Source: Oscillospiraceae bacterium
Lineage (GTDB): Bacteria; Bacillota; Clostridia; Oscillospirales; SIG530
Reading direction: 5' to 3'
Assembly (NCBI GenBank): GCA_015067075.1
Contig: SVND01000022.1
Span: 1 to 38,255 of the forward strand
DNA length: 38,255 nucleotides
Positions 1 through 38,255 of this stretch are shown one piece after another; the stretch's first letter is position 1, and every line of letters starts with the position of its first letter. Made by a program: the position numbers and the translations under genes. Below the pieces are notes generated by a model. That model had not been told where the DNA came from and did no database searches. It saw only the letters and a program-made list of their open reading frames with translations.

Positions 1-25
1 CGTTCCCATTATATCTTTGGTACTT

Positions 26-85
26 TGTCAAGGTAGTATTGTAAACTTTTCGACCTTCGAAAACTTTACAATCTCCACCTTGACA
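26..85. repeat. 60-bp near-perfect inverted repeat
   Basis: The outer arms TGTCAAGGT (26-34) and ACCTTGACA (77-85) are perfect complements. The inner arms at 38-53 and 57-72 pair at 15 of 16 positions around a 3-base loop (54-56). There is no T-run after the stem, so it is not a normal terminator. The size and near-perfect symmetry fit a small palindromic mobile or intergenic repeat, or a transposon end at the window edge. What lies upstream cannot be seen. Confidence 0.75.
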
Positions 86-157
86 ACTCTCTCCGAAAAA
101 CTGTCACCCATCATTGACAATTCAACATTTTGTGATATGTTCATGCAAGGGAAACAC

Positions 158-186
158 TTGACTTTAAATAGTGATAGTGGTATAAT
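158..186 (+). promoter_or_regulatory. Sigma-A promoter of the metallophosphoesterase gene
   Basis: TTGACT (158-163), a 17-bp spacer, then TATAAT (181-186) preceded by an extended TGG. The start codon lies 31 bases after the -10 box, with AAAAAGGAG as ribosome site. Confidence 0.8.
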
Positions 187-217
187 TACCGTAATTACAT
201 ACAAAAAGGAGAAAATC

Positions 218-1747
218 ATGAAAAAGATCTTGCGTTCCCTATTTTATTTACTTCTCGTTTCAGCAATGATGTTTTCATTTGCCGCTTGCACAGGTAATAC
301 TGCCAATGACGGTGAAACAACACCCACACCTGAGCCGTCACCCGCAACGCCGACTGATATACCTGCAACGCCGACTGATATACCTGCAACGCCGACTGAT
401 ATACCTGCAACGCCGACGCCAACAGGCCCTGACACATATCGCATTCTGATATCATCAGACCCGCATTGCACCGATCTTTTGGATTGGTACGGTGTATCAA
501 ACGAGGCTCGCATGGAGTTATGGATAAAAAACGTGCTTGCCGAGCATGAACGTCAGCCCTTTGACCTTATCATTATCGCAGGCGATATTTCCCTTGACAC
601 ACACATTGGGGAAACATGCTACACTAAGGGTTATAGCACCTCCCAAACCTTCATCGAGGACTATGTAAGCCAAATCCCCTCTGATATTCCCATTTTCATT
701 TTGCCCGGCAACCACGAAACCATGAATAATGAGGACTGGATAGCTTTGACAGGCAACAGCCGTCAATGTACATATGTTTTGGGCAACAACACCTTCATTA
801 TGCTCGACACCTTCGCCAACATTGAGGGCGACAACGTATACGATCCCCCTTACACTCCCGTTGACGTTGCTTATGTCAAGGAGCAGATGGATGCTTATCC
901 CGAAAACAATGTATACCTTGTAGCGCACCACTTCCCTCTCGGTAAAAATATGCCCGAAGAAAGTGCTGAATTCCGTGAGCTTTTATGCGACGAGCGCATC
1001 ATAGGTCTTTTTGGCGGACACACACATCTTAACAATCCCGTTCAGTATGATGCGTCCTGCGGTAACAAGATCCAGGTGCAGACAGGTAATTTCTCCTACA
1101 CAAACGGCTCATTTGATACATCCTTCTGGGGCTTGCGTGATCTCGTTATCACCGAGGACAGCGCTGTCACAAGCTATATTCAGGCTGCATGCGACGTCAC
1201 AATCAACGGTGAGGCACGCCATTACGAGCGCACCGTAACGGAAGTTGTGGATTTCATGAATCCCACCTACTTTACGGAATATACAGCCGCAGACGGCACA
1301 GTTTACAACAAGCTGTACAGCAAAATCGACTATTCCTTCATTATCGCAGGCACTACCTGCCAATACAACTATGCCGTTTCCAACATATTGGACTGCAACG
1401 ACCATACCGAATGGTTCCCCGCCTTTGACGACGACCATCAGGCACCGGCAATCTGGGGTATGACAGAGCCCACGGCAATCACCAACTACGTTATTGTAAC
1501 GGGCTACCACGACCTTAACAGCATTCCCGTTTCATGGACGCTTTACGGCGGAGACGACTTTTTCGAAATGGAAGTTATCGATTCCCGTGAAAATGTGACT
1601 ATGCCCGCTACGACACGAACACATTCACAGGTATTTACCGTAGAAAATCCCCGTGAATATTTGTATTATCAGCTTGTCATTACAGGCAGTAACACAGATT
1701 CCGTCGGCAGTGAAATTTCCGAGTTGATCTTGCTAGCGAAAAAATAA
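218..1747 (+). CDS. Metallophosphoesterase lipoprotein with C-terminal discoidin-like domain
   Basis: The likely start is the ATG at 218, after AAAAAGGAGAAAATC. The frame is open further upstream, but that part crosses the promoter and inverted repeat and is not coding. The 509-residue product has a type II signal peptide with lipobox FAAC (Cys24), so it should be anchored outside the membrane. A Pro/Thr linker (about 35-70) contains three and a half ATPTDIP repeats. The calcineurin-like metallophosphoesterase motifs follow in order: D81-x-H83, G122-D123, G164-N165-H166, H237-H238 and G267-H268-T-H270. All the usual metal ligands are present, so it should be active. Residues from about 375 to the end look like a discoidin/F5-8C-type carbohydrate-binding domain (inference from pattern). 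The substrate is unknown; a cell-wall or extracellular phosphoester is plausible. It is transcribed alone and closed by a terminator. Confidence 0.88.
   Translation: MKKILRSLFYLLLVSAMMFSFAACTGNTANDGETTPTPEPSPATPTDIPATPTDIPATPTDIPATPTPTGPDTYRILISSDPHCTDLLDWYGVSNEARMELWIKNVLAEHERQPFDLIIIAGDISLDTHIGETCYTKGYSTSQTFIEDYVSQIPSDIPIFILPGNHETMNNEDWIALTGNSRQCTYVLGNNTFIMLDTFANIEGDNVYDPPYTPVDVAYVKEQMDAYPENNVYLVAHHFPLGKNMPEESAEFRELLCDERIIGLFGGHTHLNNPVQYDASCGNKIQVQTGNFSYTNGSFDTSFWGLRDLVITEDSAVTSYIQAACDVTINGEARHYERTVTEVVDFMNPTYFTEYTAADGTVYNKLYSKIDYSFIIAGTTCQYNYAVSNILDCNDHTEWFPAFDDDHQAPAIWGMTEPTAITNYVIVTGYHDLNSIPVSWTLYGGDDFFEMEVIDSRENVTMPATTRTHSQVFTVENPREYLYYQLVITGSNTDSVGSEISELILLAKK
344..417 (+). repeat. 21-bp tandem repeat encoding ATPTDIP
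   Basis: Three perfect copies of a 21-bp unit (344-364, 365-385, 386-406) and a partial fourth (407-417) code for the linker between lipid anchor and enzyme domain. Copy number could vary by slippage without changing frame. Confidence 0.95.
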
Positions 1748-1815
1748 TTATATCTGTCGCATAGCGTGCGGTTGTTTGTTTTACATTTTACTTTCAACAA
1801 TCTAAGGTCTTTGAT

Positions 1816-1855
1816 AAAAAGCTCCGTAGTGAATTTTTTTCACGCGGAGCTTTTT
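1816..1855 (+). terminator. Rho-independent terminator after the metallophosphoesterase gene
   Basis: AAAAGCTCCG and GTGAA on the left pair with TTCAC and CGGAGCTTTT on the right, with a short internal bulge, and the stem ends in a T-run. Confidence 0.8.
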
Positions 1856-1861
1856 GCTGTA

Positions 1862-1890
1862 TTGATTATGCATTAAGGCTGTGGTATAAT
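1862..1890 (+). promoter_or_regulatory. Sigma-A promoter of the alkD-like gene
   Basis: TTGATT (1862-1867), 17-bp spacer, then TATAAT (1885-1890) with an extended TGG. It starts seven bases past the preceding terminator. Confidence 0.75.
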
Positions 1891-1917
1891 TATTGCATCT
1901 CACAAAAGGAGCGCAAA

Positions 1918-2592
1918 ATGGACTTAACAGATCAGCTTTTTTCACTTCAGGATACCTCTTACCGCGATTTTCACTCTCGGCTTATGCCTACCGTTGACAA
2001 ATCGCGCATTATCGGTGTTCGCACACCTGCTTTGCGAAATTTTGCAAAATCCCTTACTAAGGAGCAAGCGTTCCTTTTCATGTCCGCCCTGCCCCATTAT
2101 TACTACGAGGAGAACAATCTCCACGCTTTTCTGATAGAGCGCATAACGGACTTTGACGAGTGTATTACAGAGCTTGATAGATTTCTGCCATACGTTGATA
2201 ACTGGGCGACCTGTGACATGATGCGCCCGAAAATATTTAAAAAGCACACCGACGGTCTTTTGCCGCACATCAAGCTGTGGCTTGAAAGCGAGCATATATA
2301 TACGGTGCGCTTTGCAATAGAAATGCTTATGGTATTTTACTCGGATGAAAAATTTCACCCTGTTTTCTCGGATATGGTCTCCTCTGTGCGCTCCGATGAA
2401 TATTACGTCAAAATGATGGTCGCATGGTATTTTGCAACACTTTTATCAAAGCATTACATCGCCGTTTTACCCTACATCGAGCAGGCACGCCTTGACAAAT
2501 GGACGCACAACAAGGCAATTCAAAAAGCCGTTGAAAGCTACAGAATAACGTCGGAGCAAAAAGCATTTTTAAAAACGCTTAAGCTTAATTAA
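1918..2592 (+). CDS. alkD: DNA alkylation repair protein, AlkD-like glycosylase
   Basis: The 224-residue product is all-helical and matches the AlkD/HEAT-like repeat family (DNA_alkylation), which removes positively charged alkylated bases such as 3-methyladenine and 7-methylguanine without flipping them. The segment YVDNWATCD holds the family's Trp (W96) and Asp (D100), and DKWTHNKAIQKA supplies the later conserved Trp (W195). Length and motifs fit an intact cytoplasmic enzyme. The start follows AAAAGGAGCGCAAA. The gene has its own promoter, and its 3' end overlaps the convergent AraC gene by 8 bp, so the two messages would be antisense at their ends. Function within the family is well supported; exact lesion range is inferred. 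Confidence 0.9.
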   Translation: MDLTDQLFSLQDTSYRDFHSRLMPTVDKSRIIGVRTPALRNFAKSLTKEQAFLFMSALPHYYYEENNLHAFLIERITDFDECITELDRFLPYVDNWATCDMMRPKIFKKHTDGLLPHIKLWLESEHIYTVRFAIEMLMVFYSDEKFHPVFSDMVSSVRSDEYYVKMMVAWYFATLLSKHYIAVLPYIEQARLDKWTHNKAIQKAVESYRITSEQKAFLKTLKLN

Positions 2593-3430
2593 ACTGTCTC
2601 GGCGATATGCCAAACTCCCGTTTGAATGCACGCAAAAAGCTGGAATATTCGTTGAAACCGCTTTTATAGCACGCCGTCGCCAGCGTTTCACCGTTATGGA
2701 TAAGTTCTTTTGCATAAATGAGCTTTTTCAAAATTATATACCTGTGCAGCGTACAGCCCGATATGCGTTTAAACTCTCTTGCCATATAGCATTTAGACAG
2801 GAAAAGCTCGCTCGCCAGCATATCAAGAGTTATCTGCGACTCTATATTCTCCTCTATATACGCATTTACTCGCTCAATAAGCCTGCTCGTTGCCGTCGGC
2901 TTTGCCGCGCTCTGCTCGTTCATATGGCGCGTTATCAATATCAAAAGCTCCTGCAGATATGAGGTTTTAAGGATATCACTGCCGTAGTTTTTTTCAGCAT
3001 TCTCCTGATCTATCCGCGAAAAAATAGTGCTTACAGTAGCGGCAAAATCTCCCGTTGGACGAATAAGGTTTATCTTCTTTTCAAAAGCAGCTTTAAAGCA
3101 GCTTGCAAGGTCTGTCTCCGTAGTAGAAATGCTTTGCAAAAATTCAGGTCGGATCCATATGACCATGCGCTCGTATTCTGCATCATTTTCAGGGAACGGA
3201 CGGTGGAGCTGTGACGATTCGATCAAAAGTATATCTCCGCTTTTCAGCGCATAATTGCGTTCCTCGATTACATAAGAAACATTACCTTTTATAAAATAAT
3301 ACAGCTCATAAAAATCGTGATGATGGTATTCGATAGGCTTTCTGTATATATCGCAATAATGGAAAAACTCGTAGTTCCCCGTCTCCATATATTGACGCTC
3401 CAGATGATCTATCGCCGTCTTCTTAGCCAT
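2585..3430 (-). CDS. AraC-family transcriptional regulator with N-terminal cupin
   Basis: 281 residues. The N-terminal half has a cupin-like sensory domain (HHHDFYELYYFIKG, then KSGDILLIESSQLHRPFP), typical of sugar-responsive AraC regulators. The C-terminal ~100 residues hold the double helix-turn-helix, ending FNEYSSFLRAFKREFGISPRQF, which is the family signature. The start follows TTAGGAGG. It is divergent from the URO-D/isomerase/dehydrogenase operon, and a 25-bp motif is repeated in the space between them, so it most likely controls that operon and itself. The ligand is probably a sugar or glycoside derivative (inference). Confidence 0.9.
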   Translation of the reverse strand: MAKKTAIDHLERQYMETGNYEFFHYCDIYRKPIEYHHHDFYELYYFIKGNVSYVIEERNYALKSGDILLIESSQLHRPFPENDAEYERMVIWIRPEFLQSISTTETDLASCFKAAFEKKINLIRPTGDFAATVSTIFSRIDQENAEKNYGSDILKTSYLQELLILITRHMNEQSAAKPTATSRLIERVNAYIEENIESQITLDMLASELFLSKCYMAREFKRISGCTLHRYIILKKLIYAKELIHNGETLATACYKSGFNEYSSFLRAFKREFGISPRQFN

Positions 3431-3445
3431 TTTTCTTGACCTCCT

Positions 3446-3510
3446 AAGTCAATTTTCGCCCATTTCAAAGTGATATCCCCATAAAAATATGACAAAAATA
3501 TTATATATCA
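3446..3510. promoter_or_regulatory. Candidate AraC operator, copy 1 (over the regulator's own promoter)
   Basis: The 25 bp at 3446-3470 match 3544-3568 at 24 of 25 positions. Weaker similarity continues through an A/T-rich tail to about 3510. This copy covers the -10 box, start region and leader of the AraC gene, the layout expected for autoregulation. Confidence 0.55.
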
Positions 3511-3528
3511 TTTTCGCATAAAAAGCAA
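3500..3528 (-). promoter_or_regulatory. Sigma-A promoter of the AraC gene
   Basis: On the minus strand: TTGCTT (3523-3528), 17-bp spacer, TATAAT (3500-3505). Confidence 0.7.
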
Positions 3529-3543
3529 CGATATTATCTGCGC

Positions 3544-3610
3544 AAGTCAATTTTCGCCCATTTTAAAGCAAGATTTGCATGGAAATATGATTAAAAATAT
3601 TATATACTAT
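3544..3610. promoter_or_regulatory. Candidate AraC operator, copy 2, at the catabolic operon promoter
   Basis: Second copy of the motif, in the same orientation, 98 bp after the first. A -10-like TATACT (3603-3608) lies at its end, but no good -35 box stands 16-18 bp before it, which fits a promoter that needs an activator bound here. Confidence 0.55.
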
Positions 3611-3650
3611 TCTTAAATAAGAGCATTAGCTTATTTACGGAGTTGATAAT

Positions 3651-4763
3651 ATGATAGATCTTGACCGTTTTTGGAAAAACGATGCCCTTGCGCACCGTGA
3701 CAGATGCTTTTATGAGCACGCCCCCCAAGTCGCATTAGGTATTCGCATGAGCGACGAATGCGTTTTTGCGGAGCTTGGCGAGGAAGGTCAGCCTTGGGGC
3801 TACACTCCGCCGGGCAGGCGCATCGAGCTTAACAAGCGATACAACGAAAAAGCTGTTAAAATAGTCGGCATTCCCCTTTTGCGTGAGACCCTGCCCGAAA
3901 AGGATGAGCGCATTCCTTCCTTGCGTCCCATTGGTGAGCTTTTCGGCGGTAAATACGTTTTTGACGGACAGACCACATGGCTCAAGGGCAGTATCTCTAC
4001 TCCCGAACAGCTTGAAAAGGTGCTGGACGATTTAGATAAACTTGATTTTGACTCATTCGTTATACCTCCTGCATACGAGGCGGAAAAAAAGCGTGTTTTT
4101 GAGAAATACGGTCACAAGCCTCCCGTTTGGCGTGGCGTGCGCGGTCCCGTTACTCTTGCAAGCTCTGTTTACGGCTTTGAAAACCTGGTTTTTCTTTATT
4201 ACGATGCACCTGAGCTGTTCGAGCGTTTTTCAAAATCTATCCTTGATGTTATATTAAAATATGTTGCCCTTGCCGACAGAGAGGCAGGTTATACACACGA
4301 AAACGCACCGAAGCATTTTGCTTTTTATGACGACGATTGCGCACTTATGACGCCTGAAATGTACGAGCAGTTTGGCTACCCCGTTTTGAAAGGCGTATTC
4401 GATTACTGCGCACAAGGCGAAGATGCATCGCGCTATCAGCATTCCGACTCTGCAATGGAGCATCTTTTGCCAATTCTTTCCCGCCTTGACCTTACGGGCT
4501 GTAACTTTGGCCCCACTGTCACGGTGACGGATATTCGCCGCTATCTTCCAAATGCCACCATCGACGGTCAGATAGCTCCCTTTACTTTTATGAATAACGA
4601 CCGAAAAGCTATACGCGCCGAGGTCAAGCGCGACTGTGAGCAGATAAAAGCGACAGGCACGAAGGGTCTTAACCTGACAACTGCCGGAAGCATCAATAAC
4701 GGCAGTCTTTTGACAAGCATGCTCACGGTAATGGAAGCCATTGAGGAGTTTGGTCGATATTAA
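3651..4763 (+). CDS. Uroporphyrinogen decarboxylase (URO-D) superfamily protein 1
   Basis: 370 residues with the URO-D/cobalamin-independent-methyltransferase-like TIM barrel. Recognisable parts are FYDDDCALMTPEMYEQFGYPVLKGVFDYC (middle) and SRYQHSDSAMEHLLPILSRLDLTG (late). It is not HemE: the HemE N-terminal Arg-rich active-site motif is absent and there are no haem genes nearby. The His-x-Cys...Cys zinc site of MtaA/CmuA methyltransferases is also not evident, although QHSDS occupies the equivalent loop. The start is the ATG at 3651, after GGAGTTGATAAT. It is first in an operon with a second URO-D protein (12 bp gap), two isomerase-like proteins and a dehydrogenase. Role unknown; substrate probably a sugar derivative or a methylated/aryl glycoside (inference). 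Confidence 0.85.
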   Translation: MIDLDRFWKNDALAHRDRCFYEHAPQVALGIRMSDECVFAELGEEGQPWGYTPPGRRIELNKRYNEKAVKIVGIPLLRETLPEKDERIPSLRPIGELFGGKYVFDGQTTWLKGSISTPEQLEKVLDDLDKLDFDSFVIPPAYEAEKKRVFEKYGHKPPVWRGVRGPVTLASSVYGFENLVFLYYDAPELFERFSKSILDVILKYVALADREAGYTHENAPKHFAFYDDDCALMTPEMYEQFGYPVLKGVFDYCAQGEDASRYQHSDSAMEHLLPILSRLDLTGCNFGPTVTVTDIRRYLPNATIDGQIAPFTFMNNDRKAIRAEVKRDCEQIKATGTKGLNLTTAGSINNGSLLTSMLTVMEAIEEFGRY

Positions 4764-4775
4764 GGAGAAGCTATT

Positions 4776-5891
4776 ATGATCTGGGGCAGAGAACGATATA
4801 TTGCACATTCACTTTTTGAAGACACGGGACGTGAAATGTTTTGTGAACTGTTTGGTCCGCTTCACATTTTGGAACAGGAATGGCGCCGTCAAGGCGTTTC
4901 CGAGGCTGAAATATCCATGAAGGCATTTGATTGGGATTATGTGCCCGTTGTTTGGCTCAACAGCAACACGGGCGCGTTGACAAATACATTGCCTCGCATT
5001 TTGGAAAACAATGACCAGATAACTCTCTCCATCGACCATATGGGACGCCGTACAAAGCTTATTAAAAACACAGCAACCATACCGCTTCCCTTGGATCACC
5101 CTGTTGCTTGCGCTGATGATTGGGAAAAGATCAAAAAATGGTATATTTTTGACGAGCGTCGAATAAATAGATCCGCTTTGCTTGAACAAAGAAAACAATG
5201 GGAAAAGGGCTATCTTTCACTACTTTCAATTCCCGGCGCTTTTGATGAGCCCCGTCAACTCATGGGTGAGGAAGCGCTTTGCATTGCCTGCTACGAAGAG
5301 CCTGAAATGCTCACGGATATTTTGGAAACTATAGCTGATACAGCCGTCAAGGTCATTGAGCGTGTGGGAGATATCGTTCCTGTGGATTGTCTCGCTTTTC
5401 ATGAGGATATGGCAGGCAAATCTGGGCCTTTGTTTGGTCCTGCCCAAGTACAGGAATTTTTCAAGCCCTACTACAGCCGCATTCGCAAAGCTGCCGAGGC
5501 TTACGGAGCAAAGCTCTTTTCTCAGGACAGCGACGGCGATATTTCCCCCATTATGGACGATCTGATAGATTGCGGCATCAACTGCATCCATCCTCTTGAG
5601 CCTGTAGGCGGCAACGACATCGTTCAGCTTCGCAAAAAATATAAAAACAAGATCTGCTTCAAGGGCGGAATCAACAAACTCGCACTTTTAAAAGGTCCTG
5701 AAGCCGTCAAGGCCGAATTGGAATACCGTCTTGCTCCTCATTTGATGGGCGGCGGAACGATCTTCGGTTTGGATCACCGCATTCCGAACGGTGTCAACAT
5801 TGAAACATATCGGTATTATGTCAATTTAGGTCGTGAAATTCTCGGCTTAGGCCCTATTTCAGAGCAGGGCTGGGGACGCATGGCTTTTTAA
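4776..5891 (+). CDS. Uroporphyrinogen decarboxylase (URO-D) superfamily protein 2
   Basis: 371 residues, a paralogous fold to the previous gene but quite different in sequence. It begins WGRERYIAHSLF, like the RERxxxAL start common in the family. FHEDMAGKSGPLFGPAQVQEFFKPYY, KLFSQDSDGDI and CFKGGINKLALLKGP are the usual conserved strand-loop segments. The second Asp-rich loop replaces the zinc-binding His-x-Cys of corrinoid methyltransferases, so a zinc-dependent methyl transfer is doubtful. No corrinoid protein is encoded nearby. The ribosome site AAGGAG lies 7 bases before the ATG. Having two unlike URO-D proteins in one operon suggests they form a pair or act on successive intermediates (inference). 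Confidence 0.85.
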   Translation: MIWGRERYIAHSLFEDTGREMFCELFGPLHILEQEWRRQGVSEAEISMKAFDWDYVPVVWLNSNTGALTNTLPRILENNDQITLSIDHMGRRTKLIKNTATIPLPLDHPVACADDWEKIKKWYIFDERRINRSALLEQRKQWEKGYLSLLSIPGAFDEPRQLMGEEALCIACYEEPEMLTDILETIADTAVKVIERVGDIVPVDCLAFHEDMAGKSGPLFGPAQVQEFFKPYYSRIRKAAEAYGAKLFSQDSDGDISPIMDDLIDCGINCIHPLEPVGGNDIVQLRKKYKNKICFKGGINKLALLKGPEAVKAELEYRLAPHLMGGGTIFGLDHRIPNGVNIETYRYYVNLGREILGLGPISEQGWGRMAF

Positions 5892-5955
5892 GCAATAAAC
5901 TAATGTCGCGATACTAATTTTTTACCGACTCACATCGGAGAAATGGAGAATTATT

Positions 5956-6720
5956 ATGAAAATAGGAGCTCAACTTTTCACTTTAAGAGATTACGGCAAA
6001 GACGAAGCAGGCGTTGCAAAAATTTTTGAGCGCATTGCTGAAATGGGCTATAAATACGCTCAGTATTCAGGACTTTGTTTCGTTGCACCCCAGCGTTTGG
6101 CTGAAATTTCAAAGCAGACAGGCGTTCAAATAGTCCTGACTCACTCCCCCTTTTCCCGCATAGTCAACGATACGGAAAAGCTTATGGAGGAGCATGCTGT
6201 TTTCGGTGCAAAGCATATTGGTCTTGGCTGTATGCCCGAGGAATACCGCAAGGACGCTGACGGATATTTCAGATTCGTTGAAACCGTTTTACCTGCCGCT
6301 CGTAAGATGGCTGAAAACGGATTTAAGTTCCATTATCACAATCACCATATGGAATTTGAGCCCTTTAACGGCAAAACAGGTATGCAGATCCTTATGGAAA
6401 ATATGAACAAGGATGAGCTCGGATTTATTTTAGATACGTATTGGGTTCAGTTTGCAGGCGCAGATCCCATTGAATGGATCTACAAGCTTGAAGGCCGCAT
6501 CGACTGCTTACACCTTAAGGATATGACCGTTTTGGAAAGCAAGGGACAGGTTATGTCTGAAATATACGAGGGCAACATGAACTTCGACGGCATTTTCAAG
6601 GCAAGCGCCGATACGAAGATACCTTATGCCTTCGTTGAGCAGGATGTTTGTCAGCGCGATCCCTTCGAATCTTTGAAGATAAGCCTTGACAATATCGCCG
6701 CAAGACAAAATATCGACTAA
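5956..6720 (+). CDS. Sugar phosphate isomerase/epimerase family TIM-barrel protein 1
   Basis: 254 residues of the xylose-isomerase-like/AP endonuclease 2 family. The metal-site segments are in the expected order: YHNHHMEFE, ILDTYWVQFAGADP, CLHLKD and FVEQD. They resemble the keto-sugar isomerase/epimerase and YcjR-type members more than DNA repair enzymes. It probably isomerises, epimerises or cleaves a 3-keto sugar made by the dehydrogenase at the end of the operon (inference). The gap to the preceding gene is 64 bp, the longest in the operon, and ATGGAGAATT precedes the ATG. Confidence 0.85.
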   Translation: MKIGAQLFTLRDYGKDEAGVAKIFERIAEMGYKYAQYSGLCFVAPQRLAEISKQTGVQIVLTHSPFSRIVNDTEKLMEEHAVFGAKHIGLGCMPEEYRKDADGYFRFVETVLPAARKMAENGFKFHYHNHHMEFEPFNGKTGMQILMENMNKDELGFILDTYWVQFAGADPIEWIYKLEGRIDCLHLKDMTVLESKGQVMSEIYEGNMNFDGIFKASADTKIPYAFVEQDVCQRDPFESLKISLDNIAARQNID

Positions 6721-6732
6721 GGAGCACTTAAA

Positions 6733-7578
6733 ATGCCTTTTAATATTTCCATGTTTGGCGACGAGATCGCCCCCGAGCTTGAAACACAGCTCCGCGTTAT
6801 GTCTGAAAACGGCGTATTTCTCCTTGAAATGCGCGGCGTTGACGGAAAGCCCGTTGTGGATGCCACGGTGGCGGAGCAGGCTGAAATGAAGCGCAAGCTT
6901 GACAGCTACGGAGTAAGCGTTTGGTCAATCGGCTCGCCTATCGGTAAAATTGAGATAACCGACGATTTTGCTCCCCATTTTGAAAAGTTCAAATATACCT
7001 GCGAAACGGCACACCGTATGGGTACGAAGCGTATCCGTGCTTTCAGCTTCTATATGCCGCAGGAAAAGTGCGATGAATACAGAAGCAAGGTCATTGAGCA
7101 GGTCTTGCAGATGGTGGAATACGGTCTTTCACAGGACGTTTACTTCTGCCACGAAAACGAAGGCGGTATCTACGGTCAAGCGCCCGAGCGTTGCCTCGAC
7201 CTTATTGAGCAGTCACAAGGCAAAATGCGCTATGTTTTCGATGCGGCAAACTATATTTGCCACGGCTACGAACCCTTCCCTCACGCGTTTGATATGCTGG
7301 AAAAGCATATTGATTATATCCACATCAAGGATGCGGACGGCGCAAGTAAGGATATTTGCGTTGCAGGCAAAGGCAACGCAAAATACGCACAGATGCTCAG
7401 CCGTGTGGCAAAATGGGGCAGCGACGTAACGCTTTCCCTTGAACCCCATCTGACCGTATTTTCAGGCAGAGCCGCATTGGAAAAAGATCCCCATTTACAA
7501 AACACCTTTGCAACAGGTGAAGAAGCCTTCAAAGCCGCACTTTGTGCGCTTAAAAATATTATTGCTGATTTAAATTAA
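6733..7578 (+). CDS. Sugar phosphate isomerase/epimerase family TIM-barrel protein 2
   Basis: 281 residues, the same fold as its neighbour but a different subfamily. The metal-binding Glu, Asp, His and Glu are visible in CHENEGGIYG, VFDAANYICHGY, IHIKDADG and LSLEPHL. It starts 12 bp after the previous stop, with AAGGAGCACTTAAA before the ATG. Two TIM-barrel isomerases beside a Gfo/Idh/MocA dehydrogenase is a layout seen in inositol catabolism and in 3-keto-glycoside or C-glycoside breakdown. The exact substrate cannot be read from the sequence. Confidence 0.85.
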   Translation: MPFNISMFGDEIAPELETQLRVMSENGVFLLEMRGVDGKPVVDATVAEQAEMKRKLDSYGVSVWSIGSPIGKIEITDDFAPHFEKFKYTCETAHRMGTKRIRAFSFYMPQEKCDEYRSKVIEQVLQMVEYGLSQDVYFCHENEGGIYGQAPERCLDLIEQSQGKMRYVFDAANYICHGYEPFPHAFDMLEKHIDYIHIKDADGASKDICVAGKGNAKYAQMLSRVAKWGSDVTLSLEPHLTVFSGRAALEKDPHLQNTFATGEEAFKAALCALKNIIADLN

Positions 7579-7590
7579 GGAGTTGTTATT

Positions 7591-8775
7591 ATGGAAAAAG
7601 TACGTATTGGTGTTATCGGCGTAGGTAACATGGGCTATTGGCACATACAGTATCTGCACAAAAACGAAATAGAAAACGCAGAGCTTGCGGCAGTTTGCGA
7701 TATTAACCCCCAAAAGCTTGAAGCGGCACGCAACATCACACGCGCCGACCTTCCCTGCTTTGAAAGCGCAGAGGAGCTTATGAAATCAGGACTTTGCGAT
7801 GCTATCATCATCGCTGTTCCCCACTATCTCCATCCGCCTATGGCTATCGCCGCTTTTGAGCACGGCTTACACGTTCTTACAGAAAAGCCCGCAGGCGTTT
7901 ACACAAAGCAAGTTCGTGAAATGAACGAAGCTGCAGAGCGTTCAGGCAAGGTTTTCGGTATAATGTACAATCAGCGTACAACTCCCGTTTATCAGAAGAT
8001 GCGTGAAATGATCCAAAACGGCGAGCTCGGCGCAATCAAGCGTACAAACTGGATAATCACCAACTGGTATCGCACACAGGCTTACTATAACAGCGGAAGC
8101 TGGCGTGCATCCTGGGCAGGTGAAGGCGGCGGCGTTTTGCTTAACCAGTGTCCCCACAACCTCGACCTTTGGCAGTGGATCGCAGGCACGCCCAAGCGTG
8201 TTTTCGCAAAATGCGACTTTGGTAAGTATCACGATATCGAAGTTGAAGACGATGTTACAGCTATCGTTGAATATGAAAACGGCGCAACAGGCGTTTTCGT
8301 AACGACCACAGGCGACGCTCCCGGTACAAACAGATTTGAGATCTCAGGTGAAATGGGTAAGCTCATTTGCGAAGGCGGTAAGCTGGTATTTTACAAGAAC
8401 GAGATGAACGAGCGTGAATTCAACGCAACGACCACAAACGGGTTTTCTGCTCCTAAAACAACTCGCATCGAAATAGACGTTGAAAGCGGAAACGGCCCGC
8501 AGCACGCAGGCATTACTCAGGATTTCGTAAACGCTATACTCAGCGGCTCACCGCTCCTCGCTCCCGGTATTGAAGGTATCCGCGGTCTTTCCATCTCCAA
8601 CGCTATGCTTCTTTCCACATGGACAGGCGATTGGGTAGATATTCCCGTTGACGAGGAAAAATACCTCAGCGAGCTTGAAAAGCGCATAGCCACATCTCGC
8701 TATAAACCCGAGCAGGCTCCCGTAGGAACAAAGTTCTCAGGTGTTGATATGTCCAAGCACTTTGGCAAATTTTAA
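7591..8775 (+). CDS. Gfo/Idh/MocA family oxidoreductase
   Basis: 394 residues. The N-terminal Rossmann fold starts IGVIGVGNMGYWH, with the GxGxxG nucleotide loop. The family EKPAG motif follows near residue 97, and GGGVLLNQCPHNLDLWQWIAG carries the catalytic-region His. It probably oxidises a sugar hydroxyl to a ketone with NAD(P), or reduces the ketone at the end of the pathway. It is the last gene of the five-gene operon, 12 bp after the second isomerase, with AAGGAGTTGTTATT as ribosome site. A strong two-way terminator follows. Confidence 0.92.
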   Translation: MEKVRIGVIGVGNMGYWHIQYLHKNEIENAELAAVCDINPQKLEAARNITRADLPCFESAEELMKSGLCDAIIIAVPHYLHPPMAIAAFEHGLHVLTEKPAGVYTKQVREMNEAAERSGKVFGIMYNQRTTPVYQKMREMIQNGELGAIKRTNWIITNWYRTQAYYNSGSWRASWAGEGGGVLLNQCPHNLDLWQWIAGTPKRVFAKCDFGKYHDIEVEDDVTAIVEYENGATGVFVTTTGDAPGTNRFEISGEMGKLICEGGKLVFYKNEMNEREFNATTTNGFSAPKTTRIEIDVESGNGPQHAGITQDFVNAILSGSPLLAPGIEGIRGLSISNAMLLSTWTGDWVDIPVDEEKYLSELEKRIATSRYKPEQAPVGTKFSGVDMSKHFGKF

Positions 8776-8789
8776 TTGATAAAAACAGT

Positions 8790-8830
8790 AAAGGGTAATA
8801 GCCGCAAACGTGGTTATTACCCTTTTTCTT
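8790..8830. terminator. Bidirectional terminator between the catabolic operon and the XRE gene
   Basis: AAAGGGTAATAGCC (8790-8803) pairs with GGTTATTACCCTTT (8812-8825), with one G-T wobble and an 8-base loop. T-runs on both strands serve the two convergent units. The last bases overlap the end of the XRE gene. Confidence 0.85.
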
Positions 8831-9470
8831 ACCTATTTTTGTTTCTTTTTTTCAGTACCACCGCTAAAACTATTCCGCCTATCAGCATCGTTACACCGAT
8901 AACTATCATCACCGTAGATATTATATCAACAGGATTTATCACCTTAATGTCAAAGGCGATCTCTGATGGATTTACAGATGTTTGATTTCCAAAAGCATCA
9001 AAAATCACGTTGTAGCCAGGAAGCGTATGGCTTACTTTATGGGTAAACAGCATATTTGAAATAAACTTGGCAAGCAAGCCCATTCCCGTCGTTATTGCGC
9101 CTACAACGGCAAGATACACGCCTGTCAGCCAGCCGTATTTATTAAAAATATTTTTAATACCTTTTATCAGATTGTCCAACCACGATTCCTTTAAAGGCGC
9201 ACATTTCTCCTTCTTTTCTTCAGTTTTTTCTGCTTGTTTTTCCTCCTGCTTGACCTCGTGAGCCCCATCAGCTTCTTCATCCGAAAGCAAATGATCCGTC
9301 GTCGTATTAAATGTTTTTGCAAGCAAAACAAGATTGTTAAGGTCAGGCAGCGCCTCGCCCGTTTCCCATTTGCTTACTGCTTGGCGCGACACGTCAAGCT
9401 TCTCCGCTAGAGTTTCCTGAGACATACCTGCTTTTTTTCTATAAAACAATATTTTATCCTTTAAATTCAT
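8829..9470 (-). CDS. XRE-family regulator with C-terminal membrane domain
   Basis: 213 residues. The first ~60 are a helix-turn-helix (GMSQETLAEKLDVSRQAVSKWETG, then LPDLNNLVLLAKTFNTTTDHLL), the very common Clostridia XRE type. A Lys/Glu-rich linker (about 65-95) follows. Two hydrophobic segments come next (about 117-140, LTGVYLAVVGAITTGMGLLA, and about 186-207, ISTVMIVIGVTMLIGGIVLA), and the protein ends in basic residues. It is therefore probably a membrane-tethered repressor. It starts after GAAGGGAGAATAAT. Its targets are unknown; its own promoter or the nearby transporter are candidates. Confidence 0.88.
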   Translation of the reverse strand: MNLKDKILFYRKKAGMSQETLAEKLDVSRQAVSKWETGEALPDLNNLVLLAKTFNTTTDHLLSDEEADGAHEVKQEEKQAEKTEEKKEKCAPLKESWLDNLIKGIKNIFNKYGWLTGVYLAVVGAITTGMGLLAKFISNMLFTHKVSHTLPGYNVIFDAFGNQTSVNPSEIAFDIKVINPVDIISTVMIVIGVTMLIGGIVLAVVLKKRNKNR

Positions 9471-9496
9471 ATTATTCTCCCTTCATTTTTGAATAT

Positions 9497-9525
9497 ATTT
9501 TATCAAAAACGTCTCTGAAAAGCAA
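9497..9525 (-). promoter_or_regulatory. Sigma-A promoter of the XRE gene
   Basis: On the minus strand: TTGCTT (9520-9525), 17-bp spacer, TAAAAT (9497-9502). Confidence 0.6.
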
Positions 9526-9565
9526 GCAACTTCACCTTGAAAACGCCGCAACCAACAGTTGCATT

Positions 9566-10210
9566 TTATTTTTGTCGCTTTTCCTGTCTTTTTTCCATCT
9601 TACTCCAATGATAAAAGCCGTAAACATCATTGGCAAAAAACACAGTAAAGCAGATAACCATCGGCAGATAAGCTCTATCCTGCACCGTCGCCGCTATCCA
9701 AAGACCTATAAGCACCACATCGTTTGCCGCATATGCAAGCCCGTAATATCTGCTCCGCACGAGCGTAAGCGCCGATGCCACATAGCTTGTAAACACGGAA
9801 ACCGTGCTTAAAACAAGGCTTGCATTTCCAAGTGCACACAGGATAAAATAAAAAATCACAGTTATCACAGCGCCGCTTGCACCGATAATAAGTGCACGTT
9901 TTTTCGTAAGCCTTTTCACCTTTACCTCGGCGCTGTTCTCAAAGGGATTTTTCATCCACGATACCACTGCTACCACGGCAATGGGCGAGGACATACACAA
10001 ATACGTTATCATTTCGCCGTAATATTTAAAATAAAAGGATATTATCCCATAAAATACGGCGAAAACTACGGTCAAGATCTGTCCTATAACATAGCCCTTT
10101 GCCACAAATATCAGCGCCGTTACACCTATCAACGACGCCACAAGCGTCAGTATGTCCTTTTCTGCTTGCCACATAAACGACAGCGTGACAAGCACTGCAT
10201 TACCATCCAC
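9566..10210 (-). CDS. pnuC: PnuC family nicotinamide riboside-type transporter, 5' end frameshifted
   Basis: The readable frame gives 214 residues with several membrane segments and the PnuC core LIGVTALIFVAKGYVIGQ, followed by FYGIISFYFKYYGEMITYL. PnuC proteins carry nicotinamide riboside or related vitamin precursors by facilitated diffusion, driven by intracellular phosphorylation. The only in-frame start here is a GTG at 10210 with no good ribosome site. A well-placed GGAG and ATG lie upstream at 10257 in another frame, and the 17 residues from there (MKRKLIGKLSSFEIALW) look like a PnuC N-terminus. One extra G near 10204 would join the two frames. The gene is either a recent frameshift pseudogene, uses internal initiation, or carries a sequence error. 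The DUF/XRE neighbour downstream has its own promoter. Confidence 0.8.
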   Translation of the reverse strand: MDGNAVLVTLSFMWQAEKDILTLVASLIGVTALIFVAKGYVIGQILTVVFAVFYGIISFYFKYYGEMITYLCMSSPIAVVAVVSWMKNPFENSAEVKVKRLTKKRALIIGASGAVITVIFYFILCALGNASLVLSTVSVFTSYVASALTLVRSRYYGLAYAANDVVLIGLWIAATVQDRAYLPMVICFTVFFANDVYGFYHWSKMEKRQEKRQK

Positions 10211-10275
10211 AGCGCTATTTCAAAGCTCGACAGCTTTCCTATCAGCTTGCGCTTCATATTTTTACTCCTTTCAAC

Positions 10276-10332
10276 AAAAAAGCATTCGTAAATCACATCT
10301 TCAATGACCTAACGATGTGTTTGCGAATGCTT
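10276..10332 (-). terminator. Large hairpin with T-run between serA and pnuC
   Basis: On the minus strand, the 5' arm 10332-10314 pairs almost fully with 10299-10280 around a 14-base loop, followed by a run of T and then the pnuC ribosome site. It should end the serC-serA message, but its place directly before the pnuC GGAG also allows an attenuator role. Confidence 0.75.
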
Positions 10333-10371
10333 ATATTGCATTTCCTACCCGGTGGCAGTACTTTTATTCAG

Positions 10372-11529
10372 TTACTTAATAACTCTTACGCGGACTATTC
10401 CGTCGATAGCTTTGATGCTTGCGACAAGCTCATCGTTTGCGTCACCGTCGATGTCGAGCATTGTATATGCAACAGCCTGACGGGACTTGTTGACCATATT
10501 TTCGATGTTTATCTTCTTTTCGGATACAACAGCCATTATCTGACGGAGCATATCGGGAATATTTTTATGGATAATGCAAATACGAGTGTCGCCGGTTCTT
10601 GCGAGCTCTGCATTGGGGAAGTTAACGGAATTTTTGATGTTACCCGTTTCAAGGAAGGAAGACAGCTCACTGACAGCCATGTTTGCGCAGTTTTCTTCAG
10701 ACTCGTAAGTCGAAGCACCAAGGTGAGGAATGCAAACGCAGTTTTTCATTTTCAGCGTTGCTTCTGTCGGGAAGTCGCAAACGTAGGAAGCTATCTTGCC
10801 CGATTCCAAAGCCGCCGCCATATCAGCTTCATTTACAAGCTCACCACGAGCGAAATTGATAATACGTACGCCGTCCTTCATCATGGAGAACGCCTGTGCG
10901 TTAAGACTGCCCTTTGTTTCAGGTGTTGCAGGAACGTGGATGGAGATATAATCGCAGTTTTCATATATCTCTTCGATAGTCTTTGCCTTCTTTATGGTTC
11001 TGGAAAGGCTCCAAGCGGCGTCAACAGAGATGTACGGGTCATAACCGAGAACATCCATGCCGATATGATGAGCGGCGTTAGCCAAGGGACCGCCGATAGC
11101 GCCGAGACCGATTATACCAAGTGTTTTTCCCATAAGCTCAGGGCCTACAAACTGGCTCTTGCCCTTTTCAACCTGCTTTGCAACGTCTGTTTCAAGAGTT
11201 CTGGCCCAGTTGATACCGTCAACGATTTTACGGGATGCAAGCAAAAGTCCGCAAAGAGCAAGCTCTTTAACAGCGTTTGCATTAGCGCCGGGTGTATTGA
11301 AAACTACGATACCCTTTTCTGTGCAAGCATCAACGGGAATGTTGTTTACGCCTGCGCCTGCGCGAGCAATGCAAAGAAGAGATTCGGGCATTACCATATC
11401 GTGCATTGCGGCACTGCGGACAAGTACGCCGTCAGGTGCTTCGCACGCATCGGAAACAGTATAATTCTTTGCATCAAGATGGGCAAGTCCTTCTTTGGAA
11501 ATCTTATTTAAAGTGAGAATATTATACAT
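10372..11529 (-). CDS. serA: D-3-phosphoglycerate dehydrogenase
   Basis: 385 residues. It catalyses the first step of serine synthesis, 3-phosphoglycerate to 3-phosphohydroxypyruvate with NAD. The catalytic domain holds the Rossmann motif GIIGLGAIGGPLA, the substrate Arg in NFARGELVNE, and the catalytic His in IPHLGASTYESEE. The last ~65 residues (TRICIIHKNIPDMLRQIMAVV) form an ACT domain, the usual serine-feedback module. The start is preceded by AAGGAGTATATGAA. It lies 12 bp after serC in the same direction, so the two form a serCA operon. Confidence 0.96.
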   Translation of the reverse strand: MYNILTLNKISKEGLAHLDAKNYTVSDACEAPDGVLVRSAAMHDMVMPESLLCIARAGAGVNNIPVDACTEKGIVVFNTPGANANAVKELALCGLLLASRKIVDGINWARTLETDVAKQVEKGKSQFVGPELMGKTLGIIGLGAIGGPLANAAHHIGMDVLGYDPYISVDAAWSLSRTIKKAKTIEEIYENCDYISIHVPATPETKGSLNAQAFSMMKDGVRIINFARGELVNEADMAAALESGKIASYVCDFPTEATLKMKNCVCIPHLGASTYESEENCANMAVSELSSFLETGNIKNSVNFPNAELARTGDTRICIIHKNIPDMLRQIMAVVSEKKINIENMVNKSRQAVAYTMLDIDGDANDELVASIKAIDGIVRVRVIK

Positions 11530-11541
11530 TTCATATACTCC

Positions 11542-12627
11542 TTATTTTGCGTTTTCCGCTTCAAATTTCTTCATAAATTCAACAAGCTTCTCTACGCCTT
11601 CTGTGGGCATAGCGTTGTATATGCTTGCGCGCATACCGCCGACAGAGCGATGGCCCTTGATGTTTACAAAACCTGCCGCGGCAGCTTCCTTGCAGAACTT
11701 ATCGTCAAGCTCCTTGTCGCCTGTAACGAATGTTACGTTCATCATGGAACGGCAATCCTTGCGAATGGGATTTGAGAAAAGCTTGCTTTCATCAATAAAA
11801 TCATAAAGCATCTTGGCTTTATTTTCATTTATCTTCTTCATCTCGGAAAGTCCGCCTATTTCCTCGATCCAATCGAGAACGAGACCGAGCATATAGATGC
11901 AGTAGCAAGGTGGTGTGTTATACATGGAATCGTTTTCTGCCATTGTGCTATACTTAAGCATTGTGGGTGTACCTGCAAGAGTTTCTCCGATAAGATCCTC
12001 TCGAACGATAACGACGGTAAGACCTGCAGGTGCCATATTCTTCTGTGCGCCTGCATAGATAACGCCGTACTTCGTTACGTCAACGGGCTCGGAAAGGATG
12101 CAGGAGGACATATCGGCAACGAGCGGTACGTCGCCTGTTTCGGGAATGTAGTTGAATTTTGAACCGAAAATAGTGTTGTTAAAGCAAATATGGACGTAGT
12201 CTGCATCAGCATTGAGCTTAAGCTCATCCTGAGAAGGAATATATGTAAAGTTAGCTTCCTTAGAGGATGCGGCAATGCTTGCCTCGCCGTATATCATAGC
12301 TTCCTTCTGCGCTTTGCCTGAAAACTGACCTGTTACGATATAGTCAGCCTTCTTATTCTTTGTCATAAGGTTCATGGGTACTGCCGCAAACTGTGTGGAT
12401 GCGCCGCCCTGAACGAAAAGAACCTTATAATTGTCGGGAATGTTCATTACCTTGCGAAGCTTTTCCTGAACGGAAACGATTATGGCATCATATACCTTTG
12501 AGCGATGGCTCATTTCCAAAACAGACTGACCGCTTCCTTCATATGAAAGCATTTCCGCCTGTGCACGCTCCAAAACGGGGAGCGGAAGCATGGAGGGACC
12601 TGCTGAAAAATTGTAAACTCTGTTCAT
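11542..12627 (-). CDS. serC: Phosphoserine aminotransferase
   Basis: 361 residues from the ATG at 12627. A TTG further upstream is in frame but touches the GGAG, so the ATG (MNRVYNFSAGPSMLP) is chosen. It is a PLP fold-type I enzyme that converts phosphohydroxypyruvate and glutamate to phosphoserine. FVQGGASTQFA binds PLP phosphate, and the Lys in YAGAQKNMAPAG forms the Schiff base. It is first in the serC-serA operon, behind a consensus promoter whose -10 box lies inside a perfect palindrome. Confidence 0.96.
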   Translation of the reverse strand: MNRVYNFSAGPSMLPLPVLERAQAEMLSYEGSGQSVLEMSHRSKVYDAIIVSVQEKLRKVMNIPDNYKVLFVQGGASTQFAAVPMNLMTKNKKADYIVTGQFSGKAQKEAMIYGEASIAASSKEANFTYIPSQDELKLNADADYVHICFNNTIFGSKFNYIPETGDVPLVADMSSCILSEPVDVTKYGVIYAGAQKNMAPAGLTVVIVREDLIGETLAGTPTMLKYSTMAENDSMYNTPPCYCIYMLGLVLDWIEEIGGLSEMKKINENKAKMLYDFIDESKLFSNPIRKDCRSMMNVTFVTGDKELDDKFCKEAAAAGFVNIKGHRSVGGMRASIYNAMPTEGVEKLVEFMKKFEAENAK

Positions 12628-12683
12628 TTTATGCAACTCCTTTTTTCCGCAAAGGCGGAAATATTATATTCTGCTTTGAATCA

Positions 12684-12710
12684 TTTTCATTCCTTTTAAC
12701 AGAATGAAAA
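12684..12710 (-). promoter_or_regulatory. Inverted repeat in the serC leader
   Basis: TTTTCATTC (12684-12692) and GAATGAAAA (12702-12710) are perfect 9-bp arms with a 9-bp spacer, at the expected start of the serC transcript. It could be an mRNA hairpin or an operator half. Confidence 0.5.
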
Positions 12711-12733
12711 GTTTGTTAATAGTATAACAAACT
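12710..12733. promoter_or_regulatory. Palindromic candidate operator over the serC -10 box
   Basis: AGTTTGTTA (12710-12718), 6-bp spacer, TAACAAACT (12725-12733). The perfect 9-bp dyad includes the -10 hexamer, a position typical of a repressor site. Confidence 0.6.
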
Positions 12734-12749
12734 ATAACGGTTATGTCAA
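12721..12749 (-). promoter_or_regulatory. Sigma-A promoter of serC-serA
   Basis: On the minus strand: TTGACA (12744-12749), 17-bp spacer, TATACT (12721-12726). The -35 box lies 15 bp past the nfnB stop codon. Confidence 0.88.
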
Positions 12750-12763
12750 GAGCTATTTTACTA

Positions 12764-14155
12764 TTATTGCTTTTCAGATATATATTTATCAATAGCCGCC
12801 GCCGCATTTTTACCTGCGCCCATGGCGAGGATAACCGTTGCCGCACCTGTTACGGCATCGCCGCCTGCATAAACACCTTCGCGGGAGGTAAGTCCTGTCT
12901 CCTCCTCCGTTATGATGCAGCCGCGCTTGTTTGTCTCAAGACCCTTTGTCGTGTCACGGATAAGGGGGTTGGGAGATGTGCCGATAGCCATGATGACGCA
13001 GTCAACGTCAAGCACGTGCTCACTGCCTTCGATAACGATAGGCTTGCGGCGACCCGATGCGTCGGGCTCACCAAGCTCCATCTTGACACACTTCATGCCT
13101 GCAACAAACTTCTTCTCATCGCCGATTATCTCAACTGGATTTGTAAGCGTATTGAAGATGATATCCTCTTCCTTGGCGTGCTCAACCTCTTCACGTCTTG
13201 CAGGCATTTCATCCTCGGAACGGCGGTATACGATATATACCTTCTCAGCGCCAAGACGCTTTGCACAGCGAGCCGCGTCCATTGCAACATTTCCGCCGCC
13301 GCATACTGCCACACGTTTGGGACGCATAACGGGAGTATCGGAATCTTCCTTGTATGCTTTCATAAGGTTGATTCTTGTGAGGAACTCGTTTGCTGAGTAA
13401 ACACCCTTGAGGTTTTCGCCGGGTATCTTCATAAAGCTGGGAAGACCTGCGCCCGAACCGATAAATACGGCCTCATAGCCCTCGTCAAACAGCTCGTCAA
13501 CGGAGAGAGTCTTACCGATAACGGTATTGGTGTTTATCTCAACACCCATCGCCTTAAGTCCGTCAACTTCCTTCTGAACGATAGCCTTGGGAAGTCTGAA
13601 CTCGGGAATACCGTAAACCAAAACGCCGCCTGCGATATGAAGAGCTTCAAAAACAGTTACCTCGTAGCCTTTTTTGGCAAGGTCACCTGCACAGGTAAGT
13701 CCTGACGGACCTGCACCGATGACAGCTACCTTATGACCGTTTGATGCGGGCTTTTCTGCTTCACCCTTGCTGTTTGCCATGTGCCAATCAGCAACAAATC
13801 TTTCAAGTCTGCCGATAGCAACGGGCTCACCCTTTATGCCGCGAACACATTTGCTTTCGCACTGAGTTTCCTGCGGACACACACGGCCGCAAACTGCGGG
13901 CAAGGAGCTGCTGAGGCTGATTATTTGATATGCACCCTCGAAATCGCCTTCCCTTACCTTTGCGATAAAGTCGGGAATAGCTACTTTTACAGGACAGCCT
14001 GCAACGCAGGGACGTGTTTTACAATTAAGGCATCTGTTTGCCTCATCTATCGCCTGTTCAGGCGTATAGCCAAGTGCAACCTCGGAAAAGTTTTTATTTC
14101 TTATCTGAGGATCCTGCACAGGCATGGGATTTTTATTTAAAGACATATTAGGCAT
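12764..14155 (-). CDS. nfnB: NADPH-binding subunit of electron-bifurcating transhydrogenase NfnAB (GltD-like)
   Basis: 463 residues, in the family shared by glutamate synthase small subunit and NfnB. The N-terminal region carries the Cys for iron-sulfur clusters (CLNCKTRPCVAGCP and CGRVCPQETQCESKC). The FAD motif is VIGAGPSGLTCAGDLA and the NADPH motif VCGGGNVAMDAARCA. There is no glutamate synthase large subunit nearby. The gene directly upstream is nfnA, 3 bp away, so this is best read as NfnB, which couples NADH, NADPH and ferredoxin. The start is the ATG at 14155, after AAGGAGATATGACCT; a second ATG three codons in is possible. Confidence 0.9.
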   Translation of the reverse strand: MPNMSLNKNPMPVQDPQIRNKNFSEVALGYTPEQAIDEANRCLNCKTRPCVAGCPVKVAIPDFIAKVREGDFEGAYQIISLSSSLPAVCGRVCPQETQCESKCVRGIKGEPVAIGRLERFVADWHMANSKGEAEKPASNGHKVAVIGAGPSGLTCAGDLAKKGYEVTVFEALHIAGGVLVYGIPEFRLPKAIVQKEVDGLKAMGVEINTNTVIGKTLSVDELFDEGYEAVFIGSGAGLPSFMKIPGENLKGVYSANEFLTRINLMKAYKEDSDTPVMRPKRVAVCGGGNVAMDAARCAKRLGAEKVYIVYRRSEDEMPARREEVEHAKEEDIIFNTLTNPVEIIGDEKKFVAGMKCVKMELGEPDASGRRKPIVIEGSEHVLDVDCVIMAIGTSPNPLIRDTTKGLETNKRGCIITEEETGLTSREGVYAGGDAVTGAATVILAMGAGKNAAAAIDKYISEKQ

Positions 14156-14158
14156 AGG

Positions 14159-14998
14159 TCATATCTCCTTATTAAGCAGGTTGCAAGTATCTTCATACTT
14201 ATGGCGCTCAAAATCGCCGTACATACGGTTACGCTCCATCATCTCATCAAAATCGACAAGATGTCCGTCAAAGTCAGGACCGTCAACGCAGGCAAACTTC
14301 GTTTCTCCGCCGACAGTAAGTCTACAGCCGCCGCACATTCCCGTTCCGTCAACCATGATCGGGTTCATACTTACAACAGTCTTAATTCCATATTCCTTCG
14401 TAAGCTTGCAAACGAACTTCATCATTATCAGCGGTCCGATAGCAATGACCTCGTCATACTGCTCGCCGCTTTCTATAAGAGCCTTCAGCGCATCTGTTAC
14501 AAGCCCCTTCGTGCCGTAAGAGCCGTCGTCCGTAACAAGAACGAGCTTTGATGTGCTTGCTTTGAATTCATCCTCAAGGATAACGAGATCCTTATTTCTG
14601 AAGCCGACTATTGCATGAACCTCACAGCCAAGCTCATGGAGCTTTTTTGCCGTGGGATAAGCGATGGCGCATCCAACGCCGCCACCGATAACGGCAACCT
14701 TTTTAAGTCCTTCCGTTTCGGAAGCTCTGCCCAAAGGACCGACGAAATCGTGAATATATCCGCCTTCTTCAACAGCATCCAGCTTTTTCGTCGTTGAACC
14801 GACAAGCTGATAAATTATAGTTACAGTTCCGTTTTCACGGTCAAAATCGGCAACGGTAAGCGGAATACGCTCGCCGTTTTCATCGACACGCAAAATTATG
14901 AACTGACCCGGCTCTGCCTTTTTTGCAACAAGCGGCGCTTTGATCTTCATCATCGTAACAGTCGGGTTGAGCCGCTTTTTTTCACATACCTGAAACAC
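14159..14998 (-). CDS. nfnA: Ferredoxin-NADP reductase-like subunit of NfnAB
   Basis: The start is set at the GTG at 14998, eight bases after GGAGG, giving 279 residues beginning MFQVCEKKRLNPTVTMMKIK, the usual NfnA start. An in-frame ATG-less extension upstream lacks a ribosome site. FAD-binding FNR-like domain first (KAEPGQFIILRV), then the NAD-binding domain (VAVIGGGVGCAIAYP). The C-terminal MCGGCRLTV, with CVDGPDFDG, binds a [2Fe-2S] cluster. With NfnB it forms the cytoplasmic complex that reversibly couples NADPH oxidation to NADH and ferredoxin. The close relative is the dihydroorotate dehydrogenase electron-transfer subunit (PyrK), but no pyrD is near. Confidence 0.9.
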   Translation of the reverse strand: MFQVCEKKRLNPTVTMMKIKAPLVAKKAEPGQFIILRVDENGERIPLTVADFDRENGTVTIIYQLVGSTTKKLDAVEEGGYIHDFVGPLGRASETEGLKKVAVIGGGVGCAIAYPTAKKLHELGCEVHAIVGFRNKDLVILEDEFKASTSKLVLVTDDGSYGTKGLVTDALKALIESGEQYDEVIAIGPLIMMKFVCKLTKEYGIKTVVSMNPIMVDGTGMCGGCRLTVGGETKFACVDGPDFDGHLVDFDEMMERNRMYGDFERHKYEDTCNLLNKEI

Positions 14999-15080
14999 TT
15001 TGTTTTCCTCCAAACCAAAAATATATGATCGCGTTCGCATAAATCATGCGCCGCAGGTCAAAATCAAAATATAATAATAT

Positions 15081-15109
15081 ATTATAATACAATTATTCCC
15101 GCTTTGCAA
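15081..15109 (-). promoter_or_regulatory. Sigma-A promoter of nfnA-nfnB
   Basis: On the minus strand: TTGCAA (15104-15109), 17-bp spacer, TATAAT (15081-15086). Confidence 0.75.
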
Positions 15110-15316
15110 GTAAAATCGTAATTTTTTTTAATTTTATTATTTTTATGTGCACGTCCTATTAAATTTTACTCCTCTTAATCTCCTTTGTCAATAGCATTAG
15201 GTGTACAATTCCTCCCTTCTTTTAATTTTTACTTACAATATATCCGTTTTTTCTCTGTTTTTTTACTTTTGTCTTCAAAATTGACGATAAAACTCCCAAT
15301 TTGCTATTGATTTTTT

Positions 15317-15344
15317 TTGCACTTAGGTGTAAACTATATATAAT
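15317..15344 (+). promoter_or_regulatory. Probable promoter of the cotH-like gene
   Basis: TTGCAC (15317-15322), 16-bp spacer, TATAAT (15339-15344), then GGAGATATAAAG before the ATG at 15381. Confidence 0.6.
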
Positions 15345-15380
15345 AACAGATGACCATTCTATTTTTTTGGAGATATAAAG

Positions 15381-18300
15381 ATGAGCGATAATTACAATCA
15401 AAAAAAGCCCGTCAGACGTGACAGCGCTGGCAAAAACGTGCCTCATTCAAATCAGCGCCCCACCAATGTAAAACGCAAAAAAAGGAAAAAGCGCAGCCGC
15501 TTCAATATCGGTATGATATTGTTTCCTATCCTTATTATAGCCGCAATAATATGCGTTGTAAAGGTATTCGATAAATGGGATATCTCATCCATGATAGTCG
15601 GAGGTCAGCCCACCTCTGCACCGACAGCTACTCTCGCACCTAACACAACGCCTACGCCAACCTCCGCCAATGCGCCAGACGTCACCCCCTCCGCTTTAAA
15701 AGGTGCCGTAATAATTAACGAGGTCATGGCTAAAAATTCAAACGGACTTTCGGACAGCGACGGCGAATATTCCGACTGGATCGAAATATATAACGGCTCG
15801 GACAGTCCCGTTTCCCTTGAAAATCTTTATCTTTCCGACGATTCCTTAAAGCCTCTTCAGTGGCGTTTGCCCGCCATCATTCTTGAGCCCAACGACTACA
15901 TCGTAGTCTTCGCTTCGGGCAAGGACAGAAGCACCACCGATGCCGAGCTTCATACAAATTTCAAGCTCAGCTATGGTGAAACTGTTCTTTTGAGTGACGG
16001 CGCAGGTACTATCTCCTTCGTCACAGTTCCGGAAAGCATCGACAACATTTCATACGGCTGGACAACGGACGACGAGGGACATTACGCATTTTTCGCCTCG
16101 CCCTCCCCCAACGCCGAAAACATCGGTGCGCACGCCGTTTCCCTTTCCGAGCTTTCCGTTTCCGATATCGGTCTTTACATCAACGAGTACATGACGAAAA
16201 ACGTATACACTCTTTACGATGAGGACGGCGATGCCTGCGATTGGGTAGAGATTTATAACAGCTCCGCCGAGCCTATTTCCCTTAAAAATTTCGGACTTTC
16301 CGATGAACTTACAGACCCCCTTAAATGGACCTTCCCCGACGTTACTATTGCCCCCGACGAACATATTTTGCTCTATTTATCGGGCAAAACAAAGGAATAT
16401 GACAGTTCTACAGGTAAAATTCACGTTGATTTCCGTTTAGGTGAGCTTGACACACAGCTTGTTTTGTCAAATCCCGGCGGCATACCTGCCGATATAATTT
16501 CCCTTGTCCGCACACCCGACAACGTATCCGTCGGAAGATCCGCCTCCGACATCAACGCTTGGGAATTTTTCGCCATACCCACGCCCGGCAAAGCCAACGG
16601 CAACGGCTACACTTCCCTTGAAAACTATAACATTGCGCTTACGGAGCGTTTGTATATCAGCGAGGTTTGCTCCGTAAGCTCACATATCGTGTCGGGTCTT
16701 CCCGATGACGACTGGATAGAGCTTTTTAACAACACGCCCGATCCTGTCAATCTTCAAGGCTACGGACTCAGTAAGGACCTTTCGAGTCCGTGGCTTTTTA
16801 CTTTTCCCGACGTTACTATTGCACCGTACAGCTACCTTGTCGTTTCGGCAAGCGGCGTTGAAAATTTGAAAAAAAGCGCGCTTTCCGCAGGCTTTAAGGT
16901 CGGATTTTCAGGTGAAACTATAATCCTTACTGCCCCCGACGGGCTCATTGCCGACAGCTTTGACACCGGAAGACAGCGTGCAAACAACACAAGCGGCAGA
17001 ATTTTAGAAAACAACGCTCTTGTACGCCGCTTTTTCTCATCGCCCACAAAGGGGACGGCAAACACAGCCACAGCGTACACAGGCTTTGCTCAGCCTGCTG
17101 TAATTGAGCAGAGCGGCGGCGTGCTTTCCTCCGACAGCATTACCGTCACGCTATCTACAAATCAGCAGGGCGGCTCTATCCATTACACTACCGACGGCAC
17201 TGTCCCTACGGCAAGCTCGCCTAAATATACGGCGCCTATCACCGTAAGCAAGTCTTGCTCACTTCGCGCCGTGGTTTTCGGTTCGGGGCTCCTCCCTTCC
17301 GATACGGCTACGCGCTCATTTCTGATCGAAGATCCCCATGAGCTTCCCGTCGTTTGCCTTACAACCGACCCCGACAATCTTTTCGATTACAATACAGGTA
17401 TTTTTGCCGACGGTCCCGGTTGGACCGAGACGTTTCCCCATCAAGGCGCAAACTTCTGGAAGGATTGGGAACGTCCCGTACACTTCGAATATTATGAGGC
17501 TGACGGCACTTTAGGCGTTGAGTTCGACGCAGGTATTAAAAATTTCGGTCAATATTCCCGCGCGGAAAAACAAAAATCAGTATCCATAAATCTTAAGGAA
17601 GCTTACGGCACAAGTGAGGTCTGGTATCCCTTTTTCGAGGACAACGATGTCAAGACCTTCAAAAGCCTTATTCTCCGCATTTCCGGACAGGATTGGAATG
17701 TCTCCAAGCTTCGCGACGCTTATATCGTACGTACGATAAAGGGGCAGATGGATCTTGTTTATATGGATGTACAGCCCGTTGCCGTATATATCAACGGCGA
17801 ATATTGGGGCCTTTACAACCTGCGTGAAAAGATAGACGAGTCATATTTTTACTATCATGACGGCATTGAAGAGGATAACATTGACATTATCAAAGCCAAC
17901 AGCAACGTAAAAGCAGGTAGTATCACGGAATATAAGGAACTTTTAGCTTACCTTGACGACCACAACCTCAACCTTTCCAAGCAGGAAGATTTCGATTACG
18001 TTGCATCGAAAATAGATCTTGAGGAATGGACCAATTATTGGATAGTTGAAACCTTTTACGGTAATACAGACACAGGTAATATCAAGTTTTACAAGGAAAA
18101 GGGCGACGAGGGTAAATGGCGCTGGGTACTTTTTGACCTTGACTGGGCTTTGTGGCCGAGCACATACACGTGGAACACCCTTGAGGACATCATTGACAAG
18201 AAGGGACACGGCGTAAACAAGGCGTTCAGCACAAAGATCGCCCGTGCGCTTCTCAGCAACGAGGATTTCAAGGAGCAGTTTATCGATGCGTATGTCTACC

Positions 18301-18542
18301 ATGTAAAAAACACCTTTGATCCTGACAGATTGAACGACATTCTAAACGAATTTTGCGACGAAATACGAAGTGAAATTCCCCGTCAGGCAGAGCGCTGGGG
18401 CGCACCTAAGCTGTCAAGCTGGGAAAAAAATATTGAAAGAATACGAAAGATAATTTACGAAAAGCCCGACATTGCATACGAAAATATTCAGGAGACCTTC
18501 GGTCTTTCCGACAGCGAAATGAAAAAGCTTTTCGCAGATTAA
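15381..18542 (+). CDS. Membrane-anchored CotH kinase family protein with three lamin-tail domains
   Basis: 1053 residues. A basic cytoplasmic head (about 30-41) precedes one membrane segment (about 43-63), then a Thr/Pro linker, so the rest lies outside the cell. Three lamin-tail (LTD) domains follow, starting near 107 (IINEVMAKNS), 261 (YINEYMTKN) and 418 (YISEVCS). Each has a DWIE(I/L)(Y/F)N motif and the last two share FPDVTIAP. A chitobiase/hexosaminidase C-terminal-like module covers about 577-650 (SIHYTTDGTVPT). The CotH domain runs from about 656. Its D919-x-D921-W in VLFDLDWAL and NIKFYK are kinase-signature parts, so it may be an active atypical protein kinase. CotH in Bacillus phosphorylates spore-coat proteins; this version looks like a surface protein instead. 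The substrate is unknown. Confidence 0.9.
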   Translation: MSDNYNQKKPVRRDSAGKNVPHSNQRPTNVKRKKRKKRSRFNIGMILFPILIIAAIICVVKVFDKWDISSMIVGGQPTSAPTATLAPNTTPTPTSANAPDVTPSALKGAVIINEVMAKNSNGLSDSDGEYSDWIEIYNGSDSPVSLENLYLSDDSLKPLQWRLPAIILEPNDYIVVFASGKDRSTTDAELHTNFKLSYGETVLLSDGAGTISFVTVPESIDNISYGWTTDDEGHYAFFASPSPNAENIGAHAVSLSELSVSDIGLYINEYMTKNVYTLYDEDGDACDWVEIYNSSAEPISLKNFGLSDELTDPLKWTFPDVTIAPDEHILLYLSGKTKEYDSSTGKIHVDFRLGELDTQLVLSNPGGIPADIISLVRTPDNVSVGRSASDINAWEFFAIPTPGKANGNGYTSLENYNIALTERLYISEVCSVSSHIVSGLPDDDWIELFNNTPDPVNLQGYGLSKDLSSPWLFTFPDVTIAPYSYLVVSASGVENLKKSALSAGFKVGFSGETIILTAPDGLIADSFDTGRQRANNTSGRILENNALVRRFFSSPTKGTANTATAYTGFAQPAVIEQSGGVLSSDSITVTLSTNQQGGSIHYTTDGTVPTASSPKYTAPITVSKSCSLRAVVFGSGLLPSDTATRSFLIEDPHELPVVCLTTDPDNLFDYNTGIFADGPGWTETFPHQGANFWKDWERPVHFEYYEADGTLGVEFDAGIKNFGQYSRAEKQKSVSINLKEAYGTSEVWYPFFEDNDVKTFKSLILRISGQDWNVSKLRDAYIVRTIKGQMDLVYMDVQPVAVYINGEYWGLYNLREKIDESYFYYHDGIEEDNIDIIKANSNVKAGSITEYKELLAYLDDHNLNLSKQEDFDYVASKIDLEEWTNYWIVETFYGNTDTGNIKFYKEKGDEGKWRWVLFDLDWALWPSTYTWNTLEDIIDKKGHGVNKAFSTKIARALLSNEDFKEQFIDAYVYHVKNTFDPDRLNDILNEFCDEIRSEIPRQAERWGAPKLSSWEKNIERIRKIIYEKPDIAYENIQETFGLSDSEMKKLFAD

Positions 18543-18554
18543 AAGGGTAGCATT

Positions 18555-19586
18555 ATGATATACAGCTTTATGTGCGATTACAGCGAGGGCGCACATCCCG
18601 TCGTGCTCAAAGCCGTTGCCGACGAATGCGGCAAGCAGCACGGCAATTACGGCATCGACGAATGCTGTGACAAAGCCGCCGCGCTTATTAAAAACTCCAT
18701 ACACCGTAGTGATGCCGACGTTCACTTTTTGCCCGGCGGCACCGCGGTAAATCTCACCGTTATCGCCCATGCGCTTCGCCCCTTTGAAGCAGTTATTGCC
18801 GCGAAAACAGGGCATATTGCCGTTCACGAAACAGGCGCTATCGAAGCGAGCGGTCACAAGGTCGTCACCGTGGAGGGCACTGACGGCAAGCTTACGCCGA
18901 AGGAAGTTGAAGATGCAGTTTTGTTCCATACGGACGAGCATATGGTCCGTCCCGCCATGGTGTATATTTCAAATTCCACGGAGCTCGGCACGATTTATAC
19001 GAAATCAGAGCTCACGGCTTTGCGCAAATGCTGTGACGAGCACGGGCTTTTGCTGATGCTGGACGGCGCAAGGCTCTTCTGCGCCCTTGCAAGCGTGGAA
19101 AACGACCTTTCTCTTGCGGATATTGCCGCGCTGACCGATTGTTTTTACATCGGCGGTACAAAAAACGGCGCGCTTTTCGGCGAAGCACTCGTTATATTAA
19201 ACGATAATCTGAAAACTGCCTTCCGTTTTTCTATAAAACAGCGCGGTCACCTTACGGCGAAGGGCTTTTTGCTCGGCGCGCAGTTTGAAGCGCTTTTCAC
19301 TGATATGCTTGGCTTGGATATAGCGCGCCATGAAAACAAATGTGCCGCGGAAATTGCAAATACGCTAAAAGATCTCGACGTGCCTTTTTTTGCGCCTGCG
19401 CAGACAAATCAGCTTTTCCCCATTTTACCCGATGTTATCGCAGAAAAGCTTGGGGAGGATTTTGAGCTTTCCATATGGAAAAAATACGATGCCAGCCATA
19501 GCGTCGTCCGCCTCGTCACCTCATGGTCAACACCTCAATGGGCTGTAGACGCACTTAATGAAAAGCTGACAAAGCTTTGCAAATAA
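18555..19586 (+). CDS. Threonine aldolase-like, PLP-dependent beta-eliminating lyase family
   Basis: 343 residues of PLP fold type I. HGNYGIDE at the N-terminus, PGGTAVNL, and LLMLDGARLFCAL (the Asp that holds the pyridine ring) match low-specificity L-threonine aldolases. The PLP Lys is in YIGGTKNGALFGEA. It should cleave threonine or allo-threonine to glycine and acetaldehyde. It starts 12 bp after the CotH-like gene, with AAAAGGGTAGCATT before the ATG, so the two are likely co-transcribed although no functional link is obvious. Confidence 0.9.
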   Translation: MIYSFMCDYSEGAHPVVLKAVADECGKQHGNYGIDECCDKAAALIKNSIHRSDADVHFLPGGTAVNLTVIAHALRPFEAVIAAKTGHIAVHETGAIEASGHKVVTVEGTDGKLTPKEVEDAVLFHTDEHMVRPAMVYISNSTELGTIYTKSELTALRKCCDEHGLLLMLDGARLFCALASVENDLSLADIAALTDCFYIGGTKNGALFGEALVILNDNLKTAFRFSIKQRGHLTAKGFLLGAQFEALFTDMLGLDIARHENKCAAEIANTLKDLDVPFFAPAQTNQLFPILPDVIAEKLGEDFELSIWKKYDASHSVVRLVTSWSTPQWAVDALNEKLTKLCK

Positions 19587-19594
19587 TGTTAACT

Positions 19595-19625
19595 AAAAAA
19601 GCTTCGGAATATCCGAAGCTTTTTT
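19595..19625. terminator. Terminator after the threonine aldolase gene
   Basis: GCTTCGGA (19601-19608) and TCCGAAGC (19612-19619) form a perfect stem with a 3-base loop, flanked by A and T runs, so it can act in both directions. Confidence 0.88.
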
Positions 19626-19660
19626 ATATTGTCATGTGTTTACAAAACGCGTCTGTATAT

Positions 19661-19686
19661 TATGTTAAAAACTCAATTTTGTCTCA
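19661..19686 (-). promoter_or_regulatory. ECF-like promoter element 1 (no gene downstream)
   Basis: On the minus strand: TGAGAC (19686-19681), 16-bp spacer, CATA (19664-19661). It lies just past the stop codon of the lipoprotein at 19697 and points at a convergent terminator, so it appears to be a leftover. Confidence 0.5.
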
Positions 19687-19696
19687 CTTTTTAAAT

Positions 19697-22360
19697 TTAT
19701 TTCGCGCTTTTCCACGCTTCATACTGTGCGTTTATATCGTCTAAAAGCGTTTGCAAGCCCGCTTCATAAAGCTTTGCATTAAGCTCTGCAAGGGTGGCTT
19801 CAACATCCTCGTATGCACCGCTCCACAGTCCTGCATATTCCTGCTCTATTCTGCCGATAGTCTGTTGCAGCTCCACTGTTTCGGGGTTATCGTAATGGAA
19901 GCCCGTCAAAGATGTTAATGCCGCATCTTCAAGCCTTGAAGCGTATATTTCTTTTTTGTCTGCTCTTTCACCTTCTTTCGGTAAATTCAATATAATATCA
20001 CTAAAATAAAGATGTCTAGAATCAATTTCAGCCTTTTCTATCGCTGCCTCGGTGTAAACAGCTCTTCCCTCTACGATCTCATACGTTTCTCCTTTTTTAC
20101 CAAATCGCATTATATTGGCAAATTCACTATCCGTATATAAAAGTTTCAGCACTTCAAAAGCTTCCTGTTTATGCTCACTCCAGCTTGCAATTCCATAGCA
20201 CCGTTCCGTTCCCGTTATCACATATCCTGTGCTTTCTGTTCTCTTTGCAACAAGCTCTAAATCATCCGGGAGCTGCAATTGTTCACCAAACGCATCCCCT
20301 TTTTCTTTCGGTGCACATCTTTGCGCCAAAGCTTTAACATCTTCATAGCCGCTCATATTTGTATATAAGCATAAAAAGTCATACATATCATACGGAATAC
20401 TTTCATAAGTTCCTATTTCTTCGCTGAAATACTCGCCTATGGTTTTTAAATAATCCTTTACATCTTCTTGCTCATAAAAATTCACTATCTGAGATACATC
20501 TTCAGTAAAACGCATACTTATGGCTTTTTGAGCCGCTGAATTTGTAATTACACGTTCATATGGAATGTATGTATTATTAGCAGATATTCTTATAGTTAAA
20601 AAATCTTCATTTCCTTTTTCTTTTTCACTTTCATATATGCGTTTAAAAATAGGCATATCATTTTTAAGGTCACCGGTAAAATCATCTATTGTAAGTCCGT
20701 ATTCTTCGAGCACTGCTTTATTAAAAATATATCCGGGTGCCACATCAAAGACAGGTCTTACAGGAAAGCCGTATACTTCTCCGTTTATCTCCATAGCTTT
20801 CCAAAACTTTTCATCATAAAAAGCCTTAAACTCTCTTCCCGAATCGCTTTCCAAAAGTTCATTCCAAGCAGCAAGTAATCCATCACGGACAAAAGCGTAA
20901 TACACATCACCTACAGGGTCCATACAAAGCCCCGTTGAAATAATATCTGCCTGCTTTCCTTTATTTTTCAATGAAACCGCGCTGTCATACTCACAAAATC
21001 CGCTATCCGTATAATAAAAATCCACAAAAAAGTCATAACCCTTTTTATCAATGTATTCATTTGCAGTTCTCGCAAATTCAGCGCTTGCATCTATCATATC
21101 GCCATTCATATACCAAACTATGCGAGTTTTATCGGCATACTTTTTATTCATTTCCGCCGATACCATTTCCCAAGTAGGAATTTCCGTCGGCGTTGCTTGC
21201 GGCGTTTCAACAACAGGCATTTGTGTTATTTTGTCCACACTTTTAAACACTCCGTTATAAAAACTATCCTTTTCAATAAGATCATATTTTACTTGACCGT
21301 TTACAATGGAAGATGTTACAAAATACTCTTCATTATCACCCAGCAAATTTATCCACAAATCATGAGAAAAGCGAGCTTTCTCCTTCTCTTTTACTGTATC
21401 TATAATGATATATTCATGTCCGATAAATAAAATAAGATTATTTCCGTCAAGATAAGAAAATGTCGGTCCTTCACAGCTGAATATTACGTTTCCTTTACTA
21501 TTCAATATTTTCGTCACCTTGTCTTCGATTTCACCTCTGATAAGACCTTTTTCATCAAACCCTACCATAAAGCTGTATTCCTCATCTTGCGGAGAATGGA
21601 CAAGCTTTATTTTCTTTGTTTTTATATCAATAGCATGAATCTCATACTTGCTTTTAACTACGCCATAAAATTCCTCTTTTTCACCGTTTGCATTTATCGT
21701 TTCTCTCATCCCATATTCATGGTCTGCAAACGTATAATAAAGTGAACCGTTATTATACAAAAAGCGCGTTATTGTATATTCTTTTGTTATCGTTTCAAAA
21801 AGCTCCTCATATTTACCGTTTGACAAGTCCACTTCATAAATAGTTTCACAAAAAGAGCTGAAATCAACATCTTGTTCTTGTTGGGCAAAGCTCCATGCAA
21901 CAAAATACAATTTTCCGTCAGCACATATACTCGGCATTATTCCCTTCATGAAGAAACCGTTTATCTCACATACGATACTTTTTGCCGAGCCATCCAATTC
22001 GCTTTTATATATGACAATTTTGCTTGTATCTGCGCTACCTAATATCCAATAAAGATTTTCGTTATACTTAATTATATCATATATTTCCTCGCCATACATT
22101 GATACCGCATCACAAATAGGTACAGGGTTTTTATCGCTTTTTGGTTCATGATTACATGATGGATCATTACACAATACTACGTCATATCCCGTCTGCGCAT
22201 CTAAAAAGGATACATGCTCACCGTTAATATGATACACACCATCTTCAGTCACACAAAAACTATTACCTGACATTGCCACATCTTCATTCTTTTTATCATT
22301 GCAAGATGCAAATGTAAAACAAAGAAGTACTGCAAATATAATCGTAATGATTCTTCTCAT
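19697..22360 (-). CDS. Lipoprotein fusing a beta-propeller-like domain to an ABC solute-binding domain (paralog A)
   Basis: 887 residues. Signal peptide with lipobox FASC (about Cys20). Residues ~35-385 are beta-rich, with repeating strands such as GKLYFVAW, GSLYYTF and YEIHAIDIKTKK, as in YncE/DUF5050-type propellers. Near its start is the motif LCNDPSCNH...PICDAV. After a PQATPTEIPTW linker, residues ~400-815 look like a family 1 solute-binding protein of the LipO/DUF3502 type (AFEVLKLLYTDSEFANIM, then FGKKGETYEIVEGRAV). A helical tail of ~70 residues is almost identical to that of paralog B. No permease or ATPase gene is near. It may bind a carbohydrate as sensor or receptor; this is inference. 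It follows the small secreted protein gene after a perfect hairpin. Confidence 0.85.
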   Translation of the reverse strand: MRRIITIIFAVLLCFTFASCNDKKNEDVAMSGNSFCVTEDGVYHINGEHVSFLDAQTGYDVVLCNDPSCNHEPKSDKNPVPICDAVSMYGEEIYDIIKYNENLYWILGSADTSKIVIYKSELDGSAKSIVCEINGFFMKGIMPSICADGKLYFVAWSFAQQEQDVDFSSFCETIYEVDLSNGKYEELFETITKEYTITRFLYNNGSLYYTFADHEYGMRETINANGEKEEFYGVVKSKYEIHAIDIKTKKIKLVHSPQDEEYSFMVGFDEKGLIRGEIEDKVTKILNSKGNVIFSCEGPTFSYLDGNNLILFIGHEYIIIDTVKEKEKARFSHDLWINLLGDNEEYFVTSSIVNGQVKYDLIEKDSFYNGVFKSVDKITQMPVVETPQATPTEIPTWEMVSAEMNKKYADKTRIVWYMNGDMIDASAEFARTANEYIDKKGYDFFVDFYYTDSGFCEYDSAVSLKNKGKQADIISTGLCMDPVGDVYYAFVRDGLLAAWNELLESDSGREFKAFYDEKFWKAMEINGEVYGFPVRPVFDVAPGYIFNKAVLEEYGLTIDDFTGDLKNDMPIFKRIYESEKEKGNEDFLTIRISANNTYIPYERVITNSAAQKAISMRFTEDVSQIVNFYEQEDVKDYLKTIGEYFSEEIGTYESIPYDMYDFLCLYTNMSGYEDVKALAQRCAPKEKGDAFGEQLQLPDDLELVAKRTESTGYVITGTERCYGIASWSEHKQEAFEVLKLLYTDSEFANIMRFGKKGETYEIVEGRAVYTEAAIEKAEIDSRHLYFSDIILNLPKEGERADKKEIYASRLEDAALTSLTGFHYDNPETVELQQTIGRIEQEYAGLWSGAYEDVEATLAELNAKLYEAGLQTLLDDINAQYEAWKSAK

Positions 22361-22394
22361 ATATATCCTCCTAATTCAAAATTTCAACATTTAT

Positions 22395-22429
22395 TTATGC
22401 TGTGCACGGATTGTCCGTGCACAGCATAA
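22395..22429 (-). other. Perfect 16-bp hairpin between the secreted-protein gene and paralog A
   Basis: The arms 22395-22410 and 22414-22429 are exact complements with a 3-base loop. No T-run follows on the minus strand, so it is more likely an mRNA-stabilising or processing hairpin than a terminator, allowing the upstream small gene to be expressed more strongly. Confidence 0.85.
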
Positions 22430-22441
22430 GCTGAGATAAAT

Positions 22442-22870
22442 CTATTTATCTTGTGTTGTAGTTATCCATGTTTGTTCTCCAGCTCTTGCTGAATGCGTAG
22501 ATGTTACTCTATATGATGTATAAATTCCTTGATACTGTGCCGGCATTGATGAACCCGCATACGCAGTGGTTGTTCCATTTGCCTGAGTATTAAAGTCCAC
22601 TACACTCAACGGTACTTGATCTTCATCTATTATCTCATAACAAGTTGAAACAGTTACAGAAGGATTGTAATCCGCTGGATTAAATCCATATGCAAAAGTC
22701 ATTACCGTCGAACCGATTCCGCTAGACGTATTTAAAGACGATTTTCCTAAAACAGATTGTGCGCCAGAATTAAGTGACGCATTTTCCTGTGCATTATATG
22801 CAAATGCAGCTAATGTACCTATTGTTGCAAATATTGCGATTGCGATGATAATAGAAACTATTTTCTTCAT
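22442..22870 (-). CDS. Small secreted protein of unknown function
   Basis: 142 residues. A clear Sec signal peptide (MKKIVSIIIAIAIFATIGT) has a likely cut after AFA near residue 24. The mature part is ~118 residues, rich in Ser, Thr, Ala and Tyr, with a single Cys (in VTVSTCYEIID) and no Lys between about 44 and the end. I do not recognise a family. An ideal ribosome site, TTAGGAGGAACAAAAA, precedes the ATG. It lies between the 24-codon ORF and lipoprotein paralog A, behind an ECF-like promoter, so it is probably a co-regulated extracellular partner of the lipoproteins. Confidence 0.82.
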   Translation of the reverse strand: MKKIVSIIIAIAIFATIGTLAAFAYNAQENASLNSGAQSVLGKSSLNTSSGIGSTVMTFAYGFNPADYNPSVTVSTCYEIIDEDQVPLSVVDFNTQANGTTTAYAGSSMPAQYQGIYTSYRVTSTHSARAGEQTWITTTQDK

Positions 22871-22940
22871 TTTTTGTTCCTCCTAAGTAATTTTAATATT
22901 TTTTCTTTTGTGGTGGCGGCGGTTTCTTTTTTTCTTCAGC

Positions 22941-23015
22941 TTATTTTCCGCCTTCAATAAGCTGCGCTACTTTCCACGGCGGTATTTCGTGAGACTTTTC
23001 ACTTTGAATTGTCAT
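22941..23015 (-). CDS. 24-codon ORF, possible truncated small protein or peptide
   Basis: It begins ATG at 23015 after AAAGGAGGAAAATAT, a near-perfect ribosome site. The product is 24 residues: MTIQSEKSHEIPPWKV then AQLIEGGK, stop TAA at 22943-22941. In the same frame the next 15 codons read AEEKKKPPPPQKKKY and end in TAA at 22895-22893, just before the ribosome site of the next gene. That tail looks like coding sequence, so the first TAA may be a nonsense mutation in a 40-codon gene, or the tail may be a chance run. It is the first gene after ECF-like promoter 2. I do not recognise a family. Confidence 0.6.
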   Translation of the reverse strand: MTIQSEKSHEIPPWKVAQLIEGGK

Positions 23016-23064
23016 ATATTTTCCTCCTTTACAGATTGAGAGATTTTATCCCCCTACTATATAT

Positions 23065-23090
23065 TACAATTCAAAATCAATTTTGTCTCA
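23065..23090 (-). promoter_or_regulatory. ECF-like promoter element 2, for the 24-codon ORF and secreted protein
   Basis: On the minus strand: TGAGAC (23090-23085), 16-bp spacer, TGTA (23068-23065). The same stretch can be read as a weak sigma-A promoter (GAGACA, 17 bp, TAATAT). The small ORF begins about 50 bp downstream. Confidence 0.6.
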
Positions 23091-23231
23091 CTTTTTTCAA
23101 ACTTTTTTTAAATTTTTTGAAAAAAGTTGTTTTTTTCGCCGTTTTTATTAGTTTTTTAGCTCTTTTCGTATAAATTAGCCCTCTATTTATATAGTACGTT
23201 TGAAATCCATTTTTGTCTCACTTTTTTTTAA
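23087..23231. repeat. Duplicated intergenic block, copy 1
   Basis: About 145 bp matching 27191-27335 at more than 90% by eye. It carries ECF-like element 3, a conserved stretch without an ORF, and an A/T-rich inverted repeat. Confidence 0.85.
23195..23220 (-). promoter_or_regulatory. ECF-like promoter element 3
   Basis: On the minus strand: TGAGAC (23220-23215), 16-bp spacer, CGTA (23198-23195). It lies 130 bp upstream of element 2 and directly after the stop of paralog B. Confidence 0.6.
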
Positions 23232-23242
23232 AATCTTTAAAT

Positions 23243-25903
23243 TTATTTTATGCTTTTCCACGCTTCATACTGCGTGTTTATATCGTCTAAAAGCGTTTGC
23301 AAGCCCGCTTCGTAAAGCTTTGCGTTAAGCTCTGCAAGTGTCGCGTCTACATCCTCGTATGCACCGTTCCACAGTCCTGCATATTCCTGCTCTATTCTGC
23401 CGATAGTTTGTTGCAACTCCAATGTTTCTGGATTGTCGTAATGAAAGCCCGTTACAGCTGACGTTTCAGCTTTTTCATAAAGCTGTCTGTATATTTCCGC
23501 TTTATTCTCAGCCTCTCCCTTTCTCGGCAACAGCAGTAATTCATCATTAAAAAACCATGTTCTGCTGCTTACTCCGCTTGAGTTAGAAGTATATACGACT
23601 TTTCCATCCGCTATTTCATAAGTACTTCCTTCCTTGCCGTACATCAATATGTTTGCAAATTCAGCATCCGTACTCATAAGCTTTATTACTTCAAATGCTT
23701 CATCTTTATGCTCACTCCACGATGCAACACCAAAGCATCTTTCTACCGCTGTTAATACTTGCGATGTTGCTTCAAGCCACTTTCCTGCCACCATAAGATC
23801 GTCAGGCAACGGAAGATACTCTCCTTGCTGATTCGTCGGTGCGCTCCTTTGTGCTATCTCACGCATCTCATATTTTTTCTCCGATAATGTGTAAATGCAG
23901 AAAAAGTTATGCATATCAGCAGGCAAATTTCCCGTTTTACAAAATCCGCTGTCCATATATTTCTTTACTGTATGAAGTGTCGCGGACACGTCACTTTGCT
24001 CATAGAAATTAAGTATTCCTCCATTTTCATCGCCAATTTTTGCAACGATACATTTCGGCGATGTGGAATTAGACATTACTCTATCATATGGCATCATGTT
24101 ACGGTTTTCATTGAACAGCACTGTTACAAAATCAGGGTTTTCCTTTATCTCCGCGTCATATACACGTTTAAAAAGCTCGTAATCTTTTTCTAAGTCGCCC
24201 GTAAAATCATCCACGGAAAGTTCATACTTGTCCAAAATCGCCTTATTGAAAACATACACCTTGTCATATTCGTATGCCATACGCTTTGTAACGCCGTAAA
24301 CTTCGCCGTTTATCTCTGCTGATTTCCATATTTTTTCATTATAGAATGCACGAAGCTCTTTTCCCGATTCCGTTTCAAAAAACTCCGTCATCGGTGCAAA
24401 GAGTCCATCTCTCGCATATGCGTAGTATGAATCACCGATAGGATCAATGCAAAATCCCGTTGAGATTATATCGGCTTGTATCTTATTTTCCTTGAGTGAT
24501 TTTGTAAAGTTATATTCACTCCAGTCACCATTCGTATAATACAGGTCAACAAAAAAATCATATCCTTTTTTATCAAGATATTCATTTATCATTCTTGCAA
24601 AGTCCTCAGATGAGTTTATCAGCGCACCGTTCATATACCAAACAAGACGTGTTTTGTCAGCATATTTCTCATTCATTTCCGCCGACACCTTTTCCCATAA
24701 AGGCATTTCCGTCGGTGTTGCCTGCGGACTTGCTGTTATAGGATTTTCATTTGTGCCTATTTTTTGAGCTACGGGATTCCAATACGCATTTCCTTTGTAA
24801 AAATTATCTTTTGATACTATAGCAAAGTCATCGTTCGTAATGTTTTTAGCTACTAAATACTTTTCACCGGATCCGATAATAACTTTTCCTTCACCTTTAA
24901 ACTGCTTTTCTATCTGTGCCGTTTCTATGTCTATTATCGTGTATAAATCGCCGACAATTTTTCTGACTATCAGCTTGTCTTCCGCTACGAAAAATATTTC
25001 GCGGTCACCGACTTCATGGATAATTCTTCCGTTATTCGTCAGCACCTTTTTACCTTCAATATATTCTTCTATAACCCTGCTGTAATCATCGCAAATTCCC
25101 ACTATCCCTTTATATTCACCTTCGGCATTCTCTTGTTTTTCCGTTCCTGTCTCTAAATCGTAGAAATAAAAGTCAGTTATCCATTCTTTCACTTGATACG
25201 AAGCTGTTGTTTCATCATATTCGCTTATACTGTTATTAATATTATAATACAGCTTTTTTCCGTCTGTATACAGGTTTATAAATTTATAAATGCCATTGCC
25301 TGACTCTTTTTCAATCAGTTTCTCTACTTTACCTGTAGAAAGCTCGATTTTATACAAGCTTTCCACTAATTTATTGAAATCCGGTTCTCCTTCGCCCATA
25401 TCTGCGGAATAATCCCATCCCACGTAATACATATATCCGTTTGCACATATTATCGGAGTTACACCATTTTGCATAAACCATCCTTTTATAGTCGCAACGG
25501 TACTTTTCCCGCTTCCGTCAAGATTACTTTTGTTTATATACAGCTCGTTAGTATTAATGCTATTCTCTACAGTATAAAGAACATCCTTGTATACAATCAT
25601 GCCGTAATAGTCCTCTCCATGCATTGTTACTGCATTACACGTGGGCAGAGGATTTGTTTTTCCGTTATATAATTCATGCGCACATTCAGGCTTATTACAA
25701 AGTACTATGTCGTATCCTGTTTCAAAATCGGCAAAACAAAGCTTTTTTCTCGACTCTCTGCTAATATGATATATTCCGTTTTCTGTAATACAAGAATTTA
25801 CCATTGAACTTACAATATCTTTTTCATTTGCTTTTTCCTCGTCACATGCTGTAACCGCCCAGCAGAGTAAAACTACGAGTAAAACTGTAATAATCCTTTT
25901 CAT
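23243..25903 (-). CDS. Lipoprotein fusing a beta-propeller-like domain to an ABC solute-binding domain (paralog B)
   Basis: 886 residues from the ATG at 25903, which follows AAGGAGGATACGT; a longer in-frame start would overlap the previous gene and lacks a ribosome site. Same order as paralog A: lipobox TAC near Cys20, propeller-like region (~35-390) with LCNKPECAH...PTCNAV, linker PQATPTEMPLW, LipO-like solute-binding domain (EAFEVIKLMSTDAEFANIL, YGKEGSTYEIADGKVV), and the helical tail. Overall similarity to paralog A is moderate, but the last ~69 residues differ at only five positions. It starts 14 bp after the propeller-only gene, so those two are one operon. No permease is near. Confidence 0.85.
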   Translation of the reverse strand: MKRIITVLLVVLLCWAVTACDEEKANEKDIVSSMVNSCITENGIYHISRESRKKLCFADFETGYDIVLCNKPECAHELYNGKTNPLPTCNAVTMHGEDYYGMIVYKDVLYTVENSINTNELYINKSNLDGSGKSTVATIKGWFMQNGVTPIICANGYMYYVGWDYSADMGEGEPDFNKLVESLYKIELSTGKVEKLIEKESGNGIYKFINLYTDGKKLYYNINNSISEYDETTASYQVKEWITDFYFYDLETGTEKQENAEGEYKGIVGICDDYSRVIEEYIEGKKVLTNNGRIIHEVGDREIFFVAEDKLIVRKIVGDLYTIIDIETAQIEKQFKGEGKVIIGSGEKYLVAKNITNDDFAIVSKDNFYKGNAYWNPVAQKIGTNENPITASPQATPTEMPLWEKVSAEMNEKYADKTRLVWYMNGALINSSEDFARMINEYLDKKGYDFFVDLYYTNGDWSEYNFTKSLKENKIQADIISTGFCIDPIGDSYYAYARDGLFAPMTEFFETESGKELRAFYNEKIWKSAEINGEVYGVTKRMAYEYDKVYVFNKAILDKYELSVDDFTGDLEKDYELFKRVYDAEIKENPDFVTVLFNENRNMMPYDRVMSNSTSPKCIVAKIGDENGGILNFYEQSDVSATLHTVKKYMDSGFCKTGNLPADMHNFFCIYTLSEKKYEMREIAQRSAPTNQQGEYLPLPDDLMVAGKWLEATSQVLTAVERCFGVASWSEHKDEAFEVIKLMSTDAEFANILMYGKEGSTYEIADGKVVYTSNSSGVSSRTWFFNDELLLLPRKGEAENKAEIYRQLYEKAETSAVTGFHYDNPETLELQQTIGRIEQEYAGLWNGAYEDVDATLAELNAKLYEAGLQTLLDDINTQYEAWKSIK

Positions 25904-25917
25904 ACGTATCCTCCTTA

Positions 25918-27087
25918 TCACATGTCCTTTATTTCTTTCCAAATCACATTTCCGCTGTAGAAATCTTTCTTTTCACACAGCCAAAACACCTTTTTATTGC
26001 TTTGCATATTGATTACTATAATGTATTTTTCCGTATCAGCTTGAATATTAGACGAGCTGATTTTAAAGCTGTTTTCTATCTCTCCCGACGGAATATCCAC
26101 TACGTTTATACTCAGATCATTATTTTCATACTTTCTTGTAAGCAGCTTATCTCCCGCTACATATGCAAAGCCGCCGTCTTCATATATCATTTTTCCTTCG
26201 GAATCGTAAATATCGTACTTATTATAAAATATCATCCCTTGACTGTCTGAAAGCCCTAACGCTGTGACATATACTCCCTCTTCCTGCGATGAATGCAAAA
26301 GCTCTTGTTCTTGCGTCATCAGATCCAAGGCATACAAGTCATATTTTTGCTTTTGCAGTTTTAACATCGATATTATATCGCCATTGGACAGTTCTGTTTC
26401 TTCATAACCGTATTCGCCGTCATCTATGGTGTAATAAAGCTTTTCTTCATCAGCAAAAAAATTCATAAACATCCGTACGCCGTCTTGGTTCTGCTTTTCA
26501 AACAGCACCTTCGTTTCGCCGTTTAACAAATCAAAACATATCAGCTTCTCTGTTCTTTGATTTTCCATACCTTCATTTTCGGCAACCGCAGTCACATCAG
26601 TTCCTACATAATACAGCCTGTCCCCGGTGCAGACAGTCGGTGTCGAAATTGACGAAAGATAAAATCCTTTCTCCGTTGCTATAAGTCTTTTTAATGAACC
26701 GTCAAGTTCACTTTTATATATACAAAGCTTTGAGTCCGCAAAATCATTCGTTACCCAATAAAGCGCACCTTTATACACAACAACGTCAAAGAGCTGTTCT
26801 CCGTGCATAGATACGGAATCGCAGGTCGGAAGCGGATTCGTCTCTTGATTATACGGCAGATGCATACATCCAGGTTTATTACACAAAACCACATCATAGC
26901 CTGTTTCAAAATCTGCGAAATACATATTTTCGCCCTCAATATGGTATATCCCGTTTTCAGCTACAAAGCATCCAAAAATTCCTTCTTCCGAAACCGCAAG
27001 ATCCCTTTCATTTGCTTTTTCCTCGTCACAAGATGCAACCGCAAAGCAAAGTAACACCGCGAGCAGAATTGTAATAACTTTTTTCAT
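25918..27087 (-). CDS. Propeller-only lipoprotein paralog
   Basis: 389 residues. Signal peptide and lipobox VASC, then the same beta-rich propeller-like domain as its two larger paralogs, with LCNKPGCMH...PTCDSV. It stops (KKDFYSGNVIWKEIKDM) exactly where the others enter the Pro/Thr linker to the solute-binding domain. It is therefore either a natural stand-alone version or the product of a clean deletion. The ATG follows CAGGAGGATACAT, and the message leader can fold into a 13-bp hairpin (27113-27156) that begins at the expected start of ECF-like promoter 4. Confidence 0.85.
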   Translation of the reverse strand: MKKVITILLAVLLCFAVASCDEEKANERDLAVSEEGIFGCFVAENGIYHIEGENMYFADFETGYDVVLCNKPGCMHLPYNQETNPLPTCDSVSMHGEQLFDVVVYKGALYWVTNDFADSKLCIYKSELDGSLKRLIATEKGFYLSSISTPTVCTGDRLYYVGTDVTAVAENEGMENQRTEKLICFDLLNGETKVLFEKQNQDGVRMFMNFFADEEKLYYTIDDGEYGYEETELSNGDIISMLKLQKQKYDLYALDLMTQEQELLHSSQEEGVYVTALGLSDSQGMIFYNKYDIYDSEGKMIYEDGGFAYVAGDKLLTRKYENNDLSINVVDIPSGEIENSFKISSSNIQADTEKYIIVINMQSNKKVFWLCEKKDFYSGNVIWKEIKDM

Positions 27088-27112
27088 ATGTATCCTCCTG
27101 ATTTAAAAATAT

Positions 27113-27156
27113 GGCGGTAATTTTTATGCAATTTTGGGCCACCAAAAACTACCGCC
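27113..27156 (-). other. Leader hairpin before the propeller-only gene
   Basis: 27113-27125 pairs with 27144-27156 (12 pairs and one G-U). The stem starts at about the predicted 5' end of the transcript, a position typical for hairpins that protect mRNA. Confidence 0.65.
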
Positions 27157-27169
27157 TTATTTTGTATAT

Positions 27170-27195
27170 TACGTTAAAAATTCAATTCTGTCTCA
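27170..27195 (-). promoter_or_regulatory. ECF-like promoter element 4, for the propeller-only gene
   Basis: On the minus strand: TGAGAC (27195-27190), 16-bp spacer, CGTA (27173-27170). It overlaps a weak sigma-A-like reading (GAGACA, 17 bp, TAATAT). Confidence 0.62.
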
Positions 27196-27335
27196 CTTTT
27201 TTCGAAATTTTTTTAAATTTTTTGAAAAAAGTTGTTTTTCCCGCCGTTTTTATTAGTTTTTTAGCTCTTTTCGTATAAATTAGCCCTCTATTTATAGAGT
27301 ACGTTTGAAATCAAATTTTGTCTCACTTTTTTCGA
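27191..27335. repeat. Duplicated intergenic block, copy 2
   Basis: Second copy of the block at 23087-23231, with the same spacing between its two ECF-like elements (130 bp). Confidence 0.85.
27300..27325 (-). promoter_or_regulatory. ECF-like promoter element 5
   Basis: On the minus strand: TGAGAC (27325-27320), 16-bp spacer, CGTA (27303-27300). A further, decayed relative sharing TTTCAAAC and the A/T-rich -10 region lies at about 27398-27431. Confidence 0.6.
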
Positions 27336-27458
27336 ATTTTTTTGAAAAGTTGCTCTTTTCTTATTTTTACCGATTTATAAATAAAAGTTTGTGCATTATA
27401 TAATGTGTTTGAAAATTCAATGATGCCTAACAGTTATGTGAATGTAGTTTTCTTAAGC

Positions 27459-27493
27459 AAAACGGCGAAATGATTCATAAGATCATTTCGCCG
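27459..27493 (-). terminator. Terminator after the LamG metallophosphoesterase gene
   Basis: CGGCGAAATGAT (27463-27474) pairs perfectly with 27482-27493, 7-base loop, TTTT on the minus strand. Confidence 0.85.
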
Positions 27494-27507
27494 AATGTGC
27501 ACTCGTT

Positions 27508-29298
27508 TTATTTCTTTTTTCTTGTGCCGTATATCACAAAAGCGATCACAGCCAAGGGAATAACGATTATTCCGAAAATTATTACTCCGATAACAGAACC
27601 GTCAAGTCCTTCCCCCTCCGTCGGCGTTGTCTGCGCATCTGACGGTGTAGGTGTGGGAGATTGGGCGGCAGGCGGTGTCGCCGTAGGCGGAACAGGAGTG
27701 GGCGTTGCGGTAGGCGCAGGCGTTTCAACCACATTAAGCTCCATTTCAAACTGATTTGAGCTCATAAAATACTGCTGTCTTACTGTAGAATAGTATTCCA
27801 CCTGCACGTTTTTTCCGTCCTCGGAGAAGTAGAGCATCGCCACAAGTCCCGTTGCACCCTGCGCCGCATCGACGCCCTGCGGGTCTACAAGCATCTGTGT
27901 TACGACATTGCCGTTATCGCCCTTTGTCTGCGCCATTATGATATTGTCGCACGGGTCGTGGCCCGACAAAACGAGCACGATGTTTTCATGCTTTGAAGCA
28001 AGCTTTTCCCAAATATGATCACCGTTATTGCTTCCGCCCGTTGTCGCAGGCGGGCATACGTCACCTTGATCGAGCGTCGTTCCGTCACGGAAAAGATATG
28101 CGTGAGTAGTGATGATAACGTTGTGATAAGGATGCGCTTCTATTACGCCGCTTGCCCATTGCAGTATATCGTCTCCCGCACCGTAATCAAGCGTCATGAT
28201 AAGGTATTTTATGTCGCCGACAACAAGCTCCTGCCATGTATTTTCAAGCTTGTCGTTATAAGCTTCTTCTAACTGCTTATGATAATATTCACCCATAAAA
28301 GCGCTGTTAAACTGGGCAGCGCCGTCGTGATTTCCGCGGTTCAAGCTGTAAGGAATTACACCGTCCATCAGCTGTATAGCTTCCTTGCAGGCACTCCATT
28401 CACGGTAAGTGTTGGAATTTGTTATATCGCCAAGACCCATTACGAATTTTATATTTTTCTTCTCAGCATTATCAACTATCCATTGATAGATGTCCGTCAT
28501 ATAGTCCGTATATTTTTCTGCGACTATCTGCGTATCGCCCACAACTGCAAAGGAATAAGCATAGTCCTTCACGGGTTCTTTTTCCTCAAACCATATTTTC
28601 TCATAACCGATATCGTAGCCGTTTCCGCTGATATCCTCCACTCTGTCGGGAAGCTCACCGCTGATACTGCTGAAATCATAGCCCGCGATAAGATTATCGG
28701 TGCTTATAGTCTGCGCCTGATAATCAGCCAAAATCTGCGCTTCAGTTCGTGAATCGGCATATACGGCAATATTTTTTATCAGCCCCTTGAAATATTGCGC
28801 GTTGCCTGAGCGAAGGTCACCGCCGACGGCAAAGGGAAGAGTGCAGAGCGACTGCGACACATTGCCCTGATTTACAAGCTGTACCGCCTCGCCGTTCACA
28901 TAGCAAGTCACATATGAGCCGTCCGCCTCGCGCACTATGGCAATGTGATTCCATTGACCGTTATATACATTTGCGTTTCTGAATTGCCAATCGTGAACGG
29001 TACCGTCTTCATCGACCCAATAAAGACGGGGCGTACCCGATGTATGTATTTCAAAATTGATGCAACGTCCGCTGCCTGTGTAATTGCCGAGTATGACACC
29101 GCCTCGTGTTGAAGCGTTCATGTTCTCAGGGAAAAACACAGTCGCCTCGAAGGTGTTGGGAAGCGTATCGTAAACCTTTTTCGTTTTGTAAAGGTCAGAT
29201 ACGTTTACCGAAATTCCGACCTCCTCGGCGCTGACGTCAAATATGCTAAGACTCATCATCAAAAACATTGCTAAAATTAAAGAAACGGCTTTTTTCAT
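27508..29298 (-). CDS. Surface metallophosphoesterase with LamG-like domain and C-terminal membrane anchor
   Basis: 596 residues from the ATG at 29298 (AAAGGATG ribosome site); the upstream in-frame ATG lies over the promoter. Sec signal peptide (cut near VSA), then a LamG/concanavalin-like domain at about 25-210 (WNHIAIVREADGSYVTCYVNG). The calcineurin-like phosphoesterase follows, with VVGDTQ, GLGDITN, NRGNHD, TTHAY and SGHDPC as metal motifs. A Pro/Thr stalk leads to a C-terminal membrane segment (about 570-592) and RKKK. There is no LPxTG sortase motif. It probably acts on the cell surface, perhaps on glycan-linked phosphate (inference). It is distinct from the phosphoesterase lipoprotein at 218-1747. 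Confidence 0.88.
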   Translation of the reverse strand: MKKAVSLILAMFLMMSLSIFDVSAEEVGISVNVSDLYKTKKVYDTLPNTFEATVFFPENMNASTRGGVILGNYTGSGRCINFEIHTSGTPRLYWVDEDGTVHDWQFRNANVYNGQWNHIAIVREADGSYVTCYVNGEAVQLVNQGNVSQSLCTLPFAVGGDLRSGNAQYFKGLIKNIAVYADSRTEAQILADYQAQTISTDNLIAGYDFSSISGELPDRVEDISGNGYDIGYEKIWFEEKEPVKDYAYSFAVVGDTQIVAEKYTDYMTDIYQWIVDNAEKKNIKFVMGLGDITNSNTYREWSACKEAIQLMDGVIPYSLNRGNHDGAAQFNSAFMGEYYHKQLEEAYNDKLENTWQELVVGDIKYLIMTLDYGAGDDILQWASGVIEAHPYHNVIITTHAYLFRDGTTLDQGDVCPPATTGGSNNGDHIWEKLASKHENIVLVLSGHDPCDNIIMAQTKGDNGNVVTQMLVDPQGVDAAQGATGLVAMLYFSEDGKNVQVEYYSTVRQQYFMSSNQFEMELNVVETPAPTATPTPVPPTATPPAAQSPTPTPSDAQTTPTEGEGLDGSVIGVIIFGIIVIPLAVIAFVIYGTRKKK

Positions 29299-29328
29299 AA
29301 AAAAACATCCTTTCAAAGCTTTGAAAAT

Positions 29329-29357
29329 ATTATAGCACATTTCCCCGCAAAACTCAA
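29329..29357 (-). promoter_or_regulatory. Sigma-A promoter of the LamG metallophosphoesterase gene
   Basis: On the minus strand: TTGAGT (29352-29357), 17-bp spacer, TATAAT (29329-29334). It begins within 15 bp of the spoIIIAF stop, separating this gene from the sporulation operon. Confidence 0.8.
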
Positions 29358-29369
29358 GCTCGACTTATA

Positions 29370-29840
29370 TTATTGTACAATTTTTATTTCCGCATCAAAG
29401 CCGAGAGTTTTCCTGAGATAATACTCACACGCCGCTACCTTTGTGCCATCGTTTTTCCCTATGTACACGGTCATTTTTTCAAGCACCGTTTCACTCCCCT
29501 TGCCCGAAAGCCGTATATCCATGCCAACGACAGTCGTTTTACAGCTTTCCTGCAAGCCTCTTTTCACAAGCTCCTCAAGCCTTTTTTCGTAAAGCCGTTT
29601 CGTTTGCTCGTCAAGCACCGTCACATAGCTTACATCGCCGTTTTGTGAAAATATTGCGGAAATGTCCAGATTTATTTTATCAAGGTCAATACTTTTTATT
29701 GGCGATATGATACAAATCACCAAAACGACGGAGCAAACAAAACGTACGTATTTTACTGTTTTTCCATCGGGCAAAAGCGACTGTATCACCGAGGACATCA
29801 TAACCGTCGCCGCCACTGTAGCTGTCCATATGCGAAGCAT
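29370..29840 (-). CDS. spoIIIAF: Stage III sporulation protein AF
   Basis: 156 residues. Two N-terminal membrane segments (about 4-22 and 32-47, FVCSVVLVICIISPIKSI), then a soluble domain ending LRKTLGFDAEIKIV, matching SpoIIIAF, whose soluble part is a ring-building-motif domain of the mother-cell/forespore feeding-tube complex. The ATG follows GAAAGGAGAGAAAA, 12 bp after spoIIIAE. It is the last gene of the operon here, where spoIIIAG and spoIIIAH would be expected next. Confidence 0.88.
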   Translation of the reverse strand: MLRIWTATVAATVMMSSVIQSLLPDGKTVKYVRFVCSVVLVICIISPIKSIDLDKINLDISAIFSQNGDVSYVTVLDEQTKRLYEKRLEELVKRGLQESCKTTVVGMDIRLSGKGSETVLEKMTVYIGKNDGTKVAACEYYLRKTLGFDAEIKIVQ

Positions 29841-29852
29841 TTTTCTCTCCTT

Positions 29853-30977
29853 TCACACTATTGCAAGTCCAAGTGCCAGCATCAAAAGCACTATGGAAGA
29901 TAAAAACACAGCCAACATTATGGACACGAGCGATGCAAGCTCCGATAAAAAGGCGCTTACGCCGTCAACACCCGTCATCTGTGCCACAGCCGCGCACAGC
30001 CGCAATGCGCATTGCATAAACGCAACCGTGAAAAATGGCTGCGCTGACATTATAAGCACCGATACCATGCTCACCGTGCCGACCGTCGTTGCCACAAGCT
30101 CACTACAGCTCATTACCGTTTTCACAACCTCCGACAACGGTCCTCCGACAACGGGTACAAAGCCCGATACCGTGTAGCTCACAGCTTTTGTAGCGGCGCT
30201 GTCCGCCGCTTTCGCCATCACCGATTGCAATGTCAGCGATGACGACACCACCGTCACGGCGATGGACAGCAATGTAGACGAAGCTTTTTTTATGGTACTC
30301 ATAATTCCGCTAATGCTTGCACCTGCCGACACGGATACCGCCGTTACCAAGGCAAGTCCGCTTTCTGCAAGGGGTAAAACGGCACCGCTTGTAACAAGGG
30401 ACATGAGCGCCGTAATTATCGCCGTGCGTCCTTGTATTGCCGCCGCATCAGCTACAGCGCCCGACGCCGCAGTTATCGCCGCGCTCACGGGAAGCGTTGC
30501 CAAGGTAAGCGACGTGTTCATATTCACAGCGTCGCACATTTGTCTTGTGGCATCGAGAATGGGCTGAAAGCACACGGCGGCAACTGCCAAGGATGACACA
30601 GCGCCAAGCACCGTTTGTACAGCTTTGTCCGACAGTTCAAAGGATGAAAACATTCCAACGGCAAGGATAAGCGCCAAAATCTGCGACGTGAGCTTCAGCG
30701 CCAGTCTTAAAGGAGCTTGCGCGGAGTTGACCGCACTTTGCACTAAAAGCTTTGGCGACGTTATCTGTGATGCCTTTTCCGCTGAAATAACGTCTTCATC
30801 ACCTATCATCTGCTGTATCGGAGGTGCAAGCCCGTCTATTATTTTATCTGCTGAAAACTGTACGAATTGCTCGTTATACAGCTCGCTTTGCTCGTCCGCT
30901 TTTACACCGATACAAAAAATGCACAGTGCTACCGATATGAGCAACGCCAGCCTTAAGCTATTGCGTAACAAGGGCAA
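29853..30977 (-). CDS. spoIIIAE: Stage III sporulation protein AE
   Basis: 374 residues, a polytopic membrane protein with an N-terminal signal-like segment (ALLISVALCIFCIGVKA). Its conserved core SGFVPVVGGPLSEVVKTVMSC is the family signature. SpoIIIAE is an inner part of the SpoIIIA-SpoIIQ channel made in the mother cell. The start is a TTG: either 30977, three bases after GGAGG, or 30971, nine bases after it, which is better spaced. Its 5' end overlaps spoIIIAD by 20 bp, so translation is probably coupled. Confidence 0.93.
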   Translation of the reverse strand: MPLLRNSLRLALLISVALCIFCIGVKADEQSELYNEQFVQFSADKIIDGLAPPIQQMIGDEDVISAEKASQITSPKLLVQSAVNSAQAPLRLALKLTSQILALILAVGMFSSFELSDKAVQTVLGAVSSLAVAAVCFQPILDATRQMCDAVNMNTSLTLATLPVSAAITAASGAVADAAAIQGRTAIITALMSLVTSGAVLPLAESGLALVTAVSVSAGASISGIMSTIKKASSTLLSIAVTVVSSSLTLQSVMAKAADSAATKAVSYTVSGFVPVVGGPLSEVVKTVMSCSELVATTVGTVSMVSVLIMSAQPFFTVAFMQCALRLCAAVAQMTGVDGVSAFLSELASLVSIMLAVFLSSIVLLMLALGLAIV

Positions 30978-31332
30978 GCACCTCCCGAAAAAGCGGTATC
31001 GCTATAATTACGATGGCAATTTTGCCCGCAAGCTGTATTTTCGTTGCCAGCGCGCTCTCTCCGCTGTCACGGCATATATCACAGCTTATTTCAGTTATAA
31101 CTGCCGTGGCAAAGCATTTAAGCATTACAGCAAGATATGCACCTGCATTTTCAATGCTTAAGCTGAGCTCCGTCAGAAAATCCATTATCTGTCTGAAGCC
31201 GCCAAGAATAAGCCCATATATTAAAACGGCGGCGGCTACCACCGTGAAAATTGCGTATTCGCTTTTATATTGACGCAATACGACCGCAACTACGCAAACG
31301 ATAAGCGTTGCGCCGATTATCTTGAAAAGCAT
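30958..31332 (-). CDS. spoIIIAD: Stage III sporulation protein AD
   Basis: 124 residues with four hydrophobic segments, and the family features RQYKSEYAIFTVVAAAVLI and CDICRDSGESALATKIQLAGK. It belongs to the SpoIIIAC/AD membrane family. The ATG is 2 bp past the spoIIIAC stop with a poor ribosome site, so it is likely translated by coupling. Confidence 0.93.
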   Translation of the reverse strand: MLFKIIGATLIVCVVAVVLRQYKSEYAIFTVVAAAVLIYGLILGGFRQIMDFLTELSLSIENAGAYLAVMLKCFATAVITEISCDICRDSGESALATKIQLAGKIAIVIIAIPLFREVLALVTQ

Positions 31333-31334
31333 AG

Positions 31335-31529
31335 CTAAAACCCGAAAAGTGTTTTTATCGTGTCGAAAAGCTCCTTGACCTGACCGACGATTATTAAAAG
31401 GACCACTATAAGTCCCGCCAGCGTCGTCATCATCGCCTGCTCCTCCCGTCCCGATCGGGCAAGAAGCTGATTGAGCACCGCCACGATTATACCGATAGCG
31501 GCGACCTTAAATATGAGATCTATGTTCAT
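31335..31529 (-). CDS. spoIIIAC: Stage III sporulation protein AC
   Basis: 64 residues with two membrane segments (IFKVAAIGIIVAVLNQLL and LAGLIVVLLIIVGQV), the usual size for SpoIIIAC. GGAGAAACGC precedes the ATG. Confidence 0.93.
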   Translation of the reverse strand: MNIDLIFKVAAIGIIVAVLNQLLARSGREEQAMMTTLAGLIVVLLIIVGQVKELFDTIKTLFGF

Positions 31530-31547
31530 GCGTTTCTCCGTTTTATG

Positions 31548-32054
31548 TTACAATAAAAGTACAGCCGCGAAAGCTCCCGCCAAAACTGATACGTTTTTCA
31601 AAAGCTTGCCCTTTTTCTCCCCGTCCTCTCTCGCTCTTTCCGCGCGCTCGTTAAGCACGGTAATATATCCGTCAAAATATTCGCCAAGGCTTGAGCGCGA
31701 ACAAACGCAAGCGCCTCTCGCAAACTCCTCAAGCAAGCTTTTATCCTCACTTTTCAGCAGCCTGCTCTCCTTCACAGCCATTGCAAATGCCGCTGAAAAA
31801 AGCTCGCCCTTTTCAATGTAGCGCATCGTCGCCGTGAAAAGCACCGTATCTCTGCCGTTAAAGCTACGGCAAATATTTTTTACTATTTCATTCAGCGGAG
31901 TCCCACGGCTAACCGCTTCGCTTTTCATATATTCCACAAGCTTCGCCGTATCACCGATTACACGTGCGTACGAATCAAGGGTGCGTGAATATATCTGTCC
32001 CATCAAATACGCCGAAAGAGTGACGGACGATGCGCCTATAATTTTATAAATCAT
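31548..32054 (-). CDS. spoIIIAB: Stage III sporulation protein AB
   Basis: 168 residues from the ATG at 32054 (MIYKIIGASSVTLSAYLMGQ), the normal start and length for SpoIIIAB. Longer in-frame starts run deep into spoIIIAA. It overlaps spoIIIAA's stop by about 11 bp. An N-terminal membrane helix is followed by a soluble helical domain similar to type II secretion protein GspF, and there is a final hydrophobic segment (VLAGAFAAVLLL). Confidence 0.93.
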   Translation of the reverse strand: MIYKIIGASSVTLSAYLMGQIYSRTLDSYARVIGDTAKLVEYMKSEAVSRGTPLNEIVKNICRSFNGRDTVLFTATMRYIEKGELFSAAFAMAVKESRLLKSEDKSLLEEFARGACVCSRSSLGEYFDGYITVLNERAERAREDGEKKGKLLKNVSVLAGAFAAVLLL

Positions 32055-32964
32055 TATTTTCACCATACCCTTGCCATATTCCTGCTTTGCCGAGCTTGTA
32101 TATCTTCTCCATCCTGTGCGTTTTACCAATCACCGCCACCGCCGTGAACGCGCCGCTTTTCATAAGTGGTGCAAGTGGTTCGCGCTCGGTAAGCTCCCGT
32201 ATGTCCCGTGCATGGGCTGTAGCTATAACGGCAACACCGCATTTTGCCGCCTCGCCCACAGCCTTCGCTTCGTCCTCACCGCCTATTTCGTCGCAAATAA
32301 GCACCTGTGGCGATATGGTGCGTATGGCAATTTCAATGCCCTGCGCTTTTGGATATCCGCTCATGATATCCGTCATCTGACCGACGTTTTTGCTTGCAAT
32401 TCCGTTTACGCATCCCGCAAGCTCGCTTCGCTCATCAAGCACGCAAACGCGCAAATTTCTTTTATCCGAAAGCTGACGTGCCATATCACGCAGTACCGTC
32501 GTTTTGCCGAAGGACGGCGGTGATATTATCAGCATTCCGCCCATATCAAAGTGCGCCATCAGTTCATCAGCCGCGCCGTACACCTCTCTCGGTATCCTTA
32601 TGTTGATACACGACACGTCACGCACGGAGCTGATCGCACCGCCTCGGCAAACGGCACTTCCGCATACGCCTGCTCTTACACCGCCCGCCAGGGAAATAAA
32701 TCCGTCAGTTATCTGATGCTCACAGCTGTAGACTGAACCTGCGCAAAGCTTTTCAAGCGTGCATGCTATCTCCTCGGCGGTGATCGCCATGCCGCAAAGA
32801 AAGTTCTCCCCTCCGTACGTTACCGCCGCGCGCCGCCCCACACGCAATCGTATCTCCCAAGCCGCTTCACGCACATGGTAAGGTACTGCCGAAAGCTTGT
32901 CGCGCACGCTGTCCGGAAGTAACGCTAAAGCTCTGTCGAAATCAGTAATTATCCTTGTTTGCAT
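32044..32964 (-). CDS. spoIIIAA: Stage III sporulation protein AA, secretion-type ATPase
   Basis: 306 residues from the ATG at 32964, preceded by AAGGAGGAAATCC; the upstream in-frame ATG lacks this. Walker A is SPPSFGKTT and Walker B VLICDEIGG, with VGQMTDIMSGYPKAQGIEIA between them, as in the SpoIIIAA relatives of PilT/GspE-type ATPases. It powers or assembles the SpoIIIA-Q channel that keeps the forespore supplied. It is first in the operon. A sigma-E promoter is expected upstream, but only a weak CATACCGAT-like -10 is visible, near 33017-33025. Confidence 0.95.
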   Translation of the reverse strand: MQTRIITDFDRALALLPDSVRDKLSAVPYHVREAAWEIRLRVGRRAAVTYGGENFLCGMAITAEEIACTLEKLCAGSVYSCEHQITDGFISLAGGVRAGVCGSAVCRGGAISSVRDVSCINIRIPREVYGAADELMAHFDMGGMLIISPPSFGKTTVLRDMARQLSDKRNLRVCVLDERSELAGCVNGIASKNVGQMTDIMSGYPKAQGIEIAIRTISPQVLICDEIGGEDEAKAVGEAAKCGVAVIATAHARDIRELTEREPLAPLMKSGAFTAVAVIGKTHRMEKIYKLGKAGIWQGYGENNDL

Positions 32965-33089
32965 GGATTTCCTCCTTGCTTGTCTTTGATATATGTTTAT
33001 GCTGACCGTCAAATCGGTATGCCGTTTTTCTGCTTTTCAGTTTTTATTGTAAAATGCGTGTAAAATCGGCGATTTTTTTAAAAAAGGTG

Positions 33090-33118
33090 TTGACAAATCC
33101 TTGTTAAAATGTTATCAT
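33090..33118 (+). promoter_or_regulatory. Sigma-A promoter of pckG
   Basis: TTGACA (33090-33095), 17-bp spacer, TATCAT (33113-33118). A GAGGAAAAGTAAA ribosome site precedes the ATG at 33192. Confidence 0.85.
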
Positions 33119-33191
33119 ATAAACTGCGGAGGATTGGTTTTCCGCAAGACATTATAAAATAATTAACCTTTATTATAGGAGGAAAAGTAAA

Positions 33192-34952
33192 ATGACAAAC
33201 AATGTTCATGTCCTTAAATGGATCGATGAAATGAAGGCTCTGACAACTCCCGACGAAGTCGTTTGGATTGACGGAAGCGAAGAACAGCTCGAGATCCTTC
33301 GCCAGCAGGCTATGGCTACAGGCGAGATCATCAAGCTCAACCAGGACAAGCTCCCCGGCTGCTATCTCCATCGCACAGCTATCAACGACGTTGCTCGTGT
33401 TGAAGGACGTACTTTCATCTGCACAAAGAAGAAGGAAGACGTTGGCCCGACAAATAACTGGATGAATTCCGACGAATGCTACGAAAAGCTCTCCAAGCTC
33501 TACAAGGGCTCCATGAAGGGCAGAACAATGTATATCATTCCCTATTCCATGGGCGTTGTCGGCTCTCCCTTCGCTAAGATCGGTATCGAGCTTACAGACT
33601 CCATCTACGTTGTTCTTAACATGGTCATCATGACAAGAGTTGGCAAGACGGTTATTGACGCTCTCGGCGACGATGCAGGCTTTATCAAGGGTCTCCACGC
33701 TAAGGCTGACCTCGACGACAACAACAGATACATCTGCCACTTCCCCGAAGACAACACGATCTGGTCCATCAACTCCGGTTACGGCGGAAACGTTCTTCTC
33801 GGCAAAAAGTGCTTCGCACTCCGTATCGCTTCCTGGCTCGGACGTAAAGAGGGCTGGATGGCTGAGCATATGCTTATCCTCGGCATCGAAAATCCCCAGG
33901 GCGAGATCAAATATATCTCTGCTGCTTTCCCGTCTGCTTGCGGCAAGACAAACCTTGCTATGCTCATTCCGCCTGAAGTATTCAAGGCAAAGGGCTATAA
34001 AGTATGGTGCGTAGGTGACGATATTGCTTGGCTCCGCATAGGCGAAGACGGCAGACTTTGGGCTGTAAACCCCGAAGCAGGCTTCTTCGGCGTTGCTCCC
34101 GGTACAAGCGAAAAGACAAACTTCAACGCTCTCGCTTCCACAAGAAAGAATACTATCTTCACAAACGTTGTTCATAATCTTGACGATAACACAGTTTGGT
34201 GGGAAGGTCTCGACAAGAATCCCCCGAAGAACGCTCTCAACTGGAAGGGCGAAAAGTGGGATGCTTCTCTCGGCGAAAAGGGCGCACATCCCAACTCTCG
34301 TTTCACAGCTCCCGCTATCCAGTGCCCCTGCGTTTCCAGCGAATTCAACAGCCTTAAGGGTGTTCCCATCTCCGCTATCGTATTCGGCGGCAGACGTGCT
34401 AAGACAGCTCCCCTCGTATACCAGGCTCGCAGCTGGCAGCACGGTGTATTCATTGGTTCTATCATGGCTTCCGAAACAACTGCTGCAGCTACAGGCGCAG
34501 TAGGCGTTGTTCGCCGTGACCCCATGGCTATGCTTCCCTTCTGCGGATACGACATGGCTCAGTACTTTGCACATTGGCTTGAAATGGGCAAGAAGATTCC
34601 TAATCCTCCGATGATCTTCAACGTAAACTGGTTCAGAACAGATAACGACGGCAAGTTCTTGTGGCCCGGCTTCGGCGACAATATGCGCGTTCTTATGTGG
34701 ATCCTTGACCGTTGCGAAGGCAAGGCTGACGCTCGTGAAACAGCTATCGGTTACGTTCCCTCCGCTAAGGACATCAACTGCGAAGGTCTTGACGTTTCCA
34801 CAGAAGTTCTCGACGAGATCCTTTCCGTTGACAACGCTCTTTGGAGAGAAGACATCAAAGGCATCAAGGAATTCTATGCTAAGTTCGGCGACACAATGCC
34901 GAAGGAGCTTCTTGATGAGCTTGCAACACTTGAAGCAAATACAGCTGAATAA
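33192..34952 (+). CDS. pckG: Phosphoenolpyruvate carboxykinase (GTP)
   Basis: 586 residues of the GTP-dependent PEPCK family, which converts oxaloacetate and GTP to PEP, CO2 and GDP (reversible; in many gut anaerobes it runs toward oxaloacetate). The kinase P-loop FPSACGKTNLAM (about 246-257) contains the family's hyper-reactive Cys. YGGNVLLGKKCFALRIA and PEAGFFGVAPGTSEKTN are GTP-type hallmarks, unlike the ATP-type PckA. Codon use is strongly biased (mostly CTC/CTT for Leu, TCC for Ser, AAG for Lys), as in highly expressed genes. It is monocistronic, with a consensus promoter and strong terminator. Confidence 0.97.
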   Translation: MTNNVHVLKWIDEMKALTTPDEVVWIDGSEEQLEILRQQAMATGEIIKLNQDKLPGCYLHRTAINDVARVEGRTFICTKKKEDVGPTNNWMNSDECYEKLSKLYKGSMKGRTMYIIPYSMGVVGSPFAKIGIELTDSIYVVLNMVIMTRVGKTVIDALGDDAGFIKGLHAKADLDDNNRYICHFPEDNTIWSINSGYGGNVLLGKKCFALRIASWLGRKEGWMAEHMLILGIENPQGEIKYISAAFPSACGKTNLAMLIPPEVFKAKGYKVWCVGDDIAWLRIGEDGRLWAVNPEAGFFGVAPGTSEKTNFNALASTRKNTIFTNVVHNLDDNTVWWEGLDKNPPKNALNWKGEKWDASLGEKGAHPNSRFTAPAIQCPCVSSEFNSLKGVPISAIVFGGRRAKTAPLVYQARSWQHGVFIGSIMASETTAAATGAVGVVRRDPMAMLPFCGYDMAQYFAHWLEMGKKIPNPPMIFNVNWFRTDNDGKFLWPGFGDNMRVLMWILDRCEGKADARETAIGYVPSAKDINCEGLDVSTEVLDEILSVDNALWREDIKGIKEFYAKFGDTMPKELLDELATLEANTAE

Positions 34953-34965
34953 TAAAGCTAAGCTT

Positions 34966-34996
34966 AAGGCGCACTCGAAAGAGTGCGCCTTTTTTC
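34966..34996 (+). terminator. Terminator of pckG
   Basis: AAGGCGCACTC (34966-34976), GAAA tetraloop, GAGTGCGCCTT (34981-34991), then a T-run. Confidence 0.95.
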
Positions 34997-35004
34997 GTCT
35001 AAAA

Positions 35005-35074
35005 ATTACAACTCGATTACATTTTTTCGCTTTTAATTACAAACCGTTTACATTTCGATTACAATTTAATTACA
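35005..35074 (+). promoter_or_regulatory. Array of six TTACA motifs with 11-bp phasing
   Basis: TTACA starts at 35006, 35017, 35037, 35048, 35059 and 35070. All steps are 11 bp except one of 20 bp. Direct repeats on one face of the helix just upstream of a promoter are the classic binding pattern of OmpR/PhoB-family response regulators; the Bacillus PhoP box (TT-A/T-ACA repeats, 11-bp steps) is very similar. Confidence 0.6.
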
Positions 35075-35088
35075 GTTTTTCTTTTTTA

Positions 35089-35117
35089 TTGACATAAAAA
35101 CTCTTTTATGATATATT
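35089..35117 (+). promoter_or_regulatory. Sigma-A promoter of the two-domain lipoprotein gene
   Basis: TTGACA (35089-35094), 17-bp spacer, TATATT (35112-35117). The TTACA array ends 15 bp upstream. Confidence 0.82.
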
Positions 35118-35204
35118 GATAACAGAGAAAAAAATGAGGTGATTTCCCATGCGCTAAAGCTACACAAATTCACATTGAATATATCATTTAAAAGGAGATT
35201 TATT

Positions 35205-36398
35205 ATGAAAAAACTTATCCCCATTTTTATTATAATCCTAACAGCCTTGTCGCTGTTCGCCTGTAGCAACTACACGCTTGACAAGCTTCCCCTGCCTACA
35301 GACACACCGAAGCAGTCAAGCGATGAGACAACTGACAGTGGCGAGCTTACCGCACAGCAGATATGGGAAAAATACGGCGAACAAACACCTATCTTTATCT
35401 GTGATGACGAGTTTCTTCGCAGCTTTGATACCGCTGTCGAGTTTAACTCTGTCGATAATTCCCTTGATAAAAGCGCCGTTATCAATATGGTGAAGTCACT
35501 GCTTATCGGAAAACTGCAATCCGATACGCTTTTGATGGATATGGACATTGAAAAAATGCTTACCATTGACGGTCAAAAGCTTTCTCCCAGCTTGCAATAT
35601 CTTTCACAGCAATGCACCTATCTCAACAAGATGCGAAGCGGCATGACCGTACACGACTGCAACGCCGTTTTCGTACTGCCTGTCATTGAAATAGACGGTG
35701 AAAAAGCCATTGTGCGCGCTGACAGCATTGTCACCTTTTACGACAAATACGATACAATGACTGAATCGTATACTAAATATTATTTTGAGCTTGAAAAACA
35801 AAACGGTATTTGGCACTTTACGCGCTACAGCGACGATGCTTGCGGCGGCAAGGAATATGTACCATTCGACCTTGAAGCAAAGCTTAAAGGGGAAAAAGTG
35901 TTACATTACATACCCGTTGCTTTCGCCCGTCAAGCTCTCTCCGATTCAAATTTTGCCGCCGATTACAACACATATCAACATTCGCCATTTTCAGATGAGA
36001 CTACGCTGACAGATATGGTTAAATCCCTTTTCCTTACCCGTGTGCAAGCAGTCTATCTGCAAAAGGAAATCGACTTTCCCGCCATGCTCTCCGACGGCGT
36101 TTCCTCTGTTACACAAAGCGTAAGTAATTTTATACGCTCGGTCGAATACGATGCAGAAACAACAAAAAGCCAAAACAAACTAATACAAGAATTCAGCCTT
36201 TCCTATTTGTTTACAAGACTCAACATTTCAGAAGATACAGCTGAAATAACGGTGACAGAAACGGCAAACTACACAGAAACGGTACCAGACCCTGCTTTCA
36301 CAGAAAAAACAACGTACGAGCTTACCTTTGAGAAAAACAATAACGGCTTATGGATGCTTACTATATGCAACAAAACGGCTTATCAAATAATATCATAG
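35205..36398 (+). CDS. Lipoprotein of unknown function with two repeated domains
   Basis: 397 residues from the ATG at 35205, after AAAGGAGATTTATT. Lipobox LFAC (Cys20). The rest holds two copies of one ~150-residue domain. The first runs from about INMVKSLLIGKLQSDTLL to ELEKQNGIWHFTRY; the second from TDMVKSLFLTRVQAVYL to FEKNNNGLWMLTICN. Each ends in a TE(S/T)..(Y)...EL(E)...NG(I/L)W strand pair, similar in shape to NTF2-like lipoprotein domains, but I cannot name a family. It is transcribed alone and closed by a terminator. The phased array before its promoter suggests control by a two-component system. Confidence 0.82.
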   Translation: MKKLIPIFIIILTALSLFACSNYTLDKLPLPTDTPKQSSDETTDSGELTAQQIWEKYGEQTPIFICDDEFLRSFDTAVEFNSVDNSLDKSAVINMVKSLLIGKLQSDTLLMDMDIEKMLTIDGQKLSPSLQYLSQQCTYLNKMRSGMTVHDCNAVFVLPVIEIDGEKAIVRADSIVTFYDKYDTMTESYTKYYFELEKQNGIWHFTRYSDDACGGKEYVPFDLEAKLKGEKVLHYIPVAFARQALSDSNFAADYNTYQHSPFSDETTLTDMVKSLFLTRVQAVYLQKEIDFPAMLSDGVSSVTQSVSNFIRSVEYDAETTKSQNKLIQEFSLSYLFTRLNISEDTAEITVTETANYTETVPDPAFTEKTTYELTFEKNNNGLWMLTICNKTAYQIIS

Positions 36399-36415
36399 AA
36401 AAACAAATTAGTGAC

Positions 36416-36449
36416 AAAACATCCGACTGAATTTGCAGTCGGATGTTTT
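36416..36449 (+). terminator. Terminator of the two-domain lipoprotein gene
   Basis: AAAACATCCGACTG (36416-36429) pairs exactly with CAGTCGGATGTTTT (36436-36449), 6-base loop, followed by more T. Confidence 0.93.
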
Positions 36450-36584
36450 CGTTTTTACTGTTCTTTTTTACTGAACAATTTACCTTTAATTGTCTTAAAG
36501 TTTACCATGCAAGACTCCTCGTCTGAATTACACAAGCAGGCACGGGAAGTAGATATACAAACAACATGTATCTTTCTTATTTCC

Positions 36585-36613
36585 TTGACTTTTTAATATT
36601 TCCTGTGTATAAT
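36585..36613 (+). promoter_or_regulatory. Sigma-A promoter of the GH28 gene
   Basis: TTGACT (36585-36590), 17-bp spacer, TATAAT (36608-36613). Confidence 0.8.
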
Positions 36614-36682
36614 AGTCACAAGTCTCATCTGTTTGAAAAAAGAGTTTCACATATATATGAATTATAAATTAAAGGAGAGCTT

Positions 36683-37915
36683 ATGAGTATTATTAATGTA
36701 AAAAAAGCAGGCGTTTCAGGTGACGGCAGTCACATTGAAACAGCGGAAATACAAAAGGTTATCAACGACGCTACAGATGGAGATACAATATTATTTCCTT
36801 GCGGTCACTATGTAACAGGTACGCTCAGCTTAAGAAGCAATATTACAATTATACTTGAAAAGGGTGCTGAACTTATCGGCTCGCGAAACATCGAGCATTA
36901 TCGCGACTGTGGCTTTTATCACAATGAAATGAAGCAGACAACTTCGCTTATTTATGCGCTTGACTGCGAGAATATTTGTATAAAAGGTGAGGGGAAAATT
37001 CAGCTTAACGGAGATGCTTTCATGGATTTTCGCAAATATATTCCCTCTGAATTAGGTGATGCTCCCGTTTCTCTTTTTGAAGCGGAGCAAATGGTCGTTG
37101 CTGTTGTAAAACGTCCTACTCAGCCGATTTTCTTTAATAATTGCAAAAACATTGTAATAAACGGTATCGAGATCTTTAATTCACCTTGTTGGACACTTGT
37201 TTTTTCAAACTGTGAAAACATTACGGTTGAAAACATTTACATGGACAATCATAACCGCATCCCCAACAATGACGGTATACATTGCTCCGCCTCTAAAAAT
37301 ATTACCGTTAAGAATTGTACTTTCCTTTGCGGTGACGACTGCTTTGCCGCCACATGTATTACAAATTGGAATGGAATTTGTGAAAATATCAAAATTTCCG
37401 ACTGCCTTATGTCTTCCCGTTCCGCCGCTATTCGCTTCGGACACCTTGAAAGCAAGGTTAAAAACGCAACCATAAAAAATATTAAGGTTATACGTTCAAA
37501 TCGCGCCGTTTCTATTTTTACGGGAGATAACGGCTATGTTGAAAATATACATTTTGAAAACATTATTTCAGACACTAAAATACACGGCGGTTTCTGGTGG
37601 GGAAAAGGCGAGCCTATCGTTATTTGCGCTAAAGATGCAACGGGAACCATAAGTGATATTTCTTTCTCCGACTGTTTATTCACTCACGAATCGCCTGCTA
37701 TTATATGCGGTAGCGACGGAAATGTAAATAATATCAGTTTTAATAACTGCCGCTTTGACGTACAAAAAGGCGAAACACATAAATATTACCTTGATAAAAT
37801 GGATCTTCAGCCGAATGTACCTTTTCTTACATCTGCGCCATATAAGCTCGGCGAACATATGTATGTCAGCGATGCCGATGTAAATACAAATGATACTATT
37901 TTTGGAGAAAAGTAA
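36683..37915 (+). CDS. Glycoside hydrolase family 28 (polygalacturonase-like) enzyme
   Basis: 410 residues of right-handed beta-helix repeats (NCKNIVINGIEI, NCENITVENIYM, SASKNITVKNC). The GH28 catalytic signature is nearly complete: D197 in NNDGIH, D218-D219 in CGDDC, and H254 in RFGHLE where GHG is usual. The common final RIK motif is not obvious. There is no signal peptide, so it would act in the cytoplasm on imported oligosaccharides, such as (rhamno)galacturonides (inference). The start follows AAAGGAGAGCTT. It is transcribed alone; no uptake or regulator gene is within the window. Confidence 0.87.
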   Translation: MSIINVKKAGVSGDGSHIETAEIQKVINDATDGDTILFPCGHYVTGTLSLRSNITIILEKGAELIGSRNIEHYRDCGFYHNEMKQTTSLIYALDCENICIKGEGKIQLNGDAFMDFRKYIPSELGDAPVSLFEAEQMVVAVVKRPTQPIFFNNCKNIVINGIEIFNSPCWTLVFSNCENITVENIYMDNHNRIPNNDGIHCSASKNITVKNCTFLCGDDCFAATCITNWNGICENIKISDCLMSSRSAAIRFGHLESKVKNATIKNIKVIRSNRAVSIFTGDNGYVENIHFENIISDTKIHGGFWWGKGEPIVICAKDATGTISDISFSDCLFTHESPAIICGSDGNVNNISFNNCRFDVQKGETHKYYLDKMDLQPNVPFLTSAPYKLGEHMYVSDADVNTNDTIFGEK

Positions 37916-38110
37916 AAAAGCAAAGAAAGTTATCCCTGTGAAGCTTCAAAGGCGGCGGCAAACTAAAGCTCTACCGCATTATGATATGGATAGATGCAAA
38001 ATTTTATAAAGTATCTCATTCGTCACATATTTTTCTTTGATGAGATTCTTAAACTTACAAAAACACGCAGAACAAAGCGTGATGTTCTTAGCGGAGAAAT
38101 TGTATAACGC
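37916..38110. other. Non-coding stretch after the GH28 gene
   Basis: No supported gene, promoter or clear terminator. GCGGCGGCAAACTAAAGC near 37952 hints at decayed sequence. Confidence 0.4.
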
Positions 38111-38113
38111 ACG

Positions 38114-38161
38114 GTAGGGGCGAACTGTGTTCGCCCGCGGGAGACCGCAGGTCTCCCCTAC
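38114..38161. repeat. Nested palindromic intergenic repeat
   Basis: The outer stem GTAGGGG (38114-38120) with CCCCTAC (38155-38161) encloses two perfect 8-bp hairpins: GGGCGAAC/GTTCGCCC (38118-38136) and GGGAGACC/GGTCTCCC (38139-38157). Intergenic repeats beginning GTAGGGGCGA are common in gut Clostridia genomes. Confidence 0.8.
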
Positions 38162-38240
38162 GAGCAAGCAAAATTTGCTCCGCTGTAAACAAGTCATGAC
38201 CACCGGCCGTGCCGGTGGCTTGCACAAGCCCCCTTAGGGC
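38162..38240. repeat. Further short hairpin repeats at the window end
   Basis: GAGCAA/TTGCTC (38162-38180), CCACCGGC/GCCGGTGG (38200-38218) and GCCC/GGGC (38228-38240) follow one another directly. The GC content is far above that of the neighbouring DNA. Confidence 0.65.
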
Positions 38241-38255
38241 ATAGAACCGGCCGAG

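Follow-up and report, generated by a model that had tools for sequence, protein, structure and literature searches.

What controls the lipoprotein genes clustered on this contig is the question raised by a short element repeated around them. The window, meaning the whole 38,255-nt stretch analysed here, corresponds to contig C40, one of 85 in the 2.26-Mb genome of an Oscillospiraceae bacterium. A preliminary description of the window had listed five minus-strand elements reading TGAGAC, 16 bp and then CGTA or a close variant, and took them for SigW-like promoters of one regulon served by one dedicated regulator, probably an extracytoplasmic function (ECF) sigma factor. All five are present where that description placed them, with the letters it gave. 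Their number exceeds chance, as TGAGAC-N16-YRTA matches six times in the window compared with 0.12 matches expected from shuffled sequence. The sixth match, at 9418 on the plus strand, lacks the conserved flanks and, judged by its sequence, is a chance occurrence. Within the window AAAAAGTGAGACARAAT is present at the five sites only. The features of the array are as follows, the promoters and protein types being predictions.

27300-27325, minus strand: distal promoter of the first tandem pair, TGAGAC-N16-CGTA, 212 nt from the start of the 389-aa lipoprotein gene
27170-27195, minus strand: proximal promoter of the first tandem pair, TGAGAC-N16-CGTAATATA, with the ATG at 27087, 82 nt on
27106-27163, minus strand: 5'-leader hairpin directly downstream of the proximal promoter of operon 1
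25918-27087, minus strand: 389-aa beta-propeller lipoprotein, first gene of operon 1
23243-25906, minus strand: 887-aa lipoprotein, second gene of operon 1, with a beta-propeller-like N-terminal half and a solute-binding-type C-terminal part with DUF3502
23195-23220, minus strand: distal promoter of the second tandem pair, 22 nt past the stop of 23243-25906
23065-23090, minus strand: proximal promoter of the second tandem pair, TGAGAC-N16-TGTA, with the 24-aa ORF 49 nt on
22941-23015, minus strand: 24-aa ORF MTIQSEKSHEIPPWKVAQLIEGGK, with a strong Shine-Dalgarno sequence, directly after the promoter
22442-22870, minus strand: 142-aa secreted protein of operon 2, 28% identical to its counterpart in a second lipoprotein array (contig C21)
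19697-22360, minus strand: paralogous 887-aa lipoprotein (DUF3502), final gene of operon 2
19661-19686, minus strand: orphan copy, TGAGAC-N16-CATA, just past the lipoprotein stop codon

The array reads best as two operons with tandem promoters before each, membership being judged from spacing. Operon 1 would run from the sites at 27300 and 27170 through the 389-aa lipoprotein to the first 887-aa lipoprotein. Operon 2 would run from the sites at 23195 and 23065 through the 24-aa ORF and the 142-aa secreted protein to the second 887-aa lipoprotein, and a hairpin without a T-run lies at about 22397-22425, between its last two genes. The 389-aa lipoprotein is predicted to fold as a beta-propeller (pLDDT 80) with structural matches including TolB and YncE, although the TM-scores are low and support the fold class only. 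The 142-aa protein has no Pfam family and its predicted fold is unusable (pLDDT 36). The 24-aa ORF has a near-identical counterpart in C21 (L061 17090-17164, plus strand) that is two residues apart; as both differences change the amino acid, no case is made for selection on the peptide. The leader downstream of the proximal promoter at 27170-27195 is the same at the copies in C21 and on contig C11, and its hairpin is strong in all three lipoprotein leaders (z -3.7 to -5.1). Rfam gave zero matches across the window and the regulon loci, the leader hairpin included. On either side of the array, the window also encodes a 1053-aa protein (15381-18542, plus strand) in which three lamin-tail domains occur together with a CotH kinase domain and one of the chitobiase C-terminal type, and a 610-aa protein (27508-29340, minus strand) that carries domains of the laminin-G-like and metallophosphatase types.

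The segments 23060-23241 and 27165-27346 share 90% identity over 182 nt, with two sites in each, and because this block is duplicated the five sites are not independent. The copy at 19661 faces the terminator (about 19600-19630) of the convergent gene 18555-19586 and has no gene downstream. It is probably a relic of duplication whose -10 box has decayed to CATA. The description of five promoters of one regulon therefore holds for four of them, as two duplicated tandem pairs serving two operons, and fails for the orphan.

Across the genome the motif is rare and far from randomly spread. TGAGAC-N16-YRTA matches 17 times, 14 of these with the flanks AAGTGAGACARAAWT, and a search for the 35-bp AAAGTGAGACANAATTNNNTTTNNNNNGTANTATA allowing up to three mismatches returned exactly these 14, 11 exact, three with one mismatch and none with two or three. 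A reversed-motif control over the same 2.26 Mb gave no matches. Five of the 14 sites belong to the window array, four to the array in C21 and one to C11, and four are single sites on contigs C53, C72, C13 and C51. Confinement to the lipoprotein array, as first stated, is thus true of the window, with nine further sites elsewhere in the genome, and all sites lie at lipoprotein operons or ECF genes. The C11 site is near a contig end and is followed by genes for a lipoprotein, an ABC-2-like permease and an ABC ATPase. The ABC-2-like permeases have no Pfam matches and were named from their sequence and neighbours. TGAGAC forms the -35 box at every site, and the -10 box is CGTA at nine of 14, TGTA at four and CATA at the orphan. 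At 13 of the 14 sites a gene with a ribosome-binding site follows, at 46-82 nt, or 179-212 nt for the distal tandem copies.

The four single sites, which are all of those outside lipoprotein operons, each precede an ECF sigma gene, with 46-60 nt from CGTA or TGTA to the start codon. The probability of four such placements is 6e-14, or 8e-11 with C13 and C51 counted once, assuming 14 sites strewn at random. A regulator encoded elsewhere had been predicted, and an ECF gene whose own promoter carries the motif had been proposed as the test; the genome does hold such genes, on contigs other than C40. The ECF type of the regulator is supported, but the single sigma is replaced by four paralogous candidates. 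The C53 protein matches sigma region 2 at residues 19-88 (E 3e-4, below the Pfam cut-off) and region 4 (Sigma70_r4_2) at 132-181 (E about 1e-8), and scores 53 bits on a sigma70-ECF model with a cut-off of 42.9. It is 41% identical to the C72 protein. The C13 and C51 genes are near-identical, and both run off contig ends (L063 1-400, L064 1-400), placing their sigma-4 domains outside the sequence; at these ends the assembly probably broke at a repeat. None of the other 15 sigma-model matches in the genome has the motif upstream. In a phylogenetic tree the five motif-bearing ECFs, counting one from another genome described below, form one clade with support of 99/96.

Both uncut ECF genes, on C53 and C72, are followed by a gene for a protein with a single membrane span, judged by eye, and a C-terminal DUF4367 domain. 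This protein is probably a membrane anti-sigma factor. At C53 it is followed in turn by an 83-aa HTH_3 protein of the small Xre type, which raises the idea that the repeated element is an operator for this or another DNA-binding regulator. At C72, however, there is no Xre-type ORF after the anti-sigma candidate. The element also has no dyad symmetry, and its -35/-10 layout and distance to the start codon are those of ECF promoters. An operator is hence a highly improbable reading of the element.

Beyond this genome, a sigma closely related to that of C53 (42% identity) was found only in G037, an Oscillospiraceae MAG (SIG491) from another family, in a search that covered 58 relatives first and 394 genomes of the order afterwards. 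An ECF-profile scan of about 85,000 genomes returned the G037 loci only, and a search of the G037 family gave no further relatives. In the 2.7 Mb of G037, TGAGAC-N16-CGTA occurs twice, each time before an ECF sequence of the clade. At the intact gene the motif lies upstream within 46-67 nt, a range shared with the clade genes described above, and the recognition helix is near-identical to that of C53 (STVGTILQRSLK), whereas C72 differs (STVNTIVNRLYK). The next protein in G037 is again single-span and aligns with the DUF4367 candidates, and a domain search for DUF4367 in it gave no match. The second G037 copy (L154 4198-8238) carries a near-identical truncated ECF sequence with its promoter and precedes a set of genes similar to the C11 operon, encoding a lipoprotein, ABC-2-like membrane proteins and an ABC ATPase. 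As it is a near-identical duplicate, the two copies count as one independent event. The longer motif TGAGAC-N16-CGTAATA was found 11 times in the 394 genomes: five times in the genome under study, twice in G037 and four times singly, these last all inside longer open frames. No such motif lies upstream of 11 ECFs from other genomes that are more distantly related.

The comparison with G037 carries particular weight. Comparison of the flanks sorts the sites into eight distinct contexts in the own genome, to which G037 adds a ninth. TGAGAC never varies among them, and neither do the T and A of the -10 box. The A/T-rich 16-bp spacer is likewise well conserved in the own genome. This conservation, spacer included, could largely reflect recent copying, leaving the G037 orthologue as the main independent test. 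Between the two genomes the -35 box, the -10 box and scattered A/T positions are kept and the flanks have diverged.

The same comparison bears on whether the elements are weak housekeeping promoters, read by sigma-A as GAGACA-17-TAnTAT and kept solely through duplication of the array. The 182-nt block is indeed duplicated, and the own sites match 7-9 of the 12 consensus bases. In contrast, the site at the G037 orthologue, where TGAGAC and CGTA are both retained, offers sigma-A only GAGACG and TAATAG, three of six bases per hexamer. Among the five window sites a lax sigma-70 scan picked the orphan alone, with no excess of matches in the region, and duplication does not account for the motif being tied exclusively to a single ECF clade. 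Scored in this way, the sigma-A reading was rejected for its poor consensus match, weaker still in G037, and is very unlikely.

The flanks of some copies are mosaic. Upstream, the site at 27195 resembles that at 23090; downstream, it resembles the copies in C21 and C11. This suggests that copies have recombined inside the promoter core. Mosaic promoter copies comprise those at 27195, 23090 and 23220 in the window, at 9911 and 16884 in L061 and at 6158 in L062. Such mosaicism, together with the truncated ECF copy before the lipoprotein/ABC operon of G037, would also fit a 35-45-bp core at which a mobile cassette recombines or inserts, its likeness to a promoter being incidental. However, the mosaic is explained by promoter copies recombining in the ordinary way, and at every site but one the spacing to the next gene, which has a ribosome-binding site, is that of a promoter. 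What G037 has kept, the -35, the -10 and scattered A/T, is promoter-like and unlike a recombinase site. A role of the core as a mobile-cassette site is accordingly given almost no credence.

The preferred reading, with a probability of roughly 0.88, is that the elements are promoters of an autoregulated regulon of this ECF clade, comprising lipoproteins, a secreted protein and ABC-2 exporters. The first interpretation as ECF-type promoters of a dedicated regulon is thereby supported, both by the motif-bearing ECF genes and by the G037 orthologue. The motif, its genome-wide distribution, its exclusive link to the ECF clade and its conservation in another family are direct observations; direct recognition, the anti-sigma role, the signal and the physiological role are proposed from them. 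In the proposed mechanism, the membrane partner (the DUF4367 protein) would hold the ECF sigma until an envelope or extracellular signal frees it. RNA polymerase carrying one or more of the clade sigmas would then read the -35 TGAGAC, the 16-bp spacer and the -10 CGTA. The freed sigma would thus switch on its own operon along with the surface lipoproteins (beta-propellers and solute-binding types), the small secreted protein and the ABC-2 exporters. With each sigma gene under the same promoter, the circuit would be positively autoregulated.

The predicted regulon is of a known kind, and its motif, sigmas and targets appear to be new. Like ECF (Group IV sigma-70) factors in general, these sigmas have sigma-2 and sigma-4 only, joined by a linker of about 43 residues, with CGT in the -10 box, and a neighbouring membrane anti-sigma candidate and an autoregulatory promoter are predicted to act here in the same way. 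Unlike most ECF promoters, the -35 box here reads GAGAC and lacks the AAC that has been described as a general, not strict, requirement; the later ECF definition is the sigma-2/sigma-4 layout (PMC4153023, PMC8103513). The envelope-stress regulons of Bacillus SigW, SigX and SigM share the two-box promoter with its 16-bp spacer and CGTA -10, and have envelope proteins among the targets; autoregulation of the sigma gene and an anti-sigma role for the membrane protein encoded next to it, both predicted here, would be further likenesses. They differ in their TGAAAC -35 box. In the predicted regulon the targets are lipoproteins of the beta-propeller and DUF3502 types that form arrays, and one motif is common to four paralogous sigmas. 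The likeness to SigW-type promoters first noted thus extends to layout and CGTA and not to SigW itself. The SigW promoter TGAAAC-N16-CGTA is matched at none of the sites, and a SigW orthologue was rejected, with the C53 protein scoring 51.6 and 42.9 bits on two SigW equivalog models whose cut-offs are 209 and 243.1 bits.

The paralogous sigma-I factors of cellulolytic clostridia divide their targets among themselves, while the paralogues here share a near-identical promoter. Sigma-I sets are likewise several alternative sigmas in one clostridial genome that govern extracellular proteins, but belong to a different sigma family (PMC6056542). A further, doubtful proposal is that the four ECF paralogues, sharing the atypical GAGAC -35 box, cross-activate as one circuit and that the near-identical promoter cores double as recombination seams for lipoprotein cassettes. 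If true, one sequence would both co-regulate and diversify the surface-protein repertoire.

The literature searched contained no paper on DUF4367, on DUF3502 with lipoproteins or on TGAGAC ECF promoters. In C. difficile, a 2020 study of transcription start sites left the consensus of its three ECF sigmas still to be identified (PMC7438776), which makes a motif-to-sigma assignment in Clostridia useful. Here a promoter motif, its probable sigmas and a predicted regulon are tied together from sequence alone in an uncultured, gut-type clostridial lineage. The -35 box without AAC and the near-identical recognition helix of the C53 and G037 sigmas offer a test case for recognition of the -35 element by sigma-4. 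For the organism, the predicted regulon would mark beta-propeller and solute-binding lipoproteins and exporters as a co-induced surface response.
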